NCBI GenBank assembly: GCA_021771915.1
Contig: JAETNY010000013.1
Coordinates: 1 to 59,644 of the forward strand
Source: Bacillota bacterium
GTDB lineage: Bacteria > Bacillota > Dehalobacteriia > UBA4068 > UBA4997
Direction of reading: 5' to 3'
Length of the DNA stretch: 59,644 nt
Position numbers and translations under genes: made by a program. The stretch's first letter is position 1, and every line of letters starts with the position of its first letter. This document shows positions 1 to 59,644 of this stretch, one piece after another. A model generated the notes under the pieces. It searched no databases. It had not been told where the DNA came from and saw only the letters and a program-made list of their open reading frames with translations.

Positions 1-855
1 CTGGGAAATACAAAAATGTCCATTGCCCAAAGCAGCTGCTCAACCTTATCCGTTACTCCATAGAAAATCACTTTATCCGCAATACCCAGCTTTTCCACCT
101 GCTGCTGCAATTCTTCTTTCATCTCGCCCTCGCCAACTAACAGCAACACACTTTCCAGCCTTTCAGATTGCAGCTTGGCAAATACCTCCAACAAATTCTC
201 CTGATTTTTCTGGTAACACAACCGACCTACATTGCCGATTACCAACTTCCCCTCTATACCTAAATCCTTGCGGACTTTCTTTCTAACCTCATCGTTAAAT
301 CTAAACTTCTCTATATCTATACCATTAGGAATAAATTCATATCTTTCCACAACATCTCTTGGAAACATAAATTCTGCCGCCAATCTGGAGCACGCCCAAT
401 AGTCAGTAGCGTTTTCAGCCAGCAGACTTTTGGCCATATTATGCAAAGCCAGCTTTAGCCACCTTGTTCTACTCCGCCTTAAAGCGGAATTATGACCATG
501 CGCAATCCTAACCTTTACCCCTGCCTTTTTAGCCAGATAAGCATAATACAATGACAATCCCTGAAAGATATTTAAATGAACTACATCATATTGACGCTCT
601 TTTAACAGCTGCCTGAACATCTTATGGTTTCGTCCTAACTTTCGCTGACTGCCGGACAACTCATAAAACCCAACGCCTTTTTCTTTCAAGTCAGACGTAA
701 ACACACTTTCACATATCTGCGCCGCCAAAATATCTATCTCCAGGCAGCTAATATCCATTTCCATAATCACATTATGCAGAAACGACTCTATACCGCCTGA
801 CTCCCACTTCTCACAAAAACAGCACACTCGACGCTTACGATTGTCCATATCCATA
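1..855 (-). CDS. Glycosyltransferase family 4 (GT-B), C-terminus cut off by the window edge
   Basis: 285 codons are visible; the gene runs off the left end. The product resembles capsule or exopolysaccharide GT4 transferases (EpsF-like), which transfer a sugar from a nucleotide-sugar donor at the cytoplasmic membrane. Visible family features are an N-terminal ESGGIESFLHN segment (the usual GGxE/xxxxxL acceptor-domain start), DVVHLNIFQG, AHGHNS, the hinge FIPNGID, and the start of the donor domain (VIGNVGRLCYQKNQENLLEVF, where a lysine-bearing loop is normal). The start at 855 has AGGAA about 9 nt upstream; an in-frame ATG at 849 is an alternative. A sigma-A-like promoter lies about 130 bp upstream. 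Donor and acceptor sugars cannot be told. Confidence 0.88.
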
Positions 856-984
856 GAAAACTGTTCCTACTATTTATTAATCCAGCTATTGAATAATTTT
901 CCAAACAAAAACCAAAAAGACAAAAAACACAGTACATAATTTTTATTTTGTCCTATATTTGCTTGGATATAAAAACACAAAATA

Positions 985-1013
985 AGTATAACACCGTAGT
1001 TTAAAAATTACAA
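985..1013 (-). promoter_or_regulatory. Sigma-A-like promoter for the glycosyltransferase
   Basis: On the minus strand TTGTAA (1008-1013) and TATACT (985-990) are 17 bp apart. It would give a 5' leader of about 120 nt before the ATG at 855. Prediction from sequence only. Confidence 0.5.
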
Positions 1014-1095
1014 GCCCTTTCCCGAAATTTATTTCAATACTGTCTTTTTATATAATATTTAACAAGATGTGCATAAAAGGGTTCTGTGCATTTGC

Positions 1096-1147
1096 AAACC
1101 GAATAATAATGAACTAAATATATTTTTTGTTCATTATTATTCGGTTT
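1096..1147. terminator. 19-bp perfect inverted repeat in the divergent region
   Basis: AAACCGAATAATAATGAAC (1096-1114) is repeated as its exact reverse complement at 1129-1147, with a 14-nt loop. The stem is AT-rich and is flanked by T/A stretches, so it could act as a terminator. It lies between two divergent genes where no terminator is needed, so an operator or an insertion relic is equally possible. Confidence 0.5.
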
Positions 1148-1214
1148 TATAATACCAATATTTTCATACTTAAAAATTAAATTTTTTAATGTAGAAAAAA
1201 CTCAAAAAAAAGTA

Positions 1215-1243
1215 TTGTCAAAATATTTAACAAGTATTATAAT
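1215..1243 (+). promoter_or_regulatory. Sigma-A-like promoter for the chemotaxis receptor
   Basis: TTGTCA (1215-1220), a 17-bp spacer and TATAAT (1238-1243), 58 bp upstream of the start codon. The match to the vegetative consensus is strong. No sigma-D motif (TAAA-N15-GCCGATAT) was seen, which would be usual for motility genes. Confidence 0.7.
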
Positions 1244-1301
1244 AAGTTCATTAATACTAAATACATAAAAGACTTATTTTGTCAGATGAGGTGAAATAAA
1301 A

Positions 1302-2981
1302 ATGAAATTATTTCAGTTAAGCCGCGAAACGGCAAACAACAAATCAAAACGTATTGGCAAAAAAGTAGGCAATGTCGTTACAATTATGCTTGCCCTATCA
1401 ATTATTCTGGCAGTAACATTATGTGTAACCATCTTCCGCACGCTTACTACGGAAATGTTAAAAGACCGCTGTACCAATGGCACCAATGTTCTGGCCTATG
1501 AACTTGAACGTATTGACAGCGGCGCTGATTTAACACAGCTGCTTGACGAATTAAAAAACCGTATGGGCTGTGAATTTACCATATTTGAAAATGACACCAG
1601 AGCCTACACCACAGTTATACAGGACGGCCAACGCGTGGTGGGTACCAAACTTTCGGCTGAACTTTCAGAAACTATCTTAAAACAGGGGCAATCATATGTA
1701 GGTAAGGCTTCATTGTTGGGTGAAGATTTTCTATGCTCCTATGTGCCAACCAGAGATAGCAATGGTCAGGTTAACGGCCTGATTTTTGCCGGTATTTCCA
1801 GTAAAGAAGCCAACCAGCAAACGCTGGTCGCCGTGTTGCTTTCTATTGTGGCAAGTATCGTTGCAATCATCGTCTGCAATCTGATTTTGGTTGTTTATCT
1901 GAAAAAACGTGTTTCCATGCCTCTGGAGGAAATTACCCAGGTAGCCGAACGTCTGGCACAGGGCAATTTGGGTGTAAACAGCGGCGAGCATATCAATATC
2001 AACATTCAATCTGATGATGAAATTGGTCTGCTGGGACAAATGTTCATGGAAACAAGTCAAAGACTGCGTTCCTATATCGGTGAAATTGCCAGCATTCTGA
2101 ACGCCATTGCGGTCGGTAATTTGACCAATAGCGCTAAATTGGATTATGTGGGCGATTTCATATCTATCAAAAATTCACTTGAGGATATTGAAAACAGATT
2201 AAACGATACCATTGGCCAGATTAAAAACAGCGCTGAACAAGTTTCCGGCGGTTCCGACCAGGTTTCCAACAGTGCACAGGCTTTGGCACAGGGCGCCACA
2301 GAACAGGCAAGTTCCATTGAGGAACTCTCCGCCACTATCACCGAAATTTCAGCCAGCGCCAAACGCACCGCCCAGGCCACAGAAGAAGCCGGCGAATTTG
2401 TAGAAAAAGTAGGCTCCCAGCTGGGCGTCAGTGTGGAATACATTAAACAGATGAATACCGCCATGGAAAGAATATCAACCTCCTCCGAAGAAATCAGTAA
2501 AATCATCGCCACGATTGAAAATATTGCTTTCCAAACCAACATTCTGGCCTTAAACGCCGCCGTGGAGGCTGCACGCGCCGGTACTGCCGGCAAGGGCTTT
2601 GCCGTTGTTGCCGATGAAGTTCGCAATCTGGCTAATAAATCCGATGAAGCCGCCAAGGCCACCAAGAATCTGATTGAAAGTTCAATTACCGCCGTCAATG
2701 AGGGCAGTGAAGTCGTAGAAAAAGTGACCCAGTTCCTGGAGCAAACCAGTGATATGGCCAGCGGCGTTACCGGCAAAATGACCGTGGTTGTAGACGCTGT
2801 GGAGAAGCAGACCACCGCTATCGACCAGATTACCGAGGGTATTGAACAGATTTCAGCCGTGGTGCAGACCAACTCGGCAACCAGTGAGGAAAGTGCAGCC
2901 GCCAGCGAACAGCTTTCTTCTCAGGCCAACTTGCTTAAAGAATTGGTTGACACTTTCCAGTTAAAACATGGCGCTCATTAA
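1302..2981 (+). CDS. Methyl-accepting chemotaxis protein
   Basis: 559 aa membrane receptor that passes ligand signals to CheA/CheW. It has a short cytoplasmic tail, TM1 (about residues 22-46), an extracellular single-Cache-like sensor (about 47-172), TM2 (about 174-199), a HAMP linker (about 200-255) and a long coiled-coil signalling domain. The hairpin tip is recognisable from [19 protein letters not shown] through [21 protein letters not shown] ribosome site precedes the ATG. No other chemotaxis gene is in the window, so this is an orphan receptor. The ligand is unknown. Confidence 0.95.
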
Positions 2982-3011
2982 ACCAAAAAAATAAACTAAA
3001 CTTAAATATAC

Positions 3012-3064
3012 AAACAGTGCGCTGTTATATCCCCTGAAAAGGAGATAACAACGCACTGTTTATT
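3012..3064. terminator. Bidirectional terminator between the convergent MCP and ABC genes
   Basis: AAACAGTGCG at the left arm pairs with CGCACTGTTT at the right, with further pairing inside (TGTTAT with ATAACA, CCCCT with AGGAG) around a GAAA loop. T-rich sequence flanks both sides, fitting convergent genes. Confidence 0.8.
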
Positions 3065-3084
3065 TTGCAAAAAAACACGCTTTA

Positions 3085-3840
3085 TTAAAGAACCTTGCTC
3101 AAAAAATCACGCAGACGAGGGTTTTGCGGATTGGCGAAAAACGGCTCCGGTTTGTTTTCCTCCAAAATCTGCCCCTGATCCATAAAAATAACTCGCGAGC
3201 CAACCTCTTTGGCAAAGCCCATTTCATGGGTAACCACCACCATGGTCATGCCCGCCTCTGCCAGCGATTTCATTACATTCAAAACCTCGCCGACCATTTC
3301 CGGATCCAAAGCAGACGTTGGCTCATCAAAAAGCATTACTTCCGGGCTCATGCAAAGTGCGCGCACAATGGCAATGCGCTGCTTTTGGCCGCCGGAAAGC
3401 TGCGAGGGATAAGCCGCCGCCCGGTCTGCCAGCCCCACGCGTTCCAAAAGTTCCATGGCTTTGGCCTCCGCTTCCTCCTTGCTTTGCTTTAAAAGCTTGC
3501 AAGGAGCTAAGGTCAGATTGCGCAAAATGGTCATATGCGGAAACAGATTAAAATGCTGAAAAACCATACCCATTTTCTGACGGTGCTGGTTAATATCCAG
3601 CTTGGGGTCTGTTAAATCATCACCGTCAAAATAAATACCACCGCCGGTTGGTTTCTCCAAAAGGTTTAAACAGCGCAAAAAGGTGCTTTTGCCGCTGCCG
3701 GAAGGACCGATTACCACCAGAACCTCACCCCGGTGAATATCTGTGTTAATACCTTTCAACACTTCCAGCTTGCCAAAGGATTTATGCAAATTCGCCACTT
3801 TAATCAAAACGCCGCCTTGAATATTCTCTTTAGTGGTCAC
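3085..3840 (-). CDS. Polar amino acid ABC transporter, ATP-binding protein (GlnQ type)
   Basis: 251 aa cytoplasmic ATPase that powers amino acid import. Walker A is GPSGSGKST, the Q-loop is VFQHFNLF, the signature is LSGGQKQR, Walker B is [12 protein letters not shown] and the H-loop is VVVTHEMGF; all are intact. The GTG start overlaps the end of the permease gene and has AAAGGAGG 10 nt upstream, so translation is probably coupled. It is third in the order binding protein, permease, ATPase. Substrate specificity (glutamine, cystine or other polar amino acid) cannot be read from the ATPase. Confidence 0.93.
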
Positions 3841-4543
3841 TTTGTCGCAGCCTCCTTTCCAGCCGGTTCACCATATTTTCCAGAAACATTACCATAACCA
3901 GGTAAATCAGCGCCACCACATACAAAGGCATGGCCGCCAGTGTGCGCCCACGAATAATATCGCCGCCCTTGGTTAAATCCTGCAAAGCAATATAACCGGC
4001 TACTGAGGTTTCTTTCAGCAATACGATTACTTCATTGGCCAGCGCCGGCAAAACATTTTTGAATGCCTGTGGTGCAATAATATAAATCATGGTTTGCCAG
4101 TAATTAAAGCCCAGCGAGCGGCCGGCTTCCATCTGACCCTTATCCACCGACATGATACCGGCGCGCACAATCTCTGCCACATAAGCCCCAGAGTTGATAC
4201 CAAAGGCCACGATACCGCTAGTTATCTTATCGCAATGCAACATCGGCCCCATAATTACAAAATAAATTATCAACAGCTGCACAACCACCGGTGTACCGCG
4301 AATAACCGTCAAATAAACCCGGCAGAAGAAATTAAGAATTTTAATCAGCCAGTTCGGTTTATCCGCGTTATCATGCGTGGTGCGGATAACCGCCACCAGA
4401 AAACCAATAAGCACACCCAGAATTACTGCACCAAAAGTAAGCTTTAGCGTAACCTGCAAGCCGTCCACAATATAATGCCAGCGTTCATCTTCAATAAAAT
4501 TAAGTTCAAATTGCCGCTGCATTTTTTGCAGCCATTCATTCAA
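3830..4543 (-). CDS. Polar amino acid ABC transporter, permease (GlnP/HisM type)
   Basis: About 237 aa integral membrane subunit with the GxxxA...G EAA loop ([25 protein letters not shown]) that docks on the ATPase, and several membrane segments, one starting at [24 protein letters not shown] start at 4543 is chosen because AGGGA lies about 10 nt upstream; a GTG at 4552 is in frame but only 1 nt from that site. The gene overlaps the ATPase gene by 11 bp and is separated from the binding-protein gene by a hairpin. Confidence 0.9.
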
Positions 4544-4585
4544 TACAATCACTTCCCTGCCCCAAAATCATTAACAAATGCAAAA

Positions 4586-4609
4586 GGGGAACGGGAGCCC
4601 CCGTTCCCC
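4586..4609 (-). terminator. GC-rich hairpin between the binding-protein and permease genes
   Basis: A 10-bp perfect stem (GGGGAACGGG with CCCGTTCCCC, 4-nt loop) is followed on the minus strand by TTTTG. In such importers a hairpin here commonly lets the binding protein be made in excess over the membrane subunits, by partial termination or by protecting the 3' end. That role is inferred. Confidence 0.75.
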
Positions 4610-4634
4610 GGTTTATTTAAGCTAAGTAAACAGA

Positions 4635-5405
4635 TTATTCAGCGTTAATGTATCTATCAACAATCTCCTGAACAGTGCCGTCTGCAATCAATTCCTGCAA
4701 AGCGCCATCAACTTTCTCAAACAATTCGGTGTTTTCCTTATTCAAAGCAATAGCATATTCCTCGGTGGCATATTCAGTTTCCAGCAGCTTCAAACCGTCA
4801 TTGGTAGCCACAAAAACTTTCGCCGGCTCCAGGTCAATAATCACAGCGTCAATCAAGCCCTGGCTCAAAGCTATAACAGCGTCTGCGCCTTTGTTGTAAC
4901 GCTCAACAGCTTCATCGCCGAAATCATCGGTGGAATAGATATCGCCGGTGGTGTTGGTCTGAACGCCAATCTTCTTGCCCTGCAAATCATCAAGCGTTTC
5001 AATCTCAGAATCCTCTTTTACAATAACCACCTGATGACCTTCAGCATAAGGTGTGGAGAAGTTTGCATTCTCCTTGCGCTCTTCAGTAACGGTCATGCCA
5101 GCCATTACCATATCAGTCTGACCGGTGGAAAGAGCCATCAAAGTAGATTCAAAAGCCATATCTTCAATCTCCAGCTTCATACCCAGCTTTTCAGCAATCG
5201 CTGCCGCAACTTCAGCGTCAATACCCACAATTTTATCACCCTCATAATACTCATAAGGCGGAAATTCTGCGTTTGTCGCCATTCTCAGCACCGGCTGCTC
5301 CTCTTGCTGGTTGTTGTTGCCAGCATTCTGTTGTTTGTCATTACCGCAGGCCGCCAACCCCAAAACCAGGACGCAGGCCAATAAAACAGATAACAACTTT
5401 TTCAT
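4635..5405 (-). CDS. Polar amino acid ABC transporter, substrate-binding lipoprotein
   Basis: 256 aa. A lipoprotein signal peptide ends in the lipobox LAAC, so the mature protein is anchored to the membrane by a diacylglyceryl cysteine. The body is a family-3 solute-binding protein: the PPYEYYEGDKIVGIDAEVA entry, MVMAGMTVTEER, and GKKIGVQTNTTGD are typical. The ATG at 5405 has AGGAGGT 8 nt upstream; a TTG at 5411 is too close. It is the first gene of the importer operon, with a promoter at 5455-5483. The ligand is likely a polar amino acid, not resolved further. Confidence 0.93.
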   Translation of the reverse strand: MKKLLSVLLACVLVLGLAACGNDKQQNAGNNNQQEEQPVLRMATNAEFPPYEYYEGDKIVGIDAEVAAAIAEKLGMKLEIEDMAFESTLMALSTGQTDMVMAGMTVTEERKENANFSTPYAEGHQVVIVKEDSEIETLDDLQGKKIGVQTNTTGDIYSTDDFGDEAVERYNKGADAVIALSQGLIDAVIIDLEPAKVFVATNDGLKLLETEYATEEYAIALNKENTELFEKVDGALQELIADGTVQEIVDRYINAE

Positions 5406-5454
5406 CTTCAAATACCTCCTAAAAAATAAAAAATTAAAAGCTTTATTAAACTAA

Positions 5455-5483
5455 ATCATAGCATATTTATCAGCTAATAGCAA
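5455..5483 (-). promoter_or_regulatory. Promoter of the amino acid importer operon
   Basis: Minus strand TTGCTA (5478-5483), 17-bp spacer, TATGAT (5455-5460), about 50 bp upstream of the binding-protein start. No nearby operator is obvious. Confidence 0.6.
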
Positions 5484-5567
5484 GTATTTATACAAATTTT
5501 TATTTAATAATATAATCAAAAAATTTATCTTCGACAAATTCAAACTATAAAACAATCCGATTTTTCC

Positions 5568-6206
5568 CTAAAAGCGACGCAGCAGCGCAATCACCCGGCC
5601 CAAAATCTGCACCTCATGGGCAATAATATCCGCCATACTTGAGTTGGCCGGCCGCAAACGGTAAAAATCCTTTTCCTTATAGAAATATTTCACAGTTGCA
5701 CTGTACTCAAGCAGCACAGCGGCAATCTCGCCATTGGCAACCTGCGGCGTCTGCTCCACCACCAGCAAATCGCCATCAAAAATGCCGGCTTCAATCATAC
5801 TTTCACCCTGAACGCGCAGCATAAACAGCTGCTTGTTGGAGTGAACAAAATCCAGCGGTAGCGGATAAAAATCCTCAACCTGTTCATCAGCCAAAAGCGG
5901 CTGGCCGGCCGCAATCGTTCCCAAAAGCGGTATGCTGGTCATCTCCTTTAATGGCAGCGGTTCAGGCAAAGCGCTTTCCGGCAAAGCCTTTTCCGTCAAC
6001 TCCAGCGCGCGCTGCTTGCAGGCGTCACGCCTAATATAGCCCTTTTCCTCCAAAGCGCGCAGATGCCCATGCACAGTGGCCGGCGATTTTAACCCTATGC
6101 CCTGGCCAATCTCCCGGACAGTTGGCGGATACCCCTTTTGAAGCTGCACTTTCTTAATATATTGCAGCACCTCCTGCTGACGCTGATTTAAATCCAGATA
6201 ATCCAT
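5568..6206 (-). CDS. lexA: LexA, SOS-response repressor and self-cleaving protease
   Basis: 212 aa. Residues 1-65 form the LexA winged helix (PPTVREIGQGIGLKSPATVHGHL). The C-terminal S24 domain has the Ala-Gly cleavage site in GTIAAGQP, the catalytic serine in GESM and the catalytic lysine in SATVKYFYK. When RecA filaments form on damaged DNA, LexA cuts itself and SOS genes are released. The start at 6206 has GGGAGG 9 nt upstream; a longer frame reaching 6317 runs through the promoter and is not used. The SOS box overlaps its own -35, so it is probably autoregulated. It is divergent from the DinG-type helicase gene. Confidence 0.95.
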   Translation of the reverse strand: MDYLDLNQRQQEVLQYIKKVQLQKGYPPTVREIGQGIGLKSPATVHGHLRALEEKGYIRRDACKQRALELTEKALPESALPEPLPLKEMTSIPLLGTIAAGQPLLADEQVEDFYPLPLDFVHSNKQLFMLRVQGESMIEAGIFDGDLLVVEQTPQVANGEIAAVLLEYSATVKYFYKEKDFYRLRPANSSMADIIAHEVQILGRVIALLRRF

Positions 6207-6261
6207 AATTGCCCCTCCCAATATTCGCATTAACTCCCAAATGATATAACCATACATTTTA

Positions 6262-6301
6262 ATATTAACACAAAATATTAGAAATTGCAAACATTTGTTC
6301 C
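6262..6301 (-). promoter_or_regulatory. lexA promoter with an overlapping SOS box
   Basis: On the minus strand GGAACAAATGTTTGC (6287-6301) matches the Bacillota LexA box GAAC-N4-GTTC at 7 of 8 fixed positions. The -35 TTGCAA (6285-6290) overlaps the box, and -10 TAATAT (6262-6267) follows after 17 bp. The arrangement implies repression of lexA by its own product. The box is also 10 bp from the -35 of the divergent helicase gene and may control that too. Confidence 0.75.
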
Positions 6302-6310
6302 AAAAATCTC

Positions 6311-6339
6311 TTGACAAATTTTCAGTGCTTCAATACAAT
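6311..6339 (+). promoter_or_regulatory. Promoter of the DinG-type gene
   Basis: TTGACA (6311-6316), 17-bp spacer, TACAAT (6334-6339); the TTG start codon is 45 bp downstream. Confidence 0.75.
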
Positions 6340-6384
6340 ATTAATAGAAGTAATTTATCAAATTATTAATATAGAGGTAAAATT

Positions 6385-9207
6385 TTGGATATATTAAATT
6401 TTTTAGTTATAGACCTGGAAACCACTGGACTGAACCCAGCCGAAGCGGAAATTATTGAAATCGGCGCCGTGAAAATTCAGGGCGGTCAAATTACAGAAAG
6501 TTTTCAGACACTGGTGCGCCCCAAGCAAAAATTGCTACCTGAAATCAGCGAACTAACCGGCATAACCGATGCTATGCTGACCAATGCTCCCAGCGCGGAT
6601 TTTGCCTTACAGGCTTTGCAGGATTTTGCCGGTGATTTCAGCTTTTGGGTAGCGCATAACAAGGATTTTGAGTCGGCTTTTTTAAATCCATGGCTGGAAA
6701 GACAACCGCAATGGCTGGATTCGATTGATATTGCTAAAATCACCCTGCCATTGGAGCGCTATTTCCGCCTTGGGCATTTAATTGATATTCTGCAAATTGA
6801 GCATGACCAGCTGCACCGGGCGCTGGCTGACGCGATGGCTACCGCCAAGCTGCTGCTTATCCTGCTGCGCCGCCTGATTGCCCTGCCAGAAAGCCTTTGG
6901 CGTGAATGGCTGCTTATCTGTGGTTCTCTGGCGCTGCCGTTGGCCGAATTACTGCGCAATCTTTATCAAAACACCAATCCACAGCTGCGCCCGGCGTCAT
7001 TTACTGATACGTCAAGCAACAATCAGACCGAGTTTACCTATCCGGAGCCTGCTGAACGTCCAGAGCCTGACGAAAATTATCAGCTGCCGCTGCAACAAAT
7101 AACCAGTTTTTTTCAACAACTGCCGGAAAACGGCTTTGAATACCGGCCGGAACAGATTAAAATGTCGGAGCTGGTAACCACGGCCTTTAATAAAAAACAG
7201 GCGCTGCTGGCCGAGGCCGGCACCGGCACCGGCAAAAGTCTGGCGTATCTGTTGCCGGCTGCTCTTTGGGCCAAAGGCAGTAAGCAACAGGTACTTATCA
7301 GCACCAACACCATTAATTTGCAGGAACAGCTGTTAAATAAGGATATTCCACTGCTACGCCAACAGTTAGGCGAAAATTTTGGCGCGGTGGTCTTAAAAGG
7401 GCGCAGTAATTATCTTTGCCTGCGCAAATGGCAGGCGTTGCGTCATCAGGCCGGCATTGATACGCTGGCTTTGTATCTGCGGCTGGCGCATTGGCTGCGT
7501 TTAAGTTCCACCGGCGATTTCAGCGAACTAAACCTCTGGGGACAGGAATTGGAACATATGCAGGAATTAAATGCAGCCAGCGAAACCTGCGTTAATTTCA
7601 ACTGCAAAATGCAGCGCAGCCACTGCTTTGTCAGTAAGATACGTAAGCAGGCGCAGCAGGCTGACCTGCTCATTCTTAATCACTCCCTGCTGGTTACAGC
7701 AGCCCAACTGACCGGCGGCAACAGCGAAAGTGCCGGTATTCTGCCCCCGGCGCGCTATCTGATTGTAGACGAGGCGCATCAACTGGCGGCTGTGGCTCAA
7801 AGGCAATTCTCCCAGCGTTTTTCCTCACAGCATATCCGCCATAGTCTGGGTAAACACTGGCAGCGCCTGCGGCCGCATGAATTGTTGCGCGCTCTGCGCA
7901 AACTGCCAGATACTGTCAATCTGACTAACAAACTGGACAAAACCTGTCAGGCTTATGATAAAATAAGCCCCAGCGCCGCCGCCTTTGATGCCGCCACGGC
8001 TTATTTACTGCCACCGCAGCAATGGGAACGCCGCAACCTGCGCATTGAACACCAGCGTTTTAATCCGGAACTTTGGCAGCCGATTGAAAACGCTTTGGGC
8101 AATCTGTTCTTCGATTTGAAACAGTTCAGTCAAGCCTTAAATGAACTGCTTTTTGAACTGAATGATAATGACGACCCCTATTTCTCGCTGGACGCGGTAG
8201 CCGCGCTGCAAACGCTGTTAGCCAGCACCAATGAACTGCTGGTCACCGCTCAAATTATTATTGACGGCAAAAATTTGCAGGCCGAGCCGGGTTGTGAAAA
8301 CTGCGTAATCTGGCTGGAAAGCAGCAGCCAGCCCAACAACCCAAACGCCGCAGAAACGCCAGAATGGTGGGTGGCTCCTTATGACATTCGGCCGTTGCTT
8401 AACCGCTGCATTTATCAGGACAAGGAAGCGCTGGTTTTCACCTCGGCCACCATGGCTACCGCCCAGGATTTCAGCTATTTCAGCAATGAACTGGGTTTGT
8501 ATTTGCTGGATTTACCCAAGCAAAGCTGCTTGCTGCCCTCGCCCTTTGACTATCAGCACAAGGCACGGCTTTTTTTAGCAAACGATATTGACGATTATAC
8601 CAAAAGCAGTGAAATGGCTATCAGCCAACAGCTGGCTGAAGCCATTGCCCGGCTGACCAAAGCCGCCAATGGGCGCACGCTGGTGCTTTTCACGTCTTAT
8701 CAGCAGCTAAACACGGTTTATATGATGCTGCACCCCCTGTTGCAGGACACCGATATTCAGCTTTTGGCGCATGGGCGCTCCGGCGGTCGTAACTTTATTC
8801 TGGAAAGTATGCAGAACAATCCGCAAACCTGCGTTTTGGGCGTTAACAGCTTCTGGGAGGGCGTGGACATCAAAGGCGCTAATCTCTCGCTGCTGGTTAT
8901 TATCCGCCTGCCTTTTGCGCCGCCCGGCACACCGACTTTAGAAGCCAAATTTGAGCAGATACGCCGGGAGGGCGGCAATCCTTTCCGGGAATACAGCCTG
9001 CCCCAGGCCGTTATCCGCTTTAAACAAGGCTTTGGCCGGCTGATACGCAGTCAGGACGATTACGGCGTTTGCTGTGTGCTGGACCAACGTATCTGGCATA
9101 AAAAAAGCTATGGCAAGCATTTCTTAAACTCTCTGCCCAATCTGCCCACCAAAATCTGCTCCACCACCGAAATGACAGCCGAAATAAGCGAATTTTTAAG
9201 TAAATAA
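6385..9207 (+). CDS. dinG: DinG-family 3'-5' exonuclease and iron-sulfur DNA helicase
   Basis: 940 aa. Residues 1-170 are a DEDDh exonuclease (FLVIDLETTG with Asp10 and Glu12; HNKDFE; HRALADAMAT). The rest is an XPD/DinG superfamily-2 helicase: Walker A AEAGTGTGKS (about 276-285), DEAH box (about 461-464), and late motifs ending in GFGRLIRSQDDYG. Cys345, Cys402, Cys407 and Cys414 are spaced C-x56-C-x4-C-x6-C, close to the 4Fe-4S ligands of Escherichia coli DinG, so a cluster is likely. It starts at TTG with GAGGT upstream. The adjacent LexA box suggests a DNA-damage role such as R-loop or structured-DNA unwinding. Confidence 0.92.
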   Translation: MDILNFLVIDLETTGLNPAEAEIIEIGAVKIQGGQITESFQTLVRPKQKLLPEISELTGITDAMLTNAPSADFALQALQDFAGDFSFWVAHNKDFESAFLNPWLERQPQWLDSIDIAKITLPLERYFRLGHLIDILQIEHDQLHRALADAMATAKLLLILLRRLIALPESLWREWLLICGSLALPLAELLRNLYQNTNPQLRPASFTDTSSNNQTEFTYPEPAERPEPDENYQLPLQQITSFFQQLPENGFEYRPEQIKMSELVTTAFNKKQALLAEAGTGTGKSLAYLLPAALWAKGSKQQVLISTNTINLQEQLLNKDIPLLRQQLGENFGAVVLKGRSNYLCLRKWQALRHQAGIDTLALYLRLAHWLRLSSTGDFSELNLWGQELEHMQELNAASETCVNFNCKMQRSHCFVSKIRKQAQQADLLILNHSLLVTAAQLTGGNSESAGILPPARYLIVDEAHQLAAVAQRQFSQRFSSQHIRHSLGKHWQRLRPHELLRALRKLPDTVNLTNKLDKTCQAYDKISPSAAAFDAATAYLLPPQQWERRNLRIEHQRFNPELWQPIENALGNLFFDLKQFSQALNELLFELNDNDDPYFSLDAVAALQTLLASTNELLVTAQIIIDGKNLQAEPGCENCVIWLESSSQPNNPNAAETPEWWVAPYDIRPLLNRCIYQDKEALVFTSATMATAQDFSYFSNELGLYLLDLPKQSCLLPSPFDYQHKARLFLANDIDDYTKSSEMAISQQLAEAIARLTKAANGRTLVLFTSYQQLNTVYMMLHPLLQDTDIQLLAHGRSGGRNFILESMQNNPQTCVLGVNSFWEGVDIKGANLSLLVIIRLPFAPPGTPTLEAKFEQIRREGGNPFREYSLPQAVIRFKQGFGRLIRSQDDYGVCCVLDQRIWHKKSYGKHFLNSLPNLPTKICSTTEMTAEISEFLSK

Positions 9208-9323
9208 AAATTTTTTCACCAGAAAAAGCAGTGGACAACTATCATTTTTCCTTGCTTCTGTATATATATTTAATAGATAGATTTGCCAGCCTATATTAAT
9301 TCCGGGCAAGGAGGTTAATTGAT

Positions 9324-9392
9324 ATGAAAGTATACTATTTTAAGCTGCCAACGCCGATTTTGAATTTCCTGAAGAAAACATTTAAACATTAA
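9324..9392 (+). CDS. spoVM: SpoVM-like spore-envelope micropeptide (22 aa)
   Basis: A 22-residue reading frame with a near-perfect ribosome site (AAGGAGGT, 9 nt before ATG). The peptide starts MKVYYFKLP and ends in a short amphipathic basic helix (FLKKTFKH). Bacillus subtilis SpoVM is 26 residues and starts MKFYTIKLP; Met1-Lys2, Tyr4, Lys7-Leu8 and the functionally important Pro9 align without gaps. SpoVM sits on the convex forespore membrane and anchors SpoIVA for coat and cortex assembly. A terminator follows at once, so it is a single-gene unit. Its size makes it easy to miss in annotation. Identity rests on this short match. Confidence 0.78.
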   Translation: MKVYYFKLPTPILNFLKKTFKH

Positions 9393-9407
9393 AACTCCCA
9401 AACATTG

Positions 9408-9436
9408 AGCGCCGGTTAATTTTTACAACCGGCGCT
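9408..9436 (+). terminator. Terminator of spoVM
   Basis: 10-bp perfect stem AGCGCCGGTT with AACCGGCGCT, 9-nt loop, then TAACTTTTATT. It closes a transcript containing only the micropeptide gene. Confidence 0.8.
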
Positions 9437-9452
9437 TAACTTTTATTCACTT

Positions 9453-9656
9453 GTGCCGCCGCGCCCACTCTGCTATAACACGCCGCTTTTTGCGCACATG
9501 CCTTTCAAACGGCCGCCGGACGATTTCAAGCAGCAATTTCATCAGAAGCTGCTGGCCGGTTTCCGCCGTATTGAAGATTATCCCTTTATCAAAGAGAACG
9601 CGGCCGCTTATCAAAAATGGCAAAAAAATCACTGCGCCGGTCTGAAAAATACTTGA
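9453..9656 (+). CDS. Possible small protein or gene remnant
   Basis: A 67-codon GTG frame with core-like codon use (many GCC, CTG and CGC codons) and a soluble-looking C-terminal half (FRRIEDYPFIKENAAAYQKW). There is no ribosome site, it follows the spoVM terminator directly, and its stop codon overlaps the -35 of the marR promoter. I recognise no family. It may be the tail of a decayed gene, or chance. Confidence 0.25.
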   Translation: MPPRPLCYNTPLFAHMPFKRPPDDFKQQFHQKLLAGFRRIEDYPFIKENAAAYQKWQKNHCAGLKNT

Positions 9657-9710
9657 CAAATGTACGAAATCATACTACAATAGCAAGTGTGTACGAAATC
9701 ATACTTGCTA
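9653..9710 (+). promoter_or_regulatory. marR-MATE promoter with two copies of a palindromic operator
   Basis: TTGACA (9653-9658), 17-bp spacer, TACAAT (9676-9681). TGTACGAAATCATACT occurs exactly twice, at 9661-9676 and 9690-9705, 29 bp apart. Each is a near-palindrome GTAYGAwwTCRTAC. Copy 1 fills the spacer and copy 2 covers the start of transcription. An outer arm pair TAGCAAGT (9681-9688)/ACTTGCTA (9703-9710) encloses copy 2. The placement is ideal for repression by the MarR protein encoded next. Confidence 0.8.
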
Positions 9711-9736
9711 TTATTTTTTGAGGTGATAAAATAAAA

Positions 9737-10210
9737 ATGTCAAACAATCCGCCGCAACCAAATAATTCTGAAAAAATTCAACACTTGCGTGAGTTAAACA
9801 AACGCCTGAACCTGCTGCTTTTTGAAACAGACGCTGTTTATCATGAAGCCGCCAAGCGTTTGGGGCTGGCCAACAGCGATATGAAAATTCTCTATACTCT
9901 CTGTCATCTTGGCCAGCAAGCGCCGCTTGCCGATGTTATCCGACTTTCCGGCATCAATAAGCAAACTATAAACTCCGCACTGCGCAAGCTGGAAAAACAG
10001 GATATTCTCTATCTGCAAAACGCCAATGGCCGGCGCAAGCTGCTTTGCCTGACGAGCCTTGGCCAACAGCTGGTGGAAAAAACCGTGCTGCGGCTGATTG
10101 AGCTGGAAAATGAAGCCATGCTCAACTGGACAGACCAGGAAACAGACCTTTATATTGAATTAACCCAACGCTTTTTTCAGGATTTTAAAGCTAAAATCCA
10201 AAAACTTTAA
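9737..10210 (+). CDS. MarR-family transcriptional regulator
   Basis: 157 aa winged-helix dimer protein. The recognition region is SDMKILYTLCHLGQQAPLADVIRLSGINKQTINSALRKLEKQDIL, followed by the wing (LQNANGRRKLLCLTSLG). GAGGTGA precedes the ATG. It lies 27 bp upstream of a MATE exporter gene and behind a promoter with a duplicated palindrome, so the likely circuit is autorepression and repression of the exporter, relieved by an unknown small molecule. Confidence 0.9.
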   Translation: MSNNPPQPNNSEKIQHLRELNKRLNLLLFETDAVYHEAAKRLGLANSDMKILYTLCHLGQQAPLADVIRLSGINKQTINSALRKLEKQDILYLQNANGRRKLLCLTSLGQQLVEKTVLRLIELENEAMLNWTDQETDLYIELTQRFFQDFKAKIQKL

Positions 10211-10237
10211 CAAAGGAGAAACGCAAATAAAATATTT

Positions 10238-11575
10238 ATGAAAGACACTATTCAGCTATCTGACCATTTTGATTATTCCCGACTAATCCGCTTTACCCTG
10301 CCTTCAATTATTATGATGATTTTTACCTCAATTTACGGCGTGGTAGACGGCTATTTTGTATCCAATTTTGTCGGCAAAACGCCCTTTGCCGCCGTCAATT
10401 TTATTATGCCGCTGATTATGATTTTGGGTTCTGTCGGCTTTATGTTCGGCGCCGGCGGCGGCGCGCTGGTGGCGCGCAGTCTGGGCGAGGGCAAAAAAGA
10501 ACGCGCCAGGCGGCTGTTCTCATTATTCGTCTATGCCACTGCCATCAGCGGTACAGTTATCGCCATTATCATCTTTATTTTTCTACGCCCCATTTTGCAG
10601 CTGATGGGCGCGGAGGGTGAACTGCTAAAAAATGCTCTGCTTTACGGGCGCATATTGTTGCCGTTTTTGCCCATTTTTATGCTGCAATTTGAATTTACCA
10701 GCTTCTTCATTACCGCGGAAAAACCCCGTCTTGGCCTGATAGTAACCCTGCTGGCCGGCTGTACCAATATGTTTTTTGACGCGCTGTTCATGGGCGTATT
10801 CAAATGGAACCTGGCCGGCGCCGCTATCGCCACCGGTTTGGGTATTCTGGTTGGTGCAATTATCCCCTTAATTTATTTCTCCCGGCCCAATTCCAGTCTG
10901 TTGCGTCTGGGGCGCACCAAAATTAACGGTGTGGCTCTGCTGCGCGCCTGCACCAACGGCTCGTCAGAGTTGATGAGCAACATCGCTCTGTCAATCGTCA
11001 GCATGCTCTATAATCTGCAACTGCTGAAATATATTGGCGAGAACGGCGTGGCGGCATATGGTGTAATTATGTATATCTCCACCGTATTCCTCGCCATTTT
11101 TACCGGCTACGCCAACGGCATTGCCCCGGTTACCGGCTATCATTTTGGCGCCGGCAACCATGCCGAATTAAAGAACCTGCTGCAAAAAAGCTTAAAACTG
11201 GTTACGGTGCTGGCATTGATTATGTTCGCGCTGGCCCAACTGCTGGGCGGAATGATGGCCAACATCTTTGTAGGCTATGACGCGGAACTTTTACAGCTGA
11301 CTATTCACGCTATCCGCATTTACGCCTTTGTTTATCTGTTCGCCGGCTTTGCCATTTACAGTTCCTCGCTCTTCACCGCCCTGAGCGACGGTATAACCTC
11401 TGCGCTGATTGCTTTTCTGCGCAGTCTGGTATTTGAAATTTCCATGGTACTGTTGCTGCCAATTTTTCTCAAGGTAGACGGCATCTGGCTTTCGGCTGTG
11501 CTGGCCGATATGTTCACAGTGATTGTGGCCTTTAGCTTTATCATCGCCAAACGTAAGCGTTATCATTATTATTGA
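10238..11575 (+). CDS. MATE-family multidrug/metabolite exporter
   Basis: 445 aa with about 12 membrane segments in two related halves; the N-terminal part reads SIYGVVDGYFVSNFVGKTPFAAVNFIMPLIM and is followed by a glycine-rich turn (FGAGGGALVARSLGEGKKERA), typical of the MATE family. MATE proteins expel cationic drugs or metabolites using Na+ or H+ gradients. AAGGAG lies unusually far (about 19 nt) upstream of the ATG. It shares an operon with the MarR gene. The substrate is unknown. Confidence 0.93.
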   Translation: MKDTIQLSDHFDYSRLIRFTLPSIIMMIFTSIYGVVDGYFVSNFVGKTPFAAVNFIMPLIMILGSVGFMFGAGGGALVARSLGEGKKERARRLFSLFVYATAISGTVIAIIIFIFLRPILQLMGAEGELLKNALLYGRILLPFLPIFMLQFEFTSFFITAEKPRLGLIVTLLAGCTNMFFDALFMGVFKWNLAGAAIATGLGILVGAIIPLIYFSRPNSSLLRLGRTKINGVALLRACTNGSSELMSNIALSIVSMLYNLQLLKYIGENGVAAYGVIMYISTVFLAIFTGYANGIAPVTGYHFGAGNHAELKNLLQKSLKLVTVLALIMFALAQLLGGMMANIFVGYDAELLQLTIHAIRIYAFVYLFAGFAIYSSSLFTALSDGITSALIAFLRSLVFEISMVLLLPIFLKVDGIWLSAVLADMFTVIVAFSFIIAKRKRYHYY

Positions 11576-11581
11576 TAAATT

Positions 11582-11609
11582 AACCCCGGCTGTTTTTACA
11601 GTCGGGGTT
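11582..11609. terminator. Bidirectional terminator between MATE and TfoX-GyrI genes
   Basis: 12-bp stem (AACCCCGGCTGT with ACAGTCGGGGTT, one G-U pair), 4-nt loop, T-rich on the plus strand. It separates convergent genes. Confidence 0.85.
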
Positions 11610-11613
11610 TTGG

Positions 11614-12615
11614 TTATTGCTTCTTCAGCGGCAGACGAATTACAGTTTTCAGATTTTCCGGTTTACAGCGCCGCACATCGCTCAAATAAATTTCATGGTG
11701 CAGACGACCGCCTGTAAAATCCAGCTGATAACCCTGCTGCTCCACAAACTCATGCAGCATACGCAGCGTGGCCGGCTCATCATCATAGGAGCCGACATGC
11801 AGGCATTGCACACAGAATCCCTCCGCATAACGGAACAACTCCAGACGCTCCGCAGCGTCCGGTATTTTTTTGGCCGCCTGCGCCACAGCCCAGTTAAAAT
11901 CAGCCTCGGTCACAAACTCCGGCAAACGGATTAAAGCCAACCATTGAAAACGCTCCTTATGCGCATAATCAATCTCGCCCAGTGTATCATTTTGCCACCA
12001 AAGTCCCTCCAATGGCGGAACTACAAAATCAAAATAGCCCTCCATGCGATAATCGCCCATTTTGCTCATCTTGATGGCATAAGCTGCCGCATAAAGCAGG
12101 GCAATAGCCTGCTTATATGCGCCGTCCGGCTGGTTGGGGTCGCCCTGACCACGCACCGCCAGAAATTGCAGCGGCGGCACCTCAACTAACCCCGGCTGCC
12201 GCTTGGGCAGATAAAATTCCTTATACTCTTTCTTATAATCAAACGCTTTCTCTTTGGCTGGCTTTGTTTCCGGCTCAGGTTTAGACTTAGCTTTGGCCTT
12301 AGCCCGGGGCTTCTGTGTCAAACGCAACTCAGCGCAGGTTGCCTGCGCCAACTCCGCCAGTTCCAGATGGTTGTCCAAATCTTCAATAAGAAAATAATTT
12401 TTAGCGCCCTGATAAGGCGGCGCTTCCAGTATATCAGGCTGCAAACGCCTCGCGGCCTCTGTCGGCTTAAAAAAAAGCTGGTCGTCACATATCATGGCAA
12501 AAAACAGACCGTCACAATACAAGCCATATTCACCAAACATTCTTTTATAGGTAATCTCACCAGCGCCGGCCAGCTGACCGGCCGCAAATTCCACAAACTC
12601 TACGCTTGAGGACAT
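11614..12615 (-). CDS. TfoX N-terminal-like domain fused to a GyrI-like effector-binding domain
   Basis: 333 aa. Residues about 1-100 match the TfoX N-terminal fold (EITYKRMFGEYGLYCDGLFFAMICDDQLFFK). A low-complexity Lys/Ala/Pro linker (KPRAKAKAKSKPEPETKPAKEKAF) leads to a GyrI-like domain (about 135-333: LQFLAVRGQGDPNQPDGAYKQAIALLYAAAYAIKM ... GLWWQ), a fold that binds small hydrophobic or amphipathic molecules. The ATG at 12615 is chosen because AAGGAG lies 8 nt upstream; start codons at 12621 and 12624 are too close to it. It overlaps no neighbour with this start. There is no DNA-binding domain of the usual kind. Function unknown. Confidence 0.8.
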   Translation of the reverse strand: MSSSVEFVEFAAGQLAGAGEITYKRMFGEYGLYCDGLFFAMICDDQLFFKPTEAARRLQPDILEAPPYQGAKNYFLIEDLDNHLELAELAQATCAELRLTQKPRAKAKAKSKPEPETKPAKEKAFDYKKEYKEFYLPKRQPGLVEVPPLQFLAVRGQGDPNQPDGAYKQAIALLYAAAYAIKMSKMGDYRMEGYFDFVVPPLEGLWWQNDTLGEIDYAHKERFQWLALIRLPEFVTEADFNWAVAQAAKKIPDAAERLELFRYAEGFCVQCLHVGSYDDEPATLRMLHEFVEQQGYQLDFTGGRLHHEIYLSDVRRCKPENLKTVIRLPLKKQ

Positions 12616-12620
12616 TAACA

Positions 12621-13013
12621 TCACTCCTTATTAAAAGAACCAATTTCCACCAAATTACCCTCCGGGTCCGCCACATAACAGGTACGCTGCCCCCAGGGAC
12701 AGGTAGTCGGCGGCATAACCGGCCGCGCGCCTTTGGCCAAAATTTCGTCCCAAACCCGGTCCACTTCAGCATAGTTGTCCACATCAAGCGCAATCTCAAA
12801 ATGCCCATTCACCCCCTGAACATAATCAAAGCTGCTATTAGTCAGCTGTTCAAAATCCTGGCGGCCAAAAAGCAGAAAAAGCGTGCCGTCCTTTTCCAGA
12901 TAAACATTTTTAGTGTTCTCATCTTCGGCAATCTCAAACCCCAAAACATCACGATAAAAGCGAATTATCGTCGCCATATCCTGCACCAACAAACCAAAAC
13001 CGGACAATTTCAT
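12621..13013 (-). CDS. VOC-family (glyoxalase/bleomycin-resistance fold) protein
   Basis: 130 aa, two beta-alpha-beta-beta-beta modules: MKLSGFGLLVQDMATIIRFYRDVLGF and a second starting near HFEIALDVDNYAEVDRVWDEI, ending DPEGNLVEIGSF. The final Glu is a usual metal ligand; the first ligand position is not a clear His, so enzymatic activity is uncertain. RBS AAGGGGG. Five bp before the TfoX-GyrI start, so the two are probably one operon, possibly for sensing or binding a small molecule. Confidence 0.85.
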   Translation of the reverse strand: MKLSGFGLLVQDMATIIRFYRDVLGFEIAEDENTKNVYLEKDGTLFLLFGRQDFEQLTNSSFDYVQGVNGHFEIALDVDNYAEVDRVWDEILAKGARPVMPPTTCPWGQRTCYVADPEGNLVEIGSFNKE

Positions 13014-13093
13014 ACCAATTCCCCCTTAATGTGTTATTGCTTTAATATTAACACATTAAATATGACAGGTATATGTCAGGTTTAATGATGTAA

Positions 13094-14005
13094 TTAACGA
13101 TAATTGGCACAAATTGCCTCCGCAAAATCCAGCATGCGCCGGCGCAGTTCCACCGGCTCCAAGACTTCAGCATGACTGCCAAAGGTGGCTAGCCAGCTAA
13201 TAATATTTTCCTCGTCCGTAAAGCCAATTTCAAACAACAGGCGGCCGTCCGGCTGTGCCTGAAAGCTATCCACACCATATTCGTCAATCAGCCGCCATTT
13301 GCAGTCTGGTTCAATCAAAGCCTTAACCTGATAAAGCGAGGGGAAAACGCGTTCAACCGATAAATCCGGCAGCGGCGCCGAACGCGGCACAAAATCCTCC
13401 ACCAACGCCAAGCTGCTCATGCGGCTTAACCGAAACAGCCGAAAATCCTGCCGCAGATTACACCAGGCCCATAGATACCAGCTTGACCATTGAAAAAGCA
13501 GCTTATAAGGCTCAACCAAGCGCTCTGTTTCACCAGCCGGCGCGCAGTAAACAAAGGCCACCTTCCGGGAATCGGTAATAGCATCTTGCAGCAACTCTAT
13601 TTTATCGGTCAACGCCGCCTTGTCCCAGGAAGCCAAATCAATCAGAATATGCTGGTTTACCGGCAAAAGATTCTCCCCGGCCGGGCAAAGCCGGTCTATC
13701 AGCTGCTGATAGCGCTTGGCATTATCGGGCGTACAAAAACTATCCAGCGTTTTTAAGCCGATTAAAATGGCCTGCATATCCGCCGAAGATAACAGCGTCC
13801 TGTCAATTTTGAAACCGTCCATAATAGCCACGCCACCGCCAATACCCTGCGTCGTCACCAAAGGAATACCAGCCTGACAAATCACCTCAATATCCCGATA
13901 AATTGTCCGCGTTGATACCTCAAAGCGCTCGGCCAACTCGGCCGCCGTGGTTTTCGGCTGTTGCAACAAAATAGAAAGTATACCGATTAAACGTGCAATT
14001 TTCAT
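13094..14005 (-). CDS. WYL-domain transcriptional regulator (HTH_11/DeoR-like)
   Basis: 303 aa. The N-terminal winged helix is RLIGILSILLQQPKTTAAELAERFEVSTRTIYRDIEVICQAGIPL; the middle part carries the WYL ligand domain (KVAFVYCAPAGETERLVEPYKLLFQWSSWYLWAWCNLRQDFRLFRLSRM), and a WCX-like C-terminus follows. Such proteins sense nucleotides or other small ligands. It sits 80 bp upstream of the VOC gene on the same strand, so it may control the VOC/TfoX-GyrI pair, but no operator was identified. Confidence 0.9.
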   Translation of the reverse strand: MKIARLIGILSILLQQPKTTAAELAERFEVSTRTIYRDIEVICQAGIPLVTTQGIGGGVAIMDGFKIDRTLLSSADMQAILIGLKTLDSFCTPDNAKRYQQLIDRLCPAGENLLPVNQHILIDLASWDKAALTDKIELLQDAITDSRKVAFVYCAPAGETERLVEPYKLLFQWSSWYLWAWCNLRQDFRLFRLSRMSSLALVEDFVPRSAPLPDLSVERVFPSLYQVKALIEPDCKWRLIDEYGVDSFQAQPDGRLLFEIGFTDEENIISWLATFGSHAEVLEPVELRRRMLDFAEAICANYR

Positions 14006-14026
14006 CTGTCTTTCCCCAAAACCGGC

Positions 14027-14404
14027 CTAATCAGCAAAATCATAAAGCCTGGCCGTTTCCGGATTGCGATATTCATGCTTTTCATAATAGCCAATCAACT
14101 CGCCGTCCGGCTTGCGCAGCGCCACCATGTAAACATCTTTATTTTCGGCTTCATTGCGAAAAGTATAAATCTGGTTATGCGCTGGGCTGGCCGCAAACCA
14201 CTCCACCACCTGCTCAATCCGCGCTTGCGACGCTGGATTATGACAGGCCAGCAGGCTTTGTCCAACCAGCGCCGCGCCGCCGCTTCTGGCATAACGCTGC
14301 ACTGCCGCCGGGTTCATGTAAATAATCTCATGCTGCAAATTACAGATTACAACCGCCGCCTTGTCCTGCGCTAAAACGCTTTGAAAATATACCGCCAAAT
14401 CCAT
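14027..14404 (-). CDS. Stand-alone PAS-domain protein
   Basis: 125 aa, essentially one PAS fold: AAVVICNLQHEIIYMNPAAVQRY at the start and VYMVALRKPDGELIGYYEKHEYR at the end. It has no output domain, membrane segment or heme motif that I can see. CGGAGGTG precedes the ATG by 5 nt. It lies 21 bp upstream of the WYL regulator gene and may be co-transcribed. It may act through protein-protein contact, as an isolated sensor; the ligand is unknown. Confidence 0.8.
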   Translation of the reverse strand: MDLAVYFQSVLAQDKAAVVICNLQHEIIYMNPAAVQRYARSGGAALVGQSLLACHNPASQARIEQVVEWFAASPAHNQIYTFRNEAENKDVYMVALRKPDGELIGYYEKHEYRNPETARLYDFAD

Positions 14405-14446
14405 TTCAACACCTCCGTTTTCAATTCAATTTCAGCTTAAACGTGC

Positions 14447-15472
14447 TTAAAGCAAGCGGCGCAATGCCGCCAAATCCTCGGCCGTGGTAGACCAACTGGT
14501 CGCAAAACGAACCACCGTATGGGTTTCATCATATTTTTCCCAAAAACCGCAATCCACTCGCTTTTTCAATTCCGCCAGCCGGTCGTTGGCCAAAATAACA
14601 AACTGCTGATTGGTGGGCGACTCCAGATAGAACGGCAGCTTCTTCTCATGCAGAATAGTTTTCAGCTGCTCGGCCATCTCAATGCCATGCCGGCCAATCT
14701 CTCCATACAAATCGTCGGTAAAAAGCGCATCAAACTGCACGCCCAGTAAACGCCCCTTAGCCAGCAGCGCCCCCATCTGTTTAACCATCGTCAGAAAATG
14801 CGGCGGCCGGTTATGGCGCGGAAAAACCACCGCTTCACCGCAAAGCGCGCCCACCTTGGTGCCGCCAATATAAAATACGTCACACAACTCCGCAATATCC
14901 GTCAGGCTAACGTCTGTCTGGCGGCTGGCCAGCGCATAGCCCAAACGCGCGCCGTCCATAAACAGCGGCAGCCGATATTCCCGGCAGACCGCCGCCAGTG
15001 CCTGCAACTCCTGCTTGCTGTATAAGGTGCCGTATTCCGTCGGGTGTGAAATATAAACCAGCCCCGGCTGCACCATATGTTCATAGTTGGCGTCGGCGTA
15101 AAAATCGGCCAGATAACGGCGCAGCAGCTCCGCCGCCAGTTTGCCGTCCTGATGCGGCAGCGTTATCACCTTATGACCTCCGGCTTCAATCGCACCAGCC
15201 TCATGACAGCTTATATGCCCGGTATCCGCAGCTACCGCCCCGGCATAGTTAGGCAGCAGGCTGTTGATAATCACCGCATTGGTCTGTGTGCCACCGGCCA
15301 GAAAATCCACCTGCGCCTCCGGACAGCCACAGGCCGCGGCAATTTTCTGCCGCGCTCGCTCACAATATATATCCGTACCATAACCGGTCAGGTTCTCCAA
15401 ATTTGTTTCCAAAAGACGCTCCAAAATTTTGTGATGCGCCCCCGCCACATAGTCACTGGCAAAAGAAATCAT
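14447..15472 (-). CDS. Threonine aldolase-like PLP enzyme (beta-eliminating lyase family)
   Basis: 341 aa fold-type I PLP enzyme of the low-specificity L-threonine aldolase group, which cleaves threonine or allo-threonine to glycine and acetaldehyde. Landmarks: SFASDYVAGAHHKILERL start, DFLAGGTQTNAVI, HISCHEAGA (ring-stacking His), LFMDGARLGYA, and the Schiff-base lysine in FYIGGTKVGALCGEA. GAGGTGG before the ATG. The substrate is predicted from family only; some relatives act on other beta-hydroxy amino acids. Confidence 0.87.
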   Translation of the reverse strand: MISFASDYVAGAHHKILERLLETNLENLTGYGTDIYCERARQKIAAACGCPEAQVDFLAGGTQTNAVIINSLLPNYAGAVAADTGHISCHEAGAIEAGGHKVITLPHQDGKLAAELLRRYLADFYADANYEHMVQPGLVYISHPTEYGTLYSKQELQALAAVCREYRLPLFMDGARLGYALASRQTDVSLTDIAELCDVFYIGGTKVGALCGEAVVFPRHNRPPHFLTMVKQMGALLAKGRLLGVQFDALFTDDLYGEIGRHGIEMAEQLKTILHEKKLPFYLESPTNQQFVILANDRLAELKKRVDCGFWEKYDETHTVVRFATSWSTTAEDLAALRRLL

Positions 15473-15555
15473 TTAACCACCTCTTTTCTGTATACTACAT
15501 GCTTTACAACCATCTATCACATTATATCATTTTACACAATTTTATGCAACACAAT

Positions 15556-15579
15556 AACGGCACAGAAAACTGTGCCGTT
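15556..15579 (-). terminator. Terminator after the 171-aa hypothetical gene
   Basis: 10-bp perfect stem AACGGCACAG with CTGTGCCGTT and an AAAA loop, downstream of the gene ending at 15596 and upstream of the aldolase start. Minus strand continues into ATTGTGTTGC, so the U-tract is poor; it could instead be a stable 3' end. Confidence 0.6.
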
Positions 15580-15595
15580 AATCCATACCCGAGCC

Positions 15596-16111
15596 TTACG
15601 CCTCGCTTACCTGCATATGACTGCGCCGATAAGTATCGTTATCCTTGCGCGCCAACTCGCTCTCCACCTGCTTCAACTTATTTTGCAGATTTTTAATTTT
15701 GCTTTCATCTGTTGCCACCGCCAGCTGCTGTTTCAGCGCCTCCCTGCGCTTTTTCAGTCTTTCAATTTCCCTATCCACCTTATCGGTACTGCCAATGCAC
15801 TTTTCCGCCTTTTTGCCACCGGGTTTCTTATCCGACGCGGCAGCCTTATCCGCATTTTCCTCGTCCGCCTTCGGTTCATCAAAATAAACTCTCGGCTGAC
15901 CATCCTCGTCCTGACCCAGCCAATACTGGCCTATTGGTTCCGGCTTTTCCGCTGGGCTATACTCGTCATACACCGGCGGCTTTGGCTGCGGCTCATTCTG
16001 CGGTTCTGTTGCCGGCTGCCGCACCTCCGGCGGCGCCTGCACATCGCCCAAAGGGGCAGTCCGCTTTGCCGCTTGCGCCGCCAATGAAGTTAAATCAGAG
16101 ATTAAATTCAT
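15596..16111 (-). CDS. Hypothetical protein with Pro/Glu-rich middle and coiled-coil C-terminus
   Basis: 171 aa. A short helix is followed by a Pro/Glu/Gln-rich disordered stretch (about 24-60), an acidic/lysine-rich segment, then a heptad-like coiled coil (about 110-155: DREIERLKKRREALKQQLAV ... LQNKLKQVESELARK). No signal peptide or membrane segment. GGGGGAGTG precedes the ATG. It resembles FlxA-like and other small coiled-coil proteins only in general character. I do not recognise a family. Confidence 0.7.
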   Translation of the reverse strand: MNLISDLTSLAAQAAKRTAPLGDVQAPPEVRQPATEPQNEPQPKPPVYDEYSPAEKPEPIGQYWLGQDEDGQPRVYFDEPKADEENADKAAASDKKPGGKKAEKCIGSTDKVDREIERLKKRREALKQQLAVATDESKIKNLQNKLKQVESELARKDNDTYRRSHMQVSEA

Positions 16112-16215
16112 TATTCACTCCCCCAATCACAAAATTAATGGTTTTAACCACAATTTCAGTTTAGCATAAGGGCAAAAAAATTACAAGCCACTAAACCTGA
16201 ACTGCCTTAAAAATG

Positions 16216-17505
16216 TTATGAAATGTTTAAGCCGCCCATATTCAGCAGCACGCTCAGGGTAAAATGCCGTCCCTCTTTTTCAATCTGCACTGCGCCCTGA
16301 TATTTTTCGGCCACCATCTGAATATTAGCCAAACCGATGCCCGGCGGCGACAGGGGCTGCTCCGCACAGCTATTACTAAACTCCAGCAAATAAAAATCTC
16401 CCTGCCGCCCACCTTTAATGCGGATTGCTTTCTCCCCCACCAACGTCCGACAGGAGTTAATAGCATTATCCAGCGCATTGGCAATAATTACACAGAGGTC
16501 AAAATCATCTACTCCTGAATTCTGCGGACAAAATAGCAAAACCTCGGTTTTTATGCCCCCGGCCTGCGCCAGCCCCAGCTTCTCTGCCAGCAGAATATCC
16601 ACCACGGCGTTGCCGGTGTTATACGGAAAGGATAGCGTATCAGCCGCCGCAGAGATTTTTTGCAGATAGGCCAGACCAGCCGCTAAATCGCCCTGGCGCA
16701 GCAAACCGCCCAAAACCGATAAATGATTTTTAACGTCGTGCCGAAAAGACTGCGTTTGCGCATAACGCAGCTGCACTTCACGGACATAGGTTTTCTGTGC
16801 CTGCACCGCCTGCGCCAGCGAATTTAACTCGGCCTGCGCCTGAAAACCCAACCTAATACGCCGATAGGCATAAAGCGTGCAAAACAGAGCCGCCAGACCA
16901 AAAAGCTGCAAAATTAACAGCGCCATATGTTGCACCATCAGTTCAGGAGAACTTTCAACGCTAATATAGCTATATGAGGTCTGCAAAATATACAATTCCA
17001 TAAGCAGCAAAAAAACTTCCGGCAATATCAGTAAAATAAATGCCAGCGTTTGCCGCTCCCCGTCCAGTGTCAGAAATTTTATAACCAGCCAGTAGCCGGC
17101 GGCACAAAAGACCAGCGCTAACACGCTGGCCAAGACCACCAGCAAATAAAGCAGCGGTCGGCCTATCATTTGAGGAAAAAGCAGCGCCTCGGCGGAATTA
17201 ACCACGCCAAAAGCCAGCTGTGCAATGTAGACGGCCAAAATTGCCGCCGCACCGGCAACCCAGGGCTGATTTTGCAGCGCCAGACGGTTAAAGCCGTATA
17301 AAACAATCAACTGTAAACCAATAGCCAGAAAACTGTAAAGTTCCAGTTTCACCGCCAGCCACTCCAAAGCCATAACCAGCAAAGGATAAACCGCCCAATA
17401 TCCAAGCTGCAATTTTTTTTCGGTCAGCCGACCCACAAACGCCGTCTGCAAAATGCTTTGTCCCAGCAAACAAAAAGCGTTCAAGCCAACACTGAAATAT
17501 TCCAT
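16216..17505 (-). CDS. Sensor histidine kinase, GHKL family (AgrC/NatK-like)
   Basis: 429 aa. Residues 1-215 contain about six to seven membrane helices, then a coiled linker, the phospho-acceptor His256 in SFRHDVKNHL, the N-box DLCVIIANALDNAINSC and a C-terminal ATP-lid region PPGIGLANIQMVAEKYQG. This is the architecture of peptide or cell-envelope sensors that partner LytTR regulators. It starts 2 nt after the response-regulator gene ends, so the pair is translated together. No cognate peptide gene was found next to it. Confidence 0.92.
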   Translation of the reverse strand: MEYFSVGLNAFCLLGQSILQTAFVGRLTEKKLQLGYWAVYPLLVMALEWLAVKLELYSFLAIGLQLIVLYGFNRLALQNQPWVAGAAAILAVYIAQLAFGVVNSAEALLFPQMIGRPLLYLLVVLASVLALVFCAAGYWLVIKFLTLDGERQTLAFILLILPEVFLLLMELYILQTSYSYISVESSPELMVQHMALLILQLFGLAALFCTLYAYRRIRLGFQAQAELNSLAQAVQAQKTYVREVQLRYAQTQSFRHDVKNHLSVLGGLLRQGDLAAGLAYLQKISAAADTLSFPYNTGNAVVDILLAEKLGLAQAGGIKTEVLLFCPQNSGVDDFDLCVIIANALDNAINSCRTLVGEKAIRIKGGRQGDFYLLEFSNSCAEQPLSPPGIGLANIQMVAEKYQGAVQIEKEGRHFTLSVLLNMGGLNIS

Positions 17506-17506
17506 A

Positions 17507-18247
17507 TCAGCTTTCCCTCTCCGCCGTATCCGCTTCAGTATTATTTTGCGCCTTTATATTCCCAACTTTTTTCATATGACACAAAAGCGCTTGCCGCAAA
17601 TCGCGCTCACGCAACCGGGAAACCGGAATTTCCGCCCCCGTAGCCAGTCTGATTTGTCCGGCGCCGCACCCATGCACATAATCCAGATTAACAAGATAGC
17701 TGCGATGACAGCGGAAAAACCGACCGTCCACACGCTGCGCAAATACCTCCAGCTTATCATAAAAATCAATAACCGACCCGTTATTTTGATGAAGATAAAT
17801 TTTTCGCCCCTGTACCTCGCAATAAACAATCTGCGCCAAAGGCAAAACCTCACAAACCGCGCCTTTCTGGATAACCACAGTTTTACAATGCTGCTCCAGC
17901 CGGTTCAGCAAACGTGCCAAAGCTTCCGGCTGCACCGGCTTCAGCAGATAATCAAAAGCCTGCACCTCAAAAGCTTTAAAAACATATTCCGGAAGTATGG
18001 TTATAAAAATCAAAAAACCGTCAAACCCCAGGCGACGAAGCTGCTGCGCCGCCTGCATGCCGTCCGGCGGCGGCATTTTGATATCCAGAAAAACCATGTC
18101 TGGCCGCCAGCCCTGGTCATAAGCCGCCAAGAGTTCGGCCGCGTTGGTCAGCGTGCGCAGCCGGGCCCGCGGCCAGAACTCGCCAATCTGCGCGGCCAAC
18201 TGCGCCAGCATATACGGCTCATCGTCACATATCGCAATTTCCCACAT
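17507..18247 (-). CDS. LytTR-family response regulator
   Basis: 246 aa. The receiver domain has the acidic pair in CDDE, phospho-acceptor Asp55 in VFLDIKMP, and a conserved lysine in YLLKPVQ. The C-terminal LytTR DNA-binding domain (about 135-240) includes VYCEVQGRKIYLH, FFRCHRSYLVNLDYV and GAEIPVSRLRERDL. It lies between the HTH-desulfoferrodoxin gene upstream (9 bp) and the kinase gene downstream, so the three form an operon. Targets are unknown. Confidence 0.93.
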   Translation of the reverse strand: MWEIAICDDEPYMLAQLAAQIGEFWPRARLRTLTNAAELLAAYDQGWRPDMVFLDIKMPPPDGMQAAQQLRRLGFDGFLIFITILPEYVFKAFEVQAFDYLLKPVQPEALARLLNRLEQHCKTVVIQKGAVCEVLPLAQIVYCEVQGRKIYLHQNNGSVIDFYDKLEVFAQRVDGRFFRCHRSYLVNLDYVHGCGAGQIRLATGAEIPVSRLRERDLRQALLCHMKKVGNIKAQNNTEADTAERES

Positions 18248-18256
18248 CAGAAACTT

Positions 18257-18883
18257 TTACACCTCTGGCAAACGAACTTTGCGCGGCTTATCCGGTCTGG
18301 CAATGCGCTGCTTCATCAAACCATGCTGACTGCAATAGAAATAAATTTCTCCGTGCTGCTGCCGGGGGAAACGAACCTCCGGCGCCTGCTCTGGATAAAG
18401 CTTGATGAAAAGCACCCGGTCATAAGTTACATAAGCCACAAAAGCCAGATAATGCTGTTTGCTCATCTCATGCTGCCAGGTCAAATAATAATCCTCCTCA
18501 ACCTCGGCCACATTCAGGGAATGCTCCGCGCTCACCTCCTGCGCCGCCAGCGGCTGCAAGGGTCGCCCACAACAGGATATTTCCGCTTCACCCATGGCGA
18601 ACATGGCGCTGCCGCATTGTGGGCAAACGTAAAATTTAAGTTTTTTCATGTTACCAACCTCCTCATCATTGGGCTGCAAATCACCCAACAGAATTTTTTC
18701 AATATCCACAGCCAAAACCGCGGAAAGTTCAGGTAAAAGTGAAACGTCAGGGCAACCCAACCCTCTCTCCCACTTGGAAATCGTCCGGTCGCTCAAATTC
18801 AGAACGTCAGCCAGCTGCTTCTGCGTCCAGCCGCGCTCCTGTCGCAGGCTTAAAAGCAAACTACCAACCTTACTGCAATCCAT
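18257..18883 (-). CDS. XRE-type HTH regulator fused to a desulfoferrodoxin/superoxide reductase-like domain
   Basis: 208 aa. Residues 6-65 are a Cro/C1 HTH (RQERGWTQKQLADVLNLSDRTISKWERG). Residues 85-106 carry a desulforedoxin-type iron site: Cys87-x2-Cys90-x13-Cys104-Cys105. Residues 118-190 carry all five ligands of a neelaredoxin iron centre: His121, His138, His144, Cys184 and His187; the spacings 138-144 and 184-187 equal those of Desulfovibrio desulfoferrodoxin. The catalytic Glu-Lys pair before the first His is replaced (Ala-Glu), which suggests sensing over catalysis. ATG 18883 has AGAGGTG 6 nt upstream. It leads the LytTR operon. A redox- or superoxide-responsive regulator is inferred. 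Confidence 0.82.
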   Translation of the reverse strand: MDCSKVGSLLLSLRQERGWTQKQLADVLNLSDRTISKWERGLGCPDVSLLPELSAVLAVDIEKILLGDLQPNDEEVGNMKKLKFYVCPQCGSAMFAMGEAEISCCGRPLQPLAAQEVSAEHSLNVAEVEEDYYLTWQHEMSKQHYLAFVAYVTYDRVLFIKLYPEQAPEVRFPRQQHGEIYFYCSQHGLMKQRIARPDKPRKVRLPEV

Positions 18884-19007
18884 TTCAATCACCTCTGCTA
18901 TTTAGTATAATCTTTCTGCAAACAATTTGCAACAAACGCTCAGTAGAGTTCAGCCCGTTAGCCTGACTTAAAAAATCAGCCGCGCCAGAAATGACGCGAC
19001 TTTATGT

Positions 19008-19646
19008 TCAGCTTAAAAGCCTGCTAACCTCAATCCAAATTTCATCGGCAACATCCTGCTCGCTCCGGTTGCCGTCAATTTTAACAATGTTTTCTTCCTG
19101 CTTCAATTTGGCAAAAGCCTCAAGATATTTTTTGTGAACCTGCACCAAAAAAGCCTTTTTCTCAAAAAGTTCCTGCTGAAAACGATTTTTGGCAATCCTT
19201 TCCATCGCCACATCAGGGCTGATGTCAATATAAATGTTTAGGCTGGGGCGCAAAATATCGCTGCATATCTCATTATCCCTAATCAGCCGTTCCAGCGGCA
19301 AATCAACCCCCTGATAGGCATAGGAAGAAAAATAATATCTATCGGAAATCACCGTAATACCCTGATTAATTTCAGCCAGAATACCATTAACATCATTCAG
19401 CAAATGGTCCAGACGGTCAGCCGTAAACAAAGAAGCAATCACGCGCTTGTCCATTTTCAGCCGCCCGGTCAGAACCTGTCGAATTAATGAACCAATCGGC
19501 GAGCCAGTTGGCTCCATCGTGGTATCACAATAAACGCCAGCGGCTTTCAGGCGCTCCTGCAATATCCTGACCTGAGTGCTTTTGCCGCTACCGTCAATCC
19601 CCTCAAAAACAATAAATTTACCTCGCTGATTGCCATTCTCAAGCAT
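19008..19646 (-). CDS. tmk: Thymidylate kinase
   Basis: 212 aa. It phosphorylates dTMP to dTDP for DNA synthesis. P-loop FEGIDGSGKST, DR-box SDRYYFSSYAYQG and the lid region (AKNRFQQELFE) are present. The ATG at 19646 has GGGAG 8 nt upstream; an ATG at 19661 is in frame but has no such site. It follows the DUF4367 gene by about 100 bp and could be in the same transcript. Most Bacillota have tmk near holB, so its position beside a sigma module is unusual; a second copy elsewhere is possible. Confidence 0.93.
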   Translation of the reverse strand: MLENGNQRGKFIVFEGIDGSGKSTQVRILQERLKAAGVYCDTTMEPTGSPIGSLIRQVLTGRLKMDKRVIASLFTADRLDHLLNDVNGILAEINQGITVISDRYYFSSYAYQGVDLPLERLIRDNEICSDILRPSLNIYIDISPDVAMERIAKNRFQQELFEKKAFLVQVHKKYLEAFAKLKQEENIVKIDGNRSEQDVADEIWIEVSRLLS

Positions 19647-19748
19647 ATCGTTTTCTCCCATTTATAATATGAAAATATTATATTCGCCAATTCCTCCGGG
19701 CTTTCCTGCTCCTGCCACCAAGGTTTGTGCAGCATATATCAGATAATG

Positions 19749-20660
19749 CTATTTAGCGGAAATGGAATTAATCATCTTGGTGGCCTCCTCCAGAGAGAAC
19801 GGCCCCACAATATTTCCCTCATATTTACCATTCTGCCATTTAATTGCTCGCCGCCCATCATTACCTAAAATATAATAATCAATATTATTTAGCGAATACC
19901 TGACAATACTGCCAAATTTCATTTCATAAAGAGATTGTATTGCCTGCATTTCAGGCGACAAGATAGCCGGTTTATTATCCCAATGACCCCAGGCGTTATA
20001 ATTGATATATATTTTATCCAAATCATTGCCGGATTTTTTATTAAAATCAGCTGTAACAAACAAGTGATGACCATAATCATTAACCGTCAATTCACCGGCA
20101 CGATAACCGGCCGGCAGCCACTTTGGCACCAGCTTAACATATTTATTATAGACAGCCATACTATCAATTAAATCCTGCGTAACCGGCGGTTTTTCCGGCC
20201 AGCCGCTTTCATCGCCCCAACTGACAAACACCGCAAAAGGGTCATAACCCAAGGCATAAGCCGTCATGGAGCCGCCAAACAGCAACAACATCAAAACCGC
20301 CACAGCGCTGGCAAAGCGCCGCCAGGGTTTTATCAGCTTATGACGCCAATCTGGCTTTGCCGGAGCAGCCTGGCTCACATGCAATTCTGCATCATCATAA
20401 AAATCAAACAGCAGCTGTTCATCTTCCAACAGCGGATAATAATTCTCATAAAAATTATCCAAAGCCGCCTTGGCATTTTCCGAAGGTTCTTCATCTTGTC
20501 GGCGTTTCGCCAACAAATCCAGAATATACATCACCGCCTCCGGCTCCAACTGCTCCGACTCCGGCGAATTAAAATCTGCTTTCAAAAATGCTTCCAAAAC
20601 ATCGCTCTCAACATTATCAAATTTACTGTAATCAGCATTTTTGTTATCACCGGTCTTCAT
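19749..20660 (-). CDS. DUF4367-domain membrane protein, likely anti-sigma factor (copy 1)
   Basis: 303 aa. An acidic cytoplasmic N-terminus (DVLEAFLKADFNSPE, then a helix about 40-90) precedes one membrane helix (about 114-136, VAVLMLLLFGGSMTAYALGYDPF) and an extracellular DUF4367 domain (LVPKWLPAGY, YYILGNDGRRAIKWQNGKYEGNIVGPFSLEEATKMI). It is directly downstream of a sigma factor gene and paralogous to the protein at 56944-57810, sharing YNPFA/YDPFA and LKLVPKWLP-type motifs. The pairing suggests it holds the sigma factor at the membrane; that role is inferred. RBS AAAGGAGGT. Confidence 0.8.
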   Translation of the reverse strand: MKTGDNKNADYSKFDNVESDVLEAFLKADFNSPESEQLEPEAVMYILDLLAKRRQDEEPSENAKAALDNFYENYYPLLEDEQLLFDFYDDAELHVSQAAPAKPDWRHKLIKPWRRFASAVAVLMLLLFGGSMTAYALGYDPFAVFVSWGDESGWPEKPPVTQDLIDSMAVYNKYVKLVPKWLPAGYRAGELTVNDYGHHLFVTADFNKKSGNDLDKIYINYNAWGHWDNKPAILSPEMQAIQSLYEMKFGSIVRYSLNNIDYYILGNDGRRAIKWQNGKYEGNIVGPFSLEEATKMINSISAK

Positions 20661-20686
20661 CACGGCCCAACCTCCTTTCTTTTAAA

Positions 20687-20714
20687 TACGTAATAATAAA
20701 CGCCAAAAGTTACA
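20687..20714 (-). promoter_or_regulatory. Possible ECF-type promoter before DUF4367 copy 1
   Basis: Right after the sigma-gene stop, the minus strand has TGTAACTTTT (its TGTAAC at 20709-20714), a classic ECF -35, followed by TTAC after 15 bp or CGTA after 18 bp. The position equals that of the TGTTAC promoter in the second module. The -10 is uncertain. Confidence 0.35.
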
Positions 20715-21230
20715 CTATTTTTCACTTTTTTTATTTATCAGCACCTGCTGCAAAATCCTTTTGGCTCTGAATATTCGCTGCTTACAGGTATTAACTGAAA
20801 TACCATATTCAGCGGCAATTTCACTGGTTGAATAACCCTCCACCACAAATCTTTTCAAAATCTCATATTCCTTATATTTAACCAAATCACCATATAAAAA
20901 ATCCAAATCATCAGTTGGCATCTGCTTATCCGGATAATTATTCAACCAGTCTTCCATGGGCATATCCACAATGATATTAGTTATACAATCTCGCATACGC
21001 CAATAATTATATATATTCTTTTTCAATGCCGCCACCAGCCAACCGCCAGGATTGGGGTGCTGAACCAACAAATCAACTTTAGCGCAGGCCATAAGAAAAG
21101 TATCCTGCACAATATCCTCTGCCGCTGCCGAGCCACTCATCAGTTTTTGTGCATAATTATACAATTTATCATATTTTTTCAGATAAAGCTTGTTAATAAA
21201 TTCCTTTTCCTCCGGCTTTAACTCTCGCAT
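20715..21230 (-). CDS. ECF-like sigma-70 family RNA polymerase sigma factor (copy 1)
   Basis: 171 aa with region 2 (YDKLYNYAQKLMSGSAAAEDIVQDTFLMACAKVD) and region 4 (YEILKRFVVEGYSTSEIAAEYGISVNTCKQRIFRAKRILQQ), joined by a variable linker; no region 3 or 1.1. Such factors redirect RNA polymerase to small regulons under envelope or other stress. It lies just upstream of the DUF4367 gene, its probable membrane partner. A promoter TTGGAA-17-TAAAAT (21281-21309) lies upstream. RBS is weak. Confidence 0.9.
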   Translation of the reverse strand: MRELKPEEKEFINKLYLKKYDKLYNYAQKLMSGSAAAEDIVQDTFLMACAKVDLLVQHPNPGGWLVAALKKNIYNYWRMRDCITNIIVDMPMEDWLNNYPDKQMPTDDLDFLYGDLVKYKEYEILKRFVVEGYSTSEIAAEYGISVNTCKQRIFRAKRILQQVLINKKSEK

Positions 21231-21280
21231 AACTATACCACACTTATCTTTTCTTTAATCAAAAACCTTCTTTATAAATT

Positions 21281-21309
21281 ATTTTAGCACCATTTTGTTA
21301 TTTTTCCAA
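21281..21309 (-). promoter_or_regulatory. Promoter of the copy-1 sigma factor
   Basis: Minus strand TTGGAA (21304-21309), 17 bp, TAAAAT (21281-21286). It looks like a housekeeping promoter, so basal sigma synthesis need not depend on itself. Confidence 0.5.
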
Positions 21310-21370
21310 GTTTTTTACTAAATATATTGTAAAATTTTTTATTATAGCAATTTTAACAAAATACGCCATT

Positions 21371-22228
21371 TTATTTTTTGCCAACAAATTTCACCGGCAA
21401 CCAAACCTCAAATTTAGCGTCGGCCGGATTGGGAGAGAGATAAACCTCAATATCCGGGCCATTATCATATTCATAACCAGATTCCGGCAGCCATTCGGTT
21501 ATAATCCGTCGCTCCAGCTGCTGAATAGCCTGCGGACAAGCGCCTGCGCCGAAAAAAATTGCCCAGGTAAATGAAGCAACCTGATATTCGTTCCACTCCG
21601 CCGCCGGCTGATTACTGGCCACCCCAATGATATACTGCCACTGCTCATCATCACCACAGGCGCTGACCCCCAAAAGCCCGGCCGGCTCCCCCTGCATCAA
21701 AGAAAGCAAACGCGGCATGGTATCTCCGGCCGCCAATTTTTGCCAAAGCTGCGGCACCTCAGCAAAATTCTGCTCCAAATTAGACGCCAGAGGCGCCGCC
21801 AGACCCAAAACCCGAAAACCCGGCTTACTTTCCAGACGATAATTAAGCTGCTCCGCTCCGGTTACCGCAATATGAAAATGCAGCGGTGAATACGTTTTCA
21901 ACGGTACACCCTGATTTTTTACCACCGAAGGCGCAACGCCATGCACAGATTGAAAAGCCCGATTAAAAGCCGTCGGTGAACTGTAACCATATTTTGCTGC
22001 CAAATCAATAATCTTAGAGCCGCCGCTTTGCAACTCCGCTGCTGCCAAAGACATACGCCGACGACGAATATATTCAGCCAGCGGTACCCCAGCCATATAC
22101 GTAAACAGCCGCTGATAATGATAAGCCGAACAGCAGGCAATCCGGCCCAGCTGCGCATAATCAATCTCCTCGCTCAAATGTTCCTCAATATAGGCAATAC
22201 TTTCATTCAGCCTGTCCACCCATTCCAT
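21371..22228 (-). CDS. AraC-family regulator with GyrI-like effector domain
   Basis: 285 aa. The N-terminal double HTH (IAYIEEHLSEEIDYAQLGRIACCSAYHYQRLFTYMAG ... GSKIIDLAAKYGYSSPTAFNRAFQSVHGVAPS) is followed by a GyrI-like ligand domain (about 125-285), the layout of Rob/SoxS-type multidrug sensors such as BmrR relatives. AGGAGGT lies 8 nt before the ATG. It is divergent from the YeiH gene. It and the TfoX fusion at 11614 are two GyrI-domain proteins in one window. Its ligand is unknown. Confidence 0.9.
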   Translation of the reverse strand: MEWVDRLNESIAYIEEHLSEEIDYAQLGRIACCSAYHYQRLFTYMAGVPLAEYIRRRRMSLAAAELQSGGSKIIDLAAKYGYSSPTAFNRAFQSVHGVAPSVVKNQGVPLKTYSPLHFHIAVTGAEQLNYRLESKPGFRVLGLAAPLASNLEQNFAEVPQLWQKLAAGDTMPRLLSLMQGEPAGLLGVSACGDDEQWQYIIGVASNQPAAEWNEYQVASFTWAIFFGAGACPQAIQQLERRIITEWLPESGYEYDNGPDIEVYLSPNPADAKFEVWLPVKFVGKK

Positions 22229-22342
22229 AATACAAGACCTCCTAATTAAATTTTCTGTCTGTTATTTATTATACTTTATTTAATCCGCTTTTTCCTCGCA
22301 AATTCTGCCCAAAAAAGTGTGGTTAATACAAATAATATTTTA

Positions 22343-22371
22343 TTGACATAGCAAACTTTTTATGTCATAAT
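22343..22371 (+). promoter_or_regulatory. Promoter of the YeiH gene with an embedded inverted repeat
   Basis: TTGACA (22343-22348), 17 bp, CATAAT (22366-22371). The arms TGACATA (22344-22350) and TATGTCA (22361-22367) form an inverted repeat spanning the -35 to -10 region, so a repressor site is likely. The regulator is unknown; the divergent AraC protein is one candidate. Confidence 0.6.
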
Positions 22372-22408
22372 AAACAAATAAAAAATATAAGGAGTTTTTT
22401 TACAACAA

Positions 22409-23455
22409 ATGCCTAAACAATTACCCAAATTTTCTCTGCCCCATTTTGATAAAAACCTGTTGCCCGGGTTTGGTCTGTGTCTGTTGCTGGCTATACCCTG
22501 CTGGTATTTGGGCAAGCTTATACCAATTATCGGCGGCCCGGTTTTCGCCATTCTGGCTGGCATGCTGCTGGCGCTTTTTTATAAGCAGCGCCGCACCACC
22601 CAGGCCGGCATCGCCTTTACCTCCAAAAAGGTACTGCAATATGCCGTTATCCTGCTGGGTTTTGGTTTAAATCTTTCGGAAATTGCCCGGGTTGGCTTAA
22701 ATTCTCTGCCCATCATTATCAGCACAATCTGCACATCGCTAATAGTGGCCTTTGTTATTTACAAACTAACCAAAATGCCGGCCAACACCGCCGTTTTAAT
22801 CGGCGTTGGTTCCTCTATCTGCGGCGGTTCCGCCATTGCCGCCACCGCGCCGGTCATCAAAGCCAATGATGAGGAAATCGCCCAGTCTATCTCTGTAATT
22901 TTCCTGTTTAACGTGATTGCCGCCCTGATTTTCCCCACTCTGGGCGGCCTGCTGGGCTTAAGCAACGAGGGCTTTGGTCTGTTTGCCGGCACTGCCGTTA
23001 ACGACACATCATCAGTAACCGCCGCGGCCGCGGCCTGGGACGGTCTGCACCCCAGCGCCAATACGCTGGAAACTGCCACCATCGTTAAACTAACGCGCAC
23101 GCTGGCCATTATCCCTATCACCCTGGTATTGGCTTTCTGGCAGATGAACCACAGCCGCAGCGCTGCCAGTGGCTTCAATCTGAAAAACGCTTTTCCCATG
23201 TTTATTTTATATTTTGTGCTGGCCTCAGTTATCACCACTCTGGCCACGTTAATTGGCATTCCCGGTATTATCTTTGCGCCTTTTAAGGATTTAGCCAAAT
23301 TCTGCATTATTCTGGCTATGGCCGCTATCGGCCTGAACACCGATTTGGTCAAACTGATTAAAGGCGGCCGCCAACCGCTGTTTATGGGTTTATGCTGCTG
23401 GGTGGCTATCACCATCGTCAGCCTGCTAATGCAGCATATTTTAGGTATCTGGTAA
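22409..23455 (+). CDS. YeiH-family (UPF0324) membrane protein, putative sulfate exporter family
   Basis: 348 aa with about ten membrane helices. Signatures: [80 protein letters not shown], and [18 protein letters not shown]. The ICGGSAIAA segment is the family hallmark. AAGGAG lies about 14 nt before the ATG, somewhat far. The family name rests on weak evidence; the true substrate is not established. Confidence 0.9.
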
Positions 23456-23480
23456 ATCAAAGAAAAAAACGTAAAATTAA

Positions 23481-23515
23481 TGCCGCCACCAGCACATCAA
23501 GCGCAGGTGGCGGCA
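23481..23515. terminator. Terminator between convergent yeiH-like and carboxyltransferase genes
   Basis: 10-bp perfect stem TGCCGCCACC with GGTGGCGGCA, 15-nt loop, followed by TTATT on the plus strand. Confidence 0.75.
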
Positions 23516-23582
23516 TTATTAAAAGGAAAAGAAATTATGTTAATAAAATTGTAAGATTCAATTTCTAAACCAGGAGTTAAAA

Positions 23583-24926
23583 TTAGCCGGCATATTTCTG
23601 TTCCAGGAATGTTTTGGCAACCTGTGGGAACATTACATACAGCAACAAATCTTCATCATTTTTCGCCAAAGCGCCAATCTCTTTGCGCGCTTCGTCCAAA
23701 TACGGCGGCAGGTCATCAGCAGGACGATGTGTAATAACCGGCAAATCTTTAATAATCTGCTTCTGCACATCAGCGTCCATCGGCGCCGGCGGCTGGCCAT
23801 ACTGACCCTGAAAATAACCCTTAACCTCATTGGTAACCATTTTATAACGGCCGCCCGACAAAACATTCAGCAGAGCCTGCGCGCCCACAATCTGGCTGCT
23901 GGGCGTAACCAGCGGCGGATAACCCATATCCTTGCGCACACGCGGAACCTCTGCCAGAACCTCGTCAATACGATTTAACGCATTGGCCGCTTTCAGCTGA
24001 GAGAGGAAATTACTCATCATACCGCCGGGAATTTGGCTGGCCAAAACCGTGGGGTCAACACCAGGATTAGCCAAATCAAAGTCCTTATAATGAGAGCGAA
24101 TTTCCTTAACCTTGGGAGCAATCGCCAGCAAATCATTCAAATCAATACCGGTATCATACTGCGTTCCCTGCAAAACAGCCACCATGGTTTCATCAGCCGG
24201 CTGAGAAGTACCCATTGCCAACGGGCTCATCGCACAGTCCACAACATCGCAGCCTGCTTCAATAGCTTTCATGTAACTCATGGCTGCCATACCGCTGGTA
24301 TAATGGCAATGCAGCTGCACCATCAGGCCAGCGCCCTCTTTAATGCCCTTAACCAGTTCATAAGCGCCATAAGGATATATTAAACCGCTCATATCCTTAA
24401 TACAAATGCTATCAGCGCCCATCGCTTTCAGTTTTTTTGCCAGTTCCACAAAATGTGCGGTATTATGTACCGGACTGTTGGTATAAGAAACAGCCACCTG
24501 AGCATGAGCGCCATATTTCTTGGTGGCGCGCACAGCGCTTTCCACATTGCGCACATCATTCAAAGCATCAAAAATACGGATAATGTCAATACCGTTTTCC
24601 ACGCATTTCTGCACAAACAAATCAACCACATCATCGGAATAATGGCGATAACCAAGCAAATTCTGACCACGCAACAACATTTGCAGCTTGGTATTTGGGC
24701 AAGCCTTGCGAATTTTACGCAGACGCTCCCACGGGTCTTCATTCAAAAACCGCATACAACTATCAAAAGTTGCGCCGCCCCAGACTTCCATGCTGTGGAA
24801 ACCAACTTTATCCAAATCGGAAGCAACAGACAAAATATCCTCAATCGTCATACGAGTAGCCAACAAACTTTGATGCGCATCGCGCAGGGTGGTGTCGGTG
24901 ATGCCTACTTTACCTTTAGTTGCCAA
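23583..24926 (-). CDS. Pyruvate carboxylase subunit B / oxaloacetate decarboxylase alpha-type carboxyltransferase
   Basis: 447 aa HMGL-like TIM-barrel carboxyltransferase: ITDTTLRDAHQSLLATRM, EVWGGATFDSCMRFLNEDPWERL, the carbamylated-lysine region CIKDMSGL, and the metal-ligand motif LHCHYTSG. It moves a carboxyl group between biotin and pyruvate/oxaloacetate. It lacks a C-terminal biotinyl domain, so a separate carrier protein is needed; none is adjacent. The TTG at 24926 is chosen because GGGAGG lies about 8 nt upstream. It follows coaD and a 20-bp dyad. Whether it serves pyruvate carboxylation or sodium-pump decarboxylation cannot be told here. Confidence 0.87.
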   Translation of the reverse strand: MATKGKVGITDTTLRDAHQSLLATRMTIEDILSVASDLDKVGFHSMEVWGGATFDSCMRFLNEDPWERLRKIRKACPNTKLQMLLRGQNLLGYRHYSDDVVDLFVQKCVENGIDIIRIFDALNDVRNVESAVRATKKYGAHAQVAVSYTNSPVHNTAHFVELAKKLKAMGADSICIKDMSGLIYPYGAYELVKGIKEGAGLMVQLHCHYTSGMAAMSYMKAIEAGCDVVDCAMSPLAMGTSQPADETMVAVLQGTQYDTGIDLNDLLAIAPKVKEIRSHYKDFDLANPGVDPTVLASQIPGGMMSNFLSQLKAANALNRIDEVLAEVPRVRKDMGYPPLVTPSSQIVGAQALLNVLSGGRYKMVTNEVKGYFQGQYGQPPAPMDADVQKQIIKDLPVITHRPADDLPPYLDEARKEIGALAKNDEDLLLYVMFPQVAKTFLEQKYAG

Positions 24927-24971
24927 AATACATCCCTCCCATAAATTAAATACCATTTTAATATGAAAAAA

Positions 24972-25020
24972 TAGTGTGATATAAAAAGATTATAATTCAC
25001 AATCTTATTATATCACACTA
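24972..25020 (-). promoter_or_regulatory. 20-bp near-perfect dyad upstream of the carboxyltransferase gene
   Basis: TAGTGTGATATAAAAAGATT (24972-24991) is complementary to 25001-25020 apart from one A-A mismatch, around a 9-nt centre. On the minus strand its first arm contains TATAAT (25007-25012) with TTGTTT (25031-25036) 18 bp upstream, so it could be an operator overlapping a promoter. Alternatively it is the coaD terminator, but no U-tract follows directly. Confidence 0.6.
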
Positions 25021-25051
25021 TATAAGCTTGAAACAAGCGTTTTTCAGATAT

Positions 25052-25549
25052 TTATTTAATTTCTTGCGCACGAGCCGCCAGTTTTTCCTGCAGAGCCGCC
25101 GCCACACAGGGCGAAACAATGCTGTCTGGCGCATAGCCAAGCAATGTGAAATTTTTCACAATGCTGGAACTTACAAACTGATACTCCGGCGCCGTCATCA
25201 GAAACAGAGAGTCAATTTCCGGCGCCACTTTTTTGTTCATCAACGCCATCTGAAATTCATTATCAAAATCAGAAAGCGCACGCAAACCACGGATAATCGC
25301 CACCGCGCCCTCCGCCCGGCAAAACTCCACCAAAAGCCCTTTAAATAGCTTAACTTCCACATTCGGCAATTCCGCCACGGCTTTTTTTGCAATATCCACG
25401 CGCTCATCTGGCGTGAAAAAAGTATCCTTATAATTATCCTCGGCAATCGCCAGGATAAGTTTATCAAACAAATGACTGGCACGCGCCAGAATATCCAGAT
25501 GCCCCAGAGTTATTGGGTCAAAAGTACCGGCATAAACAGCAATCTTCAT
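25052..25549 (-). CDS. coaD: Phosphopantetheine adenylyltransferase
   Basis: 165 aa nucleotidyltransferase, fourth step of coenzyme A synthesis: 4'-phosphopantetheine plus ATP to dephospho-CoA. The N-terminal AVYAGTFDPITLGHLDI carries the T/HxGH motif, IIRGLRALSDFDNEFQMALMNK is diagnostic, and the C-terminal SSSIVKNF matches the usual ISSTxxR segment. Length equals the family norm. It lies between the uracil-DNA glycosylase and the carboxyltransferase genes. Confidence 0.96.
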   Translation of the reverse strand: MKIAVYAGTFDPITLGHLDILARASHLFDKLILAIAEDNYKDTFFTPDERVDIAKKAVAELPNVEVKLFKGLLVEFCRAEGAVAIIRGLRALSDFDNEFQMALMNKKVAPEIDSLFLMTAPEYQFVSSSIVKNFTLLGYAPDSIVSPCVAAALQEKLAARAQEIK

Positions 25550-25594
25550 CAGTTTTACTCCTAAAAATTTACTTTGGCCAAAATACTGTTTGGT

Positions 25595-26239
25595 TTAACC
25601 AAAAAGTTCTTTGCACATTCGCCCCAAATTCTGCACATCTTGTTCATACGCTTCCTTTTTAGAAGCATCATAAATCAAAGCTGCCGGGTGATAAAGCGGA
25701 TAAACCGGCAGATTATATTTATCCCAGACAAAAGCCTTGCCATGGTATTGCCCCACCGCCGCATTCTTGCCGACAACATAAGAAAGTGGCACGCCCCCAA
25801 GCGTCACCAACAGACGTGGCCGCAACAGGCGCAGTTCCAACTCCAGCCAGGGCGAGCAGGTTTGAACCTCCGTCAGCGTTGGCTTGCGATTAGCATAATT
25901 GCCATAAATACCGCTTTTGGAGGGACGCGTCGGCCGGCATTTAACCACATTGCTGATATAAACTTCTTCCCGTTTCAAATCTGCCAGACGCAGAAAATCA
26001 TCTAAAATACCGCCAGCCTGACCACAAAACGGCCTGCCCTCCTGGTCCTCACGTCCGCCGGGCGCTTCGCCCAGCATAAAGATAAGCGGATTTTCTCGAT
26101 ATTCACCAGCCACAGCCTGCGTGCGCGTTTCACACAAAGAACAACGCCGGCAGGCTTTCAGCGCCGCCAACCAATCATCAAAAGTCAGCGGTTTTTTTTC
26201 GGTTTGAGCCTCGGTCTGCATAATATCTTCCTGCGTCAT
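25595..26239 (-). CDS. Uracil-DNA glycosylase, family 4 (iron-sulfur type)
   Basis: 214 aa. It removes uracil from DNA to start base-excision repair. LGEAPGGREDQEGRPFCGQAGGILDDFL is the catalytic motif of family 4, and cysteines in CRRCSLC, VKCRPTR and QTCSPW fit the four 4Fe-4S ligands. YPLYHPAAL matches the H-P-A motif near the C-terminus. ATG 26239 has TAGGGTG 6 nt upstream; a later ATG is also possible. It follows argG by about 35 bp in the same direction and is probably co-transcribed. Confidence 0.92.
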   Translation of the reverse strand: MTQEDIMQTEAQTEKKPLTFDDWLAALKACRRCSLCETRTQAVAGEYRENPLIFMLGEAPGGREDQEGRPFCGQAGGILDDFLRLADLKREEVYISNVVKCRPTRPSKSGIYGNYANRKPTLTEVQTCSPWLELELRLLRPRLLVTLGGVPLSYVVGKNAAVGQYHGKAFVWDKYNLPVYPLYHPAALIYDASKKEAYEQDVQNLGRMCKELFG

Positions 26240-26273
26240 ATCAATCACCCTAATCTATCTTATTCAGTCGCAA

Positions 26274-27545
26274 TTAATCCTCAAATCCAGGCGCCACAGC
26301 CACCGGCTTGGGTTCAGCACCCGTCAGACGAGCCGCAGCCTCCTCCGGGAACAACTGCGCGCGCACCCGCATTGGCAAGGCAAAAATATTAATAAAGCCG
26401 CCAGCATCAGCCTGGTCATAAACATCGTCCTCATCAAAGGTAGCAAAATCCTGACTATACAGAGAATAGGGACTGGTAGTGCCGGCCGCGCTGATATTGC
26501 CCTTATAAAGCTTCAGGTGAACCGTACCGGTAACCGTCTTCTGAGTAGCGTCCACAAAAGCGTCCAGCGCCTCACGCAGGGGCGTAAACCAAATGCCGTC
26601 ATAAACCAGTTCCGCATAGCGCAAAGCCACGCCCTCTTTGTAATGCAAAGTCAGGCGGTCCAGACAAAGTTCCTCCAGCTTCTGATGCGCATAGTAAAGA
26701 ATGGTGCCGCCGGGAGTTTCATAAACGCCGCGAGATTTCATGCCAACCAGACGGTTTTCTACCATGTCCTCCACGCCAACGCCGTTGGCCGCGCCCTTTT
26801 CATTCAGATAATTAATCAACTCTGCCGGAGAGAAAGTCTGGCCGTCCACCTTAACAGGAATACCCTGCTCAAATTCAATCTCCAGATAGGTCGGCTCGTC
26901 CGGAGCCTGTTCCGGCGGTGTGCAGATAAGCAGCATGGAACTCTTAGGCTCATTGGCCGGGTCCTCCAAATCCATACCCTCATGGCTCAAGTGCCAGAGA
27001 TTGCGGTCCATGGAATAGTTGGTTTCCTTGGTAACCGGCAGCGGAATATCATGCGCTTCAGCATAGTCAACTTCCTGCTCACGTGATTTAATATCCCATT
27101 CACGCCAGGGCGCAATAATCTTCAAATCAGGCGCCAGCGCTTTAACCGCCGCTTCAAAACGAACCTGGTCATTGCCCTTGCCGGTAGCGCCGTGCGCAAT
27201 AGCCACAGCACCCTCTCTGCGCGCAATCTCCACCAGCCGACGGGCAATCAGCGGCCGGGCAAAAGACGTGCCCAGCAAATATTTGCCTTCATAAACCGCG
27301 CCGGCTTTCATAGTCGGGTAAATATAATCGGTCACAAATTCATCACGCAAATCTTCAATATAAAGCTTGGCCGCGCCGGTTTTAATCGCCTTTTCTTTCA
27401 GCGGCGCCAACTCTTCTCCCTGCCCAACGTCGGCGCTCATAGCAATAACGTCATAGCCATAATGCTCTTTCAGCCAGGGAATGATAATTGATGTATCCAG
27501 GCCGCCGGAATAAGCCAGCACAACCTTTGGTTTTTGTTCAGTCAT
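26274..27545 (-). CDS. argG: Argininosuccinate synthase
   Basis: 423 aa. It joins citrulline and aspartate with ATP. The PP-loop is [38 protein letters not shown] and [13 protein letters not shown] are family motifs. AAAGGAG upstream of the ATG. The C-terminus (after about 400) has an Ala/Pro-rich tail. It is the last enzyme of the arginine cluster here; argH (argininosuccinate lyase) is not in the window, so the final step must be encoded elsewhere. Confidence 0.97.
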
Positions 27546-27674
27546 TAGTTTAACAGCTCCTTTGCCATTTTTCGCCTTTATTTTACAACATTTCAGGCGT
27601 ATTTACAATAGTTTTATAGAAAAAATTTATAAACACAATTCACTAAACCAGCATAAATTTAACCATACCGCACA

Positions 27675-28625
27675 TTATGCCAGTAACAAGGCCATAACCG
27701 CCATCTGGGCATAAAGCCTGTTTTCAGCTTCATCAAAAATTTCCGGGTGCGTTTCAAAAACGTCCTCAGTAATTTCCTCACCCCGGTGCGCCGGCAGACA
27801 ATGCAGCACCATAGCGCCAGGATTAGCCGCCGCCATCAGCTGTTCGTTCACCTGATAAACACCGCCGAAAACTTTCTCACGCTCGGCTTTTTCCGACTCC
27901 TGTCCCATGGAAGCCCAAACGTCAGTATAGATAACATCAGCCCCAGCCGCAGCCGCCATTGGGTCGGCCAGCACCTGCACGCTGCCGCCGCTTTCCCTGG
28001 CCGCTTCTTCCGCCGCCGCCAAAACCTGCGCGTCTGGCTGATAACCCTCCGGGCAGGCAATAACCACATGCATACCCATGCGCGCGCCGCCGTTCATCAG
28101 AGAATGAGCCATATTGTTACCATCACCAATAAAGGCCATTTTCAAACCGGCCAGCCGCCCCTTATGCTCCCGAATTGTCTGCAAATCAGCCAGAACCTGG
28201 CAGGGGTGCAGCAAATCGGTCAGACCGTTAATCACCGGAATATCCGCATAGTTTGCCAACTCCAACACAGTTTCATGGCTGAAAGTTCTAATCATCAAAC
28301 CATTCAGAAAACGGGAAAGCACACGCGCGGTGTCCTTAATCGGCTCGCCGCGGCCAATCTGCAAATCGTGGCCGGAAAGAAACAGCCCCTGACCGCCCAG
28401 ATAATAAATACCGGCCTCAAAAGAAACCCGGGTACGCGTGGAACTTTTTTCAAAAATCAGCCCCATCGTCTTACCCTGTAAATAGGAAATTGGCTGGCCA
28501 GCCTTATGCTCTGCCTTGAGATAATCGGCAACGTCCAAAAAATACTGCAAATCATCGGCTGTATAATCCAGCAGGGACAAAAAATCCCGGCCGGCGTAAT
28601 CTTTTTTCAATTCTTTTAATGCCAT
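27675..28625 (-). CDS. argF: Ornithine carbamoyltransferase
   Basis: 316 aa. It makes citrulline from ornithine and carbamoyl phosphate. The carbamoyl-phosphate loop is SSTRTRVSFE, ornithine-side motifs are HPCQVLAD and MVLHCLPAHRG. GCAGGAGG before the ATG; the start overlaps the argD stop by one base, so translation is coupled. The biosynthetic form is inferred because it sits in a biosynthetic arg cluster and there are no arcA/arcC neighbours. Confidence 0.96.
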   Translation of the reverse strand: MALKELKKDYAGRDFLSLLDYTADDLQYFLDVADYLKAEHKAGQPISYLQGKTMGLIFEKSSTRTRVSFEAGIYYLGGQGLFLSGHDLQIGRGEPIKDTARVLSRFLNGLMIRTFSHETVLELANYADIPVINGLTDLLHPCQVLADLQTIREHKGRLAGLKMAFIGDGNNMAHSLMNGGARMGMHVVIACPEGYQPDAQVLAAAEEAARESGGSVQVLADPMAAAAGADVIYTDVWASMGQESEKAEREKVFGGVYQVNEQLMAAANPGAMVLHCLPAHRGEEITEDVFETHPEIFDEAENRLYAQMAVMALLLA

Positions 28626-29821
28626 TACTGTAAAACCTCCTGCAATGCGCTGTCTAAAACGCTTATAAATTCATCGGCTTCCGCGCGGCTGATATTAAGC
28701 GGCGGAATTAAACGCAAAACACTGCCAGCCGTGCAATTTAACAGCACACCACGCTTCAGACAGGCCTGCACCACCGGCGCGCCAGGTCTGTCCAGCTGCA
28801 CGCCCAGCAGCAGACCCTGACCCCGGATTTCTGTAATACAGCTGTATTTGGCCTGCAACTCCGCCAGTCTGCTTTTAAGATAATCGCCCATAGCCGCCGC
28901 CTGACCTGGCAAATCCTGCTCCAACATTACCTGCATAACCGCCAGCCCGGCCGCGCAAACCAATGGATTGCCACCGAAAGTCGAACCGTGGTCGCCCGGT
29001 TGAAAAGCCGCCGCCACTTTATCCGTCGACAGAAACGCCCCAATCGGCGCGCCGCCGCCCAGCGCCTTAGCCAGCGTCATAATATCAGGCACAACACCGC
29101 TGTGCTGATAAGCAAAAAGTTTGCCGGTACGTCCCAGACCGGTTTGAACCTCGTCAAAAATCAGGACAATATCGCGTTCATCGCAAAGCTGGCGCAGTTG
29201 ACGCAGAAATTCCGGCTCCGCCGGAAAAACGCCGCCCTCGCCCTGCACCGGCTCCAGCATAATAGCGCAGGTTTGCTCATTCACCGCCGCCTGCAAGGCC
29301 GGCCAATCATTAAACGGCACATACGTAAAACCCGGCGCCAGCGGTTCAAAGCCATGGTGCATCTTATCCTGCCCGGTTGCCGTCAGCGTGGCCAGCGTAC
29401 GCCCATGGAAACTGCTCTGCATGGTGATAACCTGCTGACACTCCGCATGTCCACGATAAATGGCATATTTGCGCGCCAGCTTCAGCGCACCCTCATTAGC
29501 CTCCGCGCCGCTGTTGCCAAAGAAAACCTTATCAAAAGCTGAATTTTCTGCCAAAACCTCGGCCAGCTGCACCTGCGGCTCCAGCCAATAAAGATTGGAG
29601 GCATGAATAAGCCTGGCCGCCTGCTCCGCCAACGCCTTTGCCACCGCTGGGTGAGCATGCCCCAAAGCGTTTACGGCAATGCCGCCCACAAAATCCAGAT
29701 ATTTATTGCCGTCAGCGTCAAAAACATAACTTCCCTCGCCGCGCACCATAGCAATCGGCAGGCGGTTAAAAACATTCAGACAGTATTTTTGACCTTTGAC
29801 GATTATTTCTGCATTATTCAT
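28625..29821 (-). CDS. argD: Acetylornithine aminotransferase
   Basis: 398 aa class-III PLP transaminase converting N-acetylglutamate semialdehyde to N-acetylornithine. Landmarks: GNKYLDFVGGIAVNALGHAHPAV, FFGNSGAEANEGALKLARKY, SFHGRTLATL, LIFDEVQTGLGRTG, and the Schiff-base lysine in MTLAKALGGGAPIGA. The frame extends upstream to 30058, but homology begins at the ATG 29821; 29845 is an alternative start. The ribosome site is weak for both. It lies between argB and argF. Confidence 0.94.
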   Translation of the reverse strand: MNNAEIIVKGQKYCLNVFNRLPIAMVRGEGSYVFDADGNKYLDFVGGIAVNALGHAHPAVAKALAEQAARLIHASNLYWLEPQVQLAEVLAENSAFDKVFFGNSGAEANEGALKLARKYAIYRGHAECQQVITMQSSFHGRTLATLTATGQDKMHHGFEPLAPGFTYVPFNDWPALQAAVNEQTCAIMLEPVQGEGGVFPAEPEFLRQLRQLCDERDIVLIFDEVQTGLGRTGKLFAYQHSGVVPDIMTLAKALGGGAPIGAFLSTDKVAAAFQPGDHGSTFGGNPLVCAAGLAVMQVMLEQDLPGQAAAMGDYLKSRLAELQAKYSCITEIRGQGLLLGVQLDRPGAPVVQACLKRGVLLNCTAGSVLRLIPPLNISRAEADEFISVLDSALQEVLQ

Positions 29822-29897
29822 TATCTGCTTTTCTTCTTTCTTCATTATAATAATATTTTGGTTAAAAGTTTCATAGTGCCTTAAGCCGCATGGACTT

Positions 29898-30794
29898 TTA
29901 CTTATTAATGACCATGGTGCCAACACCCTCTTTGGTAAATATCTCCAGGAGGATACAGTGGAGAACGCGGCCGTCCAGAATATGCACACTGCCCACACCC
30001 TGTTTAACCGCCTGCACACAGCAATCCACCTTGGGCAGCATACCGCCGGTGATAACACCCTGGTTTTTCAGCCCCTCCACCATACGCGCCGGCAAAACTG
30101 AAATCAGCGAAGTCTTGTCATTATAATTGCGATACAGCCCCTCCACATCAGTCAGCAGCACCAGTTTTTCCGCCTGCAAGGCCGCCGCCACGCGTCCGGC
30201 CACCAAATCAGCGTTCACATTCAGGCTTTCGCCGTAACGGTCCACCGCCACCGGCGAAATTACCGGGATATAGCCCTGGTCCAACAATGAATTTAACAAA
30301 TCCACATTAACGCTTTCCACCTCGCCAACCAGACCCAAATCCATCATTTGCTGGCCGCCGTCCGGGGTGGGAATACGCGCGCGCTGTTTGTGCGCAAGCA
30401 GCAGATTAGCGTCTGCACCGGAAAGTCCCACCGCCGAGCCGCCGTTCTGATTGATATATTTTACAATGCTGCTGTTCACCTTACCGGTCAGCACCATTTC
30501 CACAACTTCCATGACGTTTTCATCAGTTACGCGCTGGCCGTTGACAAATTCAACTTTCATACGCATCTGCTCCATTACGCTGTTGATGTCCGGACCGCCG
30601 CCATGCACCAGAACCGGCCGCATGCCAACCAGCTGCATCAACACAATGTCTTTCAAAACGCCCTCTTTCAATTCCTCGCTCAACATGGCGTTGCCGCCAT
30701 ATTTAATCACCACGGTTTTGCCGTGAAAACGCTTGATATAGGGCAGCGCTTCCACCAAAATACTCGCTTTGTCGATTGCACTTATATCCTGCAT
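29898..30794 (-). CDS. argB: Acetylglutamate kinase
   Basis: 298 aa amino-acid-kinase fold: KTVVIKYGGNAM, LVHGGGPDIN, and PVISPVAVDRYGESLNVNADLVAG. The enzyme phosphorylates N-acetylglutamate, usually the arginine-inhibited step in organisms with argJ. The extended N-terminal helix (ISAIDKASILVEALPYIKRFHG) is that of arginine-sensitive hexameric forms, so feedback inhibition is likely. CAGGAGG before the ATG. Confidence 0.96.
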   Translation of the reverse strand: MQDISAIDKASILVEALPYIKRFHGKTVVIKYGGNAMLSEELKEGVLKDIVLMQLVGMRPVLVHGGGPDINSVMEQMRMKVEFVNGQRVTDENVMEVVEMVLTGKVNSSIVKYINQNGGSAVGLSGADANLLLAHKQRARIPTPDGGQQMMDLGLVGEVESVNVDLLNSLLDQGYIPVISPVAVDRYGESLNVNADLVAGRVAAALQAEKLVLLTDVEGLYRNYNDKTSLISVLPARMVEGLKNQGVITGGMLPKVDCCVQAVKQGVGSVHILDGRVLHCILLEIFTKEGVGTMVINK

Positions 30795-30856
30795 TTTTAC
30801 TTTCCTCCTGCTTCTTCGTAATTTTCAATATCTTTAAGCGCTATTGTCCAGCTGCT

Positions 30857-32140
30857 TTAACTGCGATAATCCGCGTTAATAGATACATATTCATGCGACA
30901 GGTCGCAGCCCCAGGCACGAGCGGTAAACTCCCCGGCGCCCAAATCCAACAGAATAAAAATTTCACGTTCCTGCAAAATCTGCTTGGCCGCCGCTTCATC
31001 AAACACCAAACCGCTGCCCTGACGCATCAGTTCAATTTCACCGCCGGAACTGCGCAAACGCAGATTTACGCCAGCCGGCTCAAACTCCGCGCCGGAATAA
31101 CCAGCCGCGCAGATAATCCGCCCCCAGTTAGCGTCCTCGCCGTTAAAAGCGGACTTAACCAGACTGGAGCCAACCACCGCCTTAGCCGCCAGTCGCGCAT
31201 CTGCCGCACTGGCCGCACCGCTCACCTGACAATCCAAAAGCTTGGTTGCACCCTCGCCGTCATAAGCCATCAGCCGCGCCAGCCGCGCCGCCACCAGCTG
31301 TAAAGCCTGTACAAACTGCGCAAAACCATCGCCGTCAGCCACAACTTCAGCATTGCCGGCCTGTCCATTCGCCAAAACCAGCATACTATCATTAGTGCTG
31401 GTATCGCCGTCCACAGTTACCATATTAAAACTGGCGTCCGCCGCCATTTTTACCGCTCGCTGCAAAGCGTCCGGCGCAATCTGCAAATCGGTGGTGATAA
31501 AACAAAGCATCGTGGCCATGTTGGGGTGAATCATACCGCTGCCTTTGGCCATACCGCCCACAGTAATAGTTTTACCCTGATATTGATAACTAACCGCACA
31601 CTCCTTGCGGTATAAATCCGTAGTCATAATCGCCTCGGCCGCCGCCTGAGCGCCAGCTTCCCGGGAAAGCTGCTCCGCGCAGTTTACAATGCCCTCACGC
31701 AGCACCGGCATAGGCAACTGAACGCCAATAACGCCCGTACTGCAAACCAGAACCTGCTCCGCTGCAACGCCCAAAGCCCGGCCGCCGATTGCCGCCATTT
31801 CCGCCGCATTGGCTGCGCCCTCCGCGCCAGTGCAGGCATTGGCATTGCCGCTGTTTATCACCACGGCCTGCGCCCGGCCGCCGGCCACAACCTGCCGGCA
31901 CCAGTTAACTGGCGCGGCCGCAAATTTATTCTGGGTGAAAACACCGCCAACCGCCGCTGGCGTTTTAGAGTAAATAATCGCCAAATCTTTTTTATCCTGG
32001 CCCTTTTTCAGGCCAGCATGTATACCTCCAGCCACAAAACCAGCCGCCGCCGTCACGCCGCCCTCCTGCTCGGTAATCCAATCCAGATTTTCCGGATTTA
32101 AATAACTTAATTCAATTTTATTATTCTGTACCTCGGTCAT
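30857..32140 (-). CDS. argJ: Glutamate N-acetyltransferase / amino-acid acetyltransferase
   Basis: 427 aa, self-cleaving. Thr210 in HPNMATMLCFITTD is the autocatalytic nucleophile; the precursor splits before it into alpha and beta chains. It transfers the acetyl group from N-acetylornithine to glutamate, and in bifunctional forms also uses acetyl-CoA. VFTQNKFAAAPV and NSGNANACTGAEG are family motifs, and the C-terminal SHEYVSINADYRS is well conserved. The presence of argJ explains why no argE or argA is needed. Confidence 0.96.
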   Translation of the reverse strand: MTEVQNNKIELSYLNPENLDWITEQEGGVTAAAGFVAGGIHAGLKKGQDKKDLAIIYSKTPAAVGGVFTQNKFAAAPVNWCRQVVAGGRAQAVVINSGNANACTGAEGAANAAEMAAIGGRALGVAAEQVLVCSTGVIGVQLPMPVLREGIVNCAEQLSREAGAQAAAEAIMTTDLYRKECAVSYQYQGKTITVGGMAKGSGMIHPNMATMLCFITTDLQIAPDALQRAVKMAADASFNMVTVDGDTSTNDSMLVLANGQAGNAEVVADGDGFAQFVQALQLVAARLARLMAYDGEGATKLLDCQVSGAASAADARLAAKAVVGSSLVKSAFNGEDANWGRIICAAGYSGAEFEPAGVNLRLRSSGGEIELMRQGSGLVFDEAAAKQILQEREIFILLDLGAGEFTARAWGCDLSHEYVSINADYRS

Positions 32141-32248
32141 TTTAATTAAAACTCACTCCCGTTTTTTAATATTGAAAAACTTTCTAAAAAAGTCTATTAT
32201 ATAGAAATACTTTTATTTATTACAAAAGTTTTTGTATATTTATGCATT

Positions 32249-33298
32249 TCAAGGCATCATCGGCAGCTGCTGCAAACCGGTTTTTTCATCAAAACCAAAC
32301 ATCAGATTCATATTCTGAATGGCCTGTCCGGCCGCACCTTTAACGATATTATCAATCGCCGCGCAAACCACCAGCAGTCCGGTGCGCTCGTCCAGCTTCA
32401 GGTTGATATCGCAGAAATTACTGCCAGCCACCCACCTGGTATGCGGCCAAACGTCCGGCGACAACAGACGCACAAAGTATTCATCGGCATAAAATTCCCC
32501 CCAGAGCGCACGCAGTTCAGATTGACTGACCGACCGCCGCAAATGCACATATATTGTAGATAAAATACCGCGGCTCATCGGCGTTAAATGCGGTGTGAAC
32601 AAAACGCTTGCCGCCTCGCCGGCCAACCGCCCCAACCCCTGCTCAATCTCTGGCGTGTGGCGGTGCCCGGCCACACCATAGGCATTAATGCTATCATTGG
32701 CCTCGCAGAACAGCAGATGTTTTTCTGCCTTGCGGCCAGCGCCGGTTATACCGGATTTACAATCGGCAATCACCGGCTGGCTTAAATCAGCCAAACCAGC
32801 CTTAAGCAGCGGCGCCAGCGCCAGCTGCACACTGGTAGGATAACAACCTGGATTGCCTATCAGAGAGCAGGCCGCTATCTCCTGTCGCCAAAGTTCCGGC
32901 AGACCGTAACAGGCCTGGGGCAAAAGCTGTGGTCGGGCATGCGGCTTTTTATACCACTGTGCATAAATTTCCGCGTCCTTAAAGCGAAAATCCGCCCCCA
33001 GGTCAATAACCTTAACACCCCGGCGCAAAAGTTCGTCCGCAGTTTCCGCCGAAATACCGGCCGGCAGCGCCAAAAAGGCCACATCAGCCGACTTATCCAG
33101 CTGCAAATCCTCAATCATGGCCACATTTTCCGGCAGCAAACCCAGCAGCCAGGGCGAAACCTCGTCCAGCCGGTGACCGGCGTTATCATGGCCAACCAGA
33201 CCGCAAATCTCCGCCGCCGGGTGCTGCAACAGCAAGCGCACCAACTCTCCTCCAGCATATCCGGCCGCACCCACCACCAAAGCCTTAATTTTTGTCAT
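32249..33298 (-). CDS. argC: N-acetyl-gamma-glutamyl-phosphate reductase
   Basis: 349 aa. It reduces N-acetylglutamyl phosphate to the semialdehyde with NADPH. Rossmann start VVGAAGYAGGELVRLL, catalytic Cys in IGNPGCYPTSVQLAL, and HRHTPEIEQGL are present. ATG 33298 is preferred (AGGGGG about 9 nt upstream); an ATG two codons earlier is too close. It is the first gene of the arginine operon, with a promoter at 33369-33397. Confidence 0.96.
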   Translation of the reverse strand: MTKIKALVVGAAGYAGGELVRLLLQHPAAEICGLVGHDNAGHRLDEVSPWLLGLLPENVAMIEDLQLDKSADVAFLALPAGISAETADELLRRGVKVIDLGADFRFKDAEIYAQWYKKPHARPQLLPQACYGLPELWRQEIAACSLIGNPGCYPTSVQLALAPLLKAGLADLSQPVIADCKSGITGAGRKAEKHLLFCEANDSINAYGVAGHRHTPEIEQGLGRLAGEAASVLFTPHLTPMSRGILSTIYVHLRRSVSQSELRALWGEFYADEYFVRLLSPDVWPHTRWVAGSNFCDINLKLDERTGLLVVCAAIDNIVKGAAGQAIQNMNLMFGFDEKTGLQQLPMMP

Positions 33299-33368
33299 AA
33301 GCATTTCCCCCTGTCATTATCAATCTGTCAGCGCATGTCTGACGGATAACAAAGTAATGATAAAGACT

Positions 33369-33397
33369 ATTATATACCCAAGGCAGAGGAAATGCAA
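33369..33397 (-). promoter_or_regulatory. Promoter of the arginine operon
   Basis: Minus strand TTGCAT (33392-33397), 17 bp, TATAAT (33369-33374), about 70 bp before argC. The leader contains GTCAG...CTGAC arms (about 33325-33345). No clear ArgR box (TGAATAATTATTCA-like) was found. Confidence 0.6.
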
Positions 33398-33423
33398 GCC
33401 TTTTTTGATATAATATACAAAAA

Positions 33424-33464
33424 CCGCGCATAAATATCATAAAAACTATGATATATATACGCGG
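33424..33464 (-). terminator. Hairpin at the end of the radical-SAM-like gene
   Basis: CCGCG and CGCGG arms enclose a second pair ATATCAT/ATGATAT, with a short A-rich loop. It overlaps the last codons of the gene ending at 33446, and TTTTTG follows on the minus strand. It probably insulates the arginine promoter. Confidence 0.6.
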
Positions 33465-34345
33465 TGTAAAATACTGCCGGCCGCATCGGCACAGCACATA
33501 ATTCTTTCTTTTTCCTCTGGCGGCATTTGCGTCAAAGACGGCTGACCGGGCGGCAACATTAAATGATAAGGGATATCCGGGCCATAATTCTGCGCCAGAT
33601 AGGCGGCAATTCTGGCAATGTCCTCCGGCGCATCATTCTGGCCGGGCAACAGCGGCGTCGTTACCTCCAAATGCACATCAGAAAGCGCCAGCATACGCAA
33701 CGCAAGCAGCACCTCCGCAAAAGAAACATGCATATTATTGCGATAAAAGGCCGAGTCAAATGCAAACAAATCAAAACGCACCGCGTCCACATAAGGCAGC
33801 AGTTCCTGCAAAGGACGTTGGTTCACAAAACCAGCTGTGGCCAAAATAACGCGCATATCGCATTTTTTCAGCAGCATAGCAGACTGCATCAAAAATTCAT
33901 ACCACATTAACGGCTCGGCATAAACAAAAGCCGCGCCAATACAACCCTGCTTAACCAAACTCATGCAGATGTTAGCCAAATCCCGGGGATAAAAGCTGCG
34001 CCCACTGCCAACCTCTGCGCCAAAACTTTCACGCTCGGCCTGGGGAACAAAATTGCAGCCAAAGGAGCCCAGCTTCAACACAATGCCGCCGCTGGCATAT
34101 TGCACCAGCGGCACACTTTCAATCCGACCAAACTGCAAAATAGAAAGCCAGTTATGATTGGCAGACCACAAGCGGCCGCGCCGGTTGAAACGGGTTTGGC
34201 ACCAACCGCGCTCACCAGGCGCCAGTTCACAAAAACGGGGGCAGAGGTCACAAATTAAATTGCCGTTCGGCAGACGATGCCCAAAAGCTGCCTCTCCCCT
34301 GCTTACCTGCGGTTTCTGCGCTGTTTGCAAATTTTGCATCTCCAA
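33446..34345 (-). CDS. Radical-SAM-like protein (AmmeMemoRadiSam/PflA-like) lacking the CxxxCxxC motif
   Basis: 299 aa. It aligns along its length with PflA-like AmmeMemoRadiSam radical SAM proteins: N-terminal Cys32/35/39/49 knuckle (CDLCPRFCELAPGERGWC), GSFGCNF, EPLMWYEF, DAVRFDLFAF, and HLEVTTPLLPGQND. But where family members have CNxxCxxC, only Cys97 remains; positions 101 and 104 are Pro and Glu. The standard SAM 4Fe-4S cluster therefore cannot form in the usual way. There is no frameshift; the reading frame is intact on both sides. It may be a pseudoenzyme or use the N-terminal cysteines. Start codon TTG 34345 has a poor ribosome site. Confidence 0.75.
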   Translation of the reverse strand: MEMQNLQTAQKPQVSRGEAAFGHRLPNGNLICDLCPRFCELAPGERGWCQTRFNRRGRLWSANHNWLSILQFGRIESVPLVQYASGGIVLKLGSFGCNFVPQAERESFGAEVGSGRSFYPRDLANICMSLVKQGCIGAAFVYAEPLMWYEFLMQSAMLLKKCDMRVILATAGFVNQRPLQELLPYVDAVRFDLFAFDSAFYRNNMHVSFAEVLLALRMLALSDVHLEVTTPLLPGQNDAPEDIARIAAYLAQNYGPDIPYHLMLPPGQPSLTQMPPEEKERIMCCADAAGSILHRVYIS

Positions 34346-34443
34346 TCAAGCTAAATTTATAATTAGCATATATTCGGCAAAAAACCTGCAAATCCTCTTT
34401 TATTCGCCTGGCAAAAAAATGATTAAAAGCAAATTAAATCCGT

Positions 34444-35187
34444 TTAAAACCCGGATACCGGCTGCTCACTGTAATAACTGACTATCCCCAGAAAAATGGC
34501 ATACGCCACCAGCTGCTGATAACGGCTGTCCGCCAGCAACATTTCTTCCGCCGAGTTGGAAAGAAACCCCGTTTCCACCACAATCGAGGGGATTGCCAGC
34601 TTATTTACCACATAAATATTTTCAATCGACTTCGCCACCCGGTCCGTGTTCTGTAAAACCTGAACCAGACTTTGCTGAATACTTTCAGAAAGCCCCTGCC
34701 CCTCCGTACTGCCAGCCGCAAAAAACACCTGCGCACCGCGATATTGCCGCTGCGGTATACTATTGGCCTGAATGGTAATAAACAACTCCGCTCTATTCTC
34801 CTCAGCAATTTCTACCCGACGATAAATGTCGGCACGCTTGCTGTCCGCCAAAGCCGTATCTGAAGTACGCGTTTCCACAACATTCGCCCCCACCTGCCGC
34901 AGCAAAGCCGCCACGCGTTGACTGATTGCCAGATTAACGTCTTTTTCCAAAACACCGTTAACGCCAATTGCCCCCGGGTCAAAACCGCCATGCCCGGCGT
35001 CAATCACAATCGTTTTGCCCAACAGCGCCAGCGCCAAAGCCGGCTGCGGTTCCGCCGGCTCCATCAGCCCAGCCCACCAGCCGCGCCCCAAGCCGCCCAG
35101 CAACACCAAAGCCGTGCAAAGCGCCAGCGCCCATTTTGGCCGCCGATAACGCCGATGGCGGTTAGGCCGCCATGCCCAAATCATCAT
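34444..35187 (-). CDS. CwlD-like N-acetylmuramoyl-L-alanine amidase (Amidase_3) with altered zinc site
   Basis: 247 aa. One N-terminal membrane anchor (about 18-36) and an Amidase_3 domain: VIDAGHGGFDPGA (His66), Glu81 in VLEKDVNL, and IVVETGFLSN (Glu205). The size, anchor and domain fit CwlD, which with PdaA makes muramic-delta-lactam in spore cortex. The third zinc ligand, normally His in S-I-H-x-N, is Gln140 (ITIQANS; codon CAG). That may weaken zinc binding. Clostridial CwlD already needs the helper GerS for zinc. GGAGGTG before ATG. Confidence 0.82.
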   Translation of the reverse strand: MMIWAWRPNRHRRYRRPKWALALCTALVLLGGLGRGWWAGLMEPAEPQPALALALLGKTIVIDAGHGGFDPGAIGVNGVLEKDVNLAISQRVAALLRQVGANVVETRTSDTALADSKRADIYRRVEIAEENRAELFITIQANSIPQRQYRGAQVFFAAGSTEGQGLSESIQQSLVQVLQNTDRVAKSIENIYVVNKLAIPSIVVETGFLSNSAEEMLLADSRYQQLVAYAIFLGIVSYYSEQPVSGF

Positions 35188-35262
35188 GCTTTCACCTCCG
35201 CTTACCTGCTTCTATATTTATGAAGCGCCCAGCCAAAAATGACTGAAAATTGCAGAAGAAGA

Positions 35263-35290
35263 TTGACTATTTGTTCAGATATGATATAAT
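35263..35290 (+). promoter_or_regulatory. Promoter of the TauE/SafE gene
   Basis: TTGACT (35263-35268), 16-bp spacer, TATAAT (35285-35290), 31 bp upstream of the ATG; GAGGTG ribosome site. Confidence 0.6.
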
Positions 35291-35320
35291 TGTCATTAAC
35301 TTGTTTTTTGAGGTGAAAAA

Positions 35321-36091
35321 ATGGAGTTGCAGCTACTGCACTTTTTAATAGTCTGTCCGCTGGTTTTTTTGGCCGGCTTTGTCGATGCGGTAGCCGGCGG
35401 CGGCGGTTTAATCTCCCTGCCGGCTTATATGATGTGCGGCCTGCCGGTACATATGGCTATCGCCACCAACAAAATGAGCAGCGCCATAGGTACGGCGCTG
35501 GCCACCTGGCGCTATGCCGCCAACGGCTTTATTAACTGGAAACTGGCGCCGCTTTGCATAATTGGCGCATTTATCGGTTCTGCCGGCGGCGCCAATCTGG
35601 CTTTATTGATTGACGAAAAAATTTTGCGCGCCCTGCTGCTGCTTATCCTGCCGCTTACCGCGCTTTACGTCATGCGCAGCCAAAGTCTGGCCGGAACAAC
35701 GCCAGCCGCACCTGGTCAGACCAACCAACAGCGCGTTATGCTGCTGGCCGCCCTCGCCGCCCTGTTTATCGGCGTTTATGACGGATTTTATGGCCCCGGT
35801 ACCGGCACTTTTTTAATTCTGCTGCTGGTAGGGCTGGCTAAAATGCCGTTGACGCAGGCCAACGGCTTAACCAAAGTTATCAACCTCACCACCAATCTGG
35901 CGGCGCTGCTGGTTTTTCTGCTTAACGCTCAGGTGCTGCTGCCGCTGGGTCTAACGGCCGGCTGTTTCAGCCTGGCCGGCAACTACTTCGGCACGCGCTG
36001 CTTCACTGACCGCGGCGCGGCTATCGCCCGGCCGATAATTCTGGTGGTGCTGCTCATTTTCTTCATCAAAACCGTAACAGAATTTTTTTAA
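35321..36091 (+). CDS. TauE/SafE (TSUP) family membrane transporter
   Basis: 256 aa with about eight helices. Family marks: FLAGFVDAVAGGGGLISLPAYMMCGLPVHMAIATNKMSS in the first half and GVYDGFYGPGTGTFLILLLVG in the second repeat. TSUP proteins export sulfite, sulfoacetate or other organic anions. It is a stand-alone gene with its own promoter. The substrate is unknown; co-occurrence with a YeiH-family protein in the window is suggestive of sulfur-anion handling but the two are 12 kb apart. Confidence 0.9.
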   Translation: MELQLLHFLIVCPLVFLAGFVDAVAGGGGLISLPAYMMCGLPVHMAIATNKMSSAIGTALATWRYAANGFINWKLAPLCIIGAFIGSAGGANLALLIDEKILRALLLLILPLTALYVMRSQSLAGTTPAAPGQTNQQRVMLLAALAALFIGVYDGFYGPGTGTFLILLLVGLAKMPLTQANGLTKVINLTTNLAALLVFLLNAQVLLPLGLTAGCFSLAGNYFGTRCFTDRGAAIARPIILVVLLIFFIKTVTEFF

Positions 36092-36155
36092 AAATCACCA
36101 CCCGAACATAAAAAATAGTTCAGAAGATTTTTGACAATCTTTTTGCGGATATTTT

Positions 36156-36795
36156 TCAGGGCAAGTTTTCATAAAATGGCCAAAAGAAAATATTACCCAA
36201 CGCGATAATCACCGCGAATACCACCAATACCAGCGCCGCCGCCAGCGTCCAGCGAGATAAGTACGCTCATCGTGGCAACCGCAACGCAGAGCCAGCAGCA
36301 TAGTCAGAACGTCAATTCTATCCTCGTCAGACCGACTTTGCCGACTCAGCCAGTCGCGCAGTTTTTGGCATTTTATCGCAAAATATTTCGTTTTCAGCAA
36401 CTCCACATAAAAGACCAGTTTTCATTACAGGCCACGGCTTCCCAATATATGCCCAGAGCGGACAAGCCAAACAACAGCAGTATACAGACATAGCATTTAA
36501 GACAATCAGCGTTAGTGCGGCATTTTTGGCGCCGCCATATGATATAAAGCACCACAAGCGGCGACAGCAGAAAAATTTTTTGCGGATAAGCCCAAAATAG
36601 TTTTTGCCATCTTTCTGCGATGGTGTATCTTAACCAACAAGCATAGCCCAATTCCTGCAACACAATCCACAGACCACACACCAACATACCCAGAGCAAAA
36701 AAAACCGTAAGCACGCCAGGCCAGTCAATTTTCTCCGGCCCGTCAGGCAGATATGGCTGCCGCAGCCAGCCGCGCAGTTTTTGCAACCAAAGCAT
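36156..36795 (-). pseudogene. Broken gene for a small membrane protein (two frameshifts)
   Basis: Three overlapping frames together make one membrane protein. Frame 1 (36795 to about 36400) encodes two or three helices (WPGVLTVFFALGMLVCGLWIVL; VCILLLFGLSALGIYW) and stops after NENWSFMWSC. One base shift at TCTTTT gives ENWSFYVELLKTKYFAIKCQKLRDWL, which continues to HDERTYL. A second shift near the TATCTCGCTGG sequence restores a last helix (WTLAAALVLVVFAVIIALGNIFFW) ending at 36156. Each junction is natural in sequence, so the gene was whole once, or the assembly has indels. The ribosome site overlaps the ilvB terminator. Family not recognised. Confidence 0.6.
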
Positions 36796-36796
36796 A

Positions 36797-36858
36797 ATAA
36801 AAAACCGCCTTTCTCCGCTATCATAATTATAATTTTAGCACAGGAAAGACGGCTTTTT
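36797..36858 (-). terminator. Terminator of the ilv operon
   Basis: On the minus strand AAAAGCCGTCTTTC pairs imperfectly with GAGAAAGGCGGTTTT across an AT-rich loop, followed by TTTTTTATT. It lies right after ilvB. Confidence 0.65.
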
Positions 36859-36891
36859 ATTAAGATTTTCTTAATTTTGGGCTAGAAATAT

Positions 36892-38595
36892 TTAATCGGC
36901 CACCACCATATCTGTCAGCCGTGTGCCGTTAAGAACCATCGGAAAGACCATTTCCTCCTTGGCAATCAGACATTCCACCAGCGTCAGGCGGTTGCAGGCC
37001 AGCGCTGCTCGCAAAGTTTCTTCAATATCCTCCGGCCGCTCCAGCCGAAAATAAGCCATATCATAGGCTTCGGCAATTTTGGCAAAATCCGGATTGCCCT
37101 CCAAATCAATGCCGAAATAATTGCCCTGCACATAATATTTTTGCAGCTGACGCACCATGCCTAAATTGCTGTTGTTGGAAAGAATTACCTTAATTGGCAG
37201 ATTATGCGCTTTAGCCGTGGCCAGCTCATTCATGGTCATCTGGAAACTGCCGTCGCCGGTAATGCAGACAACCTGTTCCCCCTGCGCCGCCAGCTGCGCG
37301 CCCACCGCCGCCGGGAAACCATAACCCATGGTGCCCAAACCACCGGAACTGATAAAACCACCCCGGTGCCGCGCCTGATAAAACTGCGCCGCCACCATCT
37401 GGTGCTGGCCAACGTCTGTGGTAACAATCGCCTTACCCTTGGTCTGGCGGTTCAACTCGGCAATAACCTCCCGAAAATGCAGCTGTCCGCCAGTATTAGC
37501 TTTTTCATAAACATCGCTGTGCAGCGGCCGCCAGCTTTCAATTTTGGCGCGCCAGGCAGTATGCTCCGCCGGGTCCAAAAATTCCAGCATCACCTCAATA
37601 ATTGCCGCCGCATCGCCCACAATCGGCACCTCGCTGGTGACATTTTTGCCAATCTCAGCTGGGTCAACGTCCACATGAATAATCCGAGCTTCTTTAGCAA
37701 ACTCCGCCACATTAGCCGTAACCCTATCGTCAAAGCGTGCGCCGATTGCCAGCAGCACATCACACTCTGAAACGGCCAGATTAGCGGCCGGTGCGCCATG
37801 AATACCCAACATACCAATAAAATAGCCATCTCGGAAGGGATAAGCCGCCTTGCCCATCAGCGTTACGGCCACCGGTGCGTCCAGCCGATGCGCCAGATTT
37901 TGCAGCAGTTCCTCCGCTCCTGCGCTCACCACGCCGCCGCCGGCATAAATAAGCGGCTTTTTGGCCTCCTGCAAAAGCTTGCAGGCATTTTGAATTTTCA
38001 GGCGATGCCCCTTAAAGGTCGGCTTATAACCAGGCAAATCAATCCGGCCGGGGATTTCCGCCTTGCAAATACTGTCCGCCACATTTTTCGGCACGTCAAT
38101 CAGAACCGGCCCAGGCCGCCCGGTGGTAGCCAGATAAAACGCTTCCTTAATTACCTGCGGCAAATCGTTAACATTCGTCACCAGATAACTATGCTTGACA
38201 ATCGGCCGGGTAATGCCTGTAATGTCAATTTCCTGAAATGCGTCGGTGCCAATCATGGCCGTGGAAACCTGCCCGGTTATCGCCACCAGCGGAATTGAGT
38301 CCATATAAGCCGTGGCCAGACCCGTCACCAGATTAGTCGCGCCTGGGCCGGAGGTTGCAATGCAAACCCCAGCCTTAGCGCCGGCGCTGGCACGAGCATA
38401 ACCGCTGGCCGCATGCGTCGCACCCTGCTCCGTACGCGTCAGTACGTTTTTAATCTGCTTCGACTCACGCAGCGCTTCAAAAATGCTCAAAACCGCGCCG
38501 CCCGGATAGCTGAACACTGTGTCCACATCTTCCAACTCCAAACAGGCAATAATCGCCTGCGCGCCGTTAATTTTTCCTGCCGCCAATGCGCTCAC
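36892..38595 (-). CDS. ilvB: Acetolactate synthase, large catalytic subunit
   Basis: 567 aa ThDP enzyme, first common step of valine, leucine and isoleucine synthesis. VFSYPGGAVLSIFEAL with the catalytic Glu in the TRTEQGATHAASGYAR segment, the FAD-binding middle domain, and the ThDP motif GDGSFQMTMNELATA...ILSNN are intact. The GTG start overlaps the ilvN stop by 4 bases (coupling); a TTG at 38586 with AAGGGG 8 nt upstream is an alternative. Third gene of ilvD-ilvN-ilvB. Confidence 0.96.
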   Translation of the reverse strand: MSALAAGKINGAQAIIACLELEDVDTVFSYPGGAVLSIFEALRESKQIKNVLTRTEQGATHAASGYARASAGAKAGVCIATSGPGATNLVTGLATAYMDSIPLVAITGQVSTAMIGTDAFQEIDITGITRPIVKHSYLVTNVNDLPQVIKEAFYLATTGRPGPVLIDVPKNVADSICKAEIPGRIDLPGYKPTFKGHRLKIQNACKLLQEAKKPLIYAGGGVVSAGAEELLQNLAHRLDAPVAVTLMGKAAYPFRDGYFIGMLGIHGAPAANLAVSECDVLLAIGARFDDRVTANVAEFAKEARIIHVDVDPAEIGKNVTSEVPIVGDAAAIIEVMLEFLDPAEHTAWRAKIESWRPLHSDVYEKANTGGQLHFREVIAELNRQTKGKAIVTTDVGQHQMVAAQFYQARHRGGFISSGGLGTMGYGFPAAVGAQLAAQGEQVVCITGDGSFQMTMNELATAKAHNLPIKVILSNNSNLGMVRQLQKYYVQGNYFGIDLEGNPDFAKIAEAYDMAYFRLERPEDIEETLRAALACNRLTLVECLIAKEEMVFPMVLNGTRLTDMVVAD

Positions 38596-39074
38596 CCCTT
38601 ATCGCCGCGCACCATGGCAATGATACCGGTGCGGCTCATTTTTTGGATACCAAAAGGCCGAAAAGCCTGCTCCACAGCGTTCAGCTTGCTATGCGTGCCG
38701 GTGGCTTCAATAATAAAACTTTTCTTATTAATATCCACAATTTTTATGCGGAATATTTCACAAAGGTGCATAATTTCCACCCGGTCCTCTTTATTAGCCA
38801 AAACTTTCAGCATTAACAATTCCCGGCCGACATATTCCTCTTTGGTTACATCGTTAATTTTTAAAACTTCAACCACCTTATGCAGCTGTTTGGTAACCTG
38901 CTCAATAATGCGGTCGTCGCCCTCCACCACAATCGTCATGCAGGATACGCCGGGGTTTTCCGTGCTACCCACCGTCAGGCTGTTAATGTTATAACCGCGG
39001 CGGCTGAACAGACCGGCCACGCGCACCAGAACACCGGAACGGTCCTGCACCAGCACATTCAATATATGCTTCAT
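38592..39074 (-). CDS. ilvN: Acetolactate synthase, regulatory subunit
   Basis: 160 aa: N-terminal ACT domain (MKHILNVLVQDRSGVLVRVAGLFSRRGYNINSLTVG) and C-terminal ALS_ss domain (LLMLKVLANKEDRVEIMHLCEIFRIKIVDI). It raises activity and gives valine feedback inhibition of IlvB. TTGGAGG before the ATG. The order regulatory-then-catalytic is the reverse of that usual in Bacillus. Confidence 0.95.
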   Translation of the reverse strand: MKHILNVLVQDRSGVLVRVAGLFSRRGYNINSLTVGSTENPGVSCMTIVVEGDDRIIEQVTKQLHKVVEVLKINDVTKEEYVGRELLMLKVLANKEDRVEIMHLCEIFRIKIVDINKKSFIIEATGTHSKLNAVEQAFRPFGIQKMSRTGIIAMVRGDKG

Positions 39075-39095
39075 AAGCCCTCCAATTTATCGCCG

Positions 39096-40778
39096 CTATC
39101 TGACCGTCACAGCGCCCGTGGCCGCAGAAGTTACACGCTGCGCATATTTAGCCAGATAACCTTTTTTAATTTTCGGCTCCGGCTGCTGCCAGCTGGCCCG
39201 GCGCTTGTCCAGTTCCGCCGCATCAACCGCCAGCGTCAGACGGCCGGCGTTGATATCTATTTCAATCAAATCGCCCTCCTGTACCAGACCAATCAGACCG
39301 CCTTCGGCCGCCTCCGGAGATACATGACCGATAGCCGCGCCGCGCGTTGCGCCAGAAAAACGACCGTCAGTAATCAAAGCTACTGATTCGCCCAGACCCA
39401 TGCCCTGAATGGCCGAAGTCGGGGTCAGCATTTCACGCATACCAGGGCCGCCCTTTGGCCCCTCATAGCGAATAACCACCACGTCGCCGGCTTTAATCTG
39501 ACCGCCGGTAATCGCCGCCACCGCATCGTCCTCGCTGTCAAACACACGCGCCGGCCCACTATGCACCAACATTTCCGGCGCCACAGCCGCGCGTTTAACC
39601 ACCGCGCCGTCAACCGCCAGATTACCGCGCAGAATTTTCAAGCCGCCTTTCTGGCTGTATGCCGTATCCTTATCGCGAATAACCTCCGGCAGCAAAACTC
39701 TGGCATTTTGAATATTCTCGCCCAACGTATGGCCGGTCACCGTCATAGTGTTAGTATCCAGCAGACCCTGCCCGGCCAGCACCGCCAGCAGCGCCGACAT
39801 ACCGCCGGCCGCCTGCAAATCCTCAATGTGATGCTCGCCGGCAGGAGCCAGCTTGCATAAATGCGGCGTAACCTCGCTAATCTCATTTATCATATCCAAA
39901 TCCAGCGATACCCCGGCTTCATGCGCAATAGCCGGCAAATGCAGAACGGTGTTGGTTGAACAGCCCATCGCCATATCGGCAATCAGCGCATTTTTGAAAG
40001 CCGCCGCCGTCATAATAGCATGCGGCCGAATATCCTGCTCCAACAGGCGCATAACCTGCATGCCGGCCTGCTTGGCCAGCCGCAGACGGCCGGAATCCAC
40101 CGCCGCCACAGTGCCGTTGCCCGGCAAAGCCATACCCAAAACCTCAGAAAGACAATTCATGGAGTTGGCCGTGAACATACCGGAACAACTGCCGCAGGTG
40201 GGACAGGCGTTCTGCTCAATCGCGTCCAACTCGGCCTGCGTCAGCTTGCCGGCCGCAAAAGCGCCGGAAGCTTCAAAATTGGAGTTCAAATCCAGCGTCT
40301 TACCATGCAGCTTGCCGGCCAACATCGGACCACCACTGACAAAAACACAGGGCAAATCCAGGCGCGCCGCCGCCATTAACATGCCCGGCACAATTTTATC
40401 GCAGTTGGGAATGAAAACCAACGCGTCAAAAGCATGCGCCAGCGCCATAGTTTCCGCCGAATCAGCAATCAGTTCGCGGCTGGCCAGGGAATATTTCATG
40501 CCCACATGACCCATGGCAATACCGTCGCAGACCGCAATCGCCGGAAACTCCAACGGCGTGCCGCCGGCCAGACGCACCCCGGCCTTAACCGCCTCGGCAA
40601 TCTGACGCAGGTGCATGTGCCCCGGCACCACCTCGTTAAAAGAATTGACAATACCCACCAGCGGCCGGTTAATCTCCTCCGGCGTAAGACCCAAAGCATA
40701 TAACAGTGAGCGCTGCGGTGAACGCAGATAACCCTCTTTCATGTCTTTGCTTTTCAACTCACATTTACAATCTGCCAT
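39096..40778 (-). CDS. ilvD: Dihydroxy-acid dehydratase
   Basis: 560 aa iron-sulfur dehydratase, third step in branched-chain amino acid synthesis. Cluster cysteines are in [12 protein letters not shown] and [24 protein letters not shown]. The ATG at 40778 has AGGGG 8 nt upstream; a GTG at 40787 is too near the ribosome site. First gene of the ilv operon. No T-box or leucine leader was seen; only about 88 bp separate it from priA. Confidence 0.96.
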
Positions 40779-40865
40779 ATCTAACACCCCTATTTTATGT
40801 TAATTACTTAAGTTTATTATATAAATTTTATAATAACATATTTTTATTAAGATTGCCAGCTTTTT

Positions 40866-43115
40866 TTATAATAAATTCAGCGGTTCCACATCAATCGCCA
40901 GATTGGCCTGTTTAGGCAGATGCAGAGCCGCCGCGGCCTGCCGCACGATTGCCCGCATCCGTGTCAAATCATCGCCTTTCAGCAGAATTTGCAGGCGGTG
41001 CCTGTCCTTAATTTTAGCCTTGGCGCAGGGCTTCGGCCCCCAATACTGCACTGTATCAACCGCCCCGGCCTGCTCCAACCCCATTTGCAGCTGATAAGCC
41101 AGCTTGCGGCCAATATCCCAGGCCAGCGCCAAATCTTCCGCACTGATAACCAGCCGAATAAGCGCCGTAAAGGGCGGATAGGCCGCCAGCTTGCGACGCA
41201 GAATTTCCTGTTGATAAAAGGCGGCGTAATCCTGCCGCGCCGCCGCCTGCAAAATATCCGATTCCGGCTGATAAGTCTGCACAATAACCTCGCCGACCTG
41301 CCCATCGGCCAGCAAGGCCCGGCCAGCGCGGCCAGCCACCTGACAGGTCAGCTGAAAAGCGCGCTCGCCGCTGCGCAAATCCGGCATATGCAGGGCAATA
41401 TCCGCCGCAATTACTCCCACCAGCGTCAGGCGCGGAAAATCCAGCCCCTTGGCAATCATCTGCGTACCAACCAGAATATCCACCTGCCCGTCCAGCATGG
41501 CCTGATAAACCTGCTCATAGCGGCCGCGCTGCTCCGTAACGTCCCGGTCCAGCCGAGCAATACGCGCCTGCGGCAACAGTTTTTGCACGGCCTCGGCCAG
41601 CTTTTGCGTGCCAGCGCCAAAAAAACGAATTGCCGCCGAACCGCAATGCGGACAGCGGCTGGGTACAGGCAAAGTCTGGCCGCAATAGTGACATTTTACC
41701 GCCTCATCACCGATATGATAGGCCATCGCCACCGAACAATGCGGACATTCCACCACATAACCGCAATGTCGGCAGGAAACAAAGGATTCATAGCCACGCC
41801 GATTTAAAAACAATAAACTCTGCCGCCCTGCCTGCCAGTTAGAATATAGCTTCTGCTGCAAAATCCGGCTGAAAATGCTGTTGTTGCCATCACGAAACTC
41901 CTTGCTCATATCCACCAGCTGTACATCAGGCAAATGCCCCCCCAGCCGATGCGGCATCTCACAAAGCAGATATTCACCCTGCTGCGCCCGAAAACGAGTT
42001 TCCACGTCCGGCGTGGCACTGCCCAAAATCAGCCCGGCGCTGGTCAGCCGACAGCGTTCCTGCGCCAAAACCCGGGTATGAAAGCGCGGTGCATTATCCT
42101 GTTTATAGCTGGCCTCATGTTCTTCATCAATCACCAGCAGACCCAAATTGGGTGTAGGCGCAAAAATAGCAGAACGCGCACCGATTATCAAATCATAACG
42201 CCCCTGAGCAATGCCCAGCCAGGCCGCACGCCGCTCCGCCCCGGTCAGCCCGGAATGAAGCACCGCCACGCCGCGGCCAAAACGCTGCTGAAAAACGCGC
42301 ACCGTCTGCGGCGTCAGGGCAATTTCCGGCACCAAAATAATACTTTGCTTACCAGCACGACGCGTTTCCTCGGCCAGCCGCAGATAAATTTCCGTCTTGC
42401 CGCTGCCGGTCACCCCATGCAGTAATACCGGCTTTTTGGGCAAACTGCCGGCCTGATTAAAATTTTGCTGAATTTGCGCCAAAACCGCTGCCTGTTCCTC
42501 GCTCAAACAGCGTTCCAACGCCGTGGGAGCCAACATAGCCGGCTCGTCCGGCCAAACCATCTCTTCGCGCAGCTGTACCAAACCGCGCTCCGCCAGACTG
42601 CGCACCGTAGCATAACTGGCCGCCGTCTGTGCCTGTAAATCCGTATAAGATAAAACGCCGCCCGGCGCCGCCTGCAAAGCAGCCAAAACCTGCTTTTGCT
42701 TTGCGCCACGGGCAGCTTCAACCTTCCCCGACAAAGCCACCAAACGCTGCATCTGCGCCCGGGGCATTTTACCGGTTAAATACATGCCGGCTGGCAACAT
42801 GGCTTGCAGCATACTGACCCAGCTGCACAAATAATAATCTGCCGCAAAATGAGAAAGCGCCAGCAAATCCGCGCCAAACAGCGGCTGGGCGTTGATAATG
42901 CGACGCAGCGGCTTAATTTTTTCAGCCGGCCAGTCCACCGACGCCGTCAACTCCACCACAATGGCTTCCAGACGCTGGCGGCCAAATTCCACTTCCACAA
43001 TCTGCCCCAGCTGTACCGCAACGGCCAAATCCGGCGGCAGACTATAATAAAAAATACGGTTCAGCGTGGCCGTTTTTTTGTTAACGACCACGCCGGCAAA
43101 TTTTTTTTCTTCCAT
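40866..43115 (-). CDS. priA: Primosomal protein N' (PriA helicase)
   Basis: 749 aa. It restarts stalled replication forks. N-terminal 3'-end binding domain, Walker A HGVTGSGKTEIYLRL, DEEH box VIDEEHEASYKQ, two zinc-binding knuckles (CRHCGYVVECPHC, CHYCGQTLPVPSRCPHCG), and helicase motifs through GRAGR. The ATG has no good ribosome site and follows the alcohol dehydrogenase gene by about 20 bp, so it may depend on coupling. It lies before ilvD in the same direction. Confidence 0.95.
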   Translation of the reverse strand: MEEKKFAGVVVNKKTATLNRIFYYSLPPDLAVAVQLGQIVEVEFGRQRLEAIVVELTASVDWPAEKIKPLRRIINAQPLFGADLLALSHFAADYYLCSWVSMLQAMLPAGMYLTGKMPRAQMQRLVALSGKVEAARGAKQKQVLAALQAAPGGVLSYTDLQAQTAASYATVRSLAERGLVQLREEMVWPDEPAMLAPTALERCLSEEQAAVLAQIQQNFNQAGSLPKKPVLLHGVTGSGKTEIYLRLAEETRRAGKQSIILVPEIALTPQTVRVFQQRFGRGVAVLHSGLTGAERRAAWLGIAQGRYDLIIGARSAIFAPTPNLGLLVIDEEHEASYKQDNAPRFHTRVLAQERCRLTSAGLILGSATPDVETRFRAQQGEYLLCEMPHRLGGHLPDVQLVDMSKEFRDGNNSIFSRILQQKLYSNWQAGRQSLLFLNRRGYESFVSCRHCGYVVECPHCSVAMAYHIGDEAVKCHYCGQTLPVPSRCPHCGSAAIRFFGAGTQKLAEAVQKLLPQARIARLDRDVTEQRGRYEQVYQAMLDGQVDILVGTQMIAKGLDFPRLTLVGVIAADIALHMPDLRSGERAFQLTCQVAGRAGRALLADGQVGEVIVQTYQPESDILQAAARQDYAAFYQQEILRRKLAAYPPFTALIRLVISAEDLALAWDIGRKLAYQLQMGLEQAGAVDTVQYWGPKPCAKAKIKDRHRLQILLKGDDLTRMRAIVRQAAAALHLPKQANLAIDVEPLNLL

Positions 43116-43135
43116 ATTAAAATTAAAATCAGCGT

Positions 43136-44302
43136 TTATTGACAGTCTTTATAAATAGCTTCTGCGTCCGCCATAGTCAGTTTTTTGAAATTACCAACTG
43201 TATCGCCGCAGGCCGCATGCAGCTGCTCAACCAACTGCGGAATAGCCTCCGCCGGCACGTCCAGATGCTCCAGCTTGCTGGGCAGACCCAAACCACGCAG
43301 AAAATCCTGAAAACGCTCAATCCCCTGCAAACCCATTTGCCGCTTATCATCGCTCTCCGGCACCTGCCAAACTCTGGCCGCCAACTGCGCAAATAAGTTT
43401 ACGTCCTCGTCCAGACAATAGCGCAGCCAGGCCGGGAAAACCACGGCCAGCGCCGCACCGTGCGCCACGTCATACAAAGCGGAAAGCTGATGCGCCAACG
43501 CATGACTGGCCCAATCCTGCTCCCGGCCAACGCCGCAAATATTATTATGCGCCAGCATGCCGGCCCACATCAGCGCCGCCTGCGCCTGATAGTCCTCGCT
43601 GTCAATAATCACGCGCATAGCGCTGTCCTTAACCGCCAGCAAAACGGCCTCACACATGCGGTCGGTAACGGCGTTATCCTGTGTTTTAGTGAAATAACGC
43701 TCCAAAATATGCGACATCATATCACAAATCCCACAGGCGCTCTGATATTTGGGCAGAGTAAAAGTCAACTCCGGGTTTAAAATAGCAAACTGTGGCCGCA
43801 GACAATCACTCTTAGTACCCTTTTTAATTTTATTTTCCTCGTCCGTAATCACCGTGTTAGGCGAGCCCTCGCTGCCAGCCGCCGGAATAGTCAGCACCAC
43901 GCCCACCGGCAAAGCCTTTTCCACCGGTCTGCCACGGTAAAAATCCAAAAAATCACCGCTATATGGCACGCCGGCCGCCACAGCTTTAGCGGTATCAATC
44001 ACAGAGCCGCCGCCCACCGCCAGCAGGAAATCTACGTTTTCCGCACGCGCCGCTTCAATTGCCTGATACACAAAAGAACTGCCCGGGTTAGGCTGCACGC
44101 CGCCCTGCACCACGCAATCCACGCCGGCCGCGTCTAAAGACTCCACAACCTCCTGCAAGCGGCCGCTGCGCAGAACCGAGCCGCCGCCATACAACACCAG
44201 CGCCTTTTTACCGCCGCACTGTGCAATATATTTGCCAGTGCGTTTATGTTCATCAGCACCAAAAACAAATTGTGTCGGACTTTTAAAAATAAAATTCTCC
44301 AT
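43136..44302 (-). CDS. Iron-containing alcohol dehydrogenase (butanol dehydrogenase/YqhD-like)
   Basis: 388 aa. N-terminal NAD(P)-binding region (ALVLYGGGSVLRSGRLQEV; LLAVGGGSVIDTAKAVAAG) and an all-helical metal domain with DMMSHILERYF, HALAHQLSALYDVAHGAALAVVFPAW. Asp and three His residues in these segments are the usual iron ligands. The GGGS after Lys favours NADPH as in YqhD, tentatively. It interconverts aldehydes and alcohols, fitting a fermentative host. It precedes priA by about 20 bp. Confidence 0.9.
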   Translation of the reverse strand: MENFIFKSPTQFVFGADEHKRTGKYIAQCGGKKALVLYGGGSVLRSGRLQEVVESLDAAGVDCVVQGGVQPNPGSSFVYQAIEAARAENVDFLLAVGGGSVIDTAKAVAAGVPYSGDFLDFYRGRPVEKALPVGVVLTIPAAGSEGSPNTVITDEENKIKKGTKSDCLRPQFAILNPELTFTLPKYQSACGICDMMSHILERYFTKTQDNAVTDRMCEAVLLAVKDSAMRVIIDSEDYQAQAALMWAGMLAHNNICGVGREQDWASHALAHQLSALYDVAHGAALAVVFPAWLRYCLDEDVNLFAQLAARVWQVPESDDKRQMGLQGIERFQDFLRGLGLPSKLEHLDVPAEAIPQLVEQLHAACGDTVGNFKKLTMADAEAIYKDCQ

Positions 44303-44350
44303 AATTATATCAACTCCATTTTTTCAGCCATAGCCAGCTTAAATCAAAAA

Positions 44351-45970
44351 TCAATAGTCCAGATATTTTTCATAATAAACATCGCTTTGCAGCCAACGAT
44401 AAATAATCGTTGCACCCTCTCCGCGCGTAATAAGCCTGTTCGGCGCAAAACGCTCCGCCGAAATACCCTGCATGATACCAAGCTTATACAAATTAGCCAC
44501 CGCCGCGCCGGCCCAGGTATAACCCTCCTGCATATCCGCATACGGCAAGGTAACTTCCGCCGCCGTATCAGCTCCGCCCATCACGCGACTAAGCATTACG
44601 GCCGCCTCGGCGCGCGTGATATAAGCGTCAGGCCGCACAGTACCATCGGAATAACCGGATAAAATGCCCCTCGCCGCCGCCTTATAAATCTCGCCATAAG
44701 CCCAATGTCCGGTGGCCAAATCCGTGTAAAGCCGCTCCGCCATAGCATTATCCGGCTCTGGCCGAACTCTATCCAACACCCGGTTCAGCAACGCCGCAAA
44801 CTGGGCACGAGTCAGATGCTCATTAACACCAAAATAGCTGTCTGAAAGACCGTTCACCAGCGGCGGCGTGTTGTAATAAAGACCCAAAACGCTCTCCGCC
44901 GCCCAATGCCCGTTCAAATCCTTAAACGGCGAAATTACAGAATAAAGCGCCAACTCAGACATATAACTAACCAGCGGCGCCGCGCCCTGATAGGTATAGC
45001 TGACGCTGTTATTATCCGGCAGGTACTCGCAGGTATAAATCAAACGACTGTCATTGGCAATATTGCCAAAACGCGACCAGTCTATCATCTGACCGCCCAC
45101 AGATTCCGCCGCATAGGAAAAAGTGGGGTCAGCAACCAGCCAGCCCACGCCGGCTATGTAAAACTCCACCCAATTATGACGCAGCCGGTCAGCATTAATA
45201 TGACCGTTGGGACTTAAATAAGCGTTATCCTGCACCGAGGTTGGATTGTAAACGAAACCACCGCAAACCCTGGCCGGAATACCCACAGCGCGCAGAGTGG
45301 CCGCATATAAATTGGCATAATCAACACAATTTCCGGTTGCATCGCGGTAAGCGTCCAAAGAGGAATGGCTGGTGCGCTCCGCATCATTATTATAGGAAAG
45401 ATAATTATTAACCGCTGAAAACAACAGCCGCGCCTGCAAATAGGGGTTGGCCGAAACCGATGTAGCTGATTTGGCAAAAGAGATAATTTCCGGCGCGTCG
45501 GCGCTGATTTCCTCTGACGGAGCCAGATAAGCCGCAAAATTGTTTAACGGAACTTTAGTGTCCAGACTGCTGACGTCATAGCTGACGCAATAATTCTGCA
45601 CCGCCACACGCTGCACCAAATCCACCGTCTGACCGGGAGCCAGTTCCGCAATCGTATAATACGCCAGACGGCCGCCGGCCGCCGCCTGCTCAATGCGCTC
45701 CGGCTGGGGAGAAAGTTCTTCGCCCAACACGTCCTGCCAATGCACGCTCTGGTCAGAAGCCAGCGGCACCTCAACATTAATATTATGAATAGACCGGGAA
45801 CTGCGATTTTCCAGACGTACCGTATTGATGACCGTATATATGCGCCCATTTTCTCGCTGCACATAATCGTCCGCCCAGACCAAAACCGGACGGCTCAACA
45901 AACACAGCAACGACAACACAAACAAGCCAACGCCCAGCGTCAGCCGGCGCAATCTGCTTCTTTGATACAT
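44351..45970 (-). CDS. Secreted transglutaminase-like protein with three SLH repeats
   Basis: 539 aa. Signal peptide (RLTLGVGLFVLSLLCLLS, cut near VWA-DD). Residues about 190-300 hold a transglutaminase core with a Cys-His-Asp triad: Cys in GNCVDYANLYAATLRAVGIPARVCGGF, His in RHNWVEFYI, Asp in VADPTFS. Three SLH repeats follow (FKDLNGHWAAESVLGLYY; YTDLATGHWAYGEIYKAAARGILSGYSDG; YADMQEGYTWAGAAVANLYKLGIMQGIS), which bind pyruvylated wall polymer. The protein is therefore cell-surface attached. ATG 45970 has AAGGAG 7 nt upstream. It could be a protease or crosslinking enzyme of the wall. Confidence 0.9.
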   Translation of the reverse strand: MYQRSRLRRLTLGVGLFVLSLLCLLSRPVLVWADDYVQRENGRIYTVINTVRLENRSSRSIHNINVEVPLASDQSVHWQDVLGEELSPQPERIEQAAAGGRLAYYTIAELAPGQTVDLVQRVAVQNYCVSYDVSSLDTKVPLNNFAAYLAPSEEISADAPEIISFAKSATSVSANPYLQARLLFSAVNNYLSYNNDAERTSHSSLDAYRDATGNCVDYANLYAATLRAVGIPARVCGGFVYNPTSVQDNAYLSPNGHINADRLRHNWVEFYIAGVGWLVADPTFSYAAESVGGQMIDWSRFGNIANDSRLIYTCEYLPDNNSVSYTYQGAAPLVSYMSELALYSVISPFKDLNGHWAAESVLGLYYNTPPLVNGLSDSYFGVNEHLTRAQFAALLNRVLDRVRPEPDNAMAERLYTDLATGHWAYGEIYKAAARGILSGYSDGTVRPDAYITRAEAAVMLSRVMGGADTAAEVTLPYADMQEGYTWAGAAVANLYKLGIMQGISAERFAPNRLITRGEGATIIYRWLQSDVYYEKYLDY

Positions 45971-46204
45971 ATAAAAACTCCTTAACACAACAAAACTATC
46001 AGAACTTAACGAATTGAAACTAAGTTATACACATATATTCGCGTTTATTATATCATATTTATAAATAAAATGCAAATTTTTTTGCCGCTTCGTCATAATT
46101 TTTTCAGCCGCCAAAAGCAGGAAAATGAAAAAAATACTGGTTTTTCCGCAATAAATATGCTATGCTATATAAAAATATTGAAACAAAGGAGCCAAAAACT
46201 CACC

Positions 46205-46399
46205 ATGAGCAAACATAAAAGCCGTAAATACAGAAAAGACCAGCCGCAAACCACCTGGGAAATTATCAAGGACTTATTCCTCCACCCCTTTGAATACCGC
46301 AAAAAAAACACTAACAACAGCATCGGCAAATTTTTGGGCGGCCTCTGCATTTTTTTAGCACTCTGCCTGCTGTTTGCTTTATCCGGCAACAATCTTTAA
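46205..46399 (+). CDS. Small membrane protein of unknown function
   Basis: 64 aa: a basic, Lys/Arg-rich start (SKHKSRKYRKDQPQ), an amphipathic stretch (WEIIKDLFLHPFEY) and one C-terminal membrane helix (FLGGLCIFLALCLLFAL). AAAGGAG is 13 nt from this ATG; a longer frame to 46070 has a poor start. An extended -10 (TGCTATAT, about 46160) may be its promoter. It stands alone, convergent with the ABC exporter. No family recognised. Confidence 0.6.
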   Translation: MSKHKSRKYRKDQPQTTWEIIKDLFLHPFEYRKKNTNNSIGKFLGGLCIFLALCLLFALSGNNL

Positions 46400-46406
46400 G
46401 CCCCAA

Positions 46407-48227
46407 TCAGGCCAACTCAAACAAGCCGGTATAAAGCTGATAATAGCGGCCGTGCTGCTGTAAAAGGTCGGCATGGTCGCCGCGCTCAATAATCCGCCCG
46501 TCCTCAATCACCAAAATAGCATTGGCGTTGCGCACAGTGGAAAGACGATGCGCAATGACAAAAACCGTTCGCCCCTCCATCAGGCGGTTCATACCCTTTT
46601 CAATCAACGCCTCAGTGCGCGTATCAATAGAACTGGTGGCTTCGTCCAGCACCAAAACCGCCGGATTAGCCACAGCCGCCCGGGCAATCGTCAAAAGCTG
46701 GCGCTGTCCCTGCGATAAATTGCCGCCGTCGCCGCTTATCAGCGTTTCAAAGCCCTGCGGCAGATTTTGAATAAAATGCTCCGCATTGGCCAGACGCGCA
46801 GCCGCCTCCACCTCGGCGTCGGTAGCATCCAGCCGGCCATAACGGATATTCTCGCGGATTGTACCGCTGAAAAGATGGCTGTCCTGCAAAACAAAAGCCA
46901 TAGAGCGGCGTAAGTCCGCTTTTTTTATTTGCCTGATATCAATACCGTCATAGGTAATTTGTCCCTGCCCGATATCATAAAAACGGTTCAGCAAATTGGT
47001 AATCGTGGTTTTACCGGCTCCAGTGGAGCCAACCAGCGCAATCTTCTGCCCCGGCTTGGCGTAAAAGCTAACGCCATGCAAAACCTCTTTTTCCGGCATA
47101 TACCCAAAGACCACGTCTTGCAAGCGCACTTCACCGCGCACTGGCCGCGTGGAGCCGTCAGGCAGCTGCCAGGAAAATTCCTGTCCCTGCCGGCGCAATT
47201 CCACTGTTCCCTCGTCAAACTCCTGCTTTTCGTCCAACATCTTAAAAATACGCTCCGCCCCGGCCAGCGCCAACAGCACATTGTTAAACTGCTGGGAAAT
47301 CTGCGTAACCGGCTGCGCAAACTGTCGCGTCATCTGCAAAAAGGCCGCCAGCGTACCCAAATCCAGCCAGCCGCAAACCGCCAGCACAGCCCCCAAAGCC
47401 GCCGTCAGCGCATAATGAATATAAGATAAATTCATCATAACCGGCATTAAAATATTAGCAAAGGTATGGGCGCTGGTGGAGGCACGGCAGAGTTCCGCAT
47501 TCAAGCCGGCAAAGTCCTGCTTGCTGGCCTCCTCATGCTGAAACACCTTAACCAGCTTCTGGCCGCCAATCATTTCCTCCACATAACCGTTCAAACTGCC
47601 AATAGCGGCCTGCTGGCGCTGAAAATAATAGCCGCTGCGCCGGCCAATCAGACGCACCGCCAACAGCATAACCCCCAACATAACCAGAACCAGCACGGTC
47701 AGCGCCGGGCTTAAAAACAGCATGGCGCAAAAAACGCCCGTCAGAGTCACCGCCGACGCCAAAAGCTGGGGCAAACCCATGCTCAAAGTATCGTGCAGCG
47801 CATCAGTATCATTGGTATAAAGGCTCATCAACTCGCCGTGAGCATGGGTATCAAAATATTTCAGCGGCAGACCCTGCATATGCCGAAACATATCCTGACG
47901 AATTTGCGCTAAAGTGTTGGTGGAGATTACAAGCATCAGGCGACTATAAATATAGGTGCAAACCGCACCCAATATATAAATGCCGGCCATAATAGTCATC
48001 AACCGAATAAAACCGGACAAATCCGGATTTTGCTGCCCGACAAACGGCATAATGTAATTGTTAAACAATGGCTTCAAATAATAGCTGCCGGCCACAGCCG
48101 CGCCGGAACTGACCAGAATAGCCAGCAAAACCAGCAGCAGCCGCAGGCGGTAAGGCCTAAGATATTGCAACAGCCGCCTTAAAGTTGCTTTCAGATTGCC
48201 CGGCATTGGCCGGCCTTTTTTAGACAT
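46407..48227 (-). CDS. ABC exporter half-transporter, catalytic partner
   Basis: 606 aa, six helices (type IV fold) plus NBD. Walker A GSTGAGKTT, Q-loop VLQDSHLFSGTI, signature LSQGQ, Walker B VLVLDEATSSID and H-loop VIAHRLSTV. The catalytic Glu and H-loop His are present here. It starts 13 bp after the partner gene, with GGGAGG 5 nt before ATG 48227; the frame upstream of that belongs to the partner region. The pair resembles BmrC/BmrD, LmrC/LmrD and TM287/288. Substrate: drugs, lipids or peptides, unknown. Confidence 0.92.
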   Translation of the reverse strand: MSKKGRPMPGNLKATLRRLLQYLRPYRLRLLLVLLAILVSSGAAVAGSYYLKPLFNNYIMPFVGQQNPDLSGFIRLMTIMAGIYILGAVCTYIYSRLMLVISTNTLAQIRQDMFRHMQGLPLKYFDTHAHGELMSLYTNDTDALHDTLSMGLPQLLASAVTLTGVFCAMLFLSPALTVLVLVMLGVMLLAVRLIGRRSGYYFQRQQAAIGSLNGYVEEMIGGQKLVKVFQHEEASKQDFAGLNAELCRASTSAHTFANILMPVMMNLSYIHYALTAALGAVLAVCGWLDLGTLAAFLQMTRQFAQPVTQISQQFNNVLLALAGAERIFKMLDEKQEFDEGTVELRRQGQEFSWQLPDGSTRPVRGEVRLQDVVFGYMPEKEVLHGVSFYAKPGQKIALVGSTGAGKTTITNLLNRFYDIGQGQITYDGIDIRQIKKADLRRSMAFVLQDSHLFSGTIRENIRYGRLDATDAEVEAAARLANAEHFIQNLPQGFETLISGDGGNLSQGQRQLLTIARAAVANPAVLVLDEATSSIDTRTEALIEKGMNRLMEGRTVFVIAHRLSTVRNANAILVIEDGRIIERGDHADLLQQHGRYYQLYTGLFELA

Positions 48228-48240
48228 ATGTCCTCCCGTT

Positions 48241-50013
48241 TTAGCTGGCAATTTCTTCACCTCCCGGCTTGATATCTTCATTTTGCGCCTGCTGCGAATA
48301 ATAGACCTCCTGATAAATACGGTTGCCCGCCAAAAGTTCCGCATGTGTACCCACGCCGTCAATACGTCCCTCGTCCAGCACCACAATTTTATCGGCCTCC
48401 ATAACCGAAGCAATCCGCTGCGCCACAATCAGCGTGGTAACCCGGCTGTTATGCGCCAGATTGGCGCTCAAAGCCTGACGTATCTGCTTATCCGTGGCCG
48501 TATCCACCGCGCTGGTGCTGTCGTCCAGAATAATCACCGGAGCCTGCCGCAGCAAAGCCCGGGCAATGCACAGCCGCTGCTTCTGACCACCAGAAAGATT
48601 AACACCGCCCTGCCCCAAAACCGTCTGATACCCGTCCGGTAGCTGGCTGACAAAATCATGCGCCGCAGCCGCCCGACAAGCGTTTTCAATTTCCGCCGGC
48701 GTGGCCTGCGGATTACCCCAACGCAGATTATCCGCAATCGTACCGGAAAAAAGCAGATTTTTCTGCATTACAATAGAAACATGAGCGCGCAGTTCCGCCA
48801 GCGGATGCTGACGCACGTCCACGCCGCCCACCAGCACCCGGCCGGCCGAAACATCGTAAAGACGGGGAATAAGCTGCACCAGCGTAGACTTGCCGGAACC
48901 GGTGCCGCCGATAATACCCACCGTTTCACCGGGTGCAATCCGCAGATTGATATTATGCAATGCCGCCTCGCCCTTTTCCGTATAACTGAAGCTGACGTTT
49001 TCAAAAACAATCTCGCCGGACCGGTCGGCAGCTGCCGGTTGCGCCTCCGCCTCTTCCGCCAGACCGTTATCCTCCGCCAGAACCTCCACAATGCGGCTGA
49101 CCGAAGCCCGGGAAAGAATTAAATTTACGGCAATCATGGCAATCATCATCACCGACATCAAAATTTGAGAAACATAACTGATAAAACTCATCAAATCGCC
49201 TTGCAGCATATCGCCAACAATAATCATATTGCCGCCAAACCAGGCCGCCGCCAGCATACAGCTATACATCACCAGCTGCATAATCGGCATCGCCAAAATC
49301 ATCAGCCCTTCGGCGCGGAAAGAGGCCTGCCGCAGTTCATCGACGTTTTTATCAAAAGAGTCAATTTCAAAATCACTGCGCACAAAGGCCTTAACCACCC
49401 GGATAGCTGTCAAATTTTCCTGAGTCCGCGCATTCAAAGCGTCATATTTAGCCAACAGCAGCTTAAAAAGACCAAAGGCCCGGGCGAATATCAGCAGAAT
49501 TGCGCCGGCCAAAATCGGCAGCGCCGCCATAAAAATCAGCGCCAGCCGGCTGTTGATATAAAAAGCCATGGCCGCCGCACAGACCAACATAAACGGCGCA
49601 CGAAACAAAATACGCAGTGCCATCATCAACGCCATCTGCGTATTGGTAACGTCCGTCGTCAGCCGGGTAATCAGCGAGCCGGTGCTGAATTTGTCCAGCT
49701 TGCCAAAGGAAAGTTCCTGAATTTTGGCAAAAAGCTGACTACGTACATTTTTGGCAAAGCCCATCGCCCCAACCGCCGCACTGCGCCCGGATAAAACCCC
49801 AAACAACAGCGACAAAAAAGCCAGCCCCACCATCAACGCACCATGCCGCCAGATAAAAGCCAAATCGCCCTCCCCGGCCAGGCCGACATTAATAATCTGC
49901 GCCATCACCAGCGGAATTAAAATCTCCATCACAACTTCGCCCACAATAAACAGCGGCGCGGCCAGCATGGCCAGCCGATAGCCTTTGGTGCAGGGCAACA
50001 GAATTTTCAGCAT
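48241..50013 (-). CDS. ABC exporter half-transporter, partner with degenerate ATP site
   Basis: 590 aa, membrane domain then NBD. Walker A GGTGSGKST and signature LSGGQKQR are standard, but Walker B reads VIILDDSTSAVD (catalytic Glu replaced by Asp) and the H-loop has Gln in place of His (LIVAQRIASV). This is the pattern of the non-hydrolysing site in heterodimeric exporters. It therefore works with the downstream gene. GGGGAGA before the ATG. Confidence 0.92.
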   Translation of the reverse strand: MLKILLPCTKGYRLAMLAAPLFIVGEVVMEILIPLVMAQIINVGLAGEGDLAFIWRHGALMVGLAFLSLLFGVLSGRSAAVGAMGFAKNVRSQLFAKIQELSFGKLDKFSTGSLITRLTTDVTNTQMALMMALRILFRAPFMLVCAAAMAFYINSRLALIFMAALPILAGAILLIFARAFGLFKLLLAKYDALNARTQENLTAIRVVKAFVRSDFEIDSFDKNVDELRQASFRAEGLMILAMPIMQLVMYSCMLAAAWFGGNMIIVGDMLQGDLMSFISYVSQILMSVMMIAMIAVNLILSRASVSRIVEVLAEDNGLAEEAEAQPAAADRSGEIVFENVSFSYTEKGEAALHNINLRIAPGETVGIIGGTGSGKSTLVQLIPRLYDVSAGRVLVGGVDVRQHPLAELRAHVSIVMQKNLLFSGTIADNLRWGNPQATPAEIENACRAAAAHDFVSQLPDGYQTVLGQGGVNLSGGQKQRLCIARALLRQAPVIILDDSTSAVDTATDKQIRQALSANLAHNSRVTTLIVAQRIASVMEADKIVVLDEGRIDGVGTHAELLAGNRIYQEVYYSQQAQNEDIKPGGEEIAS

Positions 50014-50085
50014 CTTATCACTCTCCCCAATCCTCTATATCTTTTATTTATATATCTTAATAAATTTTTTGTATATCGCAAATTG

Positions 50086-50114
50086 TTGACATCTATAAAC
50101 CGATAAGCTATAAT
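50086..50114 (+). promoter_or_regulatory. Promoter of metA
   Basis: TTGACA (50086-50091), 17 bp, TATAAT (50109-50114): a consensus promoter. The leader of about 50 nt is too short for a SAM or T-box riboswitch. Confidence 0.75.
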
Positions 50115-50170
50115 AGGATTTGCCTATTATTTATCTAGGCTTTATTTTTTTAATAAGGGGGCTTTTTAAC

Positions 50171-51085
50171 ATGCCTATTAAGATACCTAATGATTTGCCG
50201 GCGCGTCAGGTGCTGGAGGACGAGCATATTTTTGTAATGACGGAAACCCGAGCCTTGAGCCAGGATATCCGACCGCTGAAAATTGGCATCGTCAATTTAA
50301 TGCCAACCAAAATCACCACCGAAACCCAGCTTTTGCGCTGTCTGGCCAACACGCCGCTGCAAATTGAAGTAGATTTAATTCATACGCAGAGTTACACCGC
50401 CAAAAACACCGCAGAGACTCATTTAACCACATTCTACCGCACCTTTGCCGATATTAAAGACGAAAATTACGACGGTATCATCATCACCGGCGCGCCCGTG
50501 GAAAATATGCCGTTTGAGCAAGTGGAATACTGGCCGGAACTCTGCGCCATTATGGACTGGACGCAAACCCACGTACACAGTACAATGCATATTTGCTGGG
50601 CCTCACAGGCCGGCCTGTATTATCATTATGGCATACCCAAGCAAGCCCTGGCGAGAAAATTAAGCGGCGTTTATTCGCATAAGCTGTTAAATCCCAAAGC
50701 ACGGCTTTTCCGCGGCTTTGATGAAGAATATTTTGCGCCCCATTCCCGGCATACCCAATCTGACCCGGAGGCTATCTCCCAGCAGCCGGAACTGCGCGTG
50801 TTGGCTGTATCGCCACAGGCCGGTATTCACATCGTCAGCGACCAGGAAAGCAAGCTGTTTTTTATCAGCGGCCATTCAGAATATGACCTCTACACTCTGC
50901 GTGACGAATATCAGCGTGATTTAAACAATGGTCTGGCCGTACCGCTGCCGCTCAATTATTTTCCGCAGGACGACCCCAGCCAGAAACCGGTTAATCACTG
51001 GCGCGCCCATGCCAATCTGCTGTTTACCAACTGGCTGAACTATTATGTCTATCAAACAACTCCCTTTGATTTGGAACAGATTTAG
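50171..51085 (+). CDS. metA: Homoserine O-acyltransferase (probably acetyltransferase)
   Basis: 304 aa. It activates homoserine for methionine synthesis. The catalytic Cys lies in HICWASQAGLYYHYG, the His/Glu partners in ISGHSEYDLYTL. The residue that sets the acyl donor is Glu (GAPVENMPF), as in Bacillus cereus MetA, which uses acetyl-CoA; Escherichia coli has Gly there and uses succinyl-CoA. So acetyl transfer is favoured. AAGGGGG precedes ATG 50171; the frame extends upstream without homology. Monocistronic with its own terminator. Confidence 0.94.
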   Translation: MPIKIPNDLPARQVLEDEHIFVMTETRALSQDIRPLKIGIVNLMPTKITTETQLLRCLANTPLQIEVDLIHTQSYTAKNTAETHLTTFYRTFADIKDENYDGIIITGAPVENMPFEQVEYWPELCAIMDWTQTHVHSTMHICWASQAGLYYHYGIPKQALARKLSGVYSHKLLNPKARLFRGFDEEYFAPHSRHTQSDPEAISQQPELRVLAVSPQAGIHIVSDQESKLFFISGHSEYDLYTLRDEYQRDLNNGLAVPLPLNYFPQDDPSQKPVNHWRAHANLLFTNWLNYYVYQTTPFDLEQI

Positions 51086-51092
51086 GCTTTTA

Positions 51093-51125
51093 AGAGGTAC
51101 AGACAACTTGCCTGTACCTCTTTTT
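51093..51125 (+). terminator. Terminator of metA
   Basis: 10-bp stem AGAGGTACAG with CTGTACCTCT, 9-nt loop, followed by TTTT. Confidence 0.9.
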
Positions 51126-51168
51126 AGCCAGCTATATAACATTATAAATGCCCAACATAAACCAAATA

Positions 51169-51492
51169 TTAATTATTTAACTCCTCCGCGCCGGCATTAT
51201 AAACAGCCTCCGTGCCATAAGCCTCCATGCGGTTTACCATTTCCGGCGTTACCTGCTCGACAGCTGTGGGCGCAAACATACTTTCCGCCAAACCATCGGC
51301 CGAAGGCTGACTGGCCTGCGATGAGCCCTGCTGCTGACCTGTTTTGCCGGCTCGCGGCGGATTTACAGCGGCCCATTTAGCGCCGGCCTTGCTGGGTCTG
51401 CCGTCTGCCAGATGACTGGCTGCCGCGCCTGTGGCCGGAGGCGTCTGTCTGTCCAGATTTTGCAGCAACTCATTCTCTTTATTAGTATCCAT
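51169..51492 (-). CDS. Hypothetical small disordered protein
   Basis: 107 aa, starting MDTNKENELLQNLDRQ. Rich in Ala, Gly, Pro, Gln, Ser, with a C-terminal segment PEMVNRMEAYGTEAVYNAGAEELNN that looks more ordered. No signal peptide. ATG 51492 has AAAGGAG 8 nt upstream, a strong site, so it is likely made. No family recognised; the composition resembles small spore-associated or stress proteins, but this is a weak guess. Confidence 0.55.
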   Translation of the reverse strand: MDTNKENELLQNLDRQTPPATGAAASHLADGRPSKAGAKWAAVNPPRAGKTGQQQGSSQASQPSADGLAESMFAPTAVEQVTPEMVNRMEAYGTEAVYNAGAEELNN

Positions 51493-51746
51493 AATAAAAT
51501 CTCCTTTTACATTTTTTATATCAAATAGCATGGCATAATTAACAGCCGTTTATCCTATTATAATAAAAAGTCACAGTAAAAAAACAAAAAAACGGCTGGC
51601 AAATAAAGGATTTTGATTTTTCTTGTAGAATAAAATATTTTTAGCAAATTTATAAGGTTAATTTTGCTCATTTCTATAGCTAAATTTTTCGTGCATGATG
51701 TGCATATTAAAATATGAAGTAAGTATGGATAGAGAGGATTATCAAA

Positions 51747-52901
51747 ATGCAGCTTTTCGCACTAACCAGCAAAACCAAAAAGGCTCTGGCTTTGCTGATT
51801 TTAGTTATGCTTGCCTTAGCCTTGCCGGGCCGCCCCACGCTGGCCAGCACCATTCAAATTTATATTGACGACCAGCTTCTGGCAACCGATGTTGAACCAC
51901 AGCTGATTAACGGCCGCACCTATCTGCCGTTGCGCGCCTGCTCTGAAGCGCTGAATGCCAGCGTTGAATATGACGGCGCCACCAAACATATCACCATTAT
52001 GTATGGCGATACGGAAATCCAGCTGACAGTTGGCGAAACCCAGGCCACGATTAATGGCCAGGCCTATACTATTGACGCCAAGCCGTTTTTGCACAACGAT
52101 TTTACACTGGTACCGGTGCGCTTTGTTAGTGAAGCACTGCATTGTCTGGTTGAATGGGAGCCGCAAAATTCCTCTGTGCTGATTTATACCAATTCAGACT
52201 CTTCCATGCAGTCCGCCAAACCAACGCCCAGCTGGGACGAAACAATTCCCCAAACGGATTCTATTGCGCTGGAAGCAATTCAGCAAATTAACAATATCCG
52301 CCAGCAGAAAAAGCTGGAAACCTTTATTAGCATAGGCGAATTAACAGAAATTGCTGAAGCACATAATCATGACATGATATCAAACGGCTATTTAGCCACC
52401 CACTCGCCTATTTATGGCAGCCCGGCCAAACGAGCGCAGGCTTATAATTTGCAGCCAATTTCTGAAGCTATTGCCAAGGTTAATTATGACTTAAGCAATG
52501 TATCTCTGGCTGTTTCTGCCTGGCTGAACGACCCGGCTACCAATGCCATTTTGCTTAATCCCTCAGCTTCGTTTATCGGCGTGGCCGCTTATCGTCCTGA
52601 TAACAGTAATGTTGTTTATATCACTGCTGAAGTACTGCCAACACGTGCCTATTTTATAGACCAGCCGGCACAATCCACTACTGAAACCGGTAAGCTGACT
52701 TTAAACGGCCGCAGTACCGCGCGCACAGAAGTTATTAACATTTATAAGCTTTCCGGCCAAAGTTCTGCCATGTACACAGAAAAACGTCATCAGACCGTCA
52801 CAGTTAATAACACCTATTTCTTTACCAATATTGAACTCTGGGCGCCCGGCTCCTATGCTATCAATGTCGCTGATTGCACTATCTATGTTACCTATAAGTA
52901 A
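51747..52901 (+). CDS. Secreted stalk-domain (copper-amine-oxidase N-like) and CAP-domain protein
   Basis: 384 aa. Signal peptide (ALALLILVMLALALPGRPTLA). Residues about 35-150 form a stalk domain (IYIDDQLLATDVEPQLINGRTYLPLRACSEALNASVEYD ... TLVPVRFVSEALHCLVEW). Residues about 172-300 form a CAP/SCP-like domain (ALEAIQQINNIRQQKKL, AEAHNHDMISNGYLATHSP, NPSASFIGVAAY). A C-terminal beta-rich part with no name follows. Such proteins are common on the envelope of spore-forming Bacillota. GAGAGGAT before ATG. Confidence 0.85.
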   Translation: MQLFALTSKTKKALALLILVMLALALPGRPTLASTIQIYIDDQLLATDVEPQLINGRTYLPLRACSEALNASVEYDGATKHITIMYGDTEIQLTVGETQATINGQAYTIDAKPFLHNDFTLVPVRFVSEALHCLVEWEPQNSSVLIYTNSDSSMQSAKPTPSWDETIPQTDSIALEAIQQINNIRQQKKLETFISIGELTEIAEAHNHDMISNGYLATHSPIYGSPAKRAQAYNLQPISEAIAKVNYDLSNVSLAVSAWLNDPATNAILLNPSASFIGVAAYRPDNSNVVYITAEVLPTRAYFIDQPAQSTTETGKLTLNGRSTARTEVINIYKLSGQSSAMYTEKRHQTVTVNNTYFFTNIELWAPGSYAINVADCTIYVTYK

Positions 52902-52926
52902 GACCATTCCAGCCCGAGGTGATTTT

Positions 52927-53436
52927 TTGTTCACTCTTTTATCTCGTTTAGACATTGCCTTATTTAATTTTTGTAATAAAACCATAAAATGTCGCTCCTT
53001 GGATTTTATTATGCCATTTTTTACACATTTGGCTGGTTTTTCCTCGGTGGTTGGTATCTGTTTATTTTTCATGCTTTTCGTACCATCGGTTCCCGGAACT
53101 AATATTTTGGGCGCCGTATTCTTTGCTCAGGCTTCAGCTCAAAGCATTAAATTTCTGTTTAAAAGAGTACGTCCGCATATTAATTTGCCAGACGTTAACA
53201 TTTTCAGCAAGTTAATGCAGTATGACCCCTCTTTTCCCAGTGCTCATACCGCCACCATCACCGCTTTGGGTGGTGTAATCGCCTGGCTACACCCAGCCAC
53301 TCTGCCAGCAATCATGCTGATATGCCTACTGGTTGGTTTATCGCGCATTTATCTTGGTCAGCATTATCCTGGTGATGTAATTTTCGGTGCATTAATTGGT
53401 ACCATTTCAGCTGAATTATCCTGTTTAATTTTCTAA
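52927..53436 (+). CDS. PAP2-family membrane phosphatase
   Basis: 169 aa with five to six helices. The three motifs are intact: KFLFKRVRP (K-x6-RP), PSAHT, and SRIYLGQHYPGD (SR-x5-H-x3-D). Likely acts on undecaprenyl pyrophosphate or phosphatidate outside the membrane. The TTG at 52927 is chosen since GAGGTG lies just upstream and the frame before it overlaps the CAP gene; it starts 25 bp after that gene's stop and may be co-transcribed. Confidence 0.88.
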   Translation: MFTLLSRLDIALFNFCNKTIKCRSLDFIMPFFTHLAGFSSVVGICLFFMLFVPSVPGTNILGAVFFAQASAQSIKFLFKRVRPHINLPDVNIFSKLMQYDPSFPSAHTATITALGGVIAWLHPATLPAIMLICLLVGLSRIYLGQHYPGDVIFGALIGTISAELSCLIF

Positions 53437-53498
53437 AAAATGCTTGCCAAAACAGTATAAATATGTTATCATTCTAAAGCAACCATTTAATTATACAA

Positions 53499-53587
53499 GG
53501 AGACGTATCGAAGTGGTCATAACGGGGCGCACTCGAAATGCGTTAGCCCTCACGGGCTCGTGGGTTCGAATCCCACCGTCTCCGCCA
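53499..53587 (+). tRNA. tRNA-Ser (anticodon CGA)
   Basis: Acceptor GGAGACG pairs with CGTCTCC; discriminator G and encoded CCA. Anticodon loop CTCGAAA gives CGA, reading UCG. The long variable arm (GCCC-TCAC-GGGC) marks class II. The T-arm is GTGGG-TTCGAAT-CCCAC. A terminator follows. The adjoining integrase remains suggest its 3' end is the attachment site of a mobile element. Confidence 0.96.
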
Positions 53588-53589
53588 TT

Positions 53590-53621
53590 GAAAGCCTTAT
53601 CAAGTCAACTTGATAAGGCTT
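53590..53621 (+). terminator. Terminator of tRNA-Ser
   Basis: AAAGCCTTATCA pairs with TGATAAGGCTTT around a short loop, with TTTTC at the end. Confidence 0.85.
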
Positions 53622-53694
53622 TTCCCTTGCCTGCAAAATAGTACATATCCACCTCCTTTCTATCAAAATAGTGCCAATGACGCCCAACTTTTCA

Positions 53695-53762
53695 GGGCAC
53701 CACAATTTTGGCCTATTTATTTTTATACGATAAACAGTATGCTATGGTGCCCCCGTGGTGCC
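53695..53762. repeat. GGTGCCC repeats between tRNA and integrase
   Basis: GGGCACCA at 53695-53702 is inverted relative to TGGTGCCC at 53744 and again at 53755. Short repeats here may be integrase arm-type sites. The spacing is irregular. Confidence 0.35.
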
Positions 53763-53783
53763 CTAATCCTCTAAAACCATATA

Positions 53784-53841
53784 AAAAGCAGCGAAAAGCT
53801 ATAAACAGATATATCTGTCAACGCTCAACTTCGCTGCTTTT
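53784..53841 (-). terminator. 12-bp inverted repeat at the integrase 3' end
   Basis: AAAAGCAGCGAA (53784-53795) and TTCGCTGCTTTT (53830-53841) are exact complements; an inner ACAGATATATCTGT dyad lies in the loop. It overlaps the last codons of the integrase remnant and is T-rich on both strands. Confidence 0.75.
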
Positions 53842-54980
53842 CTTTCTGGTTTTTCTCTTTGCCGATTTATCCTCACCCCCCTTTTCTGCATTATTTTTTT
53901 GTTGATGTAAAGCCTTGTGATAAATTTCCAATACCGACTTCTTGCGCTCCAACCGCACATCAACATACTGCGCCGTTACAGCCTCCAGATTAGTGGAAAT
54001 ACCTAAAGACATACCAATACCTTTAAGGGTATGCCCCAAAATCTCACCCACCGTATAAAAATCACCCGTAAGTTGGTGCATATTGGTGGCTGCCGAATGC
54101 CGCAAATCGTGAAAACGAATATGCGGCAGCTCCAGATGCCGGATCAACTGCCCAAAATTAGCAGATACTCTATCTCTACTTTGTGGTGAACCGTCCGCTT
54201 TAGGAACGAACAACTTATTGTCAAAGTATTTTCCTCCACCAGCCTCAATCATCATCTTTTGCCTTTCTATTAACTCAAATTATCCAAATTAATATTGGTT
54301 GTTCGCAAACCCAAAATCTCACTTATGCGCAAGCCATACATTCCTGCCAACACAACCGGCATTTCCCATTCTGTGCCTATAACATTGCCCATAAACTGCT
54401 GCATTTGTTCAACAGTATAGGGTTCTGGCGTTTTTCCCTGTTTGCCGAATTTGGTAATAATATCTCTGGCCGGATTTGTTTCTATGTAGTGATATTTGCG
54501 AGCGTGCTCAAGCGATACGCTTAAAACTCGCTGAACATAGCGAACACTACTGCTAGAGAGCCCTTTATCAAACAACTGCTTAAAAAGATTATCCAGCATT
54601 GCCGGAGATACCTGTTTGAGCTGAACGTGTCCGATATAAGGCACAATATGATTTTTAATATTTCCTTTATAGCTGGCAAAAGTGCTGGGACGCAAATTAG
54701 CCTTACCGTGGTTCTCTACCCATTCTTCCAAATACTCTTTAAGAGTTTGCTTGCCGCCTGCACCTGTAACTGGCGTATAGGTCGGATTTTGAAGTTTTGT
54801 TTTCATTTCCGCTTCGTGCTGTGCGGCCTCCTTTTTGGTTGCAAAGCCTTTTTTGGAATACGTCTTTTTGCCATCCGGCGCATTATATTTGATATTTACA
54901 TCATAAACAGTGCCTGGTTTGCCGGTTAAAACACCATTACTATCCCGTTTATTTTGCACTTTTCTTGCAGATACAGCCAT
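53818..54980 (-). pseudogene. Tyrosine recombinase (integrase) with internal deletion and frameshift
   Basis: The 5' part (54980-54270) encodes an AP2-like arm domain, a core-binding SAM-like domain (KQTLKEYLEEWVENHG ... VQRVLSVSLEHAR) and the first catalytic Arg (GMYGLRISEILGLR), then stops soon after TTNINLDN. The 3' part (from 54255, read in another frame) resumes with YFDNKLFVPKADGSP, RFHDLRHSAATN (H-x-x-R), LGHTLKG and the terminal Tyr region (VTAQYVDV). About 40-50 residues that usually lie between, including the catalytic Lys, are missing, and both frames have stops at the junction. The integrase is therefore dead. Confidence 0.8.
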
Positions 54981-54982
54981 TA

Positions 54983-55213
54983 TTAGCCATTACCTCCAGA
55001 ACCATAATTAAGCGCCGCAACTTTAGCCTGCTCATACCATTTCCAAATTGCAGCATCAGCAATCAACCTGCGATTACCATTTTGAACATATTCCAATTCT
55101 CTGCGCTCCATAAGTTCACGCAATTTGTTTTCACCAATGCCACTTAACTTACTCATTTGTTCTACTGTTTTCAGCATTGGTAAAGCAATATTGTTTTCCA
55201 CTTTCTTAGCCAT
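54983..55213 (-). CDS. Excisionase-like small HTH protein
   Basis: 76 aa. MAKKVENN start, then a MerR/Xis-type winged helix (LKTVEQMSKLSGIGENKLRELMERRELEYVQNGNRRLIADAAIWKWYE), as in excisionases of Tn916-like elements. GGAGG precedes ATG 55213 by about 8 nt. It lies 3 bp before the integrase pseudogene and follows a 440-nt structured leader. With the integrase dead its excision role is probably lost; it may act as a regulator. Confidence 0.78.
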   Translation of the reverse strand: MAKKVENNIALPMLKTVEQMSKLSGIGENKLRELMERRELEYVQNGNRRLIADAAIWKWYEQAKVAALNYGSGGNG

Positions 55214-55282
55214 ATTATAACCTCCTCTCATAGCCAAGAAAAATAATAAATTAAAAATTCTGAATACAAATTCGGATAGTAT

Positions 55283-55302
55283 ATCCCCAAATGGGGATTA
55301 TA
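55283..55302 (-). promoter_or_regulatory. Palindrome over a -10 upstream of the excisionase gene
   Basis: ATCCCC-AAAT-GGGGAT (55283-55298) is a perfect 6-bp dyad. On the minus strand TATAAT (55297-55302) abuts it, with a weak TTGCTA upstream (14 bp). This looks like an operator at the transcription start of xis. Confidence 0.5.
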
Positions 55303-55307
55303 TTACA

Positions 55308-55502
55308 GGCCGCCTCTAGCAAGGCTGTCATAACTCCACGCTGCCGTATTCTCTAACAGCGCAGGGTTCTACCGCAAGTCTGTGGGTAGGCGTGAGCAAG
55401 TATCATTGTCAACACTGCACCGTTATGGCGGTCAGTTTGCCAAACTGATTTCCATAGTTTACGCTTATCGCTCGTCCTAAAGGTAGAAGTCTTGGCGGCG
55501 CA
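55308..55502 (-). ncRNA. Putative structured RNA / long leader upstream of the excisionase gene
   Basis: A GC-richer island inside AT-rich DNA. On the minus strand GCCGCC (about 55494-55499) and GGCGGC (about 55310-55315) can close a 190-nt domain. Inside are TATGG-aaa-TCAGTTT-ggc-AAACTGA-ccg-CCATA, CGCTG/CAGCG, and CTACC/GGTAG. GGTAG can pair either with the local CTACC or with an upstream TTCTACC (7 bp with GGTAGAA), an alternative fold as in attenuators. I match it to no known RNA family. No ORF covers it. Strand is assumed from the flanking genes. Confidence 0.45.
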
Positions 55503-55653
55503 CTATGTTTCGCTCTGATGCAGCTTTTGTGCCTGCAATATAATTTATGAAGTTGTCAAAGAACCGTTATTCGATTAAAAATTCATAATAATTTTCTTAT
55601 GAAAAATTATCTCTCTATAAATAGCATCTGTTTTTATATGTTTTAGCCTCCTG
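55503..55653. other. Rest of the intergenic region between the sigma-like and excisionase genes
   Basis: AT-rich. On the minus strand TTGACA occurs at about 55554-55559 with no convincing -10. ATAATTTTTCATAAGAAAATTAT (about 55586-55608) forms a dyad that could end the sigma-like transcript. Confidence 0.4.
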
Positions 55654-56127
55654 TCAGTAATTATTTTGAAAAAGTTTTTTTATTTTTTTCTTAGCATCGT
55701 TAATTGAAGTTGATATACGCCTTTGACCAACCTTTTCAATATCTGCTATCTGCTGCTCGGTTTTGCCCTCAGCATAATAAAGCCACAACCTCCGAAACTG
55801 CGTTTCAGTCAAAACAGATTTAACCTTATTTACCAAAGCCTTTCTTTCCTCATCAGCTAAATCATTTAACATAATCTGCTCAACAGATAGAGAAACAGCT
55901 TTATTTTCCGCTTGCTTTTGCAGTTTGTTCTTCAAGCGTTTATAACTTTGTTCAGCATTATATTCTTGACGATAATTATCATCAGACCATTCTTTCCAAT
56001 GAGCAAATTCTTCTTCACTGGCAAATTCTTCTTTAGTCAGCTTTATATATTCTCCTGCCGCATTTCTGCTCACAATAGCTTCTTTATTCTTTTTATTTAA
56101 AGCATAATCGCTATTTTTGTTATACAT
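55654..56127 (-). CDS. Sigma-70 region-4-like regulator (Tn916 orf7-like)
   Basis: 157 aa. An N-terminal half rich in Lys/Glu (YIKLTKEEFASEEEFAHWKEWSDDNYRQEYN) and a C-terminal region-4-like HTH (LTETQFRRLWLYYAEGKTEQQIADIEKVGQRRISTSINDAKKKIKKLF). Region 2 is not recognisable. Such proteins in Tn916-family elements control excision and transfer genes. AAGGAG lies 7 nt before ATG 56127; upstream residues in the same frame are not used. Confidence 0.75.
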   Translation of the reverse strand: MYNKNSDYALNKKNKEAIVSRNAAGEYIKLTKEEFASEEEFAHWKEWSDDNYRQEYNAEQSYKRLKNKLQKQAENKAVSLSVEQIMLNDLADEERKALVNKVKSVLTETQFRRLWLYYAEGKTEQQIADIEKVGQRRISTSINDAKKKIKKLFQNNY

Positions 56128-56249
56128 AAAAAATCTCCTTATTTTTAAGAATTTCTTATAAATTAGAAACCTTGAAAATAAGGAGGCGAGCGACAGCAAA
56201 TTGCTTCATAAAAATTTTTTTGAATGTTATAATATCTTGAAGAACAAAT

Positions 56250-56291
56250 AAAAAATACAGAATATACAACTATATTGTTGCTTATTCTGTA
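56250..56291 (-). terminator. AATACAGAATA hairpin
   Basis: AATACAGAATA and TATTCTGTATT are perfect complements around an 18-nt loop; the minus strand then reads TTTTTATTTG. It could end a short transcript from promoter A, about 150 nt long. Confidence 0.65.
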
Positions 56292-56406
56292 TTGGTTTGC
56301 AAAATATATTATTTTGTTTGTTCATATCAATATATTTCATAATTCAATCACTTAAATTTTATAGATTTTGTATTATTTATAAATTTTGCTCCTCTACTAT
56401 ATATAT

Positions 56407-56431
56407 GATATAAACACCCTAAAAGGTAACA
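56407..56431 (-). promoter_or_regulatory. ECF-like promoter, copy A
   Basis: Minus strand TGTTAC (56426-56431), 15 bp, TATC (56407-56410), then ATATATATAGTAGAGG. It is almost the same as copy C (59222) and close to copy B (57840). Downstream there is no gene before the hairpin at 56250. Confidence 0.55.
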
Positions 56432-56453
56432 GAGATTTTTATTTATAACCAAA

Positions 56454-56494
56454 AAAGGTACTTTGTAAACTAAAGTTCACAAAGTACCTTTTTT
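56454..56494. terminator. Strong bidirectional terminator after the secreted-protein gene
   Basis: AAAGGTACTTTGT pairs perfectly with ACAAAGTACCTTT, 12-nt loop, with T-runs on both strands. Confidence 0.9.
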
Positions 56495-56507
56495 TAATTC
56501 TTTATAA

Positions 56508-56936
56508 TTATTTTGCCGTAACAACTGGAGAAGTTAATTCTAACGTGTCATAACCGCCATTTTCAGCATAAAAATATACTTTAGCCTTATAGGAATAACC
56601 AGGAATAGCATCATAATAATAAACAGTATAATTATGACTTAATGCTTTATTTCTTAACATACCAGTATATTCAGTATAACTGAATGTTTTTACTGCCGTC
56701 CAGGAAGATGAGCCCGGAGCCTGTTCCTGCAAGATAATAGTTTTAGCGCCTATTTTGTTCATTTTATCAGCGCCATTTATAGAAAAGTTTATTCCTAACT
56801 GTCCGCCGGAATATGTATATATTTTAGTATGACAATCATTAATATAATCACTAGCCTTAATGACCGCATTAGCTACAGACGGTAAACTGAAAACAGCTAA
56901 CATAACCAAAATTAAAACAGCAATTCTTTTATTCAT
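56508..56936 (-). CDS. Secreted protein of unknown function
   Basis: 142 aa. Signal peptide (KRIAVLILVMLAVFSLPSVANA), then a beta-rich domain (IYTYSGGQLGINFSINGADKMNKIGAKTIILQEQAPGSSSW ... YTVYYYDAIPGYSYKAKVYFYAENGG), like many small clostridial exported proteins. GAGGAGTG precedes ATG 56936. It starts 7 bp after the DUF4367 gene ends, so both share promoter B and the sigma factor probably controls it. Confidence 0.75.
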   Translation of the reverse strand: MNKRIAVLILVMLAVFSLPSVANAVIKASDYINDCHTKIYTYSGGQLGINFSINGADKMNKIGAKTIILQEQAPGSSSWTAVKTFSYTEYTGMLRNKALSHNYTVYYYDAIPGYSYKAKVYFYAENGGYDTLELTSPVVTAK

Positions 56937-56943
56937 TTTTTCT

Positions 56944-57810
56944 TCACTCCTCATAGATTGAATCAATTATTTTTTTTGCTTCGTCAACAGAAAATTTACC
57001 AATAATCGAACATTCAAAATTACCATTCAACCAAGTAATGCAAGTATTTTGAGAATTCAATAAGATGTAGTGCTTAATACTACCCCTAAGATACTCAACA
57101 GGCTCTTCATCAATTTTTTCATAAAAAGCCTGACTATCCTGAATTTCTTGGATATAATTAATACCTATATGTTCAATCTCATCATTTTTAGATTTTATGA
57201 AACTTGAGCCAATTAGAACACCATCTGGACGGTTGATAACTTCAATATTTTCACACATAAAGTAATCCGGCAACCATTTGGGGACTAGCTTCAGGCTGTT
57301 ATCATATTCTGCTAATTTATTGGCTAATTCCTGCGTAACCAATGTCTTTTCAAACCAAAACTGTTCATTATTCCATCTACCAATAGCAGCAAAAGGATTA
57401 TAACCAAAAGCGTAGGCTGTAACAGAACCCACACAAAAAACTATCAAAATAGCAGCAACCATACTGGCTACTTTTTTATAAAACTTAACAGGCTTATCTA
57501 GTTTCCTTGAAAAATTAATTTCTTTATCGACATCACCAATAATATCCCGTACTAGTTCCTTATTATCCTTAAGCGGATAATATTCTTTGTAAAACTCTGC
57601 CTTAGCATCAGCAACATCTTTGACAGAATTTTGCAAATATGCCTTTTTCCGTTCTGTCAACAAATTAGTTATATACATAATAGTATCAACATCCATCTGT
57701 TCAGCCTCTGGAGCGTCAAAATCAGCTTGCAGAACTGTTTTTAAGGCTTCCGTACTCATATCGTCGAACTTATTATAATCTAAACGCTCTTTTGTTTCGA
57801 CAGACAACAT
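56944..57810 (-). CDS. DUF4367-domain membrane protein, likely anti-sigma factor (copy 2)
   Basis: 288 aa. Cytoplasmic N-terminus (YNKFDDMSTEALKTVLQADFDAPEAEQMDVDTIMYITNLLTERK), a single TM (about 108-130, VASMVAAILIVFCVGSVTAYAFGYNPF) and an outer DUF4367 domain (LKLVPKWLPDYF ... TWLNGNFECSIIGKFSVDEAKKII). Clear paralog of 19749-20660: same order, same TM and same C-terminal motif. GGAGGAG before ATG. Promoter B lies 22 bp upstream. Confidence 0.8.
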   Translation of the reverse strand: MLSVETKERLDYNKFDDMSTEALKTVLQADFDAPEAEQMDVDTIMYITNLLTERKKAYLQNSVKDVADAKAEFYKEYYPLKDNKELVRDIIGDVDKEINFSRKLDKPVKFYKKVASMVAAILIVFCVGSVTAYAFGYNPFAAIGRWNNEQFWFEKTLVTQELANKLAEYDNSLKLVPKWLPDYFMCENIEVINRPDGVLIGSSFIKSKNDEIEHIGINYIQEIQDSQAFYEKIDEEPVEYLRGSIKHYILLNSQNTCITWLNGNFECSIIGKFSVDEAKKIIDSIYEE

Positions 57811-57839
57811 TATATTCTCCTCCCCTCTATAATATATAT

Positions 57840-57864
57840 GACGTTTATATATAAAAAGGTAACA
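57840..57864 (-). promoter_or_regulatory. ECF-like promoter, copy B, of the DUF4367 gene
   Basis: Minus strand TGTTAC (57859-57864), 15-bp spacer, CGTC (57840-57843). TGTWAC and CGTC are -35/-10 motifs of ECF sigma factors. It lies between the sigma gene stop (57879) and the DUF4367 start, as would be expected for an anti-sigma under its own sigma. Confidence 0.65.
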
Positions 57865-57878
57865 GGTTTTTTTAGTTT

Positions 57879-58447
57879 TTATTTTTCTATATATTTACGC
57901 AATCTTAACCTTGCTCTATAAAGGCGTTCTTTACAAGCATTTATTGATATACCATATTTTTCTGCCAATTCAGATATGGAATAATTTTCCAAAACATTTT
58001 CTTTTAACAGTATGTAATCACTACGTGTAAGCAAATCATTATAAAGAAAATCAACGTCCTCGTCCATATCTTTAGCGCCATATGGCAAATCTGCTAAAGT
58101 ATTGGGGTCAATATACAAAATCCATTTTATAAGCTGCGCTCTTTTCTTTTGCTTTCTTTTATGACATTAATCAATGTTCTAAAAATCCAACCTGGCGGCT
58201 TCTTACTTTCCTTAACAGCCTCAGCATTTGACATCGCCACAAGAAAAGTATCCTGCACAGCATCTTCAGCCCAATATTCATCCTTTAATACAGCCTTGGC
58301 ATATGCAAGTAAATTACTGTGCATTTTATCATACAAAAAATCAATAAGTTGTTCTGGATTTAGATTCTCAAATTCGTCTGCTTCTACATTTTTCAGTTCA
58401 GTTGTATTAATAATATTAATTGGTTTAGTGTGTTTAATGTTTTCCAT
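57879..58447 (-). pseudogene. ECF-like sigma factor (copy 2) with a frameshift
   Basis: Region 2 lies in 58447-58127 (LLAYAKAVLKDEYWAEDAVQDTFLVAMSNA) and stops after KRKERSL. Region 4 lies in 58118-57879 (SDYILLKENVLENYSISELAEKYGISINACKERLYRARLRLRKYI) in another frame. Adding one A in the AAAA run of the agaaaagagcgcag sequence (about 58140) joins them as KRKRAQLIKWILYIDPNTLADL..., which aligns to copy 1. So the gene is broken by one missing base, or the assembly is. No slippery heptamer of the classic kind is visible. Confidence 0.75.
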
Positions 58448-58506
58448 AATAAAATCTCACTTAACATAATATTAAATTTTTGAACTATCTAATAAATTTG
58501 TTTTTA

Positions 58507-58878
58507 TCACTCCTGTGGTTTTGATATTTCTTCCAAAATAACAGAAATAATTCGTTCAATAGATTTAAGATCTGACAATGACTTGTTCTTAAGCATAAAA
58601 CTAATATTATTTTGTATATCCAACTTAGCTTTATTTATGCTTTCAACAAAACTGGCAGCTTCCTTATTTGGTTCAATAATATCACCCATTTTTACGCCAA
58701 AAACTTGTGATAGGGACTGTAAGACTTTCAAACTCGGTAACCGCTGACCATTTTCCAATTTTGCATAATGTGATTGACTTATACCCACTATTTCAGCTAA
58801 TTGCTCTTGGGTTAAATCCATTTTATTACGATAATCTGCCAACTCCGAGGAAACCGTTTCATATAAATTATTACTCAT
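58507..58878 (-). CDS. XRE-family transcriptional regulator
   Basis: 123 aa. N-terminal HTH (ELADYRNKMDLTQEQLAEIVGISQSHYAKLENGQRLPSLKVLQSLSQVFGVKMGDI) and a helical C-terminus (SFVESINKAKLDIQNNISFML). AGGTG lies about 7 nt before ATG 58878. It resembles repressors of integrative elements and could control the neighbouring genes. Confidence 0.85.
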   Translation of the reverse strand: MSNNLYETVSSELADYRNKMDLTQEQLAEIVGISQSHYAKLENGQRLPSLKVLQSLSQVFGVKMGDIIEPNKEAASFVESINKAKLDIQNNISFMLKNKSLSDLKSIERIISVILEEISKPQE

Positions 58879-59066
58879 TGACATACACCTATTTAATTTT
58901 TTGTGTAGCAAAGCTAAATAAGCTACAAAAAATATTCATATAGCTTAAATTTTCTGCTCAAAATAAAATATATTCCTTATTGTGCCAATTAAATTATACA
59001 ATTATTACTGGGAATATCGAAAGACACTTATTGTACTAATTTTATGTCTTGAAGTCATAAAGAAAG

Positions 59067-59147
59067 TATGGTATAATAGAATTAATTAAAGAAATCAGGC
59101 CCAGCAAGGCTGGACGCAGATTGAACTTAGAAATTCTTAATACCATA
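59067..59147 (+). other. Three-layer nested inverted repeat
   Basis: TATGGTAT (59067)/ATACCATA (59140), AGAATT (59078)/AATTCT (59132) and CCAGC-AAG-GCTGG (59101-59113) nest around one centre. The first arm contains TATAAT, so transcripts would start inside; the inner two layers could fold in RNA. Confidence 0.5.
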
Positions 59148-59221
59148 AGTGCAGATTGTAAAATGAGAAAAATTTGTTTATCCCTATTGTATAATAAATT
59201 TAACAAAAAATAAAAATAAGC

Positions 59222-59246
59222 TGTTACTTTTTAGGTTGTAAAGTAC
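59222..59246 (+). promoter_or_regulatory. ECF-like promoter, copy C
   Basis: TGTTAC (59222-59227), 15 bp, GTAC (59243-59246), then ATATATAAGTAGAGG. It is on the opposite strand to copies A and B and runs toward the integrase remnant. No clear gene lies downstream. Confidence 0.5.
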
Positions 59247-59521
59247 ATATATAAGTAGAGGAAACAAAAACAATACATTAAGGAATAGGAGATGATAATT
59301 AAAAACAAATTTTTGGTATGAAAACCATAATCAAACAATAAAAACTTTACTAAGAAAGGACGGGGAAACGAAGAACAAATTGTACTTATAATAATACTAA
59401 ATTTTCTGCATAAAATTTATGGTGAATTTAGATTATCTCTTTAGAAGTTCTTATATACCCTCATAACCTCTTAGGTTTTCCCTCTCAATGGTAGTAAAAG
59501 AAGTAGTAAATCCGTCTGCGG

Positions 59522-59644
59522 CTATGCTGCAATCAGCCTTTCCATTTCAGCCCTTGCGGAAGCGAATGTTGCGTGTGCGTAATAGTTCAGCGTCATGGTG
59601 ATGTTGGAATGTCCCATGATATACTGTAACGCTTTCGGGTTCAT
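59522..59644 (-). CDS. Tyrosine recombinase, C-terminal fragment at the window edge
   Basis: 40 residues visible, ending in a TAG stop at 59522. NPKALQYIMGHSNITMTLNYYAHA holds the GHS motif and catalytic Tyr of phage/ICE integrases. The N-terminal part lies outside the window, so intactness is unknown. It is a different recombinase from the one at 53818-54980. Confidence 0.85.
   Translation of the reverse strand: MNPKALQYIMGHSNITMTLNYYAHATFASARAEMERLIAA

Follow-up and report, generated by a model that had tools for sequence, protein, structure and literature searches.

An open reading frame on the window analysed here, the whole stretch of 59,644 nucleotides from a member of the Bacillota, raised the question of what an iron module of the superoxide reductase (SOR) type does when it is joined to a DNA-binding domain, and whether the fusion protein is mainly an enzyme or a regulator. 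Known superoxide-sensing regulators, such as SoxR, use iron-sulfur clusters; in peroxide sensors the task falls to Fur-type iron or to cysteines. To our knowledge, no characterised transcription factor has a Fe-His4-Cys sensor of the SOR type. If a SOR site has indeed been turned into a transcriptional sensor, it would perform the task of SoxR-type sensing by another chemistry.

Domain architecture and iron sites

The gene (Table 1) proved to be real and located on the minus strand, with exactly the boundaries proposed in a first-pass annotation of this DNA, and its ATG was preceded by a Shine-Dalgarno sequence (AGAGGTG). The XRE helix-turn-helix (HTH) that the annotation had placed ahead of the iron module was recovered by a Pfam profile search of the protein (HTH_3, E-value 2.1e-14; 53.7 bits vs. 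a cut-off of 23). Residues 80–191 matched desulfoferrodoxin (TIGR00320, E-value 1.8e-8) with a score far below the curated cut-off (34.6 vs. 146.9 bits), and PF01880 also scored below its cut-off (12.6 vs. 22.2 bits). The C-terminal part matched PDB entry 1dfx (E-value 3e-6), and a family profile built from 51 sequences reached the superoxide reductase of D. baarsii at an E-value of 4.9e-12. An AlphaFold model of the protein had a mean pLDDT of 87.4; its best PDB matches in Foldseek were the SORs of D. baarsii, D. desulfuricans and T. pallidum, with E-values down to 1.6e-9 and TM-scores of 0.71–0.77 on the target. The neelaredoxin-like fold, named beforehand as the point on which the earlier reading could fail, is thus the one predicted. 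The profile searches, the PDB comparison and the AlphaFold/Foldseek result all point the same way, so the fusion is not a chance arrangement: in silico, the protein is an XRE HTH followed by a desulfoferrodoxin-fold domain whose two iron sites are both complete.

All nine iron ligands listed in the first-pass annotation were found at the positions given there (Table 1). Centre I follows the pattern CxxC-x13-CC, and the centre II set of four histidines and one cysteine is complete. The fold, the Cys4 site and the His4Cys site are shared with desulfoferrodoxin/2Fe-SOR (D. baarsii 2ji1/2ji2, D. desulfuricans 1dfx, T. pallidum 1y07), the free form of which begins at the equivalent of residue 79. 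In contrast to these proteins, the window protein carries an N-terminal HTH and has Ala-Glu in place of Glu47-Lys48. The spacings of the last four ligands had been said to equal those in Desulfovibrio; this applied to two of the three spacings (6 and 3), whereas His144–Cys184 was one residue shorter in the alignment with 1dfx (40 vs. 41).

Table 1. Features of the HTH-Dx-SOR locus and its operon, with positions in the window.
Feature	Position	Strand	Details and evidence
HTH-Dx-SOR gene	18257..18883	minus	208 aa; ATG at 18883; stop TAA 18257-18259
XRE/HTH_3 DNA-binding domain, residues 7-63	18695..18865	minus	Pfam HTH_3, Foldseek matches to XRE regulators
Desulforedoxin (centre I) domain, residues 80-112, Cys87/90/104/105	18548..18646	minus	Profile and homolog conservation
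Neelaredoxin-like (centre II) ligands His121, His138, His144, Cys184, His187	18323..18523	minus	Profile, homologs, structure matches
Ala119-Glu120, aligned with catalytic Glu47-Lys48 of D. baarsii SOR	18524..18529	minus	Profile alignment
Internal Shine-Dalgarno GAGGAGG, 8 nt ahead of codon 79 ATG	18658..18664	minus	Sequence, homologs
Predicted stand-alone Dx-SOR, 130 aa, from ATG 18647-18649 (codon 79)	18257..18649	minus	Conserved GGAGG and ATG; inference
Conserved upstream element AACTCTACTGAGCGTTTGTTG	18930..18950	minus	Homolog upstream comparison
Predicted operator core, inverted repeat CTACT-GAG-CGTTT (family CTACG-N3-CGTAG)	18934..18946	minus	Homolog upstream regions
-35 box TTGCAA	18927..18932	minus	Promoter alignment with homologs
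-10 box TATACT, 17-bp spacer	18904..18909	minus	Promoter alignment with homologs
LytTR response regulator gene	17507..18247	minus	9 nt downstream, same operon; Pfam Response_reg and LytTR
GHKL sensor histidine kinase gene	16216..17505	minus	1 nt further, same operon; Pfam HATPase_c_5

Conservation within the HTH-Dx-SOR class

Because its architecture matches, the window protein was assigned to the HTH-Dx-SOR class, defined in SORGOdb in 2011 with 19 proteins in the same domain order of HTH, desulforedoxin and SOR unit (PMC3116461). The class definition given there, in text that also mentions an alignment figure, describes no operator, regulon, internal start or loss of Lys48 (PMC3116461). The architecture has been known since 2011; the first-pass annotation knew of no characterised regulator of this kind, and no functional study of any HTH-Dx-SOR protein was found in the open-licence literature searched. 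What is new here is the predicted operator, the small regulon and the internal start.

A single genome scan returned at least 309 relatives, and the design is common in Bacillota, with the gene present in 20 of 299 genomes in an even sample. One annotated record names its copy merely "helix-turn-helix domain-containing protein". As far as the open-licence literature shows, a class found widely among anaerobic Bacillota of gut and soil has gone unstudied, and it now comes with a predicted operator, a small predicted regulon and a dual-product hypothesis, predictions that make it testable in cultivated species such as those of Paenibacillus, Sporomusa or Peptoclostridium.

Ligand conservation was counted in 112 homologs (48 after thinning to <70% identity). 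Cys87, Cys90, Cys104, His138, His144 and Cys184 were kept in all 112 and Cys105 in 110, so that the conservation expected of the ligands held for centre I and the core of centre II; it did not extend fully to His121 and His187, each kept in 100 homologs and replaced in 12. As some lineages are without one or the other of these histidines, the chemistry of centre II cannot be the same throughout the class. His121 was often replaced by Glu or Asp (replacements in L129–L132, L136, L137, L161, L163, L164, L173 and L174), and these homologs offer a natural series on which of the centre II ligands signalling needs.

The loss of the active Glu-Lys pair, as claimed in the first-pass annotation, was seen in the window protein, where the family profile aligned Glu47-Lys48-His49 of D. 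baarsii with Ala-Glu-His at residues 119-120-121. Across the homologs, the Lys48 column contained Lys in just 12 of 112, making its loss a trait of the family, whereas the Glu47 column was Glu or Asp in 76 of 112, and the loss of Glu is no trait of the design. A relative of 97% identity reads DEEH where the window protein reads SAEH, which indicates that the loss of Glu was recent and that of Lys old.

A predicted internal translation start

A second Shine-Dalgarno sequence and ATG are situated at the domain junction (18647-18664). Codon 79 was ATG in 91 of the 112 homologs, and GGAGG preceded it in 66 of these 91. The Gly76 codon was GGA in 63 of 66 homologs (25 of 27 after thinning), compared to 27–32% at the other Gly codons of the gene; the binomial p-value for this excess, calculated on the first 54 homologs with a statistic that ignores relatedness, was 1.5e-20. 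On a tree of the first 97 homologs, all eight inferred losses of the ATG lacked GGAGG. In the genus of the window's organism Gly76 has changed to Val, yet GAGGAGG or CAGGAGG is found there at the 8-nt spacing favoured by true starts in these loci, and L063, in which Gly76 is also Val, has acquired a new Shine-Dalgarno sequence at the same 8-nt distance. At codon 79 the pairing energy ranked with the strongest of the gene (−8.3 vs. −7.1 kcal/mol for synonymous recodings), which is weak evidence when taken alone because other codons also deviate. The RNA around this start showed no unusual local folding (z −0.07). Stimulation of frameshifting at codons 79–81 by the Shine-Dalgarno sequence was considered and rejected, as there was no conserved slippery heptamer.

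A competing explanation, concerning the dual-product part of our proposal only, is that the internal GGAGG-ATG is no start at all and is either a by-product of the linker residues Asp-Gly-Gly-Asn-Met or a relic of the gene fusion, with the full-length protein as the sole product. It draws support from the distance of 4 nt between GGAGG and ATG in most homologs, a spacing used by six true starts in the same loci compared to 43–44 at 7–8 nt, so that initiation in most homologs would be weak. Furthermore, an independent-pairs phylogenetic test gave a median p of 0.25 with too few events, and one homolog added later, L174, keeps GGAGG ahead of ATC. Against it count the GGA preference at Gly76, the co-occurring losses on the tree and the new Shine-Dalgarno sequences at 8 nt, and we give this explanation somewhat less than an even chance. 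In the window's organism, the sequence comparison points by a modest balance of probability to a real short product.

Upstream element and promoter

Nearly all homologs had the element ACTCTACGGAGCGTTTATTG in their upstream DNA: of 80 regions compared, 78 contained it at ≤5 mismatches and 76 at ≤3. In 70 of the 78 it ended 2 nt short of a -35 box that was separated from a -10 box by 17 bp, and 16 positions of the element and adjoining -35 box carried at least 1.6 bits. The palindrome was initially read as AACnCTnCGnAGnGTT; this was replaced by CTACG-N3-CGTAG, as divergent homologs have the perfect repeat. Of the upstream regions of 110 homologs, 93 contained this core repeat at up to two mismatches, compared to 56 of 2200 control windows (2.5%); eight of the 110 homologs had no recognisable core repeat. 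The element is unique within the window, and operator and promoter searched together occurred once in the organism's whole genome. No paper describing the element as an operator was found, the one match being an unrelated survey of honey-bee pathogens.

There is strong in silico evidence for CTACG-N3-CGTAG as the candidate operator of a small regulon, and the earlier suggestion that the protein is a regulator is now backed by this conserved inverted repeat. A palindromic site ahead of the own gene and an HTH_3 domain are apparent features in common with the XRE autoregulators ImmR, DdrO and MsrR (PMC12565409), from which the window protein differs in having a two-iron SOR module where they have their sensing or cleavage parts. 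Activation was slightly favoured over repression, since nearly all promoters hold the element at one set distance from the -35 box; the promoter itself (TTGCAA-N17-TATACT) is fairly good and fits repression as well.

Predicted regulon

In the 299 Bacillota genomes, an element match was found in 13 and the gene in 20, with both present in eight. Eight sites other than the gene's own (L115, L122, L124, L144, L145, L146, L149 and L158) had a -10 box at exactly 17 bp with 4–6 of 6 matches to TATAAT, and all eight of these promoter-like sites belonged to gene-bearing genomes. No -10 box at this distance was found for the five matches from gene-less genomes (L143, L151, L152, L154 and L155), nor for L121, which comes from a gene-bearing genome and is likewise not promoter-like.

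Downstream of the element were a CAT-like gene in L124, GIY-YIG-like genes in L115, L122, L144 and L158, and genes for iron-sulfur-flavoprotein-like FMN reductases with the motif C-x2-C-x2-C-x7-C in L145 and L146; in L149, the downstream gene was cut by the contig end. The four GIY-YIG-like proteins, from three genomes, are small and have a weak Pfam match or none, and in two of the three genomes the element before such a gene lies approximately 3 kb upstream of the HTH-Dx-SOR gene. The sites of L145 and L146 are at 1501-1520 and show the same operator-promoter arrangement as the HTH-Dx-SOR gene; the reductases are flavodoxin-fold proteins with CQGCFxCW-x5-C, and a gene of this kind follows the HTH-Dx-SOR gene in L148.

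Proposed function and alternatives

Taken together, sequence and model data lead us to read this HTH-Dx-SOR protein, with slightly better than even confidence, as a redox sensor and regulator that depends on iron and probably controls its own gene. Further points on this side come from the own genome, which gave no SOD match, no other desulfoferrodoxin and three rubrerythrin matches, and has a single operator-promoter. The protein would dimerise through its Dx-SOR part and place a pair of HTH domains on CTACG-N3-CGTAG at about −53 to −38. Transcription would respond to a loss of iron or to oxidation, by superoxide, peroxide or oxygen, of centre II (Fe-His4-Cys), centre I (Fe-Cys4) or both. Catalytic turnover may have been traded for signalling, as the Lys48 position is seldom Lys. 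The molecule sensed is a guess from the origin of the domain, and the CAT-like and GIY-YIG-like targets count against a redox sensor in that they are no classical oxidant-defence genes. The 130-aa form without HTH may enter mixed dimers or act by itself, damping or buffering the switch. The full proposal, in which one gene yields both a full-length redox regulator and a 130-aa Dx-SOR that pairs or competes with it, with a compact CTACG-N3-CGTAG regulon set by the oxidation state of Fe-His4-Cys, is tentative and is advanced at well under even odds.

The protein could instead be an enzyme first and a regulator second: a superoxide reductase, the sole SOR of its genome, that controls its own production. 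Its ligands for both centres are complete, neither a SOD nor a second desulfoferrodoxin was detected in the own genome, and a stand-alone Dx-SOR from the internal start would suit an enzyme. Moreover, SORGOdb counts the class among SOR, and one of the works it references concerns an active N. equitans SOR without the conserved glutamate (PMC3116461). Such a role is nevertheless unlikely given the scarcity of Lys48, the Ala at Glu47, the loss of His121 or His187 in 12 of 112 homologs each, and operator copies ahead of other genes, which suggest a regulator of more than itself.

A little less probable still is that the Dx-SOR part senses iron (or zinc) availability, or is a metal-stabilised dimerisation module, without oxidant chemistry. 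The invariance of the desulforedoxin Cys4 site and the His138/His144/Cys184 core, while outer ligands and the catalytic pair drift, would be in agreement with this. Against it stand the retention of each outer histidine in 100 of 112 homologs and the redox flavoproteins among the predicted regulon members. That the element, assigned from sequence and lacking a recognisable core in a few homologs, is the operator of another regulator while the HTH-Dx-SOR protein acts elsewhere is very improbable, as promoter-like sites occurred only in genomes with the gene and XRE regulators commonly bind palindromes upstream of their own genes (PMC12565409).

Neighbouring genes

The operon with a LytTR response regulator and a kinase, as described in the first-pass annotation, is real by its spacing but confined to close relatives. 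A conserved LytTR partnership was rejected, since the LytTR/GHKL pair follows the gene only in the closest relatives of the window's organism and is genus-specific; in other homologs the next gene is CAT-like, isochorismatase-like or unrelated. With the pair kept in these relatives, a regulator of the kind favoured above would in the window's organism act on itself and on the pair. As the own operon would be the only detectable target there, oxidant input would set the level of LytTR regulator and kinase.

The CAT-like gene was the most frequent immediate downstream neighbour, in 14 of 30 HTH-Dx-SOR loci scanned. This acyltransferase gene lies directly 3' of the HTH-Dx-SOR gene, often overlapping it (L014, L015, L019–L021, L026, L028, L030, L035, L036, L043, L080 and L131); the same list includes L124, where the operator alone is present. 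In L120, the operator and an HTH part like that of HTH-Dx-SOR, apparently truncated, are followed by a CAT-like gene with no iron module.

Upstream of the gene, positions 19749-21230 of the minus strand contain a probable ECF sigma factor gene followed by one whose product probably has one membrane segment, judged from translation to be a possible sigma/anti-sigma pair.
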